A DNA stretch of 48,887 bases, taken from NCBI GenBank assembly GCA_014237145.1, contig JAAXOC010000095.1, positions 1 to 48,887 of the forward strand. The letters are read 5' to 3'. The notes under the pieces are model-generated. The model saw nothing but the letters and a program-made list of their open reading frames with translations. It did not search any database and had not been told where the DNA came from. A program made the position numbers and the translations under genes. Source of the stretch: ANME-2 cluster archaeon. Its GTDB lineage: Archaea; Halobacteriota; Methanosarcinia; Methanosarcinales; Methanocomedenaceae. Positions 1 to 48,887 of the stretch are shown here, in pieces; position 1 is the stretch's first letter, and each line of letters begins with the position of its first letter.

Positions 1-1037
1 TATTCTGCATATACTCCTTTTGTAAAACTTACGAGTATTGGCTTAAACTCAAAATCGTCGGCGTACCTGTTGGTCTCTGTTCTTGGATAACTGATAAATC
101 CTGATAGGTACAGTTGCTCTGCGATCTCAAGGGACTGTTCGGGACTCATTCCCAAAAACTTTGATGCGCGCTTTAGGAATTCGGTCGTGTTCAATGGATA
201 TGGCGGATTGGTGGCTGCTTCTTTTACAGTCTTTTTTGTGATCGTTGCCACCTTGCAGTCCTTGATCCTGGAAAACACACAATCAGCTTTCGCTTTATCC
301 TGTATATGCCCCCCGCGGTGCAGTCCTGTAAAATCAGAACCATGCGTGCTAAAAAGTGCTTCTATTTTCCAGAAATCCTTTGATTTGAAATTGCGTATCG
401 CACGCTCGCGTTCGTACACGAACCCACAGGTTGGGGTCTGGCACGGTCCGATCGAGAGGACGCCTTTTGTGCGGACGCGCTCGCGTACCGATAGGGTTAC
501 GTATCTGGTAAACGCCGCTCCCATCTTTAAATCTAGTATCTGGCGCGCTTCTGCTGCCATTGCCATATTCTCATCAGGAGCGACTGGTTCCTCGAATGCC
601 CTGTTTATTTCACCTGTAGAGAGGGATGAGAACCGCGCACGTTTCACCGGTGCTTTTGATACCTTCTCTGCAATGGATCTGGCTTCAAAACCGATGTTCT
701 CTCCTTCCCTGTCAAAATCGCATGCAAGGATGATCTCATCCGCGCTGCTGGCAAGGCGTGTGATGGCATTTGCATAGGATTGTTTTGTCACAGACTTGAC
801 AGGCGCGGTATCAAGGAGCACTTTCGGGTCAACTGCATGCCAGTTGTGGTATTCTTCCGGATAGTCGTATCCCATGATGTGACCGGCAAGCCCCATCACC
901 CGCCACTGCCTGCCATTTTTCTTAAAATCGTAGACCTGGACACCTTCAACAGATATGCGGCTGACACTGTCGCTGCTCAGGATTTTTGCGATCTGGGCTG
1001 CGGCTTTGTTCTTCTCTGTGAATACGACTGTGGTCAT
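1..1037 (-). CDS. topA: DNA topoisomerase I, type IA (3' end outside window)
   Basis: This encodes a type IA topoisomerase that relaxes negatively supercoiled DNA by single-strand passage. The N-terminus starts MTTVVFTEKNKAAAQIAKIL, a Toprim domain, and the acidic Toprim motif CDFDREGEN follows at about residue 115. LSIGPCQTPTCGFVYERE matches the conserved QTPT segment. The motif GFISYPRTETNRY places the catalytic tyrosine at residue 317 (codon 87-89). About 345 codons are visible; the C-terminal part, where archaeal enzymes usually carry zinc ribbons, lies beyond the left edge. The start ATG (1035-1037) was chosen because the protein begins directly with the Toprim strand. It is transcribed leftwards, away from the accessory region. 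The family call is secure; whether it is closer to TopA or to a TopoIII-like branch cannot be settled from this part. Confidence 0.93.
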   Translation of the reverse strand, partial: MTTVVFTEKNKAAAQIAKILSSDSVSRISVEGVQVYDFKKNGRQWRVMGLAGHIMGYDYPEEYHNWHAVDPKVLLDTAPVKSVTKQSYANAITRLASSADEIILACDFDREGENIGFEARSIAEKVSKAPVKRARFSSLSTGEINRAFEEPVAPDENMAMAAEARQILDLKMGAAFTRYVTLSVRERVRTKGVLSIGPCQTPTCGFVYERERAIRNFKSKDFWKIEALFSTHGSDFTGLHRGGHIQDKAKADCVFSRIKDCKVATITKKTVKEAATNPPYPLNTTEFLKRASKFLGMSPEQSLEIAEQLYLSGFISYPRTETNRYADDFEFKPILVSFTKGVYAE

Positions 1038-1096
1038 TCCGGGAAGGTATTGCTTTTATGTTAGATAAAACAAGGAGCTCCAGTAGAGTAAAGAAG

Positions 1097-1110
1097 AGGC
1101 CTTACGGCCT
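1097..1110 (-). terminator. Possible short hairpin terminator after the zinc-ribbon gene
   Basis: AGGCC-TTAC-GGCCT forms a 5-bp stem, 25 bp beyond the stop codon of the upstream minus-strand gene. On the minus strand it is followed by a pyrimidine-rich run (cttcttt). The stem is short, so this is a weak call. Confidence 0.3.
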
Positions 1111-1134
1111 TCCCTCGCCGAATAAGAAAGATTG

Positions 1135-1842
1135 TTATTTCTCATGTGGATTTTTGAAAATGTTATGAATTATTTCTCGACTCAGATTTCTGTTCCAATG
1201 TATCCAGTAACTATCATCTCTATTAAACAGATCTATTATTCGTTTTTTCGGATCGTACCGACCGGAGATTGATGAAAACATTTGATTGAATAATTTGATC
1301 CACCAAACGTGATCCTCTATTGCATTAGAAATTTCAGTCTTCATATATTCGTGATATTCATTATTCGAAATAATCATTTCATTCAGGTCTTTATTTTGCC
1401 TCTCAAGAGTATCTATTCTCGTCTTTAGAAGTTTGAAATCCTCAACAATTTCTTCATCATACTTTCCAATCACTTTAATCCTAATCACTGATTCTGATCC
1501 AGGGTCCACTTCAATACCTGGAGTAGAATCCTGGGATGTGGTGTAAGGTGGGGATGTAGATTTAGACTCCTGCATCACTGCAGTTTTTAATTCTGGTTTT
1601 GGTGTCTGGATGTGAGTGGGTTCGCCAACACTGGGCGATTGAATATTGTTCTTTATGAGATTTTCAAGGGCAGTGACCCTATTATTCAACAATTCTACAT
1701 CAGAAATGACAAAATCTTCAATTGCATTAACCTGAATAAATTTGGATTTACCACACTTCGAGCATCTTGTCCTTACAGTGTCCACCGAACTCTTGACTGA
1801 ATGGCCGCAGTTTTGGCATTTCATCATAATATATTGTTTCAA
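1135..1842 (-). CDS. Zinc-ribbon and coiled-coil protein of unknown function
   Basis: I do not recognise a named family. The first 40 residues hold a zinc ribbon of two CxxC knuckles (MKCQNCGHS and RTRCSKCGKS). A predicted coiled coil follows at about residues 48-65 (VELLNNRVTALENLI), then a Pro/Ser/Thr-rich linker at about 68-115, and a second heptad-like stretch near 130-160 (LLKTRIDTLERQNKDLNEM). The C-terminus is rich in Trp and basic residues. Starts at Met1, Met6 or Met7 are all possible; Met7 gives a protein beginning directly with the zinc ribbon. It lies upstream of topA in the same direction, but about 100 bp and a hairpin separate them, so it is probably a separate unit. A DNA- or RNA-binding adaptor role is plausible but only inferred. 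Confidence 0.6.
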   Translation of the reverse strand: MKQYIMMKCQNCGHSVKSSVDTVRTRCSKCGKSKFIQVNAIEDFVISDVELLNNRVTALENLIKNNIQSPSVGEPTHIQTPKPELKTAVMQESKSTSPPYTTSQDSTPGIEVDPGSESVIRIKVIGKYDEEIVEDFKLLKTRIDTLERQNKDLNEMIISNNEYHEYMKTEISNAIEDHVWWIKLFNQMFSSISGRYDPKKRIIDLFNRDDSYWIHWNRNLSREIIHNIFKNPHEK

Positions 1843-2290
1843 TATTCTCCTCCATTTGCAGGTAATTTCTTATTGAATTAATTGCATTATTAGTATTTAG
1901 CTTTTTGGAATTAATTGTAGTATTTATATAAGCTATTTGGAATAAATGGAATTACATATTTATAAAGAAAAATCCATATTATATACAGCAAGAATAACCT
2001 ATTCAACCTGAACACCCTCACATCATCGGAGAAAATCCACCACAGGTACCAATAGAATTCGCCATTGATACATCAGGCTGCTTGTGAGAAATTATCGATG
2101 AAAGACGTTGAGCCAATCTTTTATTGACCCTTAAAGCGATCCTGGTAGCTGCTGAAACCGGGCCGGAAGAACTGATAAAATGCGGACAGAGGAAAAAGTA
2201 AGATCTGGTCCGAGTGTAAGGAGCATACCATTGAGTTTATCAAAAGTGCTGGCCGGGATCTGGAAGCTGCACTCCTGTGCCAGCACATTG
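1843..2290. other. Gene-free stretch with degenerate coding traces
   Basis: The first 150 bp are very AT-rich and probably hold the promoter of the zinc-ribbon gene. From about 1990 on, composition becomes coding-like and plus-strand frames read sensibly for 20-40 codons between stops (for example around 2205-2320), but I could not assemble them into one gene or recognise a family. It is most likely decayed DNA belonging to the pseudogene that follows. Confidence 0.4.
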
Positions 2291-3040
2291 GCCTATCTAC
2301 GGGATATCATCAGGAATTATGATAGGATGGTTATTGGCACAGTTTTTGAGTAGATAGACGAAGCCGTGGACTTCATACGCAAAAATATCAATGTCGAATT
2401 TGTGATGACAGGCAAACCACAAAGAGATCAAATATGGGATTATCCATTAGAAGCCCTGCGAGAAACCCTTATCAATGCCGTTTGCCATCGGGATTATCCA
2501 ATCTTCTCAAACATAGAAGTATGAGTCTATAACGACAAACTCATGATCAGAAGCCCCAGGTTATTACCCTACGGAATCACACTGGATGAACTATACATAC
2601 CAAATTCATCAACACTTCGAAACAAAGGACTGGCAGAAGTATTGTATGATACTGAATTGATTGAAAGATGGGGTAGTGGCATAGAAAAAATACAACAACA
2701 CTGCCTCGATGGTAGACTTCCTGAATACACGTTTGAGGAATATCAGGGATTCCAGATTGTGTTTAGAAAAGATGTCTATGACGAAGAATATTTCCACAGC
2801 CTGAACCTGAATGAAAGGCAGATCAAAGCTGTGATATATGTCAAGGAAAAAGGACAGATAACGAATAAAAAATATCAGGAAATCTGCGATACATCTGCAA
2901 GGACTTCTTCGAGAGGTCCGGCTGATCTGGTATCAAGAAGACTATTTGAGCAAAAAGGCACTATCGGCAAAGGAACTGAATACACTCTAATACGCCAAAG
3001 ACGCCATAAAGGCGCCATATATGCGCCAAATAAATCATAA
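2291..3040 (+). pseudogene. AlbA_2/HATPase_c_4-type ATP-binding transcriptional regulator, broken
   Basis: One reading frame runs from about 2291 to 3040 and is interrupted by TAG at 2351-2353 and TGA at 2522-2524. It matches the C-terminal two thirds of the schlafen-AlbA/RecG-like ATP-binding proteins: EALRETLINAVCHRDY is the HATPase_c_4 N-box region, GLAEVLYDTELIERWGSG is the conserved GIxKI motif area, and a winged-helix-like tail follows (NERQIKAVIYVKEKGQITN). The stops sit where Gln (FE-stop-IDEA) and Arg (IEV-stop-VYND) would be expected, so single C-to-T changes explain both. The ATG at 2543 would give a 165-residue product without the N-terminal half of the ATP site, so it is unlikely to function. 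The N-terminal AlbA_2 domain is missing here, though a separate fragment of one lies just downstream. Confidence 0.75.
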
Positions 3041-3154
3041 ACACTTTGCAGTGGCCCAACAAAAGTGCCTGGTGAAGGTATGAGTGAATGAATTAATTGG
3101 ATGTAATCTTGAATTGTTAGACACGTGGACTATATACAAAAATCGGTAGAATAG

Positions 3155-3290
3155 ATGACTAACTATATTACTCAAATGATCGCCATGCCTGAAGTCAAAA
3201 CGCTGGAGTTCAAGCGATATCTCTCCTCCCCATAAAATATCCTTAAAACCCTGGTGGCGCCAACACTGCTGGAGCGGGCTTAGTCATTAG
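3155..3290 (+). pseudogene. AlbA_2 domain N-terminal fragment, degenerate
   Basis: MPEVKTLEFKRYLSSP, then a TAA, then NILKTLV reads as the start of an AlbA_2 (schlafen-like) domain, whose family pattern is E-x-LEFKRxLSSPxNILKTLVAFAN. The stop replaces one residue, and small deletions just afterwards disturb the expected FANTAGG. It is probably the start of a second copy of the same regulator family as the pseudogene at 2291-3040. Confidence 0.6.
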
Positions 3291-3299
3291 ATAGGAGGT

Positions 3300-4280
3300 T
3301 GGTTTCCCCATCACACCATTACATAATCACAAGACGTCTTCTGAGAATGTATTTGTGTGATGGAAAATTCGGAAAAAATCACAAACAATCTATTGACACT
3401 GGAATTTTGTGACGATTTCGAGATTATTTACCAGGGAATGAGAGAAAATAGTATTTTATACTTGAGGATTTTGAACATCTTGAGAGAATCAGCCACCACT
3501 GCAGATCGTGATGCATTTCTCCTGCTTCCTTCAGTCCCATTAATATGATCAGATAGTACTCCTGCCGCATGGTTTGATGAAAATGGACCCCTCTTTCCTG
3601 TTCCCCACATAATGCCTGAGTATTTTGCTGGTATTTTAGGTCAGCTCCATGGTTTTAGACACAAATGTGGCTCCTGGTCCAGAAGTTGTACTTGCCCTTT
3701 GTCTTCTGGAAGGTGATCGCACCAGTGCTGCGTTTCCATAGCTCGATACTGGCCTCCAACCCCTACATGTGTCGGGGGAGGTCTCGTAGATCATCCTGAA
3801 TAAGAGTTTTTCCCGCAAGGAGATATGGGGGGATACATGGTTTTGAACTCTTCCCTGTTCATACTCCTGTCCAGGATAATGACACTGGTTATATCGTCTG
3901 GTTTTTTGTTCATTTGGATAAGAGAAATGGAATAAAAAATTATTTTTTACAGCTTTCACTTCATTAACCATATCCATTTCCCCTGTATTTTACATGTAGC
4001 TTTTGAAGAACCATTAAGATTCACTAATATCACAGAATATTTCCACTCCCACAAGCCCCATACCTCTCGCTTTTATGCAAAAACAATACCAAGCTCGTCG
4101 GGTGTACCAGATACTCCGAGTCCATCCAACAGGGTGCTTCCACCCACTGCGCCATTCCCGGGGCGACCATCTTCTCGATGGTTGCCATTCGGCAATACGA
4201 TAGAAACACAGGTCAAATCACTTTGAATAAACAGATAAGAACCCATACATGATAGGTTAAAGTAAATAATCATAACTAAA
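3300..4280 (+). mobile_element. Degenerate transposon copy with a second fragment inside
   Basis: The segment at about 3307-3480 is a diverged copy of the minus-strand sequence at 12290-12460: both start with a TCACAC/G-rich stretch, a CTTCTGAGAATG motif and then MENS-x-x-IT-N-L-L-x-x-x-EFCDD. The segment at about 4080-4260 matches 11961-12140 in the opposite orientation (QGDLTTVTVVLP versus QSDLTCVSIVLP in the other-strand reading). Between these ends lies a minus-strand fragment (about 3486-3640) that is repeated at 4425-4520 and 4636-4680. No intact transposase remains. The order suggests an old element with another element's fragment inserted into it. The rest of 3640-4080 has short coding-like frames only. 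Confidence 0.55.
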
Positions 4281-4424
4281 TTGATATTGTTCTATACAGA
4301 TTTATTTCACCCCACCTCCACAAACGCTGGATGATATCTTCCAAACGACTCCTGCGTCTCTTCAAAGCTCACTTTCAATACCTCGCCTTCATCTCCTTAC
4401 TATGCCCAGCTGCCTTAGCAGACA

Positions 4425-4716
4425 CATCAGCCGCCACTGCAGATCATGGTGCTTTTCTCCTGCCTCCCTCAGTCTCATTAATGTGATCAGATGATACTCC
4501 CTACCGCTCGGTTTGATGGACTGGCGTCTTCTGGATATTCAGCAGCTTGGCCCACTTATCGATCATCTTCTCAAAATGCCGCAGGGTCAGCCTCTTCCAG
4601 GTTCTCACGTTAATGAAAATGTGCCATTTCTTCCTATTTCCCACATAATGCTTGAGTATCTCACTGGCATTGCCAGTCAGCTTCTGTGGTGAGGGGGCTG
4701 ACAGGCGCTGTTGCAT
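4425..4716 (-). pseudogene. Transposase-like C-terminal fragment, degenerate
   Basis: A 71-codon frame (4716 to 4501) contains HYVGNRKKWHIFINVRTW and LRHFEKMIDKWAKLLNIQK. After its stop, coding-like sequence (GVSSDHINETEGGRRKAPR) continues and is repeated, more decayed, at 3486-3575. Repetition at two sites, one end-truncated, fits a transposase remnant, but I cannot assign an IS family. Confidence 0.45.
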
Positions 4717-4794
4717 GCGGGTCAGTAGATGGGGCTCAGGCTGGAGGCTGCGGCAGAAATAATTTCATTACATAATCTGCAGTGGACCTTACAA

Positions 4795-5616
4795 TCACTT
4801 TATCTCGTATTTTTCCACGATCCGCCAGGTATCTTGTTTTCCTTCTACCAGTTCAACGCTCTTGAGCTTTTTCAACTTGCACAAAGCATCTCTCACTCCC
4901 TCGTTGGTGAGAGGCAGACGCCCATTTTTATTCCGTTCATGGTTTGTATGTTCTGCAATAAGGCTTTCTTCGGCCGAGTTATCTGCATCCCGTGCAAGAA
5001 CAAAACCCCAGAATACGCTCGTCTCCTGTTCAGAGAGGTCAATCGTTATCGCTTTAGGTATTCTGGTTAAACTGCCAATTATAAGAAGCACTCCAGCAAC
5101 TACAGGGTCTGCAACAGTTATTAGGGTGGTAGCTATCAATTCAGTCATCGAAAGCAGATCGAGATGAAAATTACGGATCTTGACACTTTTACCCGGTTCT
5201 GTACCGCCTTCTTTAATCTTGATGCGGCGTACTTCCGACTCTTCCGAATCTACTACTATGGATTTAAGGACCACGGCTGCCGAGGGCTCGACAACATTGT
5301 TATCTAAATCCATCTTTGCGGCGAATACCGGCAGGTCCGTCTCCATCGTATCTCGAAGGACGGTTTGAATATTCGCCAAGTGGGTTTCTTCTTTCAATCT
5401 ATCTCGTACATGTTTATACGGAACCAGAAAATCGACCAGTTCTGATGCGAGTCTGTCGCGTTCTTCAGGATCGTTACTGTCTTGCAACCTAAGTTTCAGT
5501 GCGTAGAAGTCATCTTTAATGGTTGCCCAGGCTTCTTGGCCTGTCAGTGAGGGGAGTTCGCTCTCCAGATTCTCAAGTGCTGCAAGTATGTTGTCAGGAG
5601 TCATTATGCTTGACAT
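4795..5616 (-). CDS. CHAT-associated protein with hydrophobic segment and possible winged helix
   Basis: This 273-residue protein is unknown. It lies 15 bp downstream of the TPR-CHAT gene on the same strand and has its own Shine-Dalgarno (agaggaaa), so the two are almost certainly one operon. The N-terminal 100 residues are acidic and helical. Residues about 110-150 look like beta strands. Residues 153-185 (LLSMTELIATTLITVADP followed by VVAGVLLIIGSL) are hydrophobic enough for one or two membrane helices. The C-terminus (about 200-268, with RLPLTNEGVRDALCKLKKL) resembles a winged helix. CHAT proteases commonly sit next to the protein they cleave, so this may be the effector or substrate. That role is inference. 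Confidence 0.7.
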   Translation of the reverse strand: MSSIMTPDNILAALENLESELPSLTGQEAWATIKDDFYALKLRLQDSNDPEERDRLASELVDFLVPYKHVRDRLKEETHLANIQTVLRDTMETDLPVFAAKMDLDNNVVEPSAAVVLKSIVVDSEESEVRRIKIKEGGTEPGKSVKIRNFHLDLLSMTELIATTLITVADPVVAGVLLIIGSLTRIPKAITIDLSEQETSVFWGFVLARDADNSAEESLIAEHTNHERNKNGRLPLTNEGVRDALCKLKKLKSVELVEGKQDTWRIVEKYEIK

Positions 5617-5631
5617 GTTATTTTCCTCTCT

Positions 5632-8600
5632 TTATTTGCCAGTGAAGGTAAAGGCTGCCCAATAATATGGATTGGTATAGGGCTTATCACTGGGATCTCC
5701 ACCCATAACAAGCTCACGGTATGCTTCATTCTGGCTCATTCTGGCAATGGATTTATATGTCTCACCCAATTCTTGTCGTGATGCGTCGCGCAACCACAAT
5801 TGAGCTGAGCGCAATGCCTGATCAGGCGGCAGGCCTTCATTCAGATGTTTGCGATAAAAGTGCTTTATCAGCAAGCTGGTGGCTGCATCGTCAACAGCCC
5901 ACAGGGTACTTGCCACACCAGTAGCACCTGCCTGGAGAAATCCGGTTGGAAGCCCTATGAATTCGTCGGGTGATTGCTGGATATCAGTCATGCCGGTCTC
6001 GCAGGCTGAAAGGATCACAAGCCGCGCTGTGTCAAGGTTAAGGCCCGAAATGATTTCAGACAGGGTCAGGATGTTATTGTTTGCCATCACCAATCCAGAA
6101 TTCATCACATCCTGCCAGTTGTAAAGACCGTGACATGAAAAATGTAAATATGTCCATCCAGGAATCCTTTCTGTAACCTCTTTTTTTGTAGCTTCATTCC
6201 CTGACAGCGTCTTCCGGTGGTCAGGGTCGAACAGGGACTCTACGGCCATGCCCTCTACCGGGGTATAACGTAGATCCTCTGTCGGGTTGATCACTGCCAA
6301 AAGCGAGGCCTTTTGTCGGGTTGTGTCCTGCATGCGCTCGCTGCTTATGCTAAGGGAGTAGGCACTGGGAGCATAACTCATCGAGTAGTCGTCGATGAAG
6401 GCGCGTCTATCTCCATCCACATCTCGCCATGCTGCATGCAGAGGCAACAGCCCCAGATATCCCTGTGGCATCAGGATAACCGGCGCCCCTTCAGCCAGAT
6501 TTAGACTCAGCAGTTTATGGTGAATCGGTTCCATCAGCATAGTCCAGAGCTGGCTTGTGGATTTCTCGATGACATCCAGCCATTGCTCCATGGCAGCTTC
6601 TGTCCCCTCATCGCAGAAGGCAAAATACGCGCCCATCCAGCCGCCCCATTCTTTATCGTCAGCAGGTCCTTGCAGCAGTTTGAGCAGTTCATCTTCGTAG
6701 AGAGAATCCAGCATGACCACGTGATTGGTTTCGACCGAATCTACCCCGTGAGGTATTACAATGACTGCGCTCCCCTTTGAGGTTACGAGCGGCACGACCA
6801 GCGCTCCACCCTCAGGTATAAGTCCCAGAATGCCGGGCAGATCAAGACCTGTGGGCATGAAATCAGGATGCTGTGAGCGCAGATTCTCAACAAGTTTATT
6901 CAGCTCGATACGCTTCTGGCGAAGCAGCTCACCAAGTTCAATGTCGGTACAACGGGCCGGCACATCAGAAGGAAGACGCATCTCGGCTTCCAGCATACGT
7001 ACTGCTTCACGCGCTTCTGACATGGCCTGCCTCTGCGTTTTAGAGAGCATATCCAGGTCGGCATCAGCTAGGGCCAGTGCTTCTGTGAGAAGACGTGTCT
7101 TCCCCTCTTCCAGCCGAAGAACCGCTTTCTTGATCAGCTTCAGTTTCAACAAACAGTACGCTGAACACGCATACAGTCTGGATGTCACACCAACCTCTGC
7201 CTTGCGGCCGATTTCGGTATGCGCCTCTGCCAGAATCGCATTGCCGGCTTCAATCGCACCATCATAATCTGCTAGTGAATTCTTCCAACTCATCTCAGTA
7301 AAGTGCAAATTGCCCAGATTGTGGAGTGTTTGTCGACAATAAGCAGGAAATCGCTCGATAGTCATGACTTTAAGTGCCTGATTGTAGTGGTCGATCGCAA
7401 TATCAATATTTTCGGCCGGTTCCCCCAGTATACGGTCACTGTAGGCAAGAGCCAGGTTGTTCTGGGTTATGGCCCACTTCTCAGGGAATGTCTCGCGTGT
7501 ATAGATTTTCAATGACTGATTGCAGTGGTCAATGGCAAGGTCAATATTTTCGGTACACTCGCCTCGTATGCGGTTACGGTAGGCGAGAGCCAGGTTATTC
7601 TGGGTCATGGCCCAGTCCACCGGGAATGCCTCGCATGTATAGACTTCTAGTGCCTGATTGAAGTGGTCGATGGCAAGTTCAATATTTTCGGCACGCTCGC
7701 CGCGAATATGGTTCCAATAGGTGAGAGCTATGTTGTTCTGGACCGCGGCCCACTTCTCAGGAAATGCTTGGTGTGTATAGACTTCCAGTGCCCGATTGTA
7801 GTGGTCGATGGCAATGTCAAGGTTCTCGACACGCTCCCCACGAATGCGGTTATTGTAGGCGTTCGCCAAGTTGTTCTGGGTCATGGCCCAGTCCTCAGGG
7901 AATGCCCTGCGCGTCCTGACTTCCAGTGCTTTGTTGTAGTGGTCGATGGCAAGGTCAATGTTCTCAGCTCGATCCCCATGGAGGCGATTCCAATAGGAAG
8001 CAGCCAGATTGTTCTGGATCATGCCCCACTGCTCAGGGAATGCCTCGCGTGTATGGACTTCCAGTGCCTGGTTGTAGTGGTCGATGGCACAGTCAAGGTT
8101 CTCGGCCCGATTACCATGGATACAACTCCAGTAGGCGATGGCCAGGTTGTTCTGGGTCATGGCCCAGTCCTCAGAAAATGCCTCGCGTGTATAGACTTCC
8201 AGTGCCCGATTGCAGTAGTCAATGGCACGCTCAATGTTTTTGGCACGCTCCCCAATGATGCGGTTATTATAGGCATTCGCCAGGTTGTTCTGGATCTCGG
8301 CCCACTGCTCTGGAAAAGCCTCATGTGTAAAGACTTCCAGTGCCTGATTGTAGTGGTAGATTGAAAGTTCAAGGTTCTCGGCGCGGGGACCAAGCGGGTT
8401 TAGAGCAAAGCTATTGCTAAGCTCTATCTGCAGATCGGCCCACAGTTCTGGTTGCGCGTTACGGTTCACCAGCCTGAGCGCACTTTGACACAACTCTACG
8501 CGACGCGGCATATCGGACGGACGATTCAAGCTCTGCAATTCTCGATGCAATGCAGAAAACTCGCCTGGACTGGAAACATTAGTAGAGCTCCCTGTCTGGA

Positions 8601-8862
8601 GATGGTCGGCAAAAGCAGCATCAATCCCCTCGCTCTGGCATCGGAGAAGCAGCGAACGGTGATTCTCAAGGAGGCGTATTGCATTTTCGTCATCCTTGTA
8701 TTGCATTAACAGGACTTCAAAGACCTGGACGGCGGCAGGTGTCAGCAGATCGTCCTGATGTGCCTGCACGATCGCTTTGCTCTTGGCCCATGTCTCTGCA
8801 TTTATGAAGGATAGAACGGTATTGACAATGCTTTCCTCATTGAAATGATTCTGATCACTCAT
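5632..8862 (-). CDS. TPR-CHAT caspase-like protease
   Basis: This 1076-residue protein has a helical N-terminus (1-150), a tetratricopeptide array (about 155-530), a long helical linker (about 540-700) and a C-terminal CHAT domain (about 790-1074). CHAT is a clan CD, caspase-like peptidase fold. The catalytic dyad is visible: His911 in YLHFSCHGLY and Cys954 in VILSACETGM. Further conserved CHAT blocks are FIGLPTGFLQAGATGV and ASTLWAVDDAATSLLIKHFY. There is no signal peptide, so it should act in the cytoplasm. TPR-CHAT proteins take part in prokaryotic immunity and regulated cell death, in which the TPR array senses a partner. The start ATG at 8862 has a purine-rich stretch (gggagagat) upstream. 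It is transcribed with the downstream partner gene at 4795-5616. Confidence 0.93.
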   Translation of the reverse strand: MSDQNHFNEESIVNTVLSFINAETWAKSKAIVQAHQDDLLTPAAVQVFEVLLMQYKDDENAIRLLENHRSLLLRCQSEGIDAAFADHLQTGSSTNVSSPGEFSALHRELQSLNRPSDMPRRVELCQSALRLVNRNAQPELWADLQIELSNSFALNPLGPRAENLELSIYHYNQALEVFTHEAFPEQWAEIQNNLANAYNNRIIGERAKNIERAIDYCNRALEVYTREAFSEDWAMTQNNLAIAYWSCIHGNRAENLDCAIDHYNQALEVHTREAFPEQWGMIQNNLAASYWNRLHGDRAENIDLAIDHYNKALEVRTRRAFPEDWAMTQNNLANAYNNRIRGERVENLDIAIDHYNRALEVYTHQAFPEKWAAVQNNIALTYWNHIRGERAENIELAIDHFNQALEVYTCEAFPVDWAMTQNNLALAYRNRIRGECTENIDLAIDHCNQSLKIYTRETFPEKWAITQNNLALAYSDRILGEPAENIDIAIDHYNQALKVMTIERFPAYCRQTLHNLGNLHFTEMSWKNSLADYDGAIEAGNAILAEAHTEIGRKAEVGVTSRLYACSAYCLLKLKLIKKAVLRLEEGKTRLLTEALALADADLDMLSKTQRQAMSEAREAVRMLEAEMRLPSDVPARCTDIELGELLRQKRIELNKLVENLRSQHPDFMPTGLDLPGILGLIPEGGALVVPLVTSKGSAVIVIPHGVDSVETNHVVMLDSLYEDELLKLLQGPADDKEWGGWMGAYFAFCDEGTEAAMEQWLDVIEKSTSQLWTMLMEPIHHKLLSLNLAEGAPVILMPQGYLGLLPLHAAWRDVDGDRRAFIDDYSMSYAPSAYSLSISSERMQDTTRQKASLLAVINPTEDLRYTPVEGMAVESLFDPDHRKTLSGNEATKKEVTERIPGWTYLHFSCHGLYNWQDVMNSGLVMANNNILTLSEIISGLNLDTARLVILSACETGMTDIQQSPDEFIGLPTGFLQAGATGVASTLWAVDDAATSLLIKHFYRKHLNEGLPPDQALRSAQLWLRDASRQELGETYKSIARMSQNEAYRELVMGGDPSDKPYTNPYYWAAFTFTGK
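7290..8400 (-). repeat. Eight tandem 138-bp TPR-coding repeats
   Basis: Within the CHAT gene, a 46-codon unit is repeated about eight times. The consensus reads AENIDLAIDHYNQALEVYTR followed by EAFPEQWAMTQNNLANAY and a short linker. Spacing measured between successive copies of the AIDHYN codons is 138 bp. DNA identity between units is high enough to be seen by eye, which suggests recent expansion or gene conversion. The 46-residue period is longer than the canonical 34-residue TPR. Confidence 0.85.
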
Positions 8863-9495
8863 GTATATCTCTCCCTATATTCGTGTAAAAAATGATCTCA
8901 GGTTGACACACCCATGTGATTTATTCGATGTTTAAACTGATCGTCGCACACCTAATCCCAAATTATTTGAGGCATTTACACGATGTAATTTAGGTTACAT
9001 TCATATTTAAATCTGACCTCAAGTTTTCTCCTTCCTAGCCAAGGTATTAATACATTTCTACAAGTTTCATTGAACTTCTGCATAATTTTTATGACGGCAT
9101 TTTTATTTCTATCCTCCATAAGGTAGGATTCTAACAATAACCAATGGTTCTATCAATCTATAGAATTTTGAGTCTGAAATCTTCTCCATACAGTGTGAAA
9201 GTTTTCCTCTCCTCTCGCTACATACCACCGCCCCACCCGGCGCAAGCCTTTACCCCTCTCACATGCACATACCCGGCTCGCTTTCACTACATATTTATCC
9301 ATCCCGTCAAACCCTCTATTGCCCACACCTGCATTCCTGCCCCCCCTCTCGTTCTGCTCCGCCCGCCATTGTGGTGTATGGGCTGGCAGAGGCTTTTCGA
9401 TTATTCCAGCGGTCTTTGGTTGAGAAGTAAGTATGGATGCTTGGGTAAGTGTTTTGAAGGGGAGGGCTCCGCATGAAATATAATTTTAGAGTTAT
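8863..9495. other. Intergenic region, no supported gene
   Basis: The first 280 bp are AT-rich and should contain the promoter of the CHAT operon. The stretch 9144-9476 has an open plus-strand frame, but its translation is of low complexity (Pro/His/Ser-rich) and unlike a real protein. I see no RNA gene or clear repeat. Confidence 0.5.
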
Positions 9496-9798
9496 CTACA
9501 GAAAGTTGGAATTGCGGCGCGATACTCGCCCTGCCAGGGTTCCCTGCTGGTTGATATCTGCATAGATCATGTCGGTCACCAAGTGCTGCAGTTCTCAGAT
9601 CGCCTTGTCGACTGTGGATTCTATGGTCTGCCCGATTGCTTGCAGTGCCTTTAGCAGCTGCACAGAGCTGTTGAGGTTCATGGCAGACAGACCAGACACA
9701 TCCAGATGTCTTTGTCCCGATTCTTTCAGGATAGTCAGGACCCTGTATTGTGTCTCTTCCAGTTTCTGCTTGGTCACCAGCTCTGGATTCGTTCTCAC
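9496..9798 (-). pseudogene. Small helical protein with in-frame TGA
   Basis: The GTG start (9796-9798) overlaps the stop of the upstream HTH gene as GTGA, so the two are translationally coupled. Sixty-seven codons of helix-rich sequence (LEETQYRVLTILKESGQ, SVQLLKALQAIGQTIE) lead to TGA at 9595-9597. The same frame continues sensibly for about 25 more codons (ELQHLVTDMIYADINQQGTL) to a TAG at 9496. The TGA may therefore be a CGA-to-TGA mutation in a protein of about 100 residues, or the 67-residue product may be the true gene. The function is unknown; the position suggests an accessory protein of the HTH regulator on a mobile element. Confidence 0.5.
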
Positions 9799-10040
9799 AG
9801 CACACCCTTTTTCAAGCTATAAACCCACAATGGTTTCGATTCACTTCGCACATTTACACGGTCGATACTATCAGATTCAAGTAGTTTTTTAATCAAAGAT
9901 TCAACTGTTTTTTTATGGCATCCCATTTTATCTGAAATCTGACGAGCAGACATAATGTTGTTTTTCTTCAATTGATCAAGCACTTGTTCTTCTGTATATT
10001 TTCTCTGAAATGATGTTTTATTGGGCTGTGTATTCGTCAT
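9795..10040 (-). CDS. Small winged-helix/HTH regulator
   Basis: This 81-residue protein reads as one DNA-binding domain: TEEQVLDQLKKNNIMSARQI then SDKMGCHKKTVESLIKKLLE is a helix-turn-helix with a recognition helix, and SIDRVNVRSESKPLWVYSLK is the wing. It resembles the small MarR/ArsR-like winged helices of archaeal mobile elements. A strong palindrome (10042-10068) begins directly upstream of its start codon, and a related palindrome sits in the promoter region at 10728-10744, so it probably represses itself and the neighbouring genes. It is coupled to the next small gene by a GTGA overlap. Confidence 0.72.
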   Translation of the reverse strand: MTNTQPNKTSFQRKYTEEQVLDQLKKNNIMSARQISDKMGCHKKTVESLIKKLLESDSIDRVNVRSESKPLWVYSLKKGVL

Positions 10041-10041
10041 G

Positions 10042-10068
10042 CACTTTAATCCTTTAAAGGTTAAAGTG
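10042..10068. promoter_or_regulatory. Palindromic operator upstream of the HTH gene
   Basis: CACTTTAA-T-CCTTTAAAGG-TTAAAGTG is palindromic apart from one extra T in the left arm, with CCTTTAAAGG at its centre. It lies 1 bp upstream of the HTH gene start. It shares the TTAAAG half-site with the palindrome at 10728-10744. It is a likely autoregulatory operator; binding is inferred. Confidence 0.6.
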
Positions 10069-10089
10069 TAAAAAGATATTGTTTAAATA

Positions 10090-10227
10090 TCATCTTAGAT
10101 TCCAATTATTACACTCAATTGGTTTGCAATCATTACCGATTGAGCTGTTGATCTGGCATCTATACAATATTCCACTACCATCAGGATTATATACAAAATG
10201 TGTGCAATTCCCACAATTCTTAACCAC
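10090..10227 (-). CDS. 45-residue cysteine-rich zinc-ribbon-like protein
   Basis: This gene begins with GTG at 10225-10227, preceded by gaaggaa 4-5 bp upstream as a ribosome binding site. The product is MVKNCGNCTHFVYNPDGSG followed by ILYRCQINSSIGNDC and KPIECNNWNLR. Cysteines at positions 5, 8, 24, 34 and 39 form a CxxC knuckle and a second Cys group, typical of a small zinc-binding or CxxCxxF-type domain. It sits between the HTH gene and the 137-residue gene on the same strand, so all belong to one leftward operon. The alternative frame gives a hydrophobic peptide without motifs. I prefer the Cys-rich reading because of its ordered Cys spacing and its RBS. Confidence 0.68.
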   Translation of the reverse strand: MVKNCGNCTHFVYNPDGSGILYRCQINSSIGNDCKPIECNNWNLR

Positions 10228-10255
10228 ACGTTCCTTCTTTGCCGCTCCAAAAAAA

Positions 10256-10669
10256 TTAATTGTTGCTGAATCCCTGCTCGATCAGGTTTTTCAGCCAAGA
10301 ATTAAGGAAATTGTTTAATTCCTTTTTCAGTGAAGGATAGAATCTGCCATCTTCAAGGTATACTTGCTGATATGTACCAGTTGAATCTTGCTGGAATGTC
10401 AGGGCTTCAACCATCTTCAGAGATGGGATTATTCTAATTTCCATGTCCGGATCCGCCATAACATCACCATCTTGAATATAATTATGAGCTAATGAGATCA
10501 CAATACTGCGGTCATCGTCTTTGTGACTCAAGTGGTCAATGTTCAAGTCCATGAAAATCCCAGATTTAAGTTTGATGTATTCATCAAATTTCAGGCTACC
10601 ATCCTGGTTTATGATACCAAGTTTAACCAGCTTGTCATACATTGTTTCGTAGATTCTCTTTTTCATCAT
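10256..10669 (-). CDS. Conserved mobile-element protein, DUF6908-like (tentative)
   Basis: The 137-residue acidic protein has the pattern SIVISLAHNYIQDGDVMADP and DMEIRIIPSLKMVEALTFQQ, ending in a TYQQVYLEDGRFYP block. This layout (ALxHYxxQNGDLMxDPDMEF and a later YQxVY) recalls the DUF6908 group found in archaeal and bacterial accessory regions. That match is from memory and is tentative. The C-terminus is helical. It is transcribed leftwards towards the Cys-rich and HTH genes, and divergently from the LPD29 gene across a region carrying an operator-like palindrome. Confidence 0.6.
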   Translation of the reverse strand: MMKKRIYETMYDKLVKLGIINQDGSLKFDEYIKLKSGIFMDLNIDHLSHKDDDRSIVISLAHNYIQDGDVMADPDMEIRIIPSLKMVEALTFQQDSTGTYQQVYLEDGRFYPSLKKELNNFLNSWLKNLIEQGFSNN

Positions 10670-10727
10670 TTTTCCTCAAGAGCATTTTACTGAATTAATA
10701 TTTAGCTCAGATAGTATTTAAAACTTG

Positions 10728-10744
10728 CCTTTAACTGTTAAAGG
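10728..10744. promoter_or_regulatory. Perfect palindromic operator between divergent genes
   Basis: CCTTTAAC-T-GTTAAAGG is a perfect 17-bp palindrome with 8-bp arms. It lies in the divergent region between genes starting at 10669 (minus) and 10808 (plus), directly beside a TATA-like element. Its half-site resembles that of 10042-10068, so the same HTH protein may bind both. Confidence 0.65.
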
Positions 10745-10745
10745 T

Positions 10746-10757
10746 AAATATATAAAT
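10746..10757 (+). promoter_or_regulatory. TATA-box-like element for the LPD29 gene
   Basis: AAATATATAAAT lies about 50 bp upstream of the ATG at 10808, which would put the transcription start near 10775-10780. The operator palindrome ends 2 bp upstream of it, so a bound repressor would block TBP access. Confidence 0.5.
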
Positions 10758-10807
10758 GGGAAAAGATATAGTAAAATATTGACAAGGATACACCGGAGGA
10801 TAAGAAA

Positions 10808-11176
10808 ATGGAATATATGGACACCAAAGAAGTGGCCAAATTGGTCAGAAAGGAATTAAAAACACATTTCCCAATGCAAAAATTTTCCGTAAGGATTGAA
10901 AGGTATTCCATGGGGAGCAGTATTAATGTAACCTGGATAGATGGCCCAATGGTAAAGGATGTTGAGGCAATTGCAGGACATTTTCACGGATATAAGCCAT
11001 ATTCAAATGATTTCATTTTCTTTAACCGGAATTATTCAGATCACCTTTTTGTTAGCATGGTCGAACAAATGAAAAATGAAGGTATACCTTCATGTGATCG
11101 AGCAGTCGAATCAAGAAAAGCGCTTAATGATTTGGACTTTTACAATAATTATGATAAATGGGGTACCACTTTATGA
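10808..11176 (+). CDS. LPD29-type large-polyvalent-protein-associated domain protein
   Basis: This is a single-domain protein of 122 residues. PMQKFSVRIERYSMGSSINV and TWIDGPMVKDVEAIAGHFHG fit the LPD29 pattern (FSVR-x-YSxGSSIxVxWxDGP). The domain is known from phage and mobile-element polyvalent proteins, where its biochemical role is not established. A strong ribosome binding site (ggagg) lies about 10 bp before the ATG. It is the only plus-strand gene of this element and appears to be controlled by the palindrome at 10728-10744. It strongly suggests that 9.5-15 kb is plasmid- or virus-derived. Confidence 0.7.
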   Translation: MEYMDTKEVAKLVRKELKTHFPMQKFSVRIERYSMGSSINVTWIDGPMVKDVEAIAGHFHGYKPYSNDFIFFNRNYSDHLFVSMVEQMKNEGIPSCDRAVESRKALNDLDFYNNYDKWGTTL

Positions 11177-11306
11177 TAAAAACGCTCAATCGATTTGAGT
11201 ATTCCTCACACCTTTATGGCGGTGTTTCTGAAAAATAATATATTTATCAAGTTCGGTATTAACAGACATTATTTATTACTATATTATCAGGATAAGTAGA
11301 TTTTTT

Positions 11307-11894
11307 TTAATCCAAGCTCTTGACTAAATCTTTAATAAAAAGAAAATCAAATCTTTCATATTGTCCTTCGTTAATTTTGTTCTTAATAGCGAGGCTCTTG
11401 AATTGATTTTCATTCCGTCGAATTATTCTCATTAATCCTTTGGATATTTTTTGCTTCAGGTGAACAATCTTCCCTCGATCCCACCGGTCCAGGTATTGTT
11501 CAAGATATGGAACCCCATTTCTCTTCCCGATTTTATATGTATTTAATTTCCTGCCGGCACCATTTTCACTGTTGTTTTTTCTCTTTCCTTTCAATATCAG
11601 CTTGTTCTTTGGACGAGTCATGAAATCCAAGGCACCCTTGATTCTGTTCCGTGTAAACGTACTTCTTCCCTTCACAGCCGGGTGGTTGGTCATGATCTCA
11701 GCCAGTTCATAAATTGTAACTGGCCGGTCTATTTCATTGAGAACATACAGTATGAACATCTTTTGATTTGAAGTGCCACCTCGCATATAGCAGTAAAAAC
11801 AGACTGCGGCATGTGACATATCTTTCTTGGTTGAATCCTCTTTTGGATAACCGCAGGACGGACATTTTGGATTATTATAGTCTATTAATGTCAT
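11307..11894 (-). CDS. Zinc-ribbon winged-helix protein of unknown function
   Basis: The 195-residue basic protein opens with a four-cysteine zinc ribbon (CPSCGYPKE and, after about 20 residues, CFYCYMRGG). Next is a winged-helix-like domain at about 45-100 (FILYVLNEIDRPVTIYELAE, then TFTRNRIKGALDFMTR) and a Lys/Arg-rich C-terminal half. This looks like a DNA-binding regulator or replication accessory protein of a mobile element. I do not recognise a named family. Confidence 0.6.
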   Translation of the reverse strand: MTLIDYNNPKCPSCGYPKEDSTKKDMSHAAVCFYCYMRGGTSNQKMFILYVLNEIDRPVTIYELAEIMTNHPAVKGRSTFTRNRIKGALDFMTRPKNKLILKGKRKNNSENGAGRKLNTYKIGKRNGVPYLEQYLDRWDRGKIVHLKQKISKGLMRIIRRNENQFKSLAIKNKINEGQYERFDFLFIKDLVKSLD

Positions 11895-11954
11895 GATAAT
11901 ACCCCTATTAAAAAAATGGCTGCATGATGACTACATCTTGGACTGGTTTGTAAA

Positions 11955-12460
11955 ATGCTGTCATTCATGTATGGTTTTTACCTCCTTATCCAGGGTGATT
12001 TGACCACCGTTACTGTCGTATTGCCGAAGAGCAACCACCAGGGTGGTGGTCGCAAAGGTGATATCGGAGGGGTGATGACCCCTGTGTGTGAGACCCTGAG
12101 TATTTGGGTCACCCCTGAGCTTGCATGTGTTTTTGATTTTTTTTAGGGTCGATATAGCCTGTTTTTGGGGTGTTTTCAGGTCAAAAAAGGCAATATATGC
12201 AGGAAATGTTGCATTTTTCAGTGGAACTTCCGATTCAGCTGAAATATCAGGTATTTTGGTCTCGATCTTGCAGATATGTTCTTCCATGATGCTCAAAATC
12301 CTCCCGTACATGTACGATTTTCCTCGATTCCCCTCAAATAAGATCTAAATCATCGCAAAATTCCGTCATCTCTAGAAGGTTTGTGATAATTCCTGAATTT
12401 TCCATCACATAAATCCATTCTCAGAAGACTTCTTGTGATAATGTGATGGTGCGATGGTTC
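11955..12460 (-). mobile_element. Degenerate transposase-containing element copy
   Basis: Reading the minus strand from 12410, MENSGIITNLLEMTEFCDDL continues through a TGA into GESRKIVHVREDFEHHGRTY, and further stops follow. This is the N-terminus of an IS transposase as I remember it from Methanosarcina-type IS proteins, but the IS family is uncertain. The copy at 3300-4280 matches its two ends. The left end (about 11961-12140) is well preserved. There is no intact coding sequence. Confidence 0.6.
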
Positions 12461-12489
12461 TTTTATTGATTCTGAATTAAGATCCACCA

Positions 12490-13203
12490 CTACACCTCAA
12501 GTTCCTGTTCTTGCAACTGGTTTTGTGGTGGTTCGTCTGGCAGATTAGAGATGGAAATTAAGGAGTCAGATACTAAATTGTGAGTGAAAATCCAGCATCG
12601 TATAGTTTCATTCGACTCTTTACCATACCGAAAAGTACCCGCACCGATCTTATATTTTGTAATTAGTTGGTTCAGGCGCTGTATTTTGATGTTGAGATGT
12701 GCACTGTGAATAACTTTCTTTACCATTTCACGAGGGAAATACAGGTTGCTGTTATGGCAGAATAGCACATCTTTTTTATTTTTATATTTATCTCGTTCTT
12801 CTTTTTTCAGGATATGAAATGTTCTGATGACATTCAGAAAGGTTTCAGCAGCATATACTTCATCATTTTCCTCATTGTCCTCCACATGTACGATTAATCC
12901 TTCCTCATTCAGTGCATTTACTATCAATCCCCAGTATCCAGAAATATCCCGATGCGGCATTTCATTGAATTCTTCAAGATACCTTCTGGCAAACATTGAT
13001 GGATGGAGCATTTTGGATGATGGGATAATTAAGATCCTGTCTATTATATGAAAACGGTAGATGTAATCGTCGCCTGCGATATTTGGTTTGACCTTTTCGA
13101 CCTTTTGGATGTCATTTAGTAATTTGAGAACAGCTTTTGATTTTCGTTCTTTCAATATTTCAATTGAAGAAATTTTATCTGACTTATCATCCTCATTTTC
13201 CAC
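12490..13203 (-). CDS. Unknown protein of the integrated element
   Basis: I set the start at the GTG at 13201-13203, which has a strong upstream gggagggg and begins MENEDDKSDKISSIEILKER; a frame open further upstream is occupied by the preceding small gene. The 237-residue product has a charged N-terminus and a central region with HPSMFARRYLEEFNEMPHRD. It ends with IGAGTFRYGKESNETIRCWI and a Gln-rich acidic tail. The (R)xGxxxxRCWxF pattern recalls the C-termini of some plasmid replication and primase-type proteins, but this is weak. It overlaps the upstream gene by 11 bp, which indicates translational coupling. Confidence 0.6.
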   Translation of the reverse strand: MENEDDKSDKISSIEILKERKSKAVLKLLNDIQKVEKVKPNIAGDDYIYRFHIIDRILIIPSSKMLHPSMFARRYLEEFNEMPHRDISGYWGLIVNALNEEGLIVHVEDNEENDEVYAAETFLNVIRTFHILKKEERDKYKNKKDVLFCHNSNLYFPREMVKKVIHSAHLNIKIQRLNQLITKYKIGAGTFRYGKESNETIRCWIFTHNLVSDSLISISNLPDEPPQNQLQEQELEV

Positions 13204-13339
13204 ATTGTTCCCCTCCCGATTCTTCCACAACTTTACGACAGACATCAATAATTGCCCTCTCAACTGGGTAGAAAAACTGAAGAAGTGCGGGGTCAAGCGT
13301 TCCAAGGTCACGGATTGTCTGATTTTCGGCTAGTTTCAA
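13193..13339 (-). CDS. 48-residue conserved-looking small protein, TTG start
   Basis: A TTG codon at 13337-13339 follows the strong ribosome binding site taggaggagc by only 1-2 bp. The product begins MKLAENQTIRDLGTLDPALL and continues QFFYPVERAIIDVCRKVVEE before a Gly/Cys tail. It has no cysteine knuckle and no membrane segment. Its stop lies inside the start of the next gene. The codon pattern looks like real coding sequence, unlike the overlapping frame. It is the first gene of a two-gene unit with 12490-13203. The function is unknown. Confidence 0.6.
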   Translation of the reverse strand: MKLAENQTIRDLGTLDPALLQFFYPVERAIIDVCRKVVEESGGEQCGK

Positions 13340-13835
13340 AGCTCCTCCTAAGATGTTTATTTTTCATAAGTAGAGGAGGAGCGAAATTATTAAGTCCAAT
13401 TAAATCCATGGATTTAATGTGAGCTGCTGGGTATTAGGCTCCTCACTGGGCGATGTTGCCACATCGCCCGTACTTCTCATGAACATATCCAACTTTATTG
13501 ATGATTACTTATATAGGTTGCGGAATCTCGACGGCTACTGGTATTGCTTTCTTCAAAGGATATAAAACTGAAAATCTTCGAGACCGTTACGATTATTAAT
13601 TTTTTTTAAAAGTAAACTAACAAACACGGGACATTTGGCGAAAATGTATTATTTTTGGTTTTAATTTTGGAGTGTTTGTGCAATAGAAAAATTTTAGATG
13701 ACAAATAAATATTTGCAAGGAAAAGTTTAAGGCATGTTTCTTTAGAGTTGCTTATAGATTGAAAGAAATATCTCTATGGACGCCCAGGACAAATTCAAAA
13801 AGACATAATGGAATACATTAAACGCAATAATCCCC
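13340..13835. other. Intergenic region with one hairpin
   Basis: This AT-rich stretch has no supported open frame. It contains the hairpin at 13448-13469 and should include the promoter for the 48-residue gene. I see no RNA gene in it. Confidence 0.5.
13448..13469. terminator. Perfect 8-bp-stem hairpin
   Basis: GGGCGATG-TTGCCA-CATCGCCC forms a perfect GC-rich 8-bp stem with a 6-nt loop in otherwise AT-rich intergenic DNA. It has no T-run directly after it, so it could be a terminator, an operator or part of an origin. Confidence 0.4.
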
Positions 13836-15047
13836 TTATCCATTAATCATTTCCTTCATTTTCTCTGCAATCAATGCCTGGGTCGCAGGGTCAGCCATTA
13901 GCAACGTCAAGGCATCAGGCACCTTTTTACCTGCCATTTAAATCTCTTCTGCCATACTCTGATCCAGTACAAGGCTGCACTGGGAGCAAAAGCGGTCAGA
14001 TGGTTTAAGCACATTATTACAACGCGGGCACTTCTCAAGGGTGACCTTGCGCTTATTATCGGTCTTGAGGCCGTATCGCTCAAAGATTTTATTGTTGATC
14101 TCATCATCCGTGAAATTAGCATATATCTTGAGCATTTGCATACTGCCCTTGGACCAGCCAGCCCTATGCTTCACTTCCTGTTCGTTCAGGCCGTCCAGTA
14201 TCCAGCTTGTAATTGCCTTATGCCTGAAAAAATGGGGATTGACCCGTTTCTTGACCCCGGCATCCCTGGCAATGTTCTGGATGGTAACTCGAATGGTCTT
14301 ATAACTCAATGGCTGGTATGGTTCATTGATTGTGGTCCACAGGGGAGCTTCTGGATTATCACGAAATGAATGGACATTCAACCATTGATTCAAATAACCA
14401 GTGCTCCATGTTATGGGTATGCCCTTAGGTGCTGTGGTCTTCTTGCTCCTGCTTGTCTTGCTAATGTAGATAATTCCCCCGTACTGGTTGAACTCTACAT
14501 TTTTAATCCGTGTAGATGCCAGGGCGCCTACCCTCATACCGGAATCCAACGTGAAAGCAATGAACGCCTTGTTCCTGGGGTGCCGGCTGGCTGCAAGGAT
14601 TTTATCAACTTCATCCTGGGTCAATAAGTCAGAAGGCTGGACCGTGCTGTCTACATTTTCCAGCTTTAAGGAAGTAACCCATTTAGGTATATCATCCTGA
14701 TATCGCCATGGATAAAGTTTCTTAATTGCCTTTTTGTAGTTCTGGATTTCACCTCTGGATATCCCCCTCACGTCTTCAAGATAAAATAACAGGTTGTCAA
14801 AGTCTTCCTGGGCCATTTCATAAAGGTTATTGAAATAATCACATTCCTGTAATCTTGCGGTCATCTGTGTTAATAAAATAATATAGTTAGTAATTGTAGA
14901 TTTCGCTAGCCCGTCCCTGCGTCAGTTCATAATAATATCTTTTGTTAATTTGTTAATAACTTCGGAAGTGTTCGCACCTTCAAGCCTCTCCATTGCTCGG
15001 ATAAAACCCGTATCATAAGCATGAATATCATCTACATTTTGAGTCAT
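13836..15047 (-). pseudogene. Tyrosine recombinase (integrase) with two in-frame stops
   Basis: One frame of 404 codons encodes an archaeal XerC/D-like integrase, interrupted by TGA at 14922-14924 and TAA at 13938-13940. The part before the TGA starts MTQNVDDIHAYDTGFIRAME. After it, RRDGLAKSTITNYIILLTQM is the SAM-like core-binding domain. The catalytic domain has Arg in SGMRVGAL, Lys in YISKTSRSKK, HFFRHK (HxxR), HRAGWSKG and a tyrosine in LKIYANFTD, so the active site is intact in sequence. A zinc ribbon (CPRCNN, CSQCS) follows. After the TAA the frame continues MAGKKVPDALTLLMADPATQ, a typical integrase tail. An internal ATG at 14864 could give a protein lacking the first 61 codons. It lies beside tRNA-Leu, the likely integration site. 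Confidence 0.85.
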
Positions 15048-15099
15048 CACTGTCTAAATACAACGCTTAGGAGTGTGAATTTTTCTTGTATGCTCTTAA

Positions 15100-15288
15100 A
15101 AAGAGCACTTATTTTTTTTATTCCGATTTTCTGATGCTGATTTTTCTGCTAATGAATTTAAAGAGTTGTATAATCGCAGAATACAAGGTGCATTGATACT
15201 TGAAGGGGGAGAAACTCCAGATGTGTTTGTTAGAAAATTAAAGCCTGAATCATTGTTAGGATTGTTTTTTAATACGTTTGGATGGTGA
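15100..15288 (+). pseudogene. Coding remnant without a start codon
   Basis: A 62-codon open frame with no ATG or GTG near its beginning reads FSDADFSANEFKELYNRRIQ, then GALILEGGETPDVFVRKLKP and ESLLGLFFNTFGW. Composition is protein-like with alternating charged and hydrophobic residues, so it is probably the C-terminal end of a lost gene. I do not recognise the family. Confidence 0.4.
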
Positions 15289-15559
15289 TTTAATATCTGA
15301 AAAAAGGTAGTAATCGAACAATGGAAAATGAACGAAATAATATTAGGATACTACATTAGTAGAACAAAACATAACAAACACCTAATGTATTAAAGCAAAC
15401 ATAGTTTTTAACAATCAATTATTAAATACTATTCGATATAATTTTAATCTTTATTAATGTTTATAATATGATCTGTTTGTAAACTCTCACCATGCAACAC
15501 CTCACTTTATACAGTTAAAAGGCCCAACAACGCAACCCGAAATACGTTTAGTAAAATTA

Positions 15560-15644
15560 TGCGGAGGAAGGGATTCGAACCCTTGAACTCCTGCGAGAAT
15601 GGATCTTGAGTCCATCTCCTTTGGCCTAGCTTGGATACCTCCGC
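15560..15644 (-). tRNA. tRNA-Leu (CAA)
   Basis: The acceptor stem GCGGAGG/CCTCCGC, T arm with GGTTCGAATCC, long variable arm typical of leucine tRNAs, and anticodon CAA (complement of 15606-15608) are all visible. It is 85 nt including discriminator A, with no encoded CCA. Its 3' end faces the integrase gene, which fits use as an attachment site. Confidence 0.93.
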
Positions 15645-15686
15645 ACAAATTGTATCTGAAATCTATTACCATATATCAGTATTAAG

Positions 15687-15727
15687 TCTTGAGTCTATCA
15701 CCTTTGGCCTGGCTTGGTTACCCCCGC
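15687..15727 (-). repeat. Partial tRNA-Leu duplicate (5' half)
   Basis: These 41 bp are a diverged copy of the 5' half of the neighbouring tRNA-Leu, from acceptor strand to anticodon (TGAGTC-x-ATC-x-CCTTTGGCCT and CCCCGC shared). The 3' half is missing. It lies 43 bp upstream of the intact gene. It may be a footprint of integrase-mediated recombination within the tRNA gene, or a decayed tandem copy. Confidence 0.65.
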
Positions 15728-15739
15728 ATAAGGGAATGG

Positions 15740-16030
15740 TTATCTGTCCTGGAGCGTTTCAACCTCTTCGACTAACCTGCGGCCTGCGGCTATTTCATCA
15801 ATACTATGGATTACGGCGCCTAGTTCCTCGATAACCTCTTTGATCTGTTCATAATCCAGGTCATCACCTTCAATAGTGATCTTAACGTTCTCGGTTTGCT
15901 GGTCCACTTCATAAAGGCTGAGGTTTACGCCGCTGATGTCTTCAAGTTCACTTAATGCCCTGGCATACTCCAGCGTTAAAGGATAGTGCGGTTTCAATAC
16001 ATCTAAAACCAATCGTCTAATTCCAGCCAC
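15740..16030 (-). CDS. DUF211 family protein
   Basis: This 96-residue protein is typical of the archaeal DUF211 family in length and motifs: [20 protein letters not shown] at the start, then [20 protein letters not shown] and [15 protein letters not shown]. The fold is ferredoxin-like and members form oligomers; the family is often found with transport or metal-related genes, but its role is not established. It is immediately upstream, in the transcription direction, of tRNA-Leu and its fragment. No oddities are visible. Confidence 0.88.
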
Positions 16031-16104
16031 TTGTTTTCATCCATCCTGCTAGTACAATATCCAATGAGGACAATAACTTATAACTCTTACGACATATTTT
16101 CTTA

Positions 16105-16239
16105 TCAGCAACTTAGAATGCCAGGGAAATACCTTGTTTCTACACCGTATTTTTCCCCAAGGTATTTGAGGACTTCATTTACGATGTAATCTGTTGACCC
16201 CTTCCTGAGGCTTCCTGAGACTCCGAAAATCTTTAGCAT
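16105..16239 (-). pseudogene. Truncated 5' copy of the Isf flavoprotein gene
   Basis: MLKIFGVSGSLRKGSTDYIV and NEVLKYLGEKYGVETRYF match the first 38 residues of the intact flavoprotein at 17241-17861, then the frame drifts into GILSC and a stop. Similarity extends about 20 bp upstream of the ATG. The copy has lost the Cys cluster and the rest of the protein. It probably arose by duplication and deletion around the HicBA genes. Confidence 0.85.
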
Positions 16240-16433
16240 GGTATGGCTTCCTGAAAATTGTTAATAAAATATTTCTATACTGTAAAAACACAGTATTCAG
16301 ATAAATAAATAAATCTGAATAAAATTTTGGACACCACCTAAAAATTCAGGAGTTATAATAATTTCAATCGATAGATTCATAACATTGCTCCCATATTAAT
16401 ATTTATAATATTATAGGATTGTGAAGAATTAGT

Positions 16434-16655
16434 ATGAACAAAGAATTCACGATGGTCATCGAGCAAGATGAAGATGGTATTTATGTAGCATCTGTACCAG
16501 AACTTGAAGGATGTCATACACAGGCAGAAAATCTAGATGAATTGAATGAAAGAATTAAAGAAGCGATAGAACTCTATTTAGAAGTTGAATCGGACTTCAT
16601 TAATGAAACACCATTAGAATTTATTGGCATCCAGAAAGTTAAGGTTGCTGTTTAA
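16434..16655 (+). CDS. hicB: HicB-like antitoxin
   Basis: This 73-residue protein has the HicB partial RNase-H-like fold signature: FTMVIEQDEDGIYVASVPEL followed by EGCHTQAENLDELNERIKEA. It neutralises the HicA mRNA interferase in a type II toxin-antitoxin complex. The usual C-terminal DNA-binding helix-turn-helix is absent, as in the short HicB class. The stop codon abuts the ATG of hicA (TAAATG), so both are co-translated. An AT-rich TATA-like stretch (16398-16414) precedes it. Confidence 0.9.
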   Translation: MNKEFTMVIEQDEDGIYVASVPELEGCHTQAENLDELNERIKEAIELYLEVESDFINETPLEFIGIQKVKVAV

Positions 16656-16880
16656 ATGGATAATATCACTCCACTTCCTGTTAAAAAGGTAATCAAGGCA
16701 CTTGAAAAAATAGGTTTTCAGCAGATTAGACAAAAAGGAAGTCATCTATTTATGCGGCATATTGATGGCCGGACTACAATTATCACTGTTCATCCAGGCG
16801 AGGATATTGGAAAAGGAATGGTAAGGAAAATAATAAAAGATGCAAAAATAACCAGAGAGGAATGGCTTAAGCTGGTTTGA
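16656..16880 (+). CDS. hicA: HicA-like mRNA interferase toxin
   Basis: This 74-residue protein with a double-stranded-RNA-binding-like fold contains the catalytic His motif RQKGSHLFMRH and the PxHxG-type block ITVHPGEDIGKGMVRKII. HicA cleaves mRNA and is held inactive by HicB. Here the antitoxin gene comes first, reverse to the classic hicAB order but common in archaea and cyanobacteria. Both partners look intact. Confidence 0.92.
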   Translation: MDNITPLPVKKVIKALEKIGFQQIRQKGSHLFMRHIDGRTTIITVHPGEDIGKGMVRKIIKDAKITREEWLKLV

Positions 16881-16897
16881 AGAATTAAAAAAAAAAT

Positions 16898-17179
16898 TTG
16901 GCGACAATCTCTTTACTAAATCTACTATTACACACCCCGCACCCATCACACCCATCTGACACCCTGGTCGTACAGTGGATTGTATTCCAGGCCACGCCTC
17001 TGCTTTTCATTGACCAAGAGATACTTGAAAGAGGGTGGATTACTTTCGCAAAATACGCAGATAAGAAGCTGAGTTTTACTGATTGCTCAATAATCGAACT
17101 GATGAAAAAAAAGGGTATAGACCACCTAGCCAGTTTTGATGGTGGATTTGATGAAATCGTATCAAGGATAAGGTACTGA
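16898..17179 (+). pseudogene. PIN-domain C-terminal fragment
   Basis: The last 60 residues (LFIDQEILERGWITFAKYAD, KKLSFTDCSIIELMKKKGID and HLASFDGGFDEIV) are the C-terminal half of a PIN-domain ribonuclease, including the TDC and FD acidic positions. The N-terminal half with the first catalytic Asp (usually LDTS) is missing; the open frame there translates to low-complexity His/Pro sequence. It is a truncated VapC-like toxin, with no antitoxin in sight. Confidence 0.75.
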
Positions 17180-17240
17180 TACTGCCACTGCAATTGAGCA
17201 TTGTACCTCCTATGCCATACAATCCGGCAGTTGCTGATCC

Positions 17241-17861
17241 TCAATTTTTTTTCGGTATATCCTCACCCCTGACCACTCCCAGCATCTTCATCATCCGGTT
17301 CATGGTTTTGCGCATGGAACGCAGCCCCTCTTCATCCTCTGCCGCGCCTTCGGCCATCCTGTCCTGTGACCAGAAAGTGCCGCCCAGATTGGCACCGAAC
17401 GAACCACCGCCGACCGGTATCATCTCGCTGATTATATAGAAATGGTGGATGGACTGCAGTGCTATCTCCTGGCCGCCCACCCGGTCGCCGCCTACTGCCA
17501 GGGCCGCACCCACTTTGTTGCGCAGGATGTTGGGGTTCTTTGCAACCACAGCCCGGCAGCGGTCAAGCATGGTCCTGGTCCGGGCGCTCAGGTTGCCCTG
17601 GTACACGGGGGTGCCGATGATGATACCGTCGGCCCATTCCAGGCCGTCGTAGAACTCGGGCATGTCGTCTTTGTGGATGCAGCCGCTGCGCTCCCGGATG
17701 CAGTAGTCGCAGTGGATGCAGAAGTTGAGGTGTTTGCCTCGTGCTGAGAAGTAGCGGGTTTCCACATTGTATTTCTCCTCAAGGTATTTGAGGGCTTCAT
17801 TTACAATGTAATCGGTTGAGCCCTTCCTGGGGCTTCCTGAGACTCCGAAGATTTTTATCAT
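17241..17861 (-). CDS. Iron-sulfur flavoprotein (Isf family)
   Basis: This 206-residue flavodoxin-fold protein has an FMN phosphate loop (GVSGSPRKGSTDYIV) and a compact cysteine motif, Cys48-x2-Cys51-x2-Cys54-x6-Cys61, that binds a [4Fe-4S] cluster. Members from methanogens pass electrons from ferredoxin or NAD(P)H to oxygen species or other acceptors, protecting anaerobic cells. The FMN site continues in GTPVYQGNLSARTRTMLDRC. The C-terminal helix is Met/Arg rich. Its 5' end is duplicated at 16105-16239 in the same orientation, on the other side of hicBA and the PIN remnant. Confidence 0.88.
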   Translation of the reverse strand: MIKIFGVSGSPRKGSTDYIVNEALKYLEEKYNVETRYFSARGKHLNFCIHCDYCIRERSGCIHKDDMPEFYDGLEWADGIIIGTPVYQGNLSARTRTMLDRCRAVVAKNPNILRNKVGAALAVGGDRVGGQEIALQSIHHFYIISEMIPVGGGSFGANLGGTFWSQDRMAEGAAEDEEGLRSMRKTMNRMMKMLGVVRGEDIPKKN

Positions 17862-18386
17862 AGTATGACTCCCTGAAAACTGTGTGTTTTTATTTATGGG
17901 TATAGGGTTTATAAGTATTGATTGTGGGATGCTTTCTGAAGTTGTTTAGGAAACTTTATATTTAGAACCGATTTTCGTCAGCCGTTTATATTCCACAAAA
18001 AAACTACCATTTTCACATCAAAACAGATAGGACAGTAACGTTTTTTCATGTAATCTCGCTCTAGAATATGTTCCGTACATGGAACATAAAAATACGGTAG
18101 CATTAAATAAATCGTGACTTTGTGGAAGAACCGTTATGTGGCAGGAAGATTTAAACAATTTTACTACATTACCCAATATCACCATCATTAGTGGACATAA
18201 ATGATGAAATACCTTATTTGGTCACGTAATTTAGTACACGACCCAAAATACATAATCAAGGGTAACGATTAAAATAACGATACAATGAAGAAAAATCAAG
18301 AATATTTAAATCAAGTCTGGTAACGATATATCAGTTAACAAAAAAGAGAGATGAATAAATATTAAATTAAAAAGGTGGTATAAATA
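17862..18386. other. AT-rich intergenic region
   Basis: This region separates the divergent Isf and epimerase genes and should hold both promoters. It contains a 20-bp palindrome (18068-18087) and several GTAACGAT-type repeats near 18260-18330. I see no open frame worth calling. Confidence 0.5.
18068..18087. promoter_or_regulatory. Palindrome, possible operator
   Basis: ATGTTCC-GTACAT-GGAACAT has perfect 7-bp arms. It lies about 200 bp upstream of the Isf start and 300 bp upstream of the epimerase start. No cognate regulator is evident in the window. Confidence 0.35.
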
Positions 18387-19274
18387 ATGAATATTCTTGT
18401 TACAGGCGGCGCAGGTTTCATCGGCTCGCACATTGCCGGGTATTTCGCATCTGCCGGGCACAATGTGACCATTCTTGACAACCTCTCGACAGGCTACTCA
18501 CGCAACATCCCAAAGAGCAACAACACCACCTTCATCGAGGGTGATATCTGCGCCCAGGCTACAGTTACCAAAGCGGCGAAGGGTGCAGATTATGTGTTTC
18601 ACCATGCTGCGCTTGTCTCTGTACCGCTTAGCTGCCAGAAGCCTGCGGATGCATTTAACATCAACACCCTGGGCACGCTGAATGTACTGCAAGCTTCCCT
18701 TGATGCGGGTGCTATGAAGGTGATCATTGCCTCATCCGCTGCAGTCTACGGGAACAATCCAATCCTTCCTAAACGCGAGGATATGCTTCCAGAGCCTGCT
18801 TCACCGTATGCCATATCAAAGCTTGATTGTGAGTACCTGGCGCACATGTTCTACATTAACCACGGCCTTCGCACCACATGCTTGCGCTATTTCAATGTTT
18901 ATGGTCCGCGCCAGGATCCAAACTCGGCGTATGCGGCAGCCATCCCGATATTCCTTTCCCGCGCCCGGGCATGTGAAGACCTTTTGATATACGGTGATGG
19001 CGGGCAAACGCGGGACTTTGTGCATGTGCTGGATGTTGTGCGCGCAAATGTGGCTGCCATGGAACATGGGGATGGCGGGGTGTTCAATGTAGCTACTGGT
19101 ACTAGTGTTACAATCCGGGAGCTTGCTGAGATGATCGTGGATATCACCGGGACCAGGGTTGATATTGTGCATGAGGATAAGAGGGTAGGAGATGTGCGGG
19201 ATTCGAGGGCTGATGTGGGGAAGATCGCTGGATGGTGGAGAAGTGAGATCGAACTTTTAGAGGGGTTGAAATAA
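18387..19274 (+). CDS. NAD-dependent sugar-nucleotide epimerase/dehydratase (extended SDR)
   Basis: This belongs to the UDP-glucose/UDP-GlcNAc 4-epimerase-like extended SDR family. The Rossmann motif TGGAGFIGSH is at residues 6-15. The catalytic set is SSAAVYG (Ser near 117), Tyr141 and Lys145 in PYAISK. The substrate-binding RYFNVYGPRQDP motif and GDGGQTRDFVHVLDVVRA are typical of UDP-GlcNAc/UDP-Glc epimerases that supply sugars for glycoprotein glycans. At 295 residues the protein ends soon after SEIELLEGLK, about 10-15 residues shorter than many relatives, which could be natural. RBS aaggtgg precedes the ATG. It is convergent with VanZ. Confidence 0.9.
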   Translation: MNILVTGGAGFIGSHIAGYFASAGHNVTILDNLSTGYSRNIPKSNNTTFIEGDICAQATVTKAAKGADYVFHHAALVSVPLSCQKPADAFNINTLGTLNVLQASLDAGAMKVIIASSAAVYGNNPILPKREDMLPEPASPYAISKLDCEYLAHMFYINHGLRTTCLRYFNVYGPRQDPNSAYAAAIPIFLSRARACEDLLIYGDGGQTRDFVHVLDVVRANVAAMEHGDGGVFNVATGTSVTIRELAEMIVDITGTRVDIVHEDKRVGDVRDSRADVGKIAGWWRSEIELLEGLK

Positions 19275-19289
19275 ATATTGGTGATGAGG

Positions 19290-19802
19290 TTACAGTGTTT
19301 TACCTCTGTGAATCCACACACCAATATTTTTTTGGATATATATCAAAACTGGCATCATGATCACTGAAAAAACAAGACCTGCAGTGTCTGCCACAAGGTC
19401 AGCCTTAGATGCTGACCTACCCGGCACATAGGACTGATGCATCTCATCAGTTATTGCATATAATACACCTATTAATAAAACTAATATTACAGTATATTTT
19501 CGTAAAAAAGGATTTCCTGAAAAATGCATTGTCAGGTAAATCACAATACCAAATCCTGTGTATAAAATAAAATGCATTGATTTGTCATAGTTTGAATAAG
19601 CAAAAACCGAAATTTTCGTGATGACACCTAATCCGAATCTTTCAAAAAATGAGAAAATTTTCAATATATACTGTTTCTCAATAAAACCCATATGTGTGGA
19701 TATATCATTGAGTGATGAGAGATAGAATATAAATACAGCATATATAATACTTAATACCAGGAAAAACTTAAAAATATTTATAAGCCGCAAATCTCTTGCC
19801 AT
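19290..19802 (-). CDS. VanZ-like membrane protein
   Basis: This 170-residue protein has four to five hydrophobic helices. The two VanZ signature blocks are present: NYDKSMHFILYTGFG (DKxxHFxxY) and AITDEMHQSYVPGRSASKAD followed by DLVADTAG. VanZ-like proteins are small membrane proteins of uncertain activity, often near polysaccharide or surface-layer genes, as here. It follows the interrupted uppP gene on the same strand. The start ATG at 19802 begins MARDLRLINIFKFF. Confidence 0.9.
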   Translation of the reverse strand: MARDLRLINIFKFFLVLSIIYAVFIFYLSSLNDISTHMGFIEKQYILKIFSFFERFGLGVITKISVFAYSNYDKSMHFILYTGFGIVIYLTMHFSGNPFLRKYTVILVLLIGVLYAITDEMHQSYVPGRSASKADLVADTAGLVFSVIMMPVLIYIQKNIGVWIHRGKTL

Positions 19803-19876
19803 TGATATAAATACACTATTGGTAGGTTAAAACATTTTGCAATGTTTTAAGGATATTTTTTGTCAAACATTTCAGA

Positions 19877-20647
19877 TCATATTACATAATACCCGGCAGT
19901 CAGGATTAAGGTCAGAAGTCCCAGGGATATGCAAAAAATGGAAAAATCCACTCTGTCTGCAAATTTTAATAAAAAATCCATCATGATATATCCGACTAAC
20001 AGTGATGATACCAACATCGCCAGCCCATGAACAGGATCAAATTTGAGGATCGTACCAACATCCAGGGCAACTGCACCCAGCACAACTGGAACACTTATCA
20101 GGAATGAGATTACCAGTGCTGTCTTTTGTTCAACATTTCGAAGAAGTAATGTGGTCATGGTCACACCTGAGCGGGAAATGCCTGGTAGAATGGCAAACCC
20201 CTGTACCAGTCCAAGTACTATCATATCAGGAAGGGTAACTTAATCAATTGTTTTATGTCCTGATTGTTTATTCAGGCCCAGGATGATTCCGGTGAGGATT
20301 AGCATTACACCTATCAGGACTGTGGCGGCAGTACCACCTGAAAAGGTGCTTTTTAGTATAAAATATAGCGGCAGACCGGTAAGTCCTGTACATGCGGTAC
20401 TGACCACTATGATCCTGGTTAGTTCACGGTCGGCGCCGGATAATATTGATCTGAACTCCTCCTTGAATTTTATTATTACTGCAAGGGATGTCCCCACATG
20501 CAGGAATATGGCTACTGATATTGCTTCATCTACATTCATTTTAAAAGCGTTGAGCAGGATTAGCATGGACTGCCCTTCGCTGCTTATGGGCAGCCATTCA
20601 AAGATGCCCTGGATGATTCCTAATATTATTGCCTGAATGATATCCAT
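19877..20647 (-). pseudogene. uppP: Undecaprenyl-diphosphatase (UppP/BacA), in-frame stop
   Basis: A single frame of 257 codons encodes UppP, which dephosphorylates polyprenyl diphosphate to recycle the glycan carrier lipid. It is split by TAA at 20240-20242, with no frame change across the stop. The N-terminal half has the active-site block GIFEWLPISSEGQSML; the C-terminal half has the second block LPGISRSGVTMTTLLLRN. About eight membrane helices are expected in total. The stop falls in a variable cytoplasmic loop (SGHKTID-stop-VTLPD). The second half has an internal ATG at 20224, so two half-proteins could be made, but the simplest reading is a nonsense mutation. The length and all motifs are otherwise normal. 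Confidence 0.88.
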
Positions 20648-20959
20648 ATGTCACCTGCTGTTTTCATTTTATTCTGATTACTTAATTATTTTCCATATTA
20701 TATGAGATGTATTGATAGGAGCTGCTGGTATTTTGTTTTGATTTGTGGAATTTACAGGTAAAGTTATGATTAAAACTATAATAGCAAATATTTATTGTAT
20801 GAATGCGGGAAGCTGTTTATAATTTTATAAAAGCACGGTTTTTAAATAATATAGAAAAGTGATAATGATGAGTATAACAATTATAATAAATTTTAAAGTT
20901 AATGGAAAAATTTAAGTACTTGACATTTAATGTATTATATAATTAGAGGTGATATAAAA
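20648..20959. other. AT-rich intergenic region
   Basis: This is a divergent spacer between uppP and the small Cys-rich gene, strongly AT-rich with TATA-like stretches (for example 20930-20944). There is no supported coding or RNA feature. Confidence 0.5.
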
Positions 20960-21097
20960 ATGCAATTTAAAATTGTTGAATGTGATTATTGCCACAAAGA
21001 AATGATTATTCGTGAGGAATATGTTAGGCAACCGATGTTCTGTACGATAGGTTGCATGGATAAAAGTGAAAAGAATCAAAGTATCATTATACTATAG
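20960..21097 (+). CDS. 45-residue zinc-finger-like protein
   Basis: MQFKIVECDYCHKEMIIREE then YVRQPMFCTIGCMDKSEKN is a tiny two-knuckle zinc ribbon with Cys8, Cys11, Cys28 and Cys32. The ribosome binding site agaggtgat lies about 8 bp upstream and a TATA-like attatataatt upstream of that. It ends 13 bp before the following PEF-CTERM gene, whose RBS (aggaggttatgaggt) begins at its stop codon, so they form one operon. It may be a MYM-type or TRASH-like metal-binding peptide; the function is unknown. Confidence 0.68.
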   Translation: MQFKIVECDYCHKEMIIREEYVRQPMFCTIGCMDKSEKNQSIIIL

Positions 21098-21110
21098 GAG
21101 GTTATGAGGT

Positions 21111-21698
21111 ATGTTAAATTTACGAAATAATATAATAATGAAAGGGGCAATATTAACAATATTTTTATTGATTACTGGTGTTTTTGTTGCAGCTGCTACA
21201 GTAGATGATCAATTAGAAGCAAGTTGGACAGGCAATGGAATTGAAGCCAAAGCATGGAATTTAATGGATGAAAAATATTATCAAATCAGATATTATCAAC
21301 CAGGTACTTTACCTGTTGTTTCAGAATCTGATTTGTGGAGTGATGAAACTGATGCAAACAATGATGGCCTAATGGGACCTTATAATGAAAGTAGTAATCT
21401 AGATGGATTTCATACAAATCCTAAATTTTTAAGTGGAGTTGGTGAACCTACCAAATCTGATCCACATATAGAAAATTTAACAAATCCTGGTGTAAATGGA
21501 TGGCATTTTGGTGAAGAATGGACAATTGTATTAATGAAAGGTGGTAGCTCTAATAGTGATCCATTTACATTCGCGAATTCATTGCGAGTTAATTGTCATG
21601 CAGTTCCCATCCCAGAATTCTCCACAATTGCCCTGCCAATAGCTGCAATTATAGGGATAATGTTCATGTTGCAAAGTAGAAGAAGAAAAGAGGATTGA
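21111..21698 (+). CDS. PEF-CTERM surface protein
   Basis: This 195-residue exported protein has an N-terminal signal segment (residues about 10-27, GAILTIFLLITGVFVAAAT), an Asp/Asn-rich extracellular domain and a C-terminal sorting signal: IPEFSTIALPIAAIIGIMF followed by a basic tail RRRKED. PEF-CTERM is recognised by an archaeosortase, which cleaves it and probably links the protein to membrane lipid. The middle domain (about 30-165) has no motif I recognise; repeated DxNxDG-like acidic turns (SDETDANNDGLMGPYNESSN) suggest calcium binding. Its operon partner is the small zinc protein. Confidence 0.82.
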   Translation: MLNLRNNIIMKGAILTIFLLITGVFVAAATVDDQLEASWTGNGIEAKAWNLMDEKYYQIRYYQPGTLPVVSESDLWSDETDANNDGLMGPYNESSNLDGFHTNPKFLSGVGEPTKSDPHIENLTNPGVNGWHFGEEWTIVLMKGGSSNSDPFTFANSLRVNCHAVPIPEFSTIALPIAAIIGIMFMLQSRRRKED

Positions 21699-21985
21699 AT
21701 AATTCTCTTACTTCATTTTTTTTGGCTGTCACTTTGTCACTTTCAATTCGTTGCAGTTTAGTTTGTTGATTTTTTACAATCGACACAAAACACTCATATC
21801 ATCTAACGCTCCAATTTTGAAAAAATGGACAGTTATATCAGCATAAGTTGATTTCTGTAAACACACAACACCCCAGCCTCATTTAACTCAATTCTCTTAA
21901 ACCCGATTTACCACAAAAGTTAAACCCCTGAAAATCCAATATATAACATAAAAAATTTTAAAAAAACAAGGGGATACCTAACACT

Positions 21986-22975
21986 TTGCAGATTTTCGAC
22001 ACACTGAGTCAACCCATCTACCAGCAGTTCATCACAATCGAAATACTGTGCGTACTCTTGCTTCCACTATTCGGCGTTGCCATTTCAGTGCCCTACTTCA
22101 TAAGAAAACTCACAGAAAAAGGCATGGTAGTCAAGGACTACTACAAACCCGGCAAAAATATGGTGCCCACTGGCGGCGGGATAGCCATCCTCCTCGTAGC
22201 CATGCTTGCCCTGTCACTCAACTCCCTGTTTTTCGAGTTCACACCTACGAATTATGTGGCGCTTATTGTGATCTCCATGTTTGGCCTGTTCGGTGTGCTG
22301 GACGATATGATCGACATTGGCCGTACATCAAAGCTCCTATTAATGTATTATTGCTCCTACCCCCTGATTCAATATGCAACCCACACAGCCATTATATTCC
22401 CGGCTATCGGGTCAGTGGAACTGGGAATATTCTATCTTCAATTTATTGTGCCCACGTATGTCCTGGTTGCTTCAAACCTGGTGAACATGCATTCAGGATA
22501 TAATGGTATGGCCTCCGGTCTGTCGACTATTGTCCTGATCTCATTGATCATCAAGAGCTTTATGGTTGAGAATGTGGAGAATATTTTTTCAGTGGTTAGC
22601 ATTACCGGCGCAACCCTGGGCTTTTATCTATATGAACGATATCCTTCCAGGATATTCTGGGGCAATATAGGTTCGTTGACCGTGGGCTCGGCCATTGGGG
22701 TTATTATTGTGATCCAAGGTTTTATTGTGAGCGGCTTTATCATGCTGATCCCCCATACTGTCAATTTCCTGATGTATGTGTACTGGAGGGTGAGGAAATA
22801 TCCAGTTGCGAAGTTTGGTAGGCCCAGGGCAGATGGAAGCCTTGAGGTGCCCAATGCTTTAACGCTTAAGTGGGTATTGCCGTATTATATGAGGGTTACT
22901 GAGAAGCAGGGCACATGGGCTATGTTTGTTGTGACAGGGGTGTTTTGTACGATAGGGATATTTGTACCGTGGTGA
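21986..22975 (+). CDS. Glycosyltransferase family 4: dolichyl-phosphate GlcNAc-1-P transferase-like
   Basis: This 329-residue polytopic membrane enzyme of the MraY/WecA/GPT superfamily transfers a sugar-1-phosphate from a UDP-sugar to a polyprenyl phosphate, the first step of lipid-linked oligosaccharide assembly. The signatures are GKNMVPTGGGIAILL (substrate loop), GLFGVLDDMIDIG (the DD-x-x-D metal-binding block), NLVNMHSGYNGMASGL (NxxN...GxNG) and a cytoplasmic loop ending GRPRADGSLEVPNALTLKW with the late acidic/His-type substrate region. About ten helices are visible. Translation starts at TTG 21986 with aggggat upstream. The archaeal counterpart is AglH-like; the exact sugar is not determined. 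Both flanking genes are PEF-CTERM proteins, the likely glycosylation targets. Confidence 0.9.
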   Translation: MQIFDTLSQPIYQQFITIEILCVLLLPLFGVAISVPYFIRKLTEKGMVVKDYYKPGKNMVPTGGGIAILLVAMLALSLNSLFFEFTPTNYVALIVISMFGLFGVLDDMIDIGRTSKLLLMYYCSYPLIQYATHTAIIFPAIGSVELGIFYLQFIVPTYVLVASNLVNMHSGYNGMASGLSTIVLISLIIKSFMVENVENIFSVVSITGATLGFYLYERYPSRIFWGNIGSLTVGSAIGVIIVIQGFIVSGFIMLIPHTVNFLMYVYWRVRKYPVAKFGRPRADGSLEVPNALTLKWVLPYYMRVTEKQGTWAMFVVTGVFCTIGIFVPW

Positions 22976-23181
22976 ATCTATTTAGATTGATGGGGACATT
23001 TGGTGTTTTTCCGACTGGATTGATTTGTGTTTGGATTCCTTGGCACTTCAGAAATACGACTGGTCATGATGATTATGAGCATCAGTTATAAGATTTTTCA
23101 GAAGAGTTAAATACTTCATTATTTATAATATTATTAATCTTCTTTTAAATTTCGAATTAAAGTGGATAGGAAGAAAAATAA

Positions 23182-23688
23182 ATGAATAAATTAATGATAG
23201 GTGCCCTGCTAATTTTTGGTTTAGTAGGGATGATTGGGGCGGAGGCGGCTGGATCGGTAAATCCAAGTTTGTCTGTAATTGGTGATCCCATCATAATTAA
23301 TATAGGAGAAACAAATACTCAACCTGTTACTTTGACATTGACCGGGGATGCTACAAATCAAAACATTACGAAAATTAAAATTTTAAACGTACCAACTGAA
23401 ATTAGTACATCAATTGACGGAAACCTTGGTACAGAACTAACAGACAAATGGGGTAATTCCAAAACTTGGACTATTTCTTATACAAATGTTAATGCTGTAA
23501 ATGGAAAATATGTTGTTACCTATGAAGCACACTATGAATTTGATGGAGTCGACAGTTCAATAGAAACGCAAGAGGCGACAATTCAAACAGGTATTAACGC
23601 AATTCCAGAATTCCCCACAATTGCCCTGCCAGTAGCTGTAGTACTTGGATTGATGTTCATTCTTAGTTCAAGGAAAAAGAAAGAATAA
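23182..23688 (+). CDS. PEF-CTERM surface protein
   Basis: This 168-residue protein has a signal peptide (MNKLMIGALLIFGLVGMIGA), a beta-rich domain with Thr/Asn repeats resembling an Ig-like fold (PVTLTLTGDATNQNITKIKI) and several N-glycosylation sequons. It ends in IPEFPTIALPVAVVLGLMFI and a basic tail SSRKKKE. The sorting signal is nearly identical to that of the protein at 21111-21698, although the ectodomains are unrelated. It is probably archaeosortase-processed. Confidence 0.82.
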   Translation: MNKLMIGALLIFGLVGMIGAEAAGSVNPSLSVIGDPIIINIGETNTQPVTLTLTGDATNQNITKIKILNVPTEISTSIDGNLGTELTDKWGNSKTWTISYTNVNAVNGKYVVTYEAHYEFDGVDSSIETQEATIQTGINAIPEFPTIALPVAVVLGLMFILSSRKKKE

Positions 23689-23785
23689 ACTAAATAAATT
23701 TACGGTGATAATTGAACCAAACATACTTTCAAAGATAACTGAAAATCGCCCTGTTTTTTGATAAAACCCGCATCCTACGCCTTGG

Positions 23786-24313
23786 TCACACATTCAGGCT
23801 CTTAGTCCCGTCTTCGATTGCATACTCATCCACTTTGTAATGCCGGCTTTTGCATGTCTGCACCAAAAATGAGGTGAGCCGGGCAGCATCCACGCCCTGG
23901 AAGTCCAGTCCGGCCTCTGCCGTATGCCCCGACTCTGACAGTTCTAAGAACTCACCCCTGTTCATGGGCTTTCCTTTCAGGAAAGGACAGACACAGTGCA
24001 CTTCCTTTGGGCGCATTTCAAGTGTGTGCCTCTTGCCTGTATGGTCTTTATACCGTACAGTCGCCGCAATCTCTTCTCTGTGAATACAGCCCAGGGGTTT
24101 CAGGATAAACTCGGCAGTGCGGGGAACGGTGGGGTTTATATAACCCAGGTTCTGGATTGTATTGCCATCAAGCTTGAAAAGAGACTCACTGTAATCCAGT
24201 ATTACATCCACGTCAACGATCAGGAATTCACTATTATTGATAACCCTGATACCGAACCTGACATTGTTGTCTGGAAGAACCTCATAGCCACGTTTAATTT
24301 CAATCTCAGGCAT
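23786..24313 (-). CDS. Conserved archaeal protein of unknown function, likely C-terminally short
   Basis: This 175-residue protein begins with a beta-sandwich-like domain (VLPDNNVRFGIRVINNSEFL, DVDVILDYSESLFKLDG, NLGYINPTVPRTAEFILKPL). A Cys-containing segment (KEVHCVCPFLKG) follows, then SFLVQTCKSRHYKVDEYAIE. From memory of similar proteins in methanosarcinal genomes, the last part usually continues for another 60-80 residues, so this copy may be truncated at SLNV-stop; the downstream 100 bp does not supply the missing part. The N-terminal domain resembles extension domains of archaeal TPR or regulatory proteins. No enzyme motif is visible. Confidence 0.65.
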   Translation of the reverse strand: MPEIEIKRGYEVLPDNNVRFGIRVINNSEFLIVDVDVILDYSESLFKLDGNTIQNLGYINPTVPRTAEFILKPLGCIHREEIAATVRYKDHTGKRHTLEMRPKEVHCVCPFLKGKPMNRGEFLELSESGHTAEAGLDFQGVDAARLTSFLVQTCKSRHYKVDEYAIEDGTKSLNV

Positions 24314-24504
24314 TTTCTTTTTTCACCGAAGATACTTATCAGAGATTTGGAGATATGACCTACTGTTAATTTCTTAATACTCTTTAAGTTTTTCATTGTA
24401 TTTTTGCCTTTTCAATTGAACCACAGCCTTGATCTAAATTATAACCCGCAACACCAATATTCTATAAGCACAGTAAGACCATCACTACCTTCCGAGGTTT
24501 ACCT

Positions 24505-25017
24505 ATGACAATGCTCTCAAAACAAGAACTTACAGCAGCACTTAACACTAAACCGCCCCTGGTGGAACAAATGATAGACCCCGCCGTCCAGACCCAGCCC
24601 AACGGTGTTGAAATGACCCTGCAAAGTGTCCTCAGCCTGCAAGGCCCGGGCTCGGTAGCCTTTGACAACAGCGAGCGGCAGTTGCCGGATACAGAACCTC
24701 TGGAATTCGACGGCGACGGTTGGCTGCACCTTGAACTTGGCATATACAAGATCATCTACAACGAAGTAGTGAACATACCCGATGGCCTGGCCGCCATTGC
24801 CAGGGCCCGCTCAAGCCTGCTACGCTGCGGTGTAGCGCTTGAGACAGCTGTGTGGGATGCGGGTTACAGCGGGCGCAGTGAGAGTCTGCTTGTGGTGCAC
24901 AACCCTGCGGGTTTCAGGCTAAAGCGAAATGCCAGGGTCGTACAGCTGATCTTTTTCAGGCTTAGTAGTGATGTCAGCGAAGGCTACAGCGGCATATACC
25001 AGAATGAAAACAAATAA
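24505..25017 (+). CDS. dut: dUTP diphosphatase / dCTP-deaminase-like nucleotidohydrolase
   Basis: This 170-residue trimeric dUTPase-superfamily enzyme hydrolyses dUTP to dUMP and diphosphate, keeping uracil out of DNA. The conserved motifs are AIARARSSLLRCGVALET (uracil/phosphate-binding loop with Arg-Ser-Ser) and AVWDAGYSGRSESLLVVHNP (catalytic Asp and Gly-Tyr block). The archaeal dUTPase group of this length has the same layout and lacks the deaminase Glu context of dCTP deaminase. The first Met (24505) starts MTMLSKQELTAALNTKP; the second Met two codons later is an alternative. Confidence 0.88.
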   Translation: MTMLSKQELTAALNTKPPLVEQMIDPAVQTQPNGVEMTLQSVLSLQGPGSVAFDNSERQLPDTEPLEFDGDGWLHLELGIYKIIYNEVVNIPDGLAAIARARSSLLRCGVALETAVWDAGYSGRSESLLVVHNPAGFRLKRNARVVQLIFFRLSSDVSEGYSGIYQNENK

Positions 25018-25031
25018 GATGGCAGGTCCGG

Positions 25032-25253
25032 TCACGACCGCCTTCGAATAACCAGCCCTGCCGTGACCAACATCAAGAAACAAAACACAACACCAGATGA
25101 GGGCGAGCCGTATTCAGGGATATCCCCAGGTCCGCTGCTACCAGATGTCTTGCTACCCAGCGGGTATTCTGTCTGGATAATATCATAAATAATTTCCTTG
25201 CGGTTCCCACAAGAATTCACTTTCCAGTCAACTTCGGGAGCCAGGTTCGCAGA
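25032..25253 (-). pseudogene. C-terminal fragment of a sorted surface protein
   Basis: The frame reads PSANLAPEVDWKVNSCGNRK then EIIYDIIQTEYPLG and ends GDIPEYGSPSSGVVFCFLML plus VTAGLVIRRRS. The end looks like a C-terminal sorting signal: a PEY/PEF-like motif, one hydrophobic helix and an Arg-rich tail. An in-frame TAA lies just upstream, and no ATG is available except an internal GTG, so the N-terminal part has been lost. It is convergent with dut. Confidence 0.5.
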
Positions 25254-25320
25254 GGGTTGTTATTTGACTATGCATCCCTCTACATTTTTTTAAATTGCCC
25301 ATGAAAATAATAAAAAATCT

Positions 25321-25416
25321 CTACAATTGCTTCAATCTTTCAACGATCCGGCGCTTCTTATCAATAGCTGCCAGGGCAGCATTATCAATCCTGTTACACA
25401 TTTGTTTAAAGTCCAT
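25321..25416 (-). CDS. Possible 31-residue helical peptide
   Basis: The ATG at 25414-25416 overlaps the last codons of the AIR-synthase-like gene. It encodes MDFKQMCNRIDNAALAAIDK then KRRIVERLKQL, a well-formed amphipathic helix. It may be a real coupled micro-gene or the stub of a truncated one; the overlap with the upstream stop supports coupling. Support is modest because of its size. Confidence 0.35.
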   Translation of the reverse strand: MDFKQMCNRIDNAALAAIDKKRRIVERLKQL

Positions 25417-26650
25417 TGGCTCTTCCTCCTACCAGTTTTTTTATCGGTGTGTATGCAGACTCCCTGAACCTGGGAGAAAAGTCCACAATTTCACCATTGA
25501 TCTCAATTCTGGCACCTGAACCCTCCACGACCTCTCCGATCACATCTGCCGCAATGTCCTTTGACCTGAGTACTCCGATTATGTCATCTGCAGCACCGGG
25601 CGGAGCAATGATGAGAAGTGCATCCAGGGATACACCCAGGTAATCTATCTTAAGTTCTTCCAGCATAGACAGCACTGACGGGTTTACCAGCGGCCGGATA
25701 CGGTCTTCCTTAAACACGAGTTCTACTCCCGCGGTTCGGGAAATTTCCTTTGCATCACCCCGCACACCACCGTTTGTCACATCGGTCATAGCATGGATTC
25801 GTTCCAGAAGCCCTGCTTCCATGATGGCCTCACATGCATCGATGAACTTGATATTGATGGTCTCATCCACAATATCATGTCTATCATAATACAGGGCAGT
25901 GGTGGAGATGGTGCCTCCTCCCGCCCCTTCTGTCATCAGTACAAGATCACCGGGCTCTGCTAATATCCTGGCAGAGATGGTCTGGGTTATACCCATTGCA
26001 CCAACACCGCCTGTCATACGTTCCCCTATAACCATGTCCCCGCCGATGCGCAGGGTACTGCCTGTTATCAATGGCACGCCTGTAAGTTCAGCCACTGCTG
26101 TAATACCTGCAATATGGTCGAATATCCTGCCCACGTCCCCGTCATCAGCCAGATGGATATCAGACAGCATGGCCAGCGGCCGGGCCCCCATTGCATAGAT
26201 ATCCCGAAGCGCCGCCCTGGCCACATGGAATCCTGCCAGGAAGGGGTAATCACTGAGCCTGCTATGGATGCCGTCCACTGTCAGCACATGGTACTCACCG
26301 CTGCCTGTCTTGACCACGCCTGAATCGTCCAGGTGTGAGGAATCCACTTCGGCTGTTGTCTTGCCTATCACCCTGGCTATTTGCTCATGGGTATAGAAAT
26401 CCCCTGCACCCCGGCTGCCCACGCCGAACTGTCCCATGGTAATGCCTGATATGACTGGTTCAAGTATCTCACCCTCGGGCTTAAGGGTAGCACTGGCTTC
26501 TACCATGACAGCATGGGCCAGTTCCCTTGCATGGTGCTTTGTTACCCTATCACCCTTTATCTCAAGTATCCGCCGGGTCAGTCTCTTCTCTATCTGGCCT
26601 TCGTTCTCACCCGATAACAATGCTCGCTTTGCATAACCTTCAATGTCCAT
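25406..26650 (-). CDS. AIR synthase-related protein (PurM/HypE superfamily)
   Basis: This 414-residue protein has an archaeal N-terminal extension (1-75) followed by the two PurM-type domains. Visible blocks are DDSGVVKTGSGEYHVLTVDG (nucleotide-binding entry), AGFHVARAALRDIYAMGARP (subunit-interface helix), IGERMTGGVGAMG and HAMTDVTNGGVRGDAKEISR (second-domain Gly-rich loop). The superfamily includes PurM, SelD, ThiL and HypE, all ATP-dependent with amide or thiocarboxylate-type substrates. This archaeal branch, with its extension, has no established substrate; methanogens carry several such paralogues. It is downstream of uppS on the same strand with 57 bp between, so the two are probably co-transcribed. 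Confidence 0.82.
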   Translation of the reverse strand: MDIEGYAKRALLSGENEGQIEKRLTRRILEIKGDRVTKHHARELAHAVMVEASATLKPEGEILEPVISGITMGQFGVGSRGAGDFYTHEQIARVIGKTTAEVDSSHLDDSGVVKTGSGEYHVLTVDGIHSRLSDYPFLAGFHVARAALRDIYAMGARPLAMLSDIHLADDGDVGRIFDHIAGITAVAELTGVPLITGSTLRIGGDMVIGERMTGGVGAMGITQTISARILAEPGDLVLMTEGAGGGTISTTALYYDRHDIVDETINIKFIDACEAIMEAGLLERIHAMTDVTNGGVRGDAKEISRTAGVELVFKEDRIRPLVNPSVLSMLEELKIDYLGVSLDALLIIAPPGAADDIIGVLRSKDIAADVIGEVVEGSGARIEINGEIVDFSPRFRESAYTPIKKLVGGRANGL

Positions 26651-26707
26651 TGTCCAGAAGGATGTGTATACTGATTATTAAAGTTTCGTTAAAATTTCAG
26701 GATAAAA

Positions 26708-27682
26708 TTACCACACAAAGGCAACATCTTTCATTTCACTGTTGCCTGACAGGTCTTTCAGGATGGCCAGTACTTCCTCTGTTGTGATATCCCCAACCTT
26801 CATGCTCATGCGGATAACCTGCTCAACCTCTACCTGGCCTGTATGTCCAAGGAGCCTGACAATACGCCGCACAGTATTCTTCTGCCACTCATATTCCCTT
26901 GTCTGGAAGGTTCTTATGGAACGTAGGAAATCTATCTTCCTGAACTCGGGCCAGTAGGGTGCACAGAAATAGGCGGCACATTCATTGCCGTTGGCCTGCC
27001 AGGGCAGGAAATTTGACATCCTCTCATCGCCACCGGTCCTGATGATCAGGTCAACATCAGGGACTGCCAGGCTGGTGGAGGGATACAGATGGGATGAGAT
27101 GATCTCCTCATCAATATCAGACACCTCAAGCTGGCCGCTTTTTACCTTTTGGGCTAGCACTCTTGCAGTATCCACGATCTCCTGGCGGCCTCCATAGGCC
27201 ATGGCAATGTTCAGGTACATACTATCGTAATTCCTTGTGATGGTCTCGGCCTGCCTTGCTGTTTCCCTTAATCCGGCAGGTAACAGGTCAATATTTCCCA
27301 GTATCCTGACCCGCATCCTTCGCTCATGGGTACGCTCATCCTGCATTAGTTTCTCAAGCTTGAGACCTATAAGTTCGAAGAGTTTCTGCTTTTCCTTATC
27401 TGAGCGGTTCTGGTTCTCTGTGGAAAAGGCATAGACTGTTATTTGTTTCACACCCAGTTCATAGCACCAGTCAAGGACGTTTTCTGTTGTGTTTGCACCC
27501 AGGTTGTGCCCCTGCCAGACGGTCATACCCAGCTTTCTGGCATACCTGCGGTTCCCGTCCATGATTATAGCTATATGTCCGGGAACCCTGAACTCTTTTA
27601 TTTCCTTGGTGAGCAGGTATTCATACCCGGAATAAAGAACTGTATCAAGTGTTTTTTTTAATGTAACAAGACCATTATCCAT
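26708..27682 (-). CDS. uppS: cis-Prenyltransferase (polyprenyl diphosphate synthase)
   Basis: This 324-residue member of the UPP synthase family condenses isopentenyl diphosphate units in cis to make the long glycan-carrier polyprenol. The catalytic Asp42 is in HIAIIMDGNRRYAR, and NIAMAYGGRQEIVDT, DVDLIIRTGGDERMSNFLPW and YFCAPYWPEFRKIDFLRSIR give the remaining substrate-binding blocks. It is longer than bacterial UppS (about 250 residues): an N-terminal extension (1-33) and a C-terminal 40-residue tail (about 285-324) are extra. A second homologue without the catalytic Asp lies at 34940-35605, so the active enzyme may be a heteromer. Confidence 0.93.
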   Translation of the reverse strand: MDNGLVTLKKTLDTVLYSGYEYLLTKEIKEFRVPGHIAIIMDGNRRYARKLGMTVWQGHNLGANTTENVLDWCYELGVKQITVYAFSTENQNRSDKEKQKLFELIGLKLEKLMQDERTHERRMRVRILGNIDLLPAGLRETARQAETITRNYDSMYLNIAMAYGGRQEIVDTARVLAQKVKSGQLEVSDIDEEIISSHLYPSTSLAVPDVDLIIRTGGDERMSNFLPWQANGNECAAYFCAPYWPEFRKIDFLRSIRTFQTREYEWQKNTVRRIVRLLGHTGQVEVEQVIRMSMKVGDITTEEVLAILKDLSGNSEMKDVAFVW

Positions 27683-27874
27683 ATTATCAGTTATATATAA
27701 TTAGTTATACAAATACTTATTTGTTGACGACAATTTATTAAAATGATTATACTGTAGTTTAAATCGGCAGTGTTAAAAATTATGGTGCTGCCACTCAGGG
27801 ACTCCAGGCGATGATGGCACAGCCTCTATATACTATACAAAAACTATTCAAGTAATCAATTCGTTTATTGAATA

Positions 27875-28435
27875 ATGAAACACGAGCTGGTAGTGGGCAT
27901 ATCAGGTGCATCCGGTGTCATATACGGCATACGGCTGCTTGAGGTGCTAAGAGAAAATACAGATATTACAGTCCACCTGGTAGTGTCTGAATCTGCAAAG
28001 CAGATAATCGGTATTGAGACTGATTATTCAATTACCGATGTGGAGGCCATGGCAGACCACTTATGGAATGAGCAGGACTTCACCGCACCAATTGCCAGCG
28101 GTTCACATAAGACCGCCGGAATGGTAGTGGTTCCATGCAGTATGAAGACCCTTGCAGGAATTGCAAATGGTTTCTCTGATACACTAATTGGACGCTCAGC
28201 CGATATCTGCCTGAAAGAGGACCGCAGGCTTGTGCTTGTTCCCAGGGAGACGCCGCTGAGCCTGATAGACCTTGAGAATATGGTGAAGGTCAGGCGGGCT
28301 GGTGCTGCGGTGCTTCCTGCATGTCCGGGGCTGTATCCAAAACCACAGTCCGTGGATGAGATGATTGATTTTATTGTGGGCAGGGTACTTGACCTATTGG
28401 ATATAGAGCATGGGTTATACCGCAGGTGGGAATGA
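27875..28435 (+). CDS. ubiX: UbiX-family flavin prenyltransferase
   Basis: This 186-residue flavoprotein makes prenylated FMN from FMN and dimethylallyl phosphate, for use by UbiD-type decarboxylases. The motifs are VVGISGASGVIYGIRLLEVL (FMN-binding Gly-rich loop), APIASGSHKTAGMVVVPCSM (Ser-rich active-site loop) and RRLVLVPRETPLSLIDLENM (the conserved VPRETPL block). The length is normal. It is divergent from uppS across a 192-bp spacer. No ubiD is in the window. Confidence 0.95.
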   Translation: MKHELVVGISGASGVIYGIRLLEVLRENTDITVHLVVSESAKQIIGIETDYSITDVEAMADHLWNEQDFTAPIASGSHKTAGMVVVPCSMKTLAGIANGFSDTLIGRSADICLKEDRRLVLVPRETPLSLIDLENMVKVRRAGAAVLPACPGLYPKPQSVDEMIDFIVGRVLDLLDIEHGLYRRWE

Positions 28436-28468
28436 AACGGGTAGGTGAGAAACTTATTTTAGAAAATA

Positions 28469-29176
28469 TCAACCTGAAAGGAAATCAATTCCCTTATTGG
28501 GTTGAATCTTAAATTTCATCGGTTCTTCCGGGATCTGGGTATTTCTCATTTTCACGACTTCGAGACATCGCTCGTGTTTATTTGTATATGGGTTTTCCTT
28601 ATTTGACATTCTGATTATACCATAAACAGAATAAGATGCAATATTTTCAGTTCTTTTATTCGAAGTTTCATCTATAGTAAAAATAGTAGTGTAATTCCTT
28701 TTCGATAGCATATGATTCAAGGCATCAAATTGACTCCTGAATTCACTTAATAAAATATTAGGTGTAAATACTCCAATATTGTCTATAACCACAACATCAT
28801 TTGTCCCAACAATAATATCTTTCAATTGTATAATGTTAGTCGACATTTTACTACTTTCGGTACCCCATTCTACATTACTTATGGCCTCATATACCCGTTC
28901 TTCATACACTCGCTGAATTACCAAATTCCCATCATTATAAAATGGTCTTAAATCCAGTCCAAGTGATTCGGCCTGTAACAATATATCTTCTGGCGTTTCT
29001 TCAGTAGCAATGAACAAACAGTTTTTACCATTTTTGCAGGCCTGATACAATAAATGCAGTCCCAATATGGTCTTTCCTGAACCAGTGTTGCCTGTTATTA
29101 AAATCCCTTTACCTTCAGGATATCCTCCCTCCAGTTTGCTGTCTAATTTTGGCAAGCCAGTTGAAATTCGTTCCAT
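28469..29176 (-). CDS. KaiC-like RecA-fold ATPase
   Basis: This single-domain 235-residue KaiC/RadA-type ATPase has Walker A at 29-36 (GNTGSGKT), paired glutamates at 59-60 (TEETPED) and Walker B ending in Asp132 (VVVIDN). Such proteins in archaea act as signalling ATPases linked to receivers and histidine kinases, or to motility. Its ATG shares one base with the stop of the upstream response regulator (TAATG), so it is the last gene of the signalling operon. The C-terminus has LEVVKMRNTQIPEEPMKFKI, the typical KaiC-family arginine/finger region. Confidence 0.88.
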   Translation of the reverse strand: MERISTGLPKLDSKLEGGYPEGKGILITGNTGSGKTILGLHLLYQACKNGKNCLFIATEETPEDILLQAESLGLDLRPFYNDGNLVIQRVYEERVYEAISNVEWGTESSKMSTNIIQLKDIIVGTNDVVVIDNIGVFTPNILLSEFRSQFDALNHMLSKRNYTTIFTIDETSNKRTENIASYSVYGIIRMSNKENPYTNKHERCLEVVKMRNTQIPEEPMKFKIQPNKGIDFLSG

Positions 29177-30051
29177 TATAAATTATCTCCTATACATAAT
29201 ACCTTAAAAAAACAATAATTATCTCCAGCAGCTATGGTTTTTTCAATATCAACACTAATATCGCTGTAGAGCCGAAGACCTACTCTTGTTAAAATGGCCT
29301 TTCCTAATATGCAAAACATAGGATTTATGTTGGTATCACCCCATGGACATTTAGTATTTAATAACATAAAACCTTTATCGCCCATTTTATCAATTGAGAA
29401 AGTTGCTCCCAGTTTGTTTATTAAGATGCAAAATGACTGGGCCATTTCTAACATATTTTCAGGCTGTTTTTGAATATGTTTTGCCCATAGGAATAATTCC
29501 ACCTGTTCACTCATCTGACGAATAACTTCAGTCTTCCTACTTGAATCAATACTTCTAAAAAGGAAGGGAAGAAGATTAGTTAGTATGGCCCTGAAATCAT
29601 TTTGTGCCTCTATTATTGCTTTGCTTTTAACCAATTGGTCATGAAAATGTTTTGCCTTCAGCAAGGATCTTGTGCGGGTAATTAACTCTTGGGTGTTTAT
29701 CGGTTTTGTGAGGAAATCGTCAGCATCTACCTCTATAGCTTTAATCCTGTCCCCCACATCGGAAAGGGCTGTAATCATTACCACAGGTGTAAAACGGGTG
29801 GAATCTCCCTGTTTTATTATTTTACATACTTCATATCCGTCAATTCCCGGCATCATGATATCCAGCAGCACAATGTCCGGGTTCTCCGAATCTACTTTTT
29901 CAAGAGCTTCTTCCCCACTATAAGCCGGTATTATTTCATAGTCTCTTTTAAGAATGGCTGTGATGAGTTTTACATTTGTAGGCAGGTCATCCACCACCAA
30001 GACCTTACTACGTTTCATATTTTCCTTACTCTTTAACATTGTCATTGTCAT
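29176..30051 (-). CDS. Response regulator with probable methanogen output domain
   Basis: The N-terminal receiver (about 15-135) carries KVLVVDDLP (acidic pocket), phospho-acceptor Asp64 in DIVLLDIMMPGIDG, MITALSD and DDFLTKPINTQELITR (switch Lys). After a helical linker, the C-terminal 150 residues (about 140-291: EQVELFLWAKHIQKQPENML, GFMLLNTKCPWGDTNINPMF) resemble the methanogen output domain 1 group, with its CPWG-type Cys motif. This domain assignment is from memory. The start overlaps the stop of the upstream kinase by ATGA. It likely passes kinase signals to the KaiC-like ATPase. Confidence 0.82.
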   Translation of the reverse strand: MTMTMLKSKENMKRSKVLVVDDLPTNVKLITAILKRDYEIIPAYSGEEALEKVDSENPDIVLLDIMMPGIDGYEVCKIIKQGDSTRFTPVVMITALSDVGDRIKAIEVDADDFLTKPINTQELITRTRSLLKAKHFHDQLVKSKAIIEAQNDFRAILTNLLPFLFRSIDSSRKTEVIRQMSEQVELFLWAKHIQKQPENMLEMAQSFCILINKLGATFSIDKMGDKGFMLLNTKCPWGDTNINPMFCILGKAILTRVGLRLYSDISVDIEKTIAAGDNYCFFKVLCIGDNL

Positions 30052-30833
30052 TCACTTTGCACGTCTCCATATTCTATCGGTACATTGAAAGTAAATACAC
30101 TTCCTTTTCCAAATTCACTTTCAGCCCGGATCCTGCCTTGCATGAGGTTAACAACTTTCTCACAAAGGCATAGTCCAAGACCAGTACCTCTTGGTTTACT
30201 TTCCAACTGTGAATATATCTGTGCAAATGGTTCAAATAACCTGGGAATATCTTCTTCCTTAATGCCTATGCCTGAGTCCTTAACAATGACCGGGATCTCA
30301 TTCCCTGTATTATTACCTGTTATTTCAATAATTCCTGAGTTCGTAAACTTTATTGAATTACTGGCAAGGTTAGTTAAAATCTGGGTGAACCTTTGTTTAT
30401 CCTGAAACACCTGGATGTCTGGCGGGATGTCAACCTTGTATTGCAGCCCCTTCCCTATTACTGCGCCTTCTAACTTGGATATTACCTCGTTTATTACATC
30501 ATCCAGCAAAAACATCTCTAAAACAAGTTCGATCTCACCTGCTTCGATCGTGCTGATATCCATCACATCATTTATGAGTTCTAACAGGTCCTGGGCACTT
30601 TCATAGACCATAGTGAGTTGTTCTTGTTGTTCATCTGATATTTCAGTGGTCTTGTCCTCCAAGATCAAACTGGTAAAACCCAAAATCGAAGTAAGTGGTG
30701 AACGCAGTTCATGACCCACAGATGATAAAAACGTGCTGCTTAGCATGTCTTGTTCAATAGAGGAGGCGCTTTTATCCAGTGATTCTTCCCCCTGGTTACT
30801 TGTGCTCCATGACTTCCTGCTGAAGTATTTCAT
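30048..30833 (-). CDS. Histidine kinase core (HisKA + HATPase)
   Basis: The H-box histidine is residue 41 in SSVGHELRSPLTSILGF, followed by a HATPase_c with N box NLASNSIKFTNSG, G1 VKDSGIGIKEEDIPRLFEPF and G2 KPRGTGLGLCLCEKVVNLMQ. The 261-residue product has no sensor domain. Its first 12 codons overlap the end of the upstream receiver-PAS-GAF gene in another frame. The natural reading is a single hybrid kinase split by a frameshift near 30796-30833, or two overlapping genes that make a two-piece kinase. The ATP-binding motifs are all intact. Confidence 0.85.
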   Translation of the reverse strand: MKYFSRKSWSTSNQGEESLDKSASSIEQDMLSSTFLSSVGHELRSPLTSILGFTSLILEDKTTEISDEQQEQLTMVYESAQDLLELINDVMDISTIEAGEIELVLEMFLLDDVINEVISKLEGAVIGKGLQYKVDIPPDIQVFQDKQRFTQILTNLASNSIKFTNSGIIEITGNNTGNEIPVIVKDSGIGIKEEDIPRLFEPFAQIYSQLESKPRGTGLGLCLCEKVVNLMQGRIRAESEFGKGSVFTFNVPIEYGDVQSE

Positions 30834-32145
30834 ACTTTAGGAAATTGTTTAAGGTAACTGCGAACTGCATCCCGAATTTTTCAAGCAGCAACATCTCATT
30901 ATCGCCTAAAATCCTGTAAGGTGACGCCATCAGGTCAACCATACCGATTAAACTGCCTTTCAGCCTCAATTGTAAGCTGATTATGGATGCCTCCACATTA
31001 ACCTGCTCAGATTCGGCCAGTCCCGGGATATGTGCAGAAAGTGGTGAAATGGTCACTGGATTATCAGGGTCAAGGACCTTTTGCATAGCAGGGCTGTCCA
31101 GGGACTGCCGTTGTAACAGTTCCACAAACTTTGGCGGCGATCCCACAGACCATTTAATTTCAATCTTATTTTCTTTTATTAAATATATTACTCCGCCTTC
31201 CAATTCCATTATGTCAACGATTTGCTCAAGAGCGCATTTGATAAGTTCATTAGAATTTACACAGTTGCTGAACAGGTTGCCCATTTCATAGAGTCTGGCA
31301 ATCTCGCGGTTTTTCTTTTCAACCATTTCCTGTATCCTGTTTCGTTCCGTAGCATCACGGAACACCCCAATGTGGAATGTAATATCACTGCTTTCATTTT
31401 TTACAGGAGATACAATCCCTTCAAGATGAACTATACTGTCCTTTTGAGTGGTCTGCTCGATTTCAAATGGTTTATGAGATGCATATACTATATCTGGTAT
31501 GCACGGTGAATGATGTTCATCAGGGGACATTGTTCCGGGAGGAATTTCACATTCTAAAATATCGTGCATCCTCTTATTGCAGTAGATGACATTCAAATCA
31601 GAGTCAGTCACCATCACACCGTCCCCCATGTCACTAAGTACAGTATCAAGGAAGTTCTTTGTATTTTCAAGTTCACTGATCTTTTCCTCAAGTTTCCTGA
31701 AGATACGGTCACTGTACAGTTTCAGGTATTCTTCCTCGCTCTTTATAAGGGGATTTACAGGTGCTGTCACCCCGATCTCATATTCTTTGAGGGTGGTTCT
31801 AATTTCATGGAGCAGGTCCCTGGGCTCTGTCGGCTTGATCATGAACCGTGATGCACCCAGGGAAGCTGCAAGTTCCTTGTCCTTTTCGCTTACATAATGT
31901 GCAGTGTAGAAAATAAATGGAATATTACTCAAGTTCCCACTTTTATTTATTTCACGCAGCAGTGTGAAACCATCCATCTCAGGCATCATAATATCTGATA
32001 TTATCATGTCTGGTTTTGATTTTCTTAAATACTTTAATGCATCAATACCACTCACAGCTTCAGCCACCTCATATCCATTGGATATAAGAATTGTTGAAAC
32101 CAATTTCCTGTCTGTCTTCCTGTCATCAACTACCAGTATTGTCAT
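30796..32145 (-). CDS. Receiver-PAS-GAF sensory protein (N-terminal part of hybrid kinase)
   Basis: This 449-residue protein has a receiver domain (1-125, phospho-acceptor Asp51 in MIISDIMMPEMDG, Lys in FMIKPTEPRDL), then a helical linker. A PAS domain (about 160-270; FLDTVLSDMGDGVMVTDSDL, IGVFRDATERNRIQEM) and a GAF domain (about 285-440; ELIKCALEQIVDIMELEGGV) follow. It lacks a kinase domain; that domain follows at once in the next gene, in another frame. Its start lies inside the tail of the upstream, interrupted receiver gene, which points to an ancestral operon with overlapping genes. Confidence 0.85.
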   Translation of the reverse strand: MTILVVDDRKTDRKLVSTILISNGYEVAEAVSGIDALKYLRKSKPDMIISDIMMPEMDGFTLLREINKSGNLSNIPFIFYTAHYVSEKDKELAASLGASRFMIKPTEPRDLLHEIRTTLKEYEIGVTAPVNPLIKSEEEYLKLYSDRIFRKLEEKISELENTKNFLDTVLSDMGDGVMVTDSDLNVIYCNKRMHDILECEIPPGTMSPDEHHSPCIPDIVYASHKPFEIEQTTQKDSIVHLEGIVSPVKNESSDITFHIGVFRDATERNRIQEMVEKKNREIARLYEMGNLFSNCVNSNELIKCALEQIVDIMELEGGVIYLIKENKIEIKWSVGSPPKFVELLQRQSLDSPAMQKVLDPDNPVTISPLSAHIPGLAESEQVNVEASIISLQLRLKGSLIGMVDLMASPYRILGDNEMLLLEKFGMQFAVTLNNFLKYEILQQEVMEHK

Positions 32146-32506
32146 TGTTCCTCAGTTTTTCAATTTTTTCTACAATAGTCAGTGGATCAATAGGTTTTTA
32201 AAAGTACCCGTCACACCCCACATCAAGTATCTTTTCCCTGTCACCTGCCATGGCATATGAAGTTATGGCAATGATCGGGATTTCCTGCATGTCATCCACC
32301 ATACGAATGCGTTTTACAGCCTCTATTCCATTGATATCCGGAAGCTGGATATCCATCAATATTAAATCCAGCCTCTCCGCTATTGCTTTTTCTACGCCTT
32401 CCTCCCTGGAAAAAGCTTTAATGGGTTCGTACCCATGTTTATTTAATACTAAACAGATTTGTTTCATATTATTTTCATTATCTTCAACTGCAAGCACCCG
32501 CTTCAT
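32126..32506 (-). pseudogene. Single-domain response regulator with in-frame TAA
   Basis: A CheY-like receiver of 126 residues with MKRVLAVEDNENNMKQICLV, phospho-acceptor Asp52 in LILMDIQLPDING and AITSYAMAGD is interrupted by TAA at 32198-32200. The stop lies exactly before the conserved Lys-Pro (DGYF-stop-KPIDPLTIVEKI). The frame then runs normally to TGA at 32126. Without the last helix and switch Lys the product is unlikely to work. Its 5' end overlaps the stop of the upstream kinase fragment by ATGA. Confidence 0.82.
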
Positions 32507-32820
32507 TTTGATTCAGCCTCCGTGTCATATTTTTCAAGTTTAACTGGAATGTTTATGGCAAATGTACTGCCAGTACCATACTCAGATGTTACTTCTACTG
32601 TGCCTCCAAGTACATCCTCTGTGAGTTTTTTTGTCAAATATAGACCAAGCCCTGTTCCCTGTGTTTTTGCGGAAAGGGATGATCCAAGCCTTACAAATGG
32701 TGCAAATAATTTTGGAATATCATCAGGCATTATCCCAATACCAGTGTCTATAACAGATATGTTTACCATACTGTTTATAGTTTTTGCATGTAAGGTAATC
32801 ATACCTTTGTCTGTAAACTT
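32503..32820 (-). pseudogene. Histidine kinase C-terminal fragment cut by an IS remnant
   Basis: KFTDKGMITLHAK through ISVIDTGIGIMPDDIPKLFA and AKTQGTGLGLYLTKKLTEDV is the last half of a HATPase_c domain. The frame ends abruptly just before KFTDKG, where the N box should be, and the adjacent sequence belongs to an IS630-like remnant. The internal ATG at 32802 would make a 99-residue domain lacking the N box, so it is not a working kinase. Confidence 0.85.
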
Positions 32821-33480
32821 ATTATACTAAACCGCATCTATTTTTTATAACTTTCATATACTATGACTGCATTATATGGTATATGAAAAAAGGTGAACCA
32901 TTTCAACGAGTTAGCATTTTAGATGCAGAATATGAACAACTTATAGTTGTTGAGCCGAAAACCAAGTCTGTTAAAGCGCTGAAGCGCATTCAAGCGTTTA
33001 AGCTCATGTATCTTGGTTGGAAATATTCAGCTATTGCTGAATTCTTATCAGTTACGAATAATACCATCACTAATTGGATCAATTACTATAAAGAAGGTGG
33101 AATCGACTCTTTACTCTTGCTCAATTATAAAGGCGGACAAGCAAAATTAAGTGAAGAGCAATTATCTGAACTTAAAATCGAAGCCGGTAAAGGTGCATTT
33201 GCTATTGCAAAAGACTTACGGCAATATATAAAGAAGAACTTTGGTATTGAGTACAATTTGAGTCATGTGCAGCTCTTGTATAAAAAAAACTTCAATTATC
33301 CTTTAAGAAAACAGGATTGATTCCAGGTAAGGCTCCAATCGAAACAGTACAGAAAGATTTTATCCGGCAGATATAGTACTATTCCCAAGAAAAAAGAACG
33401 GTCTTTGAAAATCGGAAGTATTAATGGTAGTTTACTGATTAATAACTAAGGTATTGTATTACAACGAAATATATTATATT
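32821..33480 (+). mobile_element. IS630-like insertion remnant
   Basis: The element interrupts the kinase gene at about 32820. It contains a transposase N-terminal domain followed, after a frameshift near 33315, by coding-like sequence with stops (KTGLIPGKAPIETVQKDFIR) and no DDE catalytic part. I could not find convincing terminal inverted repeats; the right end is somewhere between 33420 and 33500. Confidence 0.65.
32883..33320 (+). pseudogene. IS630-family transposase N-terminal part
   Basis: The 145 residues contain the helix-turn-helix/winged-helix DNA-binding region of IS630/Tc1-type transposases: VKALKRIQAFKLMYLGWKYS, AIAEFLSVTNNTITNWINYY and KEGGIDSLLLLNYKGG, then a second helix-turn-helix near SHVQLLYKKNF. 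The catalytic DDE domain is missing, so it is inactive. The frame is lost at about 33315, where a related frame continues briefly. Confidence 0.75.
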
Positions 33481-33502
33481 CTAATAATCCAGTTAAGATA
33501 CC

Positions 33503-34615
33503 ATGCTCCCTTCAAAGGTAAAGGACTGGATGGTAGCTGGTTTATGGGAAGATATGGACCAGGCCATCTACTCAGTTAACAAGTTAAAACTGTTAAACGG
33601 AGCCTACTGGTTCTGGCTCATGTCAGATTATGAACAAAACAACCCCAGAATGCTTCAGGTACTTATCAGCCACGGGGCTTTTGATTATAAACTGAACGAT
33701 AAACATTTCATCAATAATCAATCCAGTTATGAAAAATTTACATGCTATTGCGGCATCTGGGAATATAGGGACGGTAAGGTATCAGACCTGGTCCATGACA
33801 GTTGTGACTGCACTGTAACCCCGGGCCAATTCCTGTGTGTTACCGAATCAGGGTATGAAATCTCAATCACCAACTCATTCCCGACTTATGACATGATAGT
33901 CACGAACAGGGATTCTGTAGTTACAAAGTTCAGTTCGGTCTCCTCGAAATTCAATGGAGGATATATACAAAATCCACTGGTCAGTTATCCGTCCGGAATA
34001 GCCTACAGTGAGGATTTCGATGCCTATGCCCGCAACAGCAGGGGGTTTCAGTATTTCGTTGCAAGTAAGATGAGCGACCTGTTCGCAACATGTGAGGGGG
34101 AATTATTCGGACGGGACTTCCAGGGCAGTTTCTGGCTGGAAAGGTCCCTGGGTTTTGGTTCCACGCTGCCGTGGAAGATCGTCATGGTCAATTTCAGCGA
34201 TAAATCCAGGTTATGGTACCGTTATTTCCCCTCTAAAATCCTTAATTACGGGTCGCCCCTCGAGTTCATTTTCGATGATATGGTCACTAAAAGGCGCTAC
34301 CATTTCAGTGAAATGAAGTTTGAGTATACAGGCAGCAACCATGGACCCACAATGAAATTCGGTCCGGGTGTGGATACCATACATTTATCAGCCTCAGGGG
34401 ATCAGGGTGAAAAAATACACCTTACTGCAAAGATACTGGACAGGCACCTATACAGGTACGATGTGGCCAGGATAAAGTTCAACTACAACCAGCTCGTGCT
34501 GGAAGTAGAGGATATTGAAGCAGTAGTGGACGGCACAGACCTGATGCAAGATAAGGAGCAAACATTGAGTTATGGTGAGGATGCCTATTTCAGCTTACAG
34601 GATGGCGTGGACTAG
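33503..34615 (+). CDS. Conserved protein of unknown function, possibly lipocalin-like
   Basis: This 370-residue protein has no signal peptide or clear membrane segment. It is rich in aromatic and beta-forming residues. The segment FQGSFWLERSLGFGSTLPWK and IVMVNFSDKSRLWYRYFPSK recalls the two-lipocalin-domain CrtC/AttH-type hydratases; this is only a weak likeness. It lies between the IS remnant and the second cis-prenyltransferase. Its stop codon (34613-34615) falls inside the left terminal inverted repeat of a small mobile element, so the original C-terminus may have been altered by insertion. Confidence 0.65.
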   Translation: MLPSKVKDWMVAGLWEDMDQAIYSVNKLKLLNGAYWFWLMSDYEQNNPRMLQVLISHGAFDYKLNDKHFINNQSSYEKFTCYCGIWEYRDGKVSDLVHDSCDCTVTPGQFLCVTESGYEISITNSFPTYDMIVTNRDSVVTKFSSVSSKFNGGYIQNPLVSYPSGIAYSEDFDAYARNSRGFQYFVASKMSDLFATCEGELFGRDFQGSFWLERSLGFGSTLPWKIVMVNFSDKSRLWYRYFPSKILNYGSPLEFIFDDMVTKRRYHFSEMKFEYTGSNHGPTMKFGPGVDTIHLSASGDQGEKIHLTAKILDRHLYRYDVARIKFNYNQLVLEVEDIEAVVDGTDLMQDKEQTLSYGEDAYFSLQDGVD

Positions 34616-34889
34616 TGTCAAGTCAACCATACAATATCGCTAGATATATTATCTGACACTGTTTCATTTCCCAGTTATTTTTAAGACGCAGATTTACACT
34701 GATTTACGCAGATTTAAGGTTGCATCTGCGTAACCTGCACGCCCTTAAGGCGTAGCAGGCATTCACTTCCCGCGGAAGTGAATGTATCAGTGTAAATCTG
34801 CGTCTAATATTATTATTGAAATAATTTGATTTTAGAATTGTGCCCTATTCCCTTCATAATCTGACACTTTGATGTTGACTTGACACTAG
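34612..34889. mobile_element. MITE-like element with nested inverted repeats
   Basis: The ends are a perfect 16-bp inverted repeat: CTAGTGTCAAGTCAAC (34612-34627) and GTTGACTTGACACTAG (34874-34889). Inside is a second perfect 20-bp inverted pair, AGACGCAGATTTACACTGAT (34684-34703) and its complement at 34786-34805. Inside that is a hairpin ATTCACTTCC-CGC-GGAAGTGAAT (34761-34783). There is no coding sequence. Part of its right side (34834-34887) recurs, diverged, at 45189-45240, so it is a dispersed family. Confidence 0.75.
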
Positions 34890-34939
34890 GCTTTAATGGA
34901 CCGGGATGGGATGATCGAAATGGGATAGACCGGAATGGT

Positions 34940-35605
34940 TTATTTCCCGAATCTGCGCTGGCGTTTCTGGTAATCCCTTAGAGCACGCAGGAAATCCAGT
35001 TTTCTTAAATTGACCCAGCTAACATCAGTGAAATATATTTCTGAATACACTGACTGCCAGATCAGGAAATCAGCCAGGCGTTTCCCTCCTGAACGTATCA
35101 CCAGGTCAGGTTCATACTTGATAAGCAAGTGTTGTTCAATGGCAGACCCGTCAATATCCCCTGGTTTCAGCCTACCCTCCCTAACCTCGGACATTATCTC
35201 CCTGAATGCTTCTGTTAGTTCTTTTTTGCCGCCATATCCCAGGGATATGTTGATCTGTATCCTTGAGGTTTCACCTTTCCTGAGATTTTTAATCTTCCCG
35301 TCAAAAGACAGCAGGTCAATCCCAGCATCAACCTCCAGCAATGTATCAGTTAAACATGTTACCAGCTCATTGTAAACCTGGCCCTTGATCGCGGTATCCA
35401 GGTCTATCAGGCTGACATAGATTGTGAGGATATTGATACCATATTCCCGGCACCATGTGATAAAGTCAAGTATCCTATCGGGAGAACCAGTCTCAAGTAG
35501 GTCACTTTCTGTAATGATAAGCACGATATGGGTGGGAAGTGAAGAAACATCCTTTCGTATAACCTTGTCAAGCTTTTGCTCATAGAGCCGGGAAAAGAAT
35601 TTCAT
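34940..35605 (-). CDS. Non-catalytic cis-prenyltransferase homologue (NgBR-like subunit)
   Basis: This 221-residue protein aligns along its length with UPP synthases: INISLGYGGKKELTEAFREI, YEPDLVIRSGGKRLADFLIW and FTDVSWVNLRKLDFLRALRD. The catalytic motif HIAIIMDGNRR is replaced by HIVLIITESDLL, so the essential Asp becomes Thr32. It ends in RQRRFGK, containing an R-x-G sequence like the C-terminal motif of the eukaryotic NgBR/Nus1 subunit. In eukaryotes, and as I recall in Methanosarcina, cis-prenyltransferases are heteromers of a catalytic and a non-catalytic subunit. The catalytic partner would be the protein at 26708-27682. It is divergent from the DUF92 gene. Confidence 0.85.
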   Translation of the reverse strand: MKFFSRLYEQKLDKVIRKDVSSLPTHIVLIITESDLLETGSPDRILDFITWCREYGINILTIYVSLIDLDTAIKGQVYNELVTCLTDTLLEVDAGIDLLSFDGKIKNLRKGETSRIQINISLGYGGKKELTEAFREIMSEVREGRLKPGDIDGSAIEQHLLIKYEPDLVIRSGGKRLADFLIWQSVYSEIYFTDVSWVNLRKLDFLRALRDYQKRQRRFGK

Positions 35606-35672
35606 TGTATATTAGTAATACCTGTAGGATAAATTATTTGCCTTGTGAGGTTGTCTGGAACCCTTGATATCA

Positions 35673-37040
35673 ATGTCTGTTGAAGTATGCAATGATGTGT
35701 CTTTCAAATACCTATTGCAATTCATACTGTTAGCTATACTGCTGCCCTTTTTCCCATTGATATACATTGTGGTTGCACTTATTCCCATTTTAGCTGTCCA
35801 TTTATTGAAGTCCAGGCAACACAGTGCTCTTCCGTCATCACTGTCCGGCATGTTACTGGGTGTAATTATTATGGGGTCCCTGGCCATTTTAATGGAGTAT
35901 TTAGGGTACGAATTTCCGCTGTATATCATAGGTGCTTCTATTTCTATCACCTGTGCCGGTAGTGCGGCAGCATGCGTAATCCGTACGAGGGGAGGTCGAA
36001 AACCTGAACTGGACGATAAGTTTATTTCAGCCACATCAAGTATCGGCCTTATTGTGATCGGTGCATTAACAGCATGTGTAATGGCATACTGGATCATTAG
36101 CTGGCTCAATGTTTACGTAACACTGAGCCAGTTGTTCTTCCTTGCGCTCATTGGTGCCGTGACAGGTGCACTGCTGGAATCCATCCCGTCCAGGACAGAT
36201 AAGAACCTGACAATGATACTGGGTTCGTTCATGATCATGTGGCTTTTTGCCGGTTTTGGGTATTATGTGAACTTTGACCACTTGTCGGCCATCTTCATAT
36301 TCTCATTATTTTTAGCATATCTGGCATACCGTTTTGATATTGCAGATGTGTCAGCTATGCTTTCGGCCACCTTGCTGGGTGTACTGATCATAGTTTTTAC
36401 CAACTTCAACTGGTACCTGATACTGATCACATTTTTCCTGTTGGGGGGGGCTTTTACCAGGTACGGATATGATTATAAGCAAATTATGGGGGTAGCACAG
36501 GACAAAGGGGGGGTCAGGAGCTATGAGAATGTACTTTGCAATTCTATTATTGCACTTATACTGGCCGTGGCCTATGGCATGTATCACGAGATTTATCCCC
36601 AGTTCGGTGCAGTGCTGATGTTCGCTTATCTTGGTGCAGTGGCAACGGCTACCGGGGACACTCTTGCAAGTGAGATAGGGGAGACATATCGGGGCAAACC
36701 TGTGATGATCACTAACTTCAAACCTGCCAGACCAGGGACCGACGGGGCGGTTTCCAGGCTGGGCGAACTGGTATGCATTGCCGGGTCTTTCATCATCGGT
36801 GTGCTGGCCCTGGTGTTGGGTGTGATAGACCTGCCTGCTTCAGGTCCTACTACCTATGTTTTCTGGATGTTGATCGTTATACTGGGCGGATTTTTGGGTA
36901 CTAATTTTGATAGCCTTCTGGGTGCTACTTTACAGCAAAGGGGCTGGCTCTCCAATAGTGGGGTGAATCTTGTAGCCACAATGGGTGGCGCCTTTATATC
37001 AGGAGCTGCTTATTATGTTCTGTCTGGGCATGTAGTGTAG
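35673..37040 (+). CDS. DUF92/TMEM19 family membrane protein (VTE6-like)
   Basis: This 455-residue polytopic protein has about eleven hydrophobic helices. The C-terminal 230 residues form the DUF92 domain: LLGGAFTRYGYDYKQIMGVA, ATATGDTLASEIGETYRGKP, ITNFKPARPGTDGAVSRLGE and LGGFLGTNFDSLLGATLQQR. The plant member VTE6 is a phytyl-phosphate kinase, so an isoprenoid-alcohol or -phosphate kinase role is a reasonable inference here, next to a cis-prenyltransferase subunit. The ATG at 35673 is preferred over the TTG three codons earlier. The last 15 bp overlap tRNA-Arg. Confidence 0.87.
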   Translation: MSVEVCNDVSFKYLLQFILLAILLPFFPLIYIVVALIPILAVHLLKSRQHSALPSSLSGMLLGVIIMGSLAILMEYLGYEFPLYIIGASISITCAGSAAACVIRTRGGRKPELDDKFISATSSIGLIVIGALTACVMAYWIISWLNVYVTLSQLFFLALIGAVTGALLESIPSRTDKNLTMILGSFMIMWLFAGFGYYVNFDHLSAIFIFSLFLAYLAYRFDIADVSAMLSATLLGVLIIVFTNFNWYLILITFFLLGGAFTRYGYDYKQIMGVAQDKGGVRSYENVLCNSIIALILAVAYGMYHEIYPQFGAVLMFAYLGAVATATGDTLASEIGETYRGKPVMITNFKPARPGTDGAVSRLGELVCIAGSFIIGVLALVLGVIDLPASGPTTYVFWMLIVILGGFLGTNFDSLLGATLQQRGWLSNSGVNLVATMGGAFISGAAYYVLSGHVV

Positions 37041-37097
37041 AGGATATCACTCAGGCCTCCGGAGCCTGGAACCTGGGTTCGACTCCCAGCATGCCCG
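37026..37097 (+). tRNA. tRNA-Arg (CCG)
   Basis: The 7-bp acceptor stem is GGGCATG/CATGCCC and the anticodon stem-loop is CAGGC-CTCCGGA-GCCTG, with anticodon CCG. The T arm is CTGGG-TTCGACT-CCCAG, with discriminator G and no encoded CCA. Its 5' end lies within the last codons (LSGHVV-stop) of the DUF92 gene, so gene and tRNA share 15 bp on the same strand. Confidence 0.92.
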
Positions 37098-37243
37098 CTT
37101 ACTCACCTGATAGTGCTTCCCCGATGTCAATGGGGGGGCTGGTTTTGATTCCGGGCATATACGCCCATTTACATCTAAAAAGTTCCACTTCAGGTTAAAT
37201 TTGAAAAAGAAAAAAAAGAACCCTTTGCAGGGACAGAGTTGTT

Positions 37244-37540
37244 TTAAATTTTATCAACTATTTCGATATGGATCTTCTTTACGTTAGGTTTCTTGATATT
37301 GTCTGGCATCCAGCTTGGTTTGTTCTTTGGAGCAGAAACCTCTTCTCTCCATCCATTATAATGGTGGAGTTTCTTTGTACCTCTTTCCCTGAGAATGATT
37401 AGTTCTGGCCTCTTCTTGGTTCCATTTCCCCTGTTAGCTGCTTTGAGGGCAGCTTGTCTGGGCTGTTTACCAGTAAACACTCCATGTTCTTTGCCTTTCT
37501 TATCTCTCAATACAAAATTTCTTGTTTCTGTCATAATCAA
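37244..37540 (-). CDS. Chromosomal protein MC1
   Basis: This 98-residue small basic DNA-bending protein is the major chromatin protein of Methanosarcina and relatives. Nearly the whole family pattern is visible: TRNFVLRDKKGKEHGVFTGK, QPRQAALKAANRGNGTKKRP, ELIILRERGTKKLHHYNGWR and APKNKPSWMPDNIKKPNVKK. It binds DNA as a monomer and bends it sharply. Two start codons (MIM) are close together; Met3 gives the classic length. It is the strongest single taxonomic marker in the window. Confidence 0.95.
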   Translation of the reverse strand: MIMTETRNFVLRDKKGKEHGVFTGKQPRQAALKAANRGNGTKKRPELIILRERGTKKLHHYNGWREEVSAPKNKPSWMPDNIKKPNVKKIHIEIVDKI

Positions 37541-37965
37541 TACCCCTTTAATGGTTTACTGTTACCGCTCATGTTTTTAAGTAATAGTATTTAAACCTAT
37601 TTCATAAGTTATGTCGAAGCATGTTGATTTTTCGTTATAGATTTTTTATTCGTATTAGATATTTGCATCAATACATTTTCATATATAATGTCAACTGATA
37701 GTGGTTCATAAATTCTTAACAAGAAAAATCCATATTTTTTCATTATCAATTCATTATTTCATATTTAGAAATTTATCTATTATGTTTTGCATTTTGTCCT
37801 TGTGGGCACTTTATATATATTTTTATTGTATCCTGGGTTAGACAATCGATTTTAAAAAGTTAAATCATCCTTTCATTTGAATCTACTTTAGTATGTAGTG
37901 TTTTTTCTATGTACTTACAAAAAGGTTAAATGGAAAAACAATTATTAAGAATCATTCTACCATCT
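37541..37965. other. AT-rich intergenic region
   Basis: This holds the promoter of MC1 on one strand and that of tRNA-Glu on the other. There are several T/A-rich runs but no clear repeat, open frame or RNA structure. Confidence 0.5.
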
Positions 37966-38040
37966 GCTCCGATAGTGTAGCACGGCCAATCATGCAGGAC
38001 TCTCACTCCTGCGACTGGGGTTCAAATCCCCATCGGAGCA
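37966..38040 (+). tRNA. tRNA-Glu (CTC)
   Basis: The acceptor stem is GCTCCGA/TCGGAGC, the anticodon stem-loop is CAGGA-CTCTCAC-TCCTG with anticodon CTC, and the T arm contains GGTTCAAATCC. It is 75 nt with discriminator A and no encoded CCA. Confidence 0.93.
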
Positions 38041-38551
38041 CTTAAAATTTATTTATACTCATATTATATGATGCTGGTTTTTCTGCGAAAATATCTTTAA
38101 TTGTATATACTTTTTGGTACGATAATGTCTTTTTGATTTTACCCTTGGCTTGCGGACCGGTTTTGTGAAGATGATTTGCAAGGGTTTCTATTTTCTGCGA
38201 CGCTTGCGTCGTCTGTACTTTCCAGATTTATAAGCATAAATGATATTAGATATTGAATATTTTATTTATATTCAATGAAAAAAATATGCACCGATTCCCA
38301 TTATTCCCAGCATCCTGGCAGTGGTTGATTGCCTCCTTTTTGCCGAAGTAAGAATACCGCGGCTAAGGGCATAAATCAGAAATTAGAATACGGGTCATCT
38401 GGATCAATGGCATTTCTGTCCATCTCCTACAGAGCGGCCCTGAGGCGTCCTTGTAGTTTTATGCTTTTATTTAGGACCTATGAACAACACCAAGAAACAC
38501 CATTTAAACCTTTCCGTGTAAATATTTATTTTATATGAAATTGTCTTAAAA
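38041..38551. other. Intergenic region, nothing recognised
   Basis: An AT-rich region follows tRNA-Glu. A small hairpin (GCGACGC-TT-GCGTCGT at about 38197-38212) is present. The plus-strand frame near 38329-38538 reads as non-protein-like and is not supported. Confidence 0.45.
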
Positions 38552-38788
38552 TTACAGATATACTTTACCATTTTTTGTGGCTGTCGGATATTTTAGTGCT
38601 GTAACATTATCAAGTATTGTGTTCACTTGCCTGAAAACTAAATCTGCGTTCGTATAAACTTGCCGCCCCAGCCCGAAGGTTTCAGCATACTTATCCTGCG
38701 GCCTCCCAGGCGAGCCAGGGATATGCAGGGGTGTGGTGGAGCTATTGAGTACCTCCATAATGCAAAGATCACTTATGACAAATTTCAT
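38552..38788 (-). CDS. Short hypothetical protein or fragment
   Basis: The 78 codons have a plausible composition, including HIPGSPGRPQDKYAETFGLG and RQVYTNADLVFRQVNTILDN, but no recognised motif. The N-terminus (MKFVISDLCIMEVLNSST) is hydrophobic without being a clear signal peptide. A short plus-strand coding-like stretch (about 38825-38970, KFICLKNPDKLFGVEKSRLY) lies nearby without a start, so the area may hold decayed genes. Confidence 0.35.
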   Translation of the reverse strand: MKFVISDLCIMEVLNSSTTPLHIPGSPGRPQDKYAETFGLGRQVYTNADLVFRQVNTILDNVTALKYPTATKNGKVYL

Positions 38789-38993
38789 ATCATTAGGATT
38801 ACGAATAACATTATTGATTAAATCAGAAGAATTAAATATAAGACCAATAAATTATTTACTAAGACCAAGTTTATCTGTTTGAAGAATCCTGATAAGTTAT
38901 TTGGTGTTGAAAAGAGCAGATTGTATTTTATCAAGGACCTTGATACGAACCAACTGTATATATTACAGTAATAACTAACTATAAAAACTTAAC

Positions 38994-39665
38994 ATGAACA
39001 TAATACAAGCCATTAACCTCACAAAAAGGTATAGGATAAACAATATCGCCATAGATGCCCTACAAGATGTGAACCTAAAGATAGAGGAGGGAGAATTTGT
39101 AGCCATTAACGGACCCAGCGGTTCAGGCAAGTCCACCTTATTGCATATGCTAGGCTGCATCGACCATCCCACCTCTGGTAAAATCTATATCAATAATACA
39201 GACACTTCAACGCTATCATCAAAATCACTGGCTAAGCTCAGGCTCAGGCAACTGGGGTTCGTATTCCAGCAGTTCCATCTCCTGCCCACCCTCACCGCAT
39301 TTGAGAACGTGGAACTTCCTATGCGTGAAGCCGGTGTGCCCGGGAAAGAACGAAGGGAAAGGACCGGGTCATTGCTGGAATCTGTGGGGTTAGGCAGCCG
39401 GACCCGGCATATACCCTCCCAGTTAAGCGGAGGGGAACAACAGAGGGTGGCCATTGCCAGGGCACTGGCCAACAGGCCGGCCATCGTATTTGCTGACGAA
39501 CCGACCGGTGAACTGGATTCCGGTACAGGGAGACGCATCCTGGACATATTTAAATCAATTAACCGCGAATTCCTTCAAACAATAATTATAGTAAGCCATG
39601 ACAAATCAGTGACCTCCAGAGCACACAGGGTCATTCATCTCAAAGACGGGAGAATTGTGCAGTGA
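38994..39665 (+). CDS. ABC transporter ATP-binding protein (MacB/LolD type)
   Basis: This 223-residue ATPase has Walker A GPSGSGKST at about 40-48, the Q loop FVFQQFHLLPTLTAFENVEL, signature LSGGEQQRVAIARALANRP, Walker B IVFADEPTGELDSGTG and switch His in VSHDKSV. The TLTAFENV/ELPM segment is typical of the LolD/MacB/FtsE exporters that work with FtsX-type permeases. Its stop overlaps the start of the permease gene (GTGA), so the two form one transporter. Confidence 0.95.
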   Translation: MNIIQAINLTKRYRINNIAIDALQDVNLKIEEGEFVAINGPSGSGKSTLLHMLGCIDHPTSGKIYINNTDTSTLSSKSLAKLRLRQLGFVFQQFHLLPTLTAFENVELPMREAGVPGKERRERTGSLLESVGLGSRTRHIPSQLSGGEQQRVAIARALANRPAIVFADEPTGELDSGTGRRILDIFKSINREFLQTIIIVSHDKSVTSRAHRVIHLKDGRIVQ

Positions 39666-40831
39666 CATACCTGAAGATGTCGTTGAAGAACCTGCGCCGC
39701 CGTCGATACCGGACACTCTTTACCATAACAGCCATCGGTATTGCCATCGCCCTGATGGTACTACTGACATCGGTAAGCCTGGGACTAAAAGAGAACAGCG
39801 CCGCCTCCGGTTCCATAGATTTCTGGGTGGTGCCCGCTGACTCGGACATCCTGGACCCGGTATTGGGTTCGGGGCAGACCATGCTGGGTGATGTCCACAG
39901 TGAGATAGAGACCCTGTTCCTTGACCCAAGGGTCAAAGGGGCAAGTCCTGTGCTAAACAGGGTGGTATATGCATATACCAATGATCCAAATAAGACCAGT
40001 GTAGTGCTTGCAACGGGTGTGATCCCTGGCGCAATTGATGTTATGCCGGCTGCAGCAAGCGGTTTTAAAGGCGGTGACCCATACTTCTTTGGGGGAGGAT
40101 GGACCGATGAAGCTGTTATTAACAGGCAGATGGCAGACCTCCTTGGACTGGATGTGGGTGACCGGTTGAACCTTGACATTTCCACCGGAATCTTTGCATC
40201 TCCAAAGGGCTTCAAGGTGGTCAATATCATAGACACTGTGGATTATTCCGGAATTCCTGTTGTAGTGATCCATCTATCTGAATTACAGTATATTACCGGA
40301 AACCTGGAAGGTGACAGGGCAGACCAGATCCTGGTAGAGGGGCCTGATGCAGGACCCCTGCTGGAAAAACTCTACCCTGACCATCTTGTATTATCAGGCT
40401 CTGAATATACTACTTTCAAAATAATAAGTGACAAGCGCATCCTTGCAACAGCAGCAGCTACAGCCCTGGTCTCTTTTATCCTCGGGATGTTGTTTATCGG
40501 CACGACTATGGTAATGTCGGTCAGTGAACTGGAGGGGGATATGGCAGTAATGAGCGCCATCGGTATCTCAAGAATTTCCATTCTAAAAACAGTATTCTAT
40601 GAATCATTGTTCCTTTCGGCAGGGGGAGGTCTCACAGGAGTACTGCTGGCCGTGGTCGGAAATATGTTTTTGAATAATATACTTACCAGGGTTATCGGTC
40701 TCAATGTCAGTCCCGCTATCGAACCCATGTTGCTGATCGGGGGTTTCACCGTATCGGTGGGTGCAGGAATATTCACAGGTATAATGGTTGCCCTGTTAAT
40801 GAAACGGCCTGATATGACCCGGGCATTTTAA
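39662..40831 (+). CDS. FtsX-like ABC transporter permease (MacB type)
   Basis: This 389-residue membrane protein has one N-terminal helix (RTLFTITAIGIAIALMVLL), a large extracellular domain (about 45-265, the MacB periplasmic-core region) and three C-terminal helices of the FtsX domain. The MSVSELEGDMAVMSAIGISR block between the first two FtsX helices contacts the ATPase. The start is GTG 39662, overlapping the ATPase stop. Such pairs do not carry substrate through the membrane but power extracytoplasmic events such as lipoprotein or peptide export. The substrate is unknown. Confidence 0.92.
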   Translation: MTYLKMSLKNLRRRRYRTLFTITAIGIAIALMVLLTSVSLGLKENSAASGSIDFWVVPADSDILDPVLGSGQTMLGDVHSEIETLFLDPRVKGASPVLNRVVYAYTNDPNKTSVVLATGVIPGAIDVMPAAASGFKGGDPYFFGGGWTDEAVINRQMADLLGLDVGDRLNLDISTGIFASPKGFKVVNIIDTVDYSGIPVVVIHLSELQYITGNLEGDRADQILVEGPDAGPLLEKLYPDHLVLSGSEYTTFKIISDKRILATAAATALVSFILGMLFIGTTMVMSVSELEGDMAVMSAIGISRISILKTVFYESLFLSAGGGLTGVLLAVVGNMFLNNILTRVIGLNVSPAIEPMLLIGGFTVSVGAGIFTGIMVALLMKRPDMTRAF

Positions 40832-40934
40832 ACTAGGTTTTCAACACTCCCCTCATATCCAATACCCCAAAGCCTTCCCTACAGTCCTGGGAGTAGCCTC
40901 CCTCTCAACCAGTTCCACCACTGTCCTGAGATTA

Positions 40935-40950
40935 AGGGGTATGCACCCCT
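40935..40950 (-). terminator. Hairpin downstream of the first PGF-CTERM remnant
   Basis: AGGGGT-ATGC-ACCCCT lies 15-30 bp beyond the stop of the minus-strand PGF-CTERM fragment. The same hairpin sits at the same place behind all three PGF-CTERM copies in this window, which supports a terminator or mRNA 3'-end function. Confidence 0.6.
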
Positions 40951-40965
40951 CAAAATCCCCATTTT

Positions 40966-41240
40966 TTATTTCTTCCTTGAATACACTGCGACCAGTATCC
41001 CCATAATCCCAAGCATTAACCCAAATCCGGGTATCCCTTTGTCCGAAGTAGTTTCTGTCGTAGGCGTAGGCTCAGCCACTATACCAGATGTTGCAGCAGG
41101 TTCTCCGCTGCTTGACCCCTCGACCTGCCCCAGTATCATGAAGGTAGAGAATCCAGGGGTCGGCGATGAATACTACTAGTTTCCGCCAGCCTGCCTGTCA
41201 GGAGTTCGATTTTCGCTGCACTAAGCCCGCCGGCGATACA
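40966..41240 (-). pseudogene. PGF-CTERM protein tail, internally deleted
   Basis: In frame to the stop at 40966 this reads PGFSTFMILGQVEGSS, SGEPAATSGIVAEPTPTTET and GIPGFGLMLGIMGILVAVYS-RKK, a PGF-CTERM tail. Further upstream (about 41180-41240) AGGLSAAKIELLTGR matches the YGLVAAKIEVLKGR block of the intact protein at 45296-48887. About 100 codons between these two blocks have been deleted, and no start codon serves the fragment. Confidence 0.75.
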
Positions 41241-41499
41241 TACTCGATCACAGACGTGCGCGCTGCCTGCACAACCACTCCTGCCGCGTCTGCATCCTCT
41301 ACCATTCCCGCGATCGAACCGGCGGCGCATCTCTATATACACGCACATGCCGCCTGTGTGTGGTCTGAACACAGGAAACGGGGCAGGTGCGGGGTGCGAA
41401 TCGGAAGCGTTCACGAAAGCCGTGCCTAAGCTGCCTGAGAAAGTGCCGGTTTAATCCAAAATAGCGAATCCAAATGGACTGGACACCAAAGAACAATAC
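41241..41499. repeat. Intergenic stretch containing a dispersed repeat (copy 1)
   Basis: About 41325-41390 (GGCGGCGCATCTCTAT, then CTGAACACAGG) matches 43630-43700. Both copies lie near toxin-antitoxin genes. Copies share about 60 bp with small indels, are GC-richer than their surroundings, and contain no gene I can support. Confidence 0.5.
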
Positions 41500-41988
41500 T
41501 TAACGTGCTTTAAATATTTCCTCAAGTCCCTTAATTGTGGTATTATCCGTTTCTTCGATCCGGGCAGCCAGTTTTTGTATTTCTTCTTCGTTTAAGATGC
41601 CCCTTAAAATGAGTGCCCTTAGAATGCCTTTAATGTCAAAATATAAAATCCCGTTTTTGGTGCAGAAATTTTTTGCCTTTTTGTCGTTTGTGAGAAGTAT
41701 TCCGCCCCTATGTTTGCAGATAATAATTCCTTGAAGTTCGCCTTTGTGTAGATATTTTTCATTATTAATAAGTGAAACATATTCTTTATGTTCATCTTCA
41801 CTCAGATTAATTACTTCTATATCAGTAAAAACATCGTCAACGAATGAAAAACCTACTTCTTTGGCTCTTAAAAGTTCCTCATATACTGCTGAAGGCATTT
41901 TAAGTTCCTTGAAGAGCCGTTTCAATGTGGCAATGGATCTGACTTTACCAAACATACTTAGAATATCGGTGTCGACCACCGATATCAT
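41500..41988 (-). CDS. PIN-domain-like toxin (DUF3368-type)
   Basis: This 162-residue protein starts MISVVDTDILSMFGKV, a PIN-type first acidic position, with a Glu in PSAVYEELLRA and a third acidic region GELQGIIICKHRGGILLTND. PIN domains are metal-dependent ribonucleases; DUF3368 members pair with UPF0175 antitoxins, exactly as here. Its ATG overlaps the antitoxin stop by four bases (ATGA). The C-terminal 40 residues (RGILNEEEIQKLAARIEETD) are the usual DUF3368 tail. All key acidic residues appear present. Confidence 0.82.
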   Translation of the reverse strand: MISVVDTDILSMFGKVRSIATLKRLFKELKMPSAVYEELLRAKEVGFSFVDDVFTDIEVINLSEDEHKEYVSLINNEKYLHKGELQGIIICKHRGGILLTNDKKAKNFCTKNGILYFDIKGILRALILRGILNEEEIQKLAARIEETDNTTIKGLEEIFKAR

Positions 41989-42284
41989 CCAAAAACCTCA
42001 GTGATCTTTTGATCGATCTTTTCTATGGAGTCACCTTCAACAACTCTTTTGTATCCCTTTTCTGCCAGGATCTCTTTAAACTCTGGTGTGGTAACCCCCG
42101 CCATTTCGGCTGCTTTTGCAAGTGATGCTTTCTCCCGTACATAGAGATTGATAGCCAGTTCTACCCTGATCGACTGATTTGAGCGTAATATCAATTTTAC
42201 AGCTTCATCCAATAGCTCGGATTTATTTTTGAAATATCTGGGAATTAAAAATTTCAATCCCTCGTCTGTTAGATATTCAGTCAT
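41985..42284 (-). CDS. UPF0175-family antitoxin
   Basis: This 99-residue protein has the UPF0175 pattern in RVELAINLYVREKASLAKAA and EMAGVTTPEFKEILAEKGYK, a helix-turn-helix-like repressor domain. The N-terminal 40 residues are helical. It precedes and overlaps the PIN toxin gene, making a complete type II toxin-antitoxin module. TATA-like sequence lies at about 42320-42340. Confidence 0.82.
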   Translation of the reverse strand: MTEYLTDEGLKFLIPRYFKNKSELLDEAVKLILRSNQSIRVELAINLYVREKASLAKAAEMAGVTTPEFKEILAEKGYKRVVEGDSIEKIDQKITEVFG

Positions 42285-42441
42285 TTGAGCTCACCATCAT
42301 TAGTTTATGATAGACAAGTATAATAAATATACTCTTATAACAGTACTTTCGGTTACAAATAGTCCCGAGTGTGCATAATTTCACACCGTCGCAAAATACT
42401 CAACAATTTCAATTTTACGACCAAAATAATAATAAATGAGA

Positions 42442-42463
42442 TTGAGGGGTATGCACCCCTCAA
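42442..42463 (-). terminator. Perfect 9-bp hairpin after the second PGF-CTERM copy
   Basis: TTGAGGGGT-ATGC-ACCCCTCAA is a perfect 9-bp stem with a 4-nt loop, 13 bp beyond the stop of the PGF-CTERM remnant. It is the best-preserved of the three related hairpins. Confidence 0.65.
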
Positions 42464-42475
42464 AATACTCCAACC

Positions 42476-42890
42476 TTATTTCCTTCTTGAATACACTGCG
42501 ATCATTATCCCCATAATCCCCGCCAGTATCCCGAATCCGGGTATCCCCTTGTCCGAAGTAGTTTCTGGCGTAGGCGTAGGCTCAGCCACTGTACCAAAAG
42601 CCGTCGCAGCAGCAGGTTCACCGTCACTTGACTCCTCAACCTGCCCCAGTATCATGAAGGTAGAGAATCCAGGGGTCGGCGATGAATACTGGTAGTATCC
42701 GCCAGCTTGCCCGGTCATTGTGGTCTTAAGGAGCTTCCATTTACCATCATGGTGCCTCTATAGGGTAACAGTGGCAGGGTCGATGTTGTTCTCTTCGAAC
42801 CAGGTTGCAGGTACCTGGAAATTTATAACTGAACTGGAGAACTTATCTTTAGACCATCCACTGGTTCAAAAAAATATGTTGACATTCGGG
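42476..42890 (-). pseudogene. PGF-CTERM protein tail with in-frame TAG
   Basis: From the stop at 42476 back to about 42867 the DNA is almost identical to 45296-45688, the end of the large surface protein; identity fades by 42890. A TAG at 42758-42760 replaces the Tyr codon in VTLYRHHDGKWK. The last 80 residues (from MTGQAGGYYQYSSPTPGFST to GIPGFGILAGIMGIMIAVYS) are open but lack a signal peptide, so they cannot be exported. It is a partial duplicate. Confidence 0.82.
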
Positions 42891-42925
42891 ATATGGGGAG
42901 TTTCAAACGAACTCCCGGTCTTTTA

Positions 42926-43309
42926 TCAGTAGAATAGAGTTTCCAGCAGGGACACTTCAGATATTTCCATGAAATCCTTATCCCTCGTAGCTATCTTTTC
43001 CGCCCCGTTTGTGATGGCAATGCCTGCTATAAGGACATCAAGCGTATTAACCGGTCTCCCTGTGGTCAACAAGTCTGCCATTATCTCGCTTGATTTCTCT
43101 GCTGCATTTAAATCAAATTCAAGAATCTTGATCTTTGAGAAAAATCTTCTGAAAAACATTTCCTCTTTCTTAGCCTTTTTATGTTTTATTCCAGATAAAA
43201 TCTCGTGGTATGTTATAACTGTTGTTGCTACATCAGAATCGATTATACTTAATGTCCCGCGCTCGCCCTTGAAAAGATCAATTAGAAAGCTTGTATCGAG
43301 AACGATCAT
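42926..43309 (-). CDS. vapC: VapC-type PIN-domain ribonuclease toxin
   Basis: This 127-residue PIN toxin has the acidic residues in MIVLDTSFLIDLFKGE, TYHEILSGIKHKK, GRPVNTLDVLIAGIAITNGA and IATRDKDFMEI, the full four-acidic PIN set. VapC toxins cleave specific tRNAs or rRNA and are controlled by VapB. Its ATG overlaps the vapB stop (ATGA). It looks complete and active. Confidence 0.92.
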   Translation of the reverse strand: MIVLDTSFLIDLFKGERGTLSIIDSDVATTVITYHEILSGIKHKKAKKEEMFFRRFFSKIKILEFDLNAAEKSSEIMADLLTTGRPVNTLDVLIAGIAITNGAEKIATRDKDFMEISEVSLLETLFY

Positions 43310-43524
43310 ATTCTAACTCTCGAATTTTCCCTCATCTTCTTAGATTCCGCATCTAATTCATCTAATACTCTACTATCGCTTAGAACTCCAAAAAACTCTG
43401 ATAAATTTACCTTTTTCTCCTTTACCAACCGCTCTATCACGTTGCTGAAACTTTCAGTCTCCCCCTTCGTACTATTGAGTATTTCGTACAGGTCGGGCCT
43501 AATTGATATTGTTTTAGCACTCAT
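43306..43524 (-). CDS. vapB: VapB-type antitoxin
   Basis: I placed the start at the ATG at 43522-43524, giving MSAKTISIRPDLYEILNSTK, a ribbon-helix-helix-like N-terminus; the longer open frame upstream runs through a dispersed repeat. The 72-residue product continues GETESFSNVIERLVKEKKVN and ends in the toxin-binding SKKMRENSRVRI, as in the archaeal VapB_antitox family. It is co-translated with vapC. Confidence 0.9.
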   Translation of the reverse strand: MSAKTISIRPDLYEILNSTKGETESFSNVIERLVKEKKVNLSEFFGVLSDSRVLDELDAESKKMRENSRVRI

Positions 43525-43624
43525 AATCTCGGTTTTGTATAGATAATATTTAACAGTGCCCATCTCTATTTTGAGTATATTATGATTCAAAATATAATAA
43601 CTGTTTCGACTGTTGGCATGGGTA

Positions 43625-43705
43625 CGGGCAGGCAGGCGGCGCATCTCTATCAATACGCACCTTCCGCATGTGCGGAGTCGTCTGAACACAGGCAGCAGTG
43701 GTGTA
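43625..43705. repeat. Dispersed repeat (copy 2)
   Basis: This matches about 41325-41390: GGCGGCGCATCTCTAT near its start and CTGAACACAGG near its end. It contains a short inverted repeat (CCGCATGTGCGG). It lies about 100 bp upstream of vapB. Confidence 0.5.
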
Positions 43706-43883
43706 TGAGGGGATCGAGTATATTTTCTAACGAGAACAATCGAAATATCAGTCACCAACAAGACAAACATCAACATCCCGGCAGGGGAACACATCCAGGA
43801 TAATAGACCCGCACCATCTCAGAAAACCTACATAGAAACAAAGTTAGCCAGACGCATACAAACCCAAATATCCACACCCGATC

Positions 43884-44285
43884 CTATTTCGCCCTGTACT
43901 GCACAGCCGACTCCTTCAACGCATCGATACCAGGCAGCTTCTCGCCAGCCAGAAAGTCGATACAGGCACCCCCACCCGTACTGATATGATCAATCCTTGA
44001 TCCCACACCAAGTTGTTCCACTACTGCCGCACTATGCCCGCCGCCAATAACACTAAAACCCGATTTAGTAGCCGCATCGATGAGTTCAACTGTCCCAAGA
44101 GTGAAAAGCTCCCTTTCGAACACTCCAGCCGGGCCGTTCATAACAACTGTCCTTGCATTCCTGATATCTTTTGAGAATTTCACAATAGTCTCCAGCCCGA
44201 TATCCAGTATAGGCAGATCAGGATGACGGTTCTTATTCAGGATATCGATCGACTCTTCCACCCTCACCACATTCTGAGCGAAAAT
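43884..44285 (-). pseudogene. pgk: Phosphoglycerate kinase C-terminal fragment
   Basis: The 128-codon frame is the C-terminal third of archaeal Pgk: LDIGLETIVKFSKDIRNART, VVMNGPAGVFERELFTLGTV, FSVIGGGHSAAVVEQLGVGS and STGGGACIDFLAGEKLPGID. These are the nucleotide-binding domain motifs. The N-terminal domain is missing, since the frame runs into a proline-racemase-like start at about 44270-44290. It cannot catalyse the 1,3-BPG/ADP reaction on its own. A functional pgk is presumably elsewhere in the genome. Confidence 0.9.
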
Positions 44286-44359
44286 TCTCCAAGGACTATT
44301 CTTGTCTGCTCTCCTCCAGTATGCGTATCTACCATAAATGAGACACTCTCGGTCCTCAT
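44264..44359 (-). pseudogene. Proline racemase-like N-terminal fragment
   Basis: From the ATG at 44357-44359, MRTESVSFMVDTHTGGEQTR then IVLGEFSLRMW matches the start of the proline racemase/hydroxyproline epimerase family, whose pattern is DxHTGGEPxRIV. Coding stops after 31 residues where the sequence passes into the pgk fragment in a different frame. The catalytic cysteines are absent. Confidence 0.75.
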
Positions 44360-44421
44360 AACATTATCATAACATAATTCATTACAAAACTTTAATAATA
44401 GACAATAGTGTATAATAAAAT

Positions 44422-44697
44422 ATGAATATAGCAATTTCTGAAGATGCAATTCCTATTGTTAGAGATTCGATCAATAGGGAAATAATCCTATTGGAGTCGA
44501 AGATTAGCTTGCTTAATAGTGAAATTAAACTATTTGAAGAAAAATACAACATGAAATCTTCAGAATTCCAAAAAAAATTTGATCAAGGAGACATTGGAGA
44601 TTCACAGGATTTCTTTGAATGGTGGGGCCTAAAAAAAGGTCTATCAATAATAGAAGATAGATTGAACAAAGCAAAAGGGGTGATTGTCCATTGGTAA
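44422..44697 (+). CDS. TumA-like antitoxin (coiled-coil, partner of TumE)
   Basis: This 91-residue protein is helical: SINREIILLESKISLLNSEI then KLFEEKYNMKSSEFQKKFDQ, followed by SQDFFEWWGLKKGLSIIEDR. The EWWGLKKG-like block occurs in proteins encoded next to TumE/DUF6516 toxins. It overlaps the toxin gene by 7 bp. The assignment rests mainly on the neighbour. A TATA-like tataataaaat precedes the ATG. Confidence 0.7.
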   Translation: MNIAISEDAIPIVRDSINREIILLESKISLLNSEIKLFEEKYNMKSSEFQKKFDQGDIGDSQDFFEWWGLKKGLSIIEDRLNKAKGVIVHW

Positions 44698-45071
44698 TTG
44701 CGGATTATTTTAAATCCGTTGAACAAATATTGAATAACTCAAGACTGATTATTGATAAATCCATTGAATTTATAGAATTCAGCAGTGATGAAGGAATGAT
44801 TAAAGGAAGATTATTATTCATGGGTGGTTATTTACTTGACTTTATGGAATATATCTCAATTGGAAAAGAACGATTAAAATATCGATTTAATCTATCAGAT
44901 AACAATAGCAATTTAATATTTCGATATGACAATGCACCTCATCATAAGGACATCCTTTCATTTCCACATCATAAGCATACAGGTACGAAAGTAGAACCAT
45001 CTACAGAGATTGGAATCGCGCAAGTAATATCAGAAATTGAGATAATAGTATTAAACGAATCTAAAAGTTAA
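44691..45071 (+). CDS. TumE/DUF6516-type toxin
   Basis: This 126-residue protein has the family core RLKYRFNLSDNNSNLIFRYD followed by NAPHHKDILSFPHHKHTG, with the two His pairs typical of TumE-like (DUF6516) proteins. It starts at TTG 44691, within the end of the antitoxin gene. These toxins are proposed to act on nucleic acid, but the mechanism is not settled. The module looks complete. Confidence 0.78.
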   Translation: MVIADYFKSVEQILNNSRLIIDKSIEFIEFSSDEGMIKGRLLFMGGYLLDFMEYISIGKERLKYRFNLSDNNSNLIFRYDNAPHHKDILSFPHHKHTGTKVEPSTEIGIAQVISEIEIIVLNESKS

Positions 45072-45188
45072 TCCAAATATCTGGGTGGATCATTTATTTG
45101 GAAAGTCTCAATACATCGTGGACACTTTTGATGTCTATTCTATTTAATGCATCCTTTTTAATGCATCGTGGACATTGACGAAAAAGAA

Positions 45189-45240
45189 AGAATTGTGCCC
45201 TATACCCTTCATAATCCGGTACTTGAAGGTTGACTCGAAA
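45189..45240. repeat. Partial second copy of the 34.6-kb inverted-repeat element
   Basis: AGAATTGTGCCCTAT through CCCTTCATAAT, ending with GGTTGACTCGA, matches 34834-34887 with about 10 differences, including a degenerate version of the terminal repeat. The left arm and inner palindromes are absent. Confidence 0.6.
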
Positions 45241-45262
45241 TTAGAGCATTGCCATTAAGATT

Positions 45263-45281
45263 GAGGGGCATTGCACCCCTC
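45263..45281 (-). terminator. Hairpin after the large PGF-CTERM gene
   Basis: GAGGGG-CATTGCA-CCCCTC lies 15 bp beyond the stop. It corresponds to the hairpins at 40935-40950 and 42442-42463. Confidence 0.6.
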
Positions 45282-45295
45282 TAAATCCCAATTTT

Positions 45296-48200
45296 TTATT
45301 TCTTCCTTGAATACACTGCGATCAGTACCCCAATAATTCCCAACATTATACCGAATCCGGGTATCCCCTTGTCCGAAGTAGTTTCTGGTGTAGGCGTAGG
45401 CTCAGCCACTGTACCAAAAGCCGTTGCAGCAGCAGGTTCACCGTCACTTGACCCCTCAACCTGCCCCAGTACCATAAATGTGGAGAATCCAGGGGTCGGC
45501 GATGAATACTGGTAGTGTCCGCCAGCCTGCCCGGTCATTGTGGTCTTAAGGAGCTTCCATTTACCATCATGGTGCCTGTATAGGGTAACAGTGGCAGGGT
45601 CGATGTTGTTCTCTTCGAACCAGGTTGCTGGTACCTGGAAATTTATAACTGAACTGGAGAACTTATCTTTAGACCATCCACTGGTTCCGACAAATACGTC
45701 GACATACTTGTATATTTCACCGGCAGGCGGGTCAGTGGTTATACTGCTAGGCCGGCCTTTCAGGACTTCGATCTTTGCTGCTACCAGGCCATAGGTTTTG
45801 TCTGGTGTAACATCAACTGATGTTACTACATTATTGAAGTTGTAGTTCGAAGACTCACCAGCTTGAAGATATATTCTTAAGACAACTGTTTCGTCTACAT
45901 TCTCAGGTTCATCGCTGGTGCCAATACCACCACTACTGCCGCCTCCACTGCTTGATGGTGGGTTTTCGACGCTAACCGTGGAGTTGTCAGTAGATGCGTT
46001 GAAATAATAAGTCAAGTTATAGAACCGAATAGAGAATTTATATGTTCCTGTTGAAGATTCTGTCCGGTTGAAGGAGGCATTTCCGTCTGTTACCGCCTTT
46101 GGTGTACCTACTATAATTCCATCCCTTACCAGAGTCGCATTTCCTATAAAGTTTTCAGCATATTCTCCCTGTGTAGTGGCGTTTAGCCAGAAGGTTTTGC
46201 CTGGATTAACAGTATTAGTAGCAGGCGGAGAAGATGTGATATTTATATCTCGTTTTGTTATATTCACCTTGAAGGTGTCGGTGTCATTAACTGTGGATGT
46301 ATTTGTCGAGTTTGCATTCACCCTGACAGTGATTCTCTGAACCGTCGAGTTTGAGACAGTCTGGTTTCCCCATCCGGTCGCGTCCTTGTTCACTGTTCCC
46401 AGTGTACATTCTGTAAGCCATGAGACATTGTAGCTCACTTTCATTTTGGTTGCTGTTGCATTTGCTACCGTGACCGAATGGTTCAGGTTGAAATTTCTAC
46501 CCCAGTCTCTGGTTATCCCGGTGATATTGCTAATTGCCAGAGTTGGTCCATTAATGGTTACAGACGAATTGGAGGTTGAAGCATTGTTGTAATGCGTGAG
46601 GTTATAGAACCGTATTGAGAAGTTAAATGTCCCTGCCAGAGGTTCTGTCCTGCTGAAGTTCACATTCCCGCTTGATATATCCTGACTCTCGATAATGGTT
46701 CCATCTTTTATCAGACCGGCAGTACCGATGAGTATATCTCCATATTCGTCTCTTGCAGAAGCGTTTATCCAGAAGGTCGTGTCAGGGTCAAAGGTCTGTG
46801 CTGGTTTCGGCTGAGATGTGATTTCCATGTTCCGCCTCGTTATGTTTAACTGGAACTTACCTGTGTCGTTTATTGCGGATCCGGTAGTTGATGTTGCATC
46901 CACCCTTAGCGTGATGTTTTGCACTGTCGAGTTAGAAAGTGTCTGGTTGTGCCATCTCATTCCGCCTTGTGCTATCGTTCCCATTGTATCGTAATTCAGG
47001 ATCCATGATACGTTGTAAGTCAGGTTCACGTTGCTAGCGGCTGCATTGGTTACCGTGACCGAGTGGTTCAGGTTAAAGCTTTTTCCCCAGTCGCGGGTTA
47101 TGTCATTGACGTTGTCGAGAGTCAGTATTGGACCGCGGACAGTTACCGTTGAGTTGCTTGTAGACTTGTTGTCATAATGAGTCGTGTTGTAGAACCGGAT
47201 TGAGAAATTGAATATTCCGGCAGCAGATTCGTCTGTTGAGAAGTTCGCATTTCCATTCATGACATCAGTAGTATTTACGATACTTCCGTCTTTTATCAGG
47301 TCTGCTTTTGCTATGAACGCCTCGTTGTGTTCGTCTTTCGCACTACCGTTTATCCAGAACGTATCACCAACACCCACGGTTTGTTCTGACCCTGGATTTG
47401 CTGTTATGGTTATGTCCCGTCTGGTGATGTTGATGCTAAACGTCTCGCTGTCGTTTATTGCAGATCCGGTCGTTGAGGTTGCATCCACCTTGACCGTGAT
47501 CTTCTGGACTGTCGAGTTTAAGCGTGACTGGTTGTGCCATTTCATCCCGTCTTTTGCTATCGTTCCCATGTTGTTATTATCCGTGATCCAAGAGACATTG
47601 TAGGTCACGTTCACGTTGTTTGCGATTGTGTTGGTTACTGTGACCGAGTGGTTCAGGTCAAAGTTCCTGCCCCAGTCGCTTGCTACGTTATCAACGTTTC
47701 CGAGAGCAAGTGTTGGACCGTGGACTGTCACAGTTGAGTTGCTTGTGGACGCGTTGTTGTAGTGACTCGTGTTGTAGAACCGGACTGAAAAGTTAAACGT
47801 GCCTGCGGTGGACTCTATCCTGCTGAAGTTCACATTTCCGTTTGAGATGGTTTGATTCCCGATGATAACTCCTTCCCGGATCAGATCGGCTTTGCAGATG
47901 AGGTCTTCTCCGTGTTCGTCATTTGCTGAAGCGTTTATCCAGAAAGTCGTGTCTGTGCCAACGGATTGCGTGGATTCCGGCTGAGATGTGATATCTATGT
48001 TCCGTCTTGTTATGTTTAACAGGAATATCTCGCTGTCGTTTATTGCAGATCCGGTCGTTGAGGTTGCATCCACCTTGACCGCGATCTCCTGTACTGTCAA
48101 GTTTGAGCGTGTCTGGTTGTGCCATTTCATCCCGTCTTCTAACATCGTTCCCATGGTGTTGTTATCCGTGATCCATGAGACATTGTAGGTCACGTTCACG

Positions 48201-48887
48201 TTGTTTGCGATTGCGTTGGTTACTGTGACCGAGTGGTTCAGGTTGAAGTCTCTTCCCCAGTCGCTTGCTACGTTATCAACGTTTCCGAGAGCCAGGGTTG
48301 GACCGCGGACTGTCACAGTTGAGTTACTTGTAGACTTGTTGTCGTAATGACTCGTGTTGTAGAACCGGACTGAGAAGTTGAACGTCCCTGCAATGGACTC
48401 TATCCTGCTGAAGTTCACGTTTCCGTTTGATATGGTTTGATTCCCGATGATAACTCCTTCCCGGATCAGATCGGCTTTGCAGATGAGGTCTTCTCCGTGT
48501 TCGTCATTTGCTGAAGCGTTTATCCAGAAAGTCGTGTCTGTGCCAACGGATTGCGTGGATTCCGGCTGAGATGTGATATCTATGTTCCGTCTTGTTATGT
48601 TAAACAGGAATATCTCGCTGTCGTTTGTTGCAGATCCGGTCGATGAAGTTGCATCCACCTTGACCGTGGTCTTCTGGACTGTCAAGTTTGAGCGTGTCTG
48701 GTTGTACCATTTCATCCCGCCTTCTGCTATCGTTCCCATGGTGTTATTATCTGTGATCCATGAGACGTTGTAGGTCACGTTCACGTTGTTTGCGGCTGCA
48801 TTGGTTACTGTGACCGAGTGGTTCAGGTCAAAGTTCCTGCCCCAGTCGCTTGCTACGTTATCAACGTTTCCGAGAGCCAGGGTTGGA
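45296..48887 (-). CDS. Large repeat surface protein with PGF-pre-PGF domain and PGF-CTERM (5' end outside window)
   Basis: The visible 1197 codons have no stop up to the right edge, so the signal peptide and N-terminus lie beyond it. The protein consists of tandem Ig-like units of about 195 residues, rich in N-glycosylation sequons (NNVNVTYNVSW, NHSVTVTN, FWINASANDEHGE, RFYNTSHY). A Gly/Ser linker (SSSGGGSSGGIG) and a PGF-pre-PGF domain follow (VVLRIYLQAGESSNYNFNNV, VFVGTSGWSKDKFSSSVINF, YRHHDGKWKLL). An acidic Thr/Pro spacer leads to the sorting tail GIPGFGIMLGIIGVLIAVYS-RKK, recognised by archaeosortase A-type enzymes. It is probably a glycosylated, lipid-anchored cell-surface adhesin or S-layer-associated protein. 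Confidence 0.9.
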   Translation of the reverse strand, partial: PTLALGNVDNVASDWGRNFDLNHSVTVTNAAANNVNVTYNVSWITDNNTMGTIAEGGMKWYNQTRSNLTVQKTTVKVDATSSTGSATNDSEIFLFNITRRNIDITSQPESTQSVGTDTTFWINASANDEHGEDLICKADLIREGVIIGNQTISNGNVNFSRIESIAGTFNFSVRFYNTSHYDNKSTSNSTVTVRGPTLALGNVDNVASDWGRDFNLNHSVTVTNAIANNVNVTYNVSWITDNNTMGTMLEDGMKWHNQTRSNLTVQEIAVKVDATSTTGSAINDSEIFLLNITRRNIDITSQPESTQSVGTDTTFWINASANDEHGEDLICKADLIREGVIIGNQTISNGNVNFSRIESTAGTFNFSVRFYNTSHYNNASTSNSTVTVHGPTLALGNVDNVASDWGRNFDLNHSVTVTNTIANNVNVTYNVSWITDNNNMGTIAKDGMKWHNQSRLNSTVQKITVKVDATSTTGSAINDSETFSINITRRDITITANPGSEQTVGVGDTFWINGSAKDEHNEAFIAKADLIKDGSIVNTTDVMNGNANFSTDESAAGIFNFSIRFYNTTHYDNKSTSNSTVTVRGPILTLDNVNDITRDWGKSFNLNHSVTVTNAAASNVNLTYNVSWILNYDTMGTIAQGGMRWHNQTLSNSTVQNITLRVDATSTTGSAINDTGKFQLNITRRNMEITSQPKPAQTFDPDTTFWINASARDEYGDILIGTAGLIKDGTIIESQDISSGNVNFSRTEPLAGTFNFSIRFYNLTHYNNASTSNSSVTINGPTLAISNITGITRDWGRNFNLNHSVTVANATATKMKVSYNVSWLTECTLGTVNKDATGWGNQTVSNSTVQRITVRVNANSTNTSTVNDTDTFKVNITKRDINITSSPPATNTVNPGKTFWLNATTQGEYAENFIGNATLVRDGIIVGTPKAVTDGNASFNRTESSTGTYKFSIRFYNLTYYFNASTDNSTVSVENPPSSSGGGSSGGIGTSDEPENVDETVVLRIYLQAGESSNYNFNNVVTSVDVTPDKTYGLVAAKIEVLKGRPSSITTDPPAGEIYKYVDVFVGTSGWSKDKFSSSVINFQVPATWFEENNIDPATVTLYRHHDGKWKLLKTTMTGQAGGHYQYSSPTPGFSTFMVLGQVEGSSDGEPAAATAFGTVAEPTPTPETTSDKGIPGFGIMLGIIGVLIAVYSRKK
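46420..48887 (-). repeat. Tandem 585-bp repeats in the surface protein gene
   Basis: The YNVSW codons recur at about 46428, 47009, 47595, 48180 and 48765, a period of about 581-585 bp, with a further unit running off the right edge. The three rightmost units are close to identical at the DNA level, while the left units (nearer the C-terminus) have diverged. This suggests recent expansion or gene conversion at the N-terminal side. Confidence 0.85.

Follow-up and report, generated by a model that had tools for sequence, protein, structure and literature searches.

The window, i.e. the whole stretch of 48,887 nucleotides (48.9 kb) that was analysed, makes up a single contig of a draft genome of 2.97 Mb. 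A profile search of that whole genome found two PF01255 genes at E ≤ 0.001, and these are the 26.7-kb and 34.9-kb genes of the window, which lie about 7.3 kb apart. The 34.9-kb gene encodes a cis-prenyltransferase homologue that we call the helper, and head to head with it lies the gene for a DUF92 membrane protein. The features of the locus, including two neighbours that served as controls, are as follows.

34940..35605, minus strand: predicted non-catalytic (NgBR-like) cis-prenyltransferase subunit, 221 aa (P0002, the helper); open reading frame and PF01255 match
35498..35512, minus strand: degenerate region I of the helper, TESDL (residues 32-36), at the site of DGNRR in the catalytic subunit
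34946..34954, minus strand: C-terminal R-x-G of the helper, R218-F-G220; invariant in 14 of 14 rows
35606..35663, no strand: intergenic stretch between the head-to-head genes; presumed shared promoter region
35664..37040, plus strand: DUF92/VTE6-like integral membrane protein (P0003), up to 458 aa; PF01940 and TIGR00297 matches
35664..36287, plus strand: N-terminal half of the DUF92 protein, GDG motif absent (CAGS); no significant Pfam match
36288..37037, plus strand: C-terminal DUF92 half with invariant D332-T333 and D416-S417; PF01940 match
26708..27682, minus strand: predicted catalytic cis-prenyltransferase subunit, 324 aa (P0001); PF01255 match
27545-27559, minus strand: DGNRR of the catalytic subunit; R-x-G absent at the aligned columns
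27875-28435: UbiX gene, beside the catalytic gene; control neighbour
24505-25017: dUTPase gene; control neighbour

The distance between the start codons of the helper and DUF92 genes is 58 bp if DUF92 translation begins at TTG 35664, which gives a protein of 458 aa, and 67 bp if it begins at ATG 35673, which gives 455 aa. Judged by the DUF92 protein, the closest named relatives are a Methanosarcinales MAG (97% identity) and an ANME-2 cluster archaeon (94%), which makes the source an archaeon of the ANME-2 type.

Two cis-prenyltransferase genes and their motifs

A first-pass annotation, made from the sequence alone, had described a catalytic UppS at 26.7 kb, a 221-residue homologue that lacks the catalytic Asp and ends in R-x-G, and a divergent DUF92 neighbour, and all three descriptions proved accurate. 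The 26.7-kb protein matches PF01255 over residues 40-264 (Pfam, E 6.8e-71) and contains the string MDGNRR, in which D42 is the catalytic Asp. The helper aligns with the same family over residues 110-220 only (Pfam, E 9.1e-32); at the column of D42 it has T32, within the local string ITESDL, and its C-terminus reads QRRFGK. In an alignment of 14 helper rows, 50 of the 222 columns are invariant, mostly in the C-terminal half.

Is this division of motifs peculiar to the window, or is it found throughout the phylum? Sequences from the sampled loci were sorted by similarity to P0001 or P0002 and duplicates were removed; of the 29 families encountered, 27 are represented among the helpers, the exceptions being f15 and f12, in which no helper turned up. 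DGNRR is present in 52 of 52 distinct catalytic-type proteins and in 0 of 66 distinct helpers from the sampled genomes; the 52 include three third paralogues (G060, G027 and G172), which carry DGNRR as well. Conversely, R-x-G occurs at the aligned columns in 65 of the 66 helpers and in 0 of the 52 catalytic-type proteins. The exceptional helper (L194) has K-F-G in place of R-x-G, and a looser string count that accepts K-F-G accordingly gives 66/66. An Asp is still found at the aligned catalytic column in six of the 66 helpers, but without GNRR, and the Glu column of the YSE motif is no discriminator (66/66 helpers, 42/52 catalytic-type proteins). Judged by these motifs, a single active site seems to be divided between the two cis-prenyltransferase genes. 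The split was seen in every sampled family from which a helper was obtained, which suggests that a synthase in two parts is general in the phylum and not an oddity of Methanosarcina.

Two-part enzymes of this kind are known. In Methanosarcina mazei, MM_0618 and MM_1083 form a heteromer with C45-50 products (Emi et al. 2019, as cited in the relevant passage of PMC8131916); there, as is predicted here, two paralogues of one archaeon act as one enzyme. In the human complex, the DHDDS residues D34, R37 and R38 are ligands of Mg2+ or pyrophosphate, and changing any of them lowers activity, while the R-x-G of NgBR takes part in the DHDDS active site, according to the account of these residues in PMC7573591. 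Human DHDDS/NgBR and yeast Rer2/Nus1 both resemble the archaeal pair in combining a catalytic chain that lacks R-x-G with a helper that lacks DGNRR; NgBR, like the archaeal helper, carries a C-terminal R-x-G, whereas yeast Nus1 is described in the same account as being without it (PMC7573591). The reciprocal partition of DGNRR and R-x-G, together with the M. mazei precedent as given in PMC8131916, argues well for the heteromeric reading of the first-pass annotation.

The resemblance to NgBR has limits. In a comparison with sequences of solved structures, residues 19-221 of the helper align nearly end to end with human NUS1/NgBR, although this alignment is weak (E 6.5e-8). NgBR has a membrane anchor, whereas the archaeal helper, which keeps much of region V, has no transmembrane segment by hydropathy (maximum 19-residue mean 1.27); it is for this reason that we call it NgBR-like rather than NgBR. 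By the same crude test, an NgBR-type N-terminal transmembrane anchor is absent from 14 of 14 helper rows, in which the maximum 19-residue Kyte-Doolittle mean is ≤1.44. The top-scoring solved relative of the helper is instead 2vfw, a homodimeric mycobacterial short-chain Z-isoprenyl diphosphate synthase (E 4.2e-24, residues 44-215), but it is hardly credible that the 34.9-kb protein is no subunit and instead either makes short chains on its own or is a paralogue in decay, given that DGNRR is missing from all 66 helpers, that a decaying paralogue would not keep the invariant columns of the 14-row alignment, and that the catalytic protein correspondingly lacks R-x-G.

The DUF92 protein

The DUF92 protein matches PF01940 over residues 213-442 with 225.1 bits (cut-off 27.5; E 1.2e-66) and TIGR00297 with 211.5 bits, just over the cut-off of 205.85. 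Across 48 rows, its C-terminal half keeps G283, R285, N289, D332, T333, E337, D416 and S417 without exception. The PF01940/COG1836 family is shared with plant VTE6, which is assigned to COG1836 where PMC9782597 mentions it and described as a phytyl-P kinase in the corresponding part of PMC10849223; P0003 differs in having an extra N-terminal half, and a kinase role is putative here. Among the literature matches listed, with most subscription journals outside the scope of the search, no assay of an archaeal DUF92 protein was found.

For archaeal DUF92 proteins, a kinase function was predicted in 2015 by Makarova, Galperin and Koonin. In the section of PMC5898192 that treats the archaeal family (arCOG02245), a profile search ties it to the cytidylyltransferases, the Asp residues that bind metal are said to be conserved, uppS is its single conserved genomic context, and a kinase step in isoprenoid biosynthesis is proposed. 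The protein studied here belongs to the same family (arCOG02245/COG1836/DUF92), with the same uppS context, and its N-terminal half is the counterpart of that of Mbar_A3310, in which a Sec59-like N-terminal half is fused to DUF92 (PMC5898192). The same section treats uppS as a synthase, with no mention of a non-catalytic subunit under that name.

Unlike the Sec59-like half of Mbar_A3310, the N-terminal half in the window's family is without the GDG motif. The first Asp of that motif is missing from all eight rows of the family, which read CAGS, CAGG or TAGG, P0003 itself having CAGS. FGDG is present in 17 of the 48 DUF92 rows, namely in Methanoperedens, another ANME-2 record and other Methanosarcinales MAGs, and in 0/8 of the window's family, where its absence would seem to reflect loss. 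Since GDG is missing from the N-terminal half, only the C-terminal half is expected to be active in this organism, and a bifunctional kinase with an active prenol-kinase N-terminal half was rejected for this protein. By eye, the N-terminal half looked Sec59-like. When the profiles of the N- and C-terminal halves were compared directly, no resemblance was found (probability ≤0.4%). At E ≤ 1, the 48 DUF92 members between them match 15 families, of which PF01148 is not one. The genome has a single PF01148 match, below the cut-off, which from inspection by eye we take to be CDP-archaeol synthase.

The predicted fold was also compared with known structures. The model of the DUF92 protein has a pLDDT of 85.0 and a pTM of 0.85, and Foldseek found no match at E ≤ 0.001 for either the 458-residue or the 250-residue model. 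For the whole model, CdsA (4q2g) came first but was weak (E 0.084, probability 0.96), and for the model of the C-terminal half CdsA came third and was again weak (E 0.13). VIA-align superimposed CdsA 4q2g on residues 223-457 (Z 6.8, 157 residues, 4.1 Å) and 4q2e on the C-terminal half (Z 6.6, 147 residues, 3.9 Å), both being weak matches tied with TRIC channels, which head the VIA-align lists with Z up to 7.7 for the whole model and up to 7.1 for the C-terminal half.

Gene order across the phylum

How widely is the head-to-head arrangement conserved? We considered an order sample of 60 genomes (the window's own and 59 relatives) and a phylum sample of 148 genomes drawn evenly, with f1, f2 and so on as family labels and "within 2 kb" denoting the distance between the edges of profile matches. 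DUF92 was detected in 145 of the 148 genomes and a PF01255 match in 142; among the matches listed, helpers could be assigned in 137 of these 142 genomes (not in G068, G077, G086, G146 and G189) and catalytic genes in 140 (not in G095 and G180), the catalytic list omitting nine PF01255 rows that scored 137-155 bits and represent either third paralogues or partial matches. Among the matches listed, which locate both genes in 135 genomes, the helper and DUF92 genes lie within 2 kb of each other in at least 67 of the 148 genomes and in 13 families. These close pairs are all divergent (67/67), no other orientation occurs among the matches listed, and an extra divergent pair, 2.8 kb apart (G176), falls outside the 67. 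The helper lies within 2 kb of the catalytic gene in at least 43 of the 148 genomes, always convergently, and in at least 32 it has both of the other genes within 10 kb (both counts among the matches listed). By the same matches, the direct neighbour of DUF92 in the phylum sample is the helper gene more often than the catalytic gene.

The order sample gives a closer view of individual families. Among its genomes with both genes, the divergent helper-DUF92 pair is found within 2 kb in 16/16 of f1, 6/6 of f3 and 12/12 of f5, and a convergent arrangement of helper and catalytic gene within 2 kb occurs in 4/6 of f3 and 10/12 of f5. The order catalytic gene, helper, DUF92 is complete in L059 (f5, taken as Methanoperedens), with 57 bp between the helper and DUF92 starts. 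As controls, the other two neighbours were placed in 24 genomes: of 16 places for UbiX and 20 for dUTPase, one each lies within 2 kb of the helper, DUF92 or catalytic gene, both positives being the window itself, whereas the helper and DUF92 are close in 22 of the same 24 genomes. The control genomes were chosen mostly for having the helper-DUF92 pair, and the comparison therefore goes no further than showing that other neighbours do not travel with the pair; its places omit weak second matches (E above 1e-7 or so), i.e. nine rows for UbiX, including the only match of G064, and nine for dUTPase, including the only matches of G064, G106 and G134. At larger distances from the catalytic gene, dUTPase was placed 3.0 kb away in G006, a genome of the window's family, and UbiX 4.1 kb away in G164 and 4.8 kb away in G067, both less closely related; we take these placements to be chance.

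The pairing of helper and DUF92 is conserved well beyond chance, and because it recurs in distant archaea, the two proteins may well work together. The first-pass annotation had treated a functional link to DUF92 as inference; the neighbourhood itself is real and conserved, but only in part of the phylum, as the pairing is absent in many families. One of these is f4, taken here as Methanosarcinaceae on the strength of its DUF92 (L061), whose beginning is nearly that of the Methanolobus vulcani protein (L091): the helper and DUF92 genes are near each other in 0 of its 18 phylum-sample genomes with both, and long distances or contig boundaries separate all three genes (matches listed). The f4 arrangement, and hence that of the family to which we assign M. 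mazei, differs in this respect from the window with its spacing of about 7.3 kb. Among the matches listed, the helper and DUF92 are likewise close in 0 of 17 f10 genomes with both, not close in the two genomes of f20, and close in just 4 of 10 genomes of f24; in the order sample the pair is within 2 kb in 0/11 f2 and 0/12 f4 genomes. In f8, f16, f19 and f25-f27, DUF92 is unlinked, yet the two synthase genes are close and convergent in 23 of 24 cases (matches listed).

In seven genomes the gene contents themselves are discordant, all seven being drafts that are 75-91% complete. Five f12 genomes have DUF92 and no cis-prenyltransferase found by either profile search, and in two f28 genomes no DUF92 was detected although the two subunits are there. 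The link between helper and DUF92 is old and kept in many lineages; it is not obligatory. Because the five f12 genomes keep DUF92 without a detected cis-prenyltransferase, the substrate of DUF92 is unlikely to be a cis-polyprenyl chain alone, and DUF92 is probably used apart from such chains as well.

Possible roles of the pair

The synthesis and recycling of the phosphorylated polyprenols that carry surface glycans in archaea are incompletely known, with question marks on steps of the pathway figure in PMC5088576. The M. mazei heteromer (PMC8131916) and the DUF92-uppS link with the kinase idea of 2015 (PMC5898192) are already in print. What is new here is the mutually exclusive distribution of the two motifs in the phylum sample, the identification of the non-catalytic subunit as the close neighbour of DUF92, in a single orientation, the cases in which helper and DUF92 are separated, and the motif missing from the N-terminal half of DUF92. 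The gene that lies head to head with the helper is a concrete candidate for a prenyl-phosphate kinase step in archaea.

We think it reasonably likely that the 34.9-kb and 26.7-kb proteins form one heteromeric cis-prenyltransferase and that DUF92 is a membrane prenyl-phosphate kinase making the allylic diphosphate with which this synthase is primed. The catalytic chain would supply the Asp/Arg active site (DGNRR), and the C-terminal R-x-G of the helper would reach across the dimer interface and contribute to the substrate sites. Such an enzyme would make a polyprenyl diphosphate, presumably of the C45-50 type, as the precursor of a glycosyl carrier lipid. DUF92, as a VTE6-like membrane prenyl-phosphate kinase probably co-expressed with the helper, would most likely regenerate an allylic prenyl diphosphate, e.g. 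GGPP from GGP, rather than act on the finished polyprenol, and the regenerated diphosphate would feed both cis-prenyltransferase priming and lipid synthesis. We infer complex formation, product length, co-expression, kinase activity and substrate alike for this organism. A prenyl-phosphate kinase placed upstream of the synthase is preferred because the synthase needs an allylic primer and because f12 keeps DUF92 where no synthase was found; the grounds for the putative kinase or phosphate-salvage role itself are VTE6, the prediction of 2015 and the weak CdsA-like fold match. Counting against the reading as a whole are the families in which helper and DUF92 lie apart, the discordant f12 and f28 genomes, the six helpers that still have the Asp, the homodimeric enzyme as top-scoring solved relative of the helper, the weak fold matches of DUF92, and the passage on the M. 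mazei heteromer in PMC8131916, which names no third component.

It is possible, without being likely, that DUF92 is a general salvage kinase for prenyl phosphates (GGP or FP) that has no specific role in carrier-lipid synthesis, the gene order being inherited and kept by a shared promoter. The precedent of VTE6 as a phytyl-P kinase (PMC10849223), the five genomes that keep DUF92 without a detected cis-prenyltransferase, and the many families in which DUF92 is unlinked would all fit such a role. Against it stands the persistence of the helper link in at least 13 families, in one orientation among the matches listed, unlike the two other neighbours in the window. A 1996 paper by Ohnuma et al. 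is said to report GGP kinase activity for Sulfolobus acidocaldarius; a control profile search found no match to PF01940 in the genome of that archaeon, and its GGP kinase activity must therefore have another source.

If DUF92 does act in the carrier pathway, might its substrate be the carrier itself? We regard as unlikely a kinase that converts polyprenyl (dolichyl) phosphate to the diphosphate or recycles the carrier. The genomes with both DUF92 and the catalytic gene no more than 10 kb from the helper, at least 32 of 148 among the matches listed, agree with this idea, but the product of the synthase is already a diphosphate, which is turned into the monophosphate carrier (PMC8131916, in the part concerned with this enzyme, and the general pathway), and DUF92 is kept in the five genomes without a detected synthase.

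Distinctly doubtful, in our judgement, is a further arrangement in which DUF92 is a third, membrane component that anchors the two-subunit synthase through the helper and hands over the allylic diphosphate, such that synthesis, salvage and membrane delivery would take place in one complex. This three-part complex is consistent with the locus because the archaeal helper is without an NgBR-like anchor and because the helper gene is the commoner neighbour of DUF92.

Finally, we consider it very improbable that DUF92 is a transporter or channel-like membrane protein and not a pathway enzyme: although TRIC channels top the VIA-align lists, tied with CdsA, the similarity to the cytidylyltransferase family and the conserved metal-binding Asp residues reported in the DUF92 section of PMC5898192, the precedent of VTE6, and the invariant D-T and D-S motifs of DUF92 all speak for an enzyme.

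Variant loci and a further paralogue in relatives

Some of the sampled genomes carry a third cis-prenyltransferase paralogue (loci L196, L197 and L198), which has retained the DGNRR motif and reads ITLGG where the C-terminus of the helper, i.e. the non-catalytic subunit, aligns; this paralogue is perhaps of the MM_0014 kind. At one locus (L048), in a single genome, the helper and catalytic genes are separated by three ORFs (positions 6595-8728), of which by eye one encodes a DNA methyltransferase and the others are restriction-like; these ORFs seem to have been inserted into the triad of catalytic, helper and DUF92 genes. At another (L178, in genome G086 of family f22), a partial helper-like ORF carrying R-x-G adjoins the catalytic gene and is encoded on the other strand; despite this ORF, the helper-alignment search returned no assignable helper in that genome.

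DUF92 is present in five genomes of family f12 (G065, G074, G083, G092 and G099), and in these same genomes, which are drafts of 75-91% completeness, searches with PF01255 and with the helper alignment found no cis-prenyltransferase.

Other genes in the window

Four further protein-coding genes were annotated as follows.

5632-8862, protein of 1076 residues, of which residues 791-1010 resemble the Csx29 TPR-CHAT model (type III-E CRISPR-associated)
18387-19274, GalE-like epimerase, match below the NCBIfam cut-off
21986-22975, MraY-like phospho-sugar transferase, match below the NCBIfam cut-off
27875-28435, flavin prenyltransferase of the UbiX family, its gene running head to head with that of the catalytic subunit

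The transferase and the epimerase are plausible users of the carrier lipid. As for UbiX, the window itself is the only one of 16 places tested in which such a gene lies within 2 kb of the catalytic gene. The Csx29 match scores 69.5 bits, far under the cut-off of 300.

Sequences flanking the helper and DUF92 genes

Closely 3' of the helper gene lies a MITE-like element (34612-34889), bounded by terminal inverted repeats of 16 bp that match perfectly and containing a further inverted pair of 20 bp. Its own genome holds at least 56 full or partial matches to it, with 40 of 81 candidates scored, and at least 10 copies, this one included, are almost complete and at least 95% identical. The end of the DUF92 gene is overlapped by a predicted tRNA-Arg (CCG; 37026-37098), which shares the final 15 bases of the gene, the stop codon lying within the overlap.
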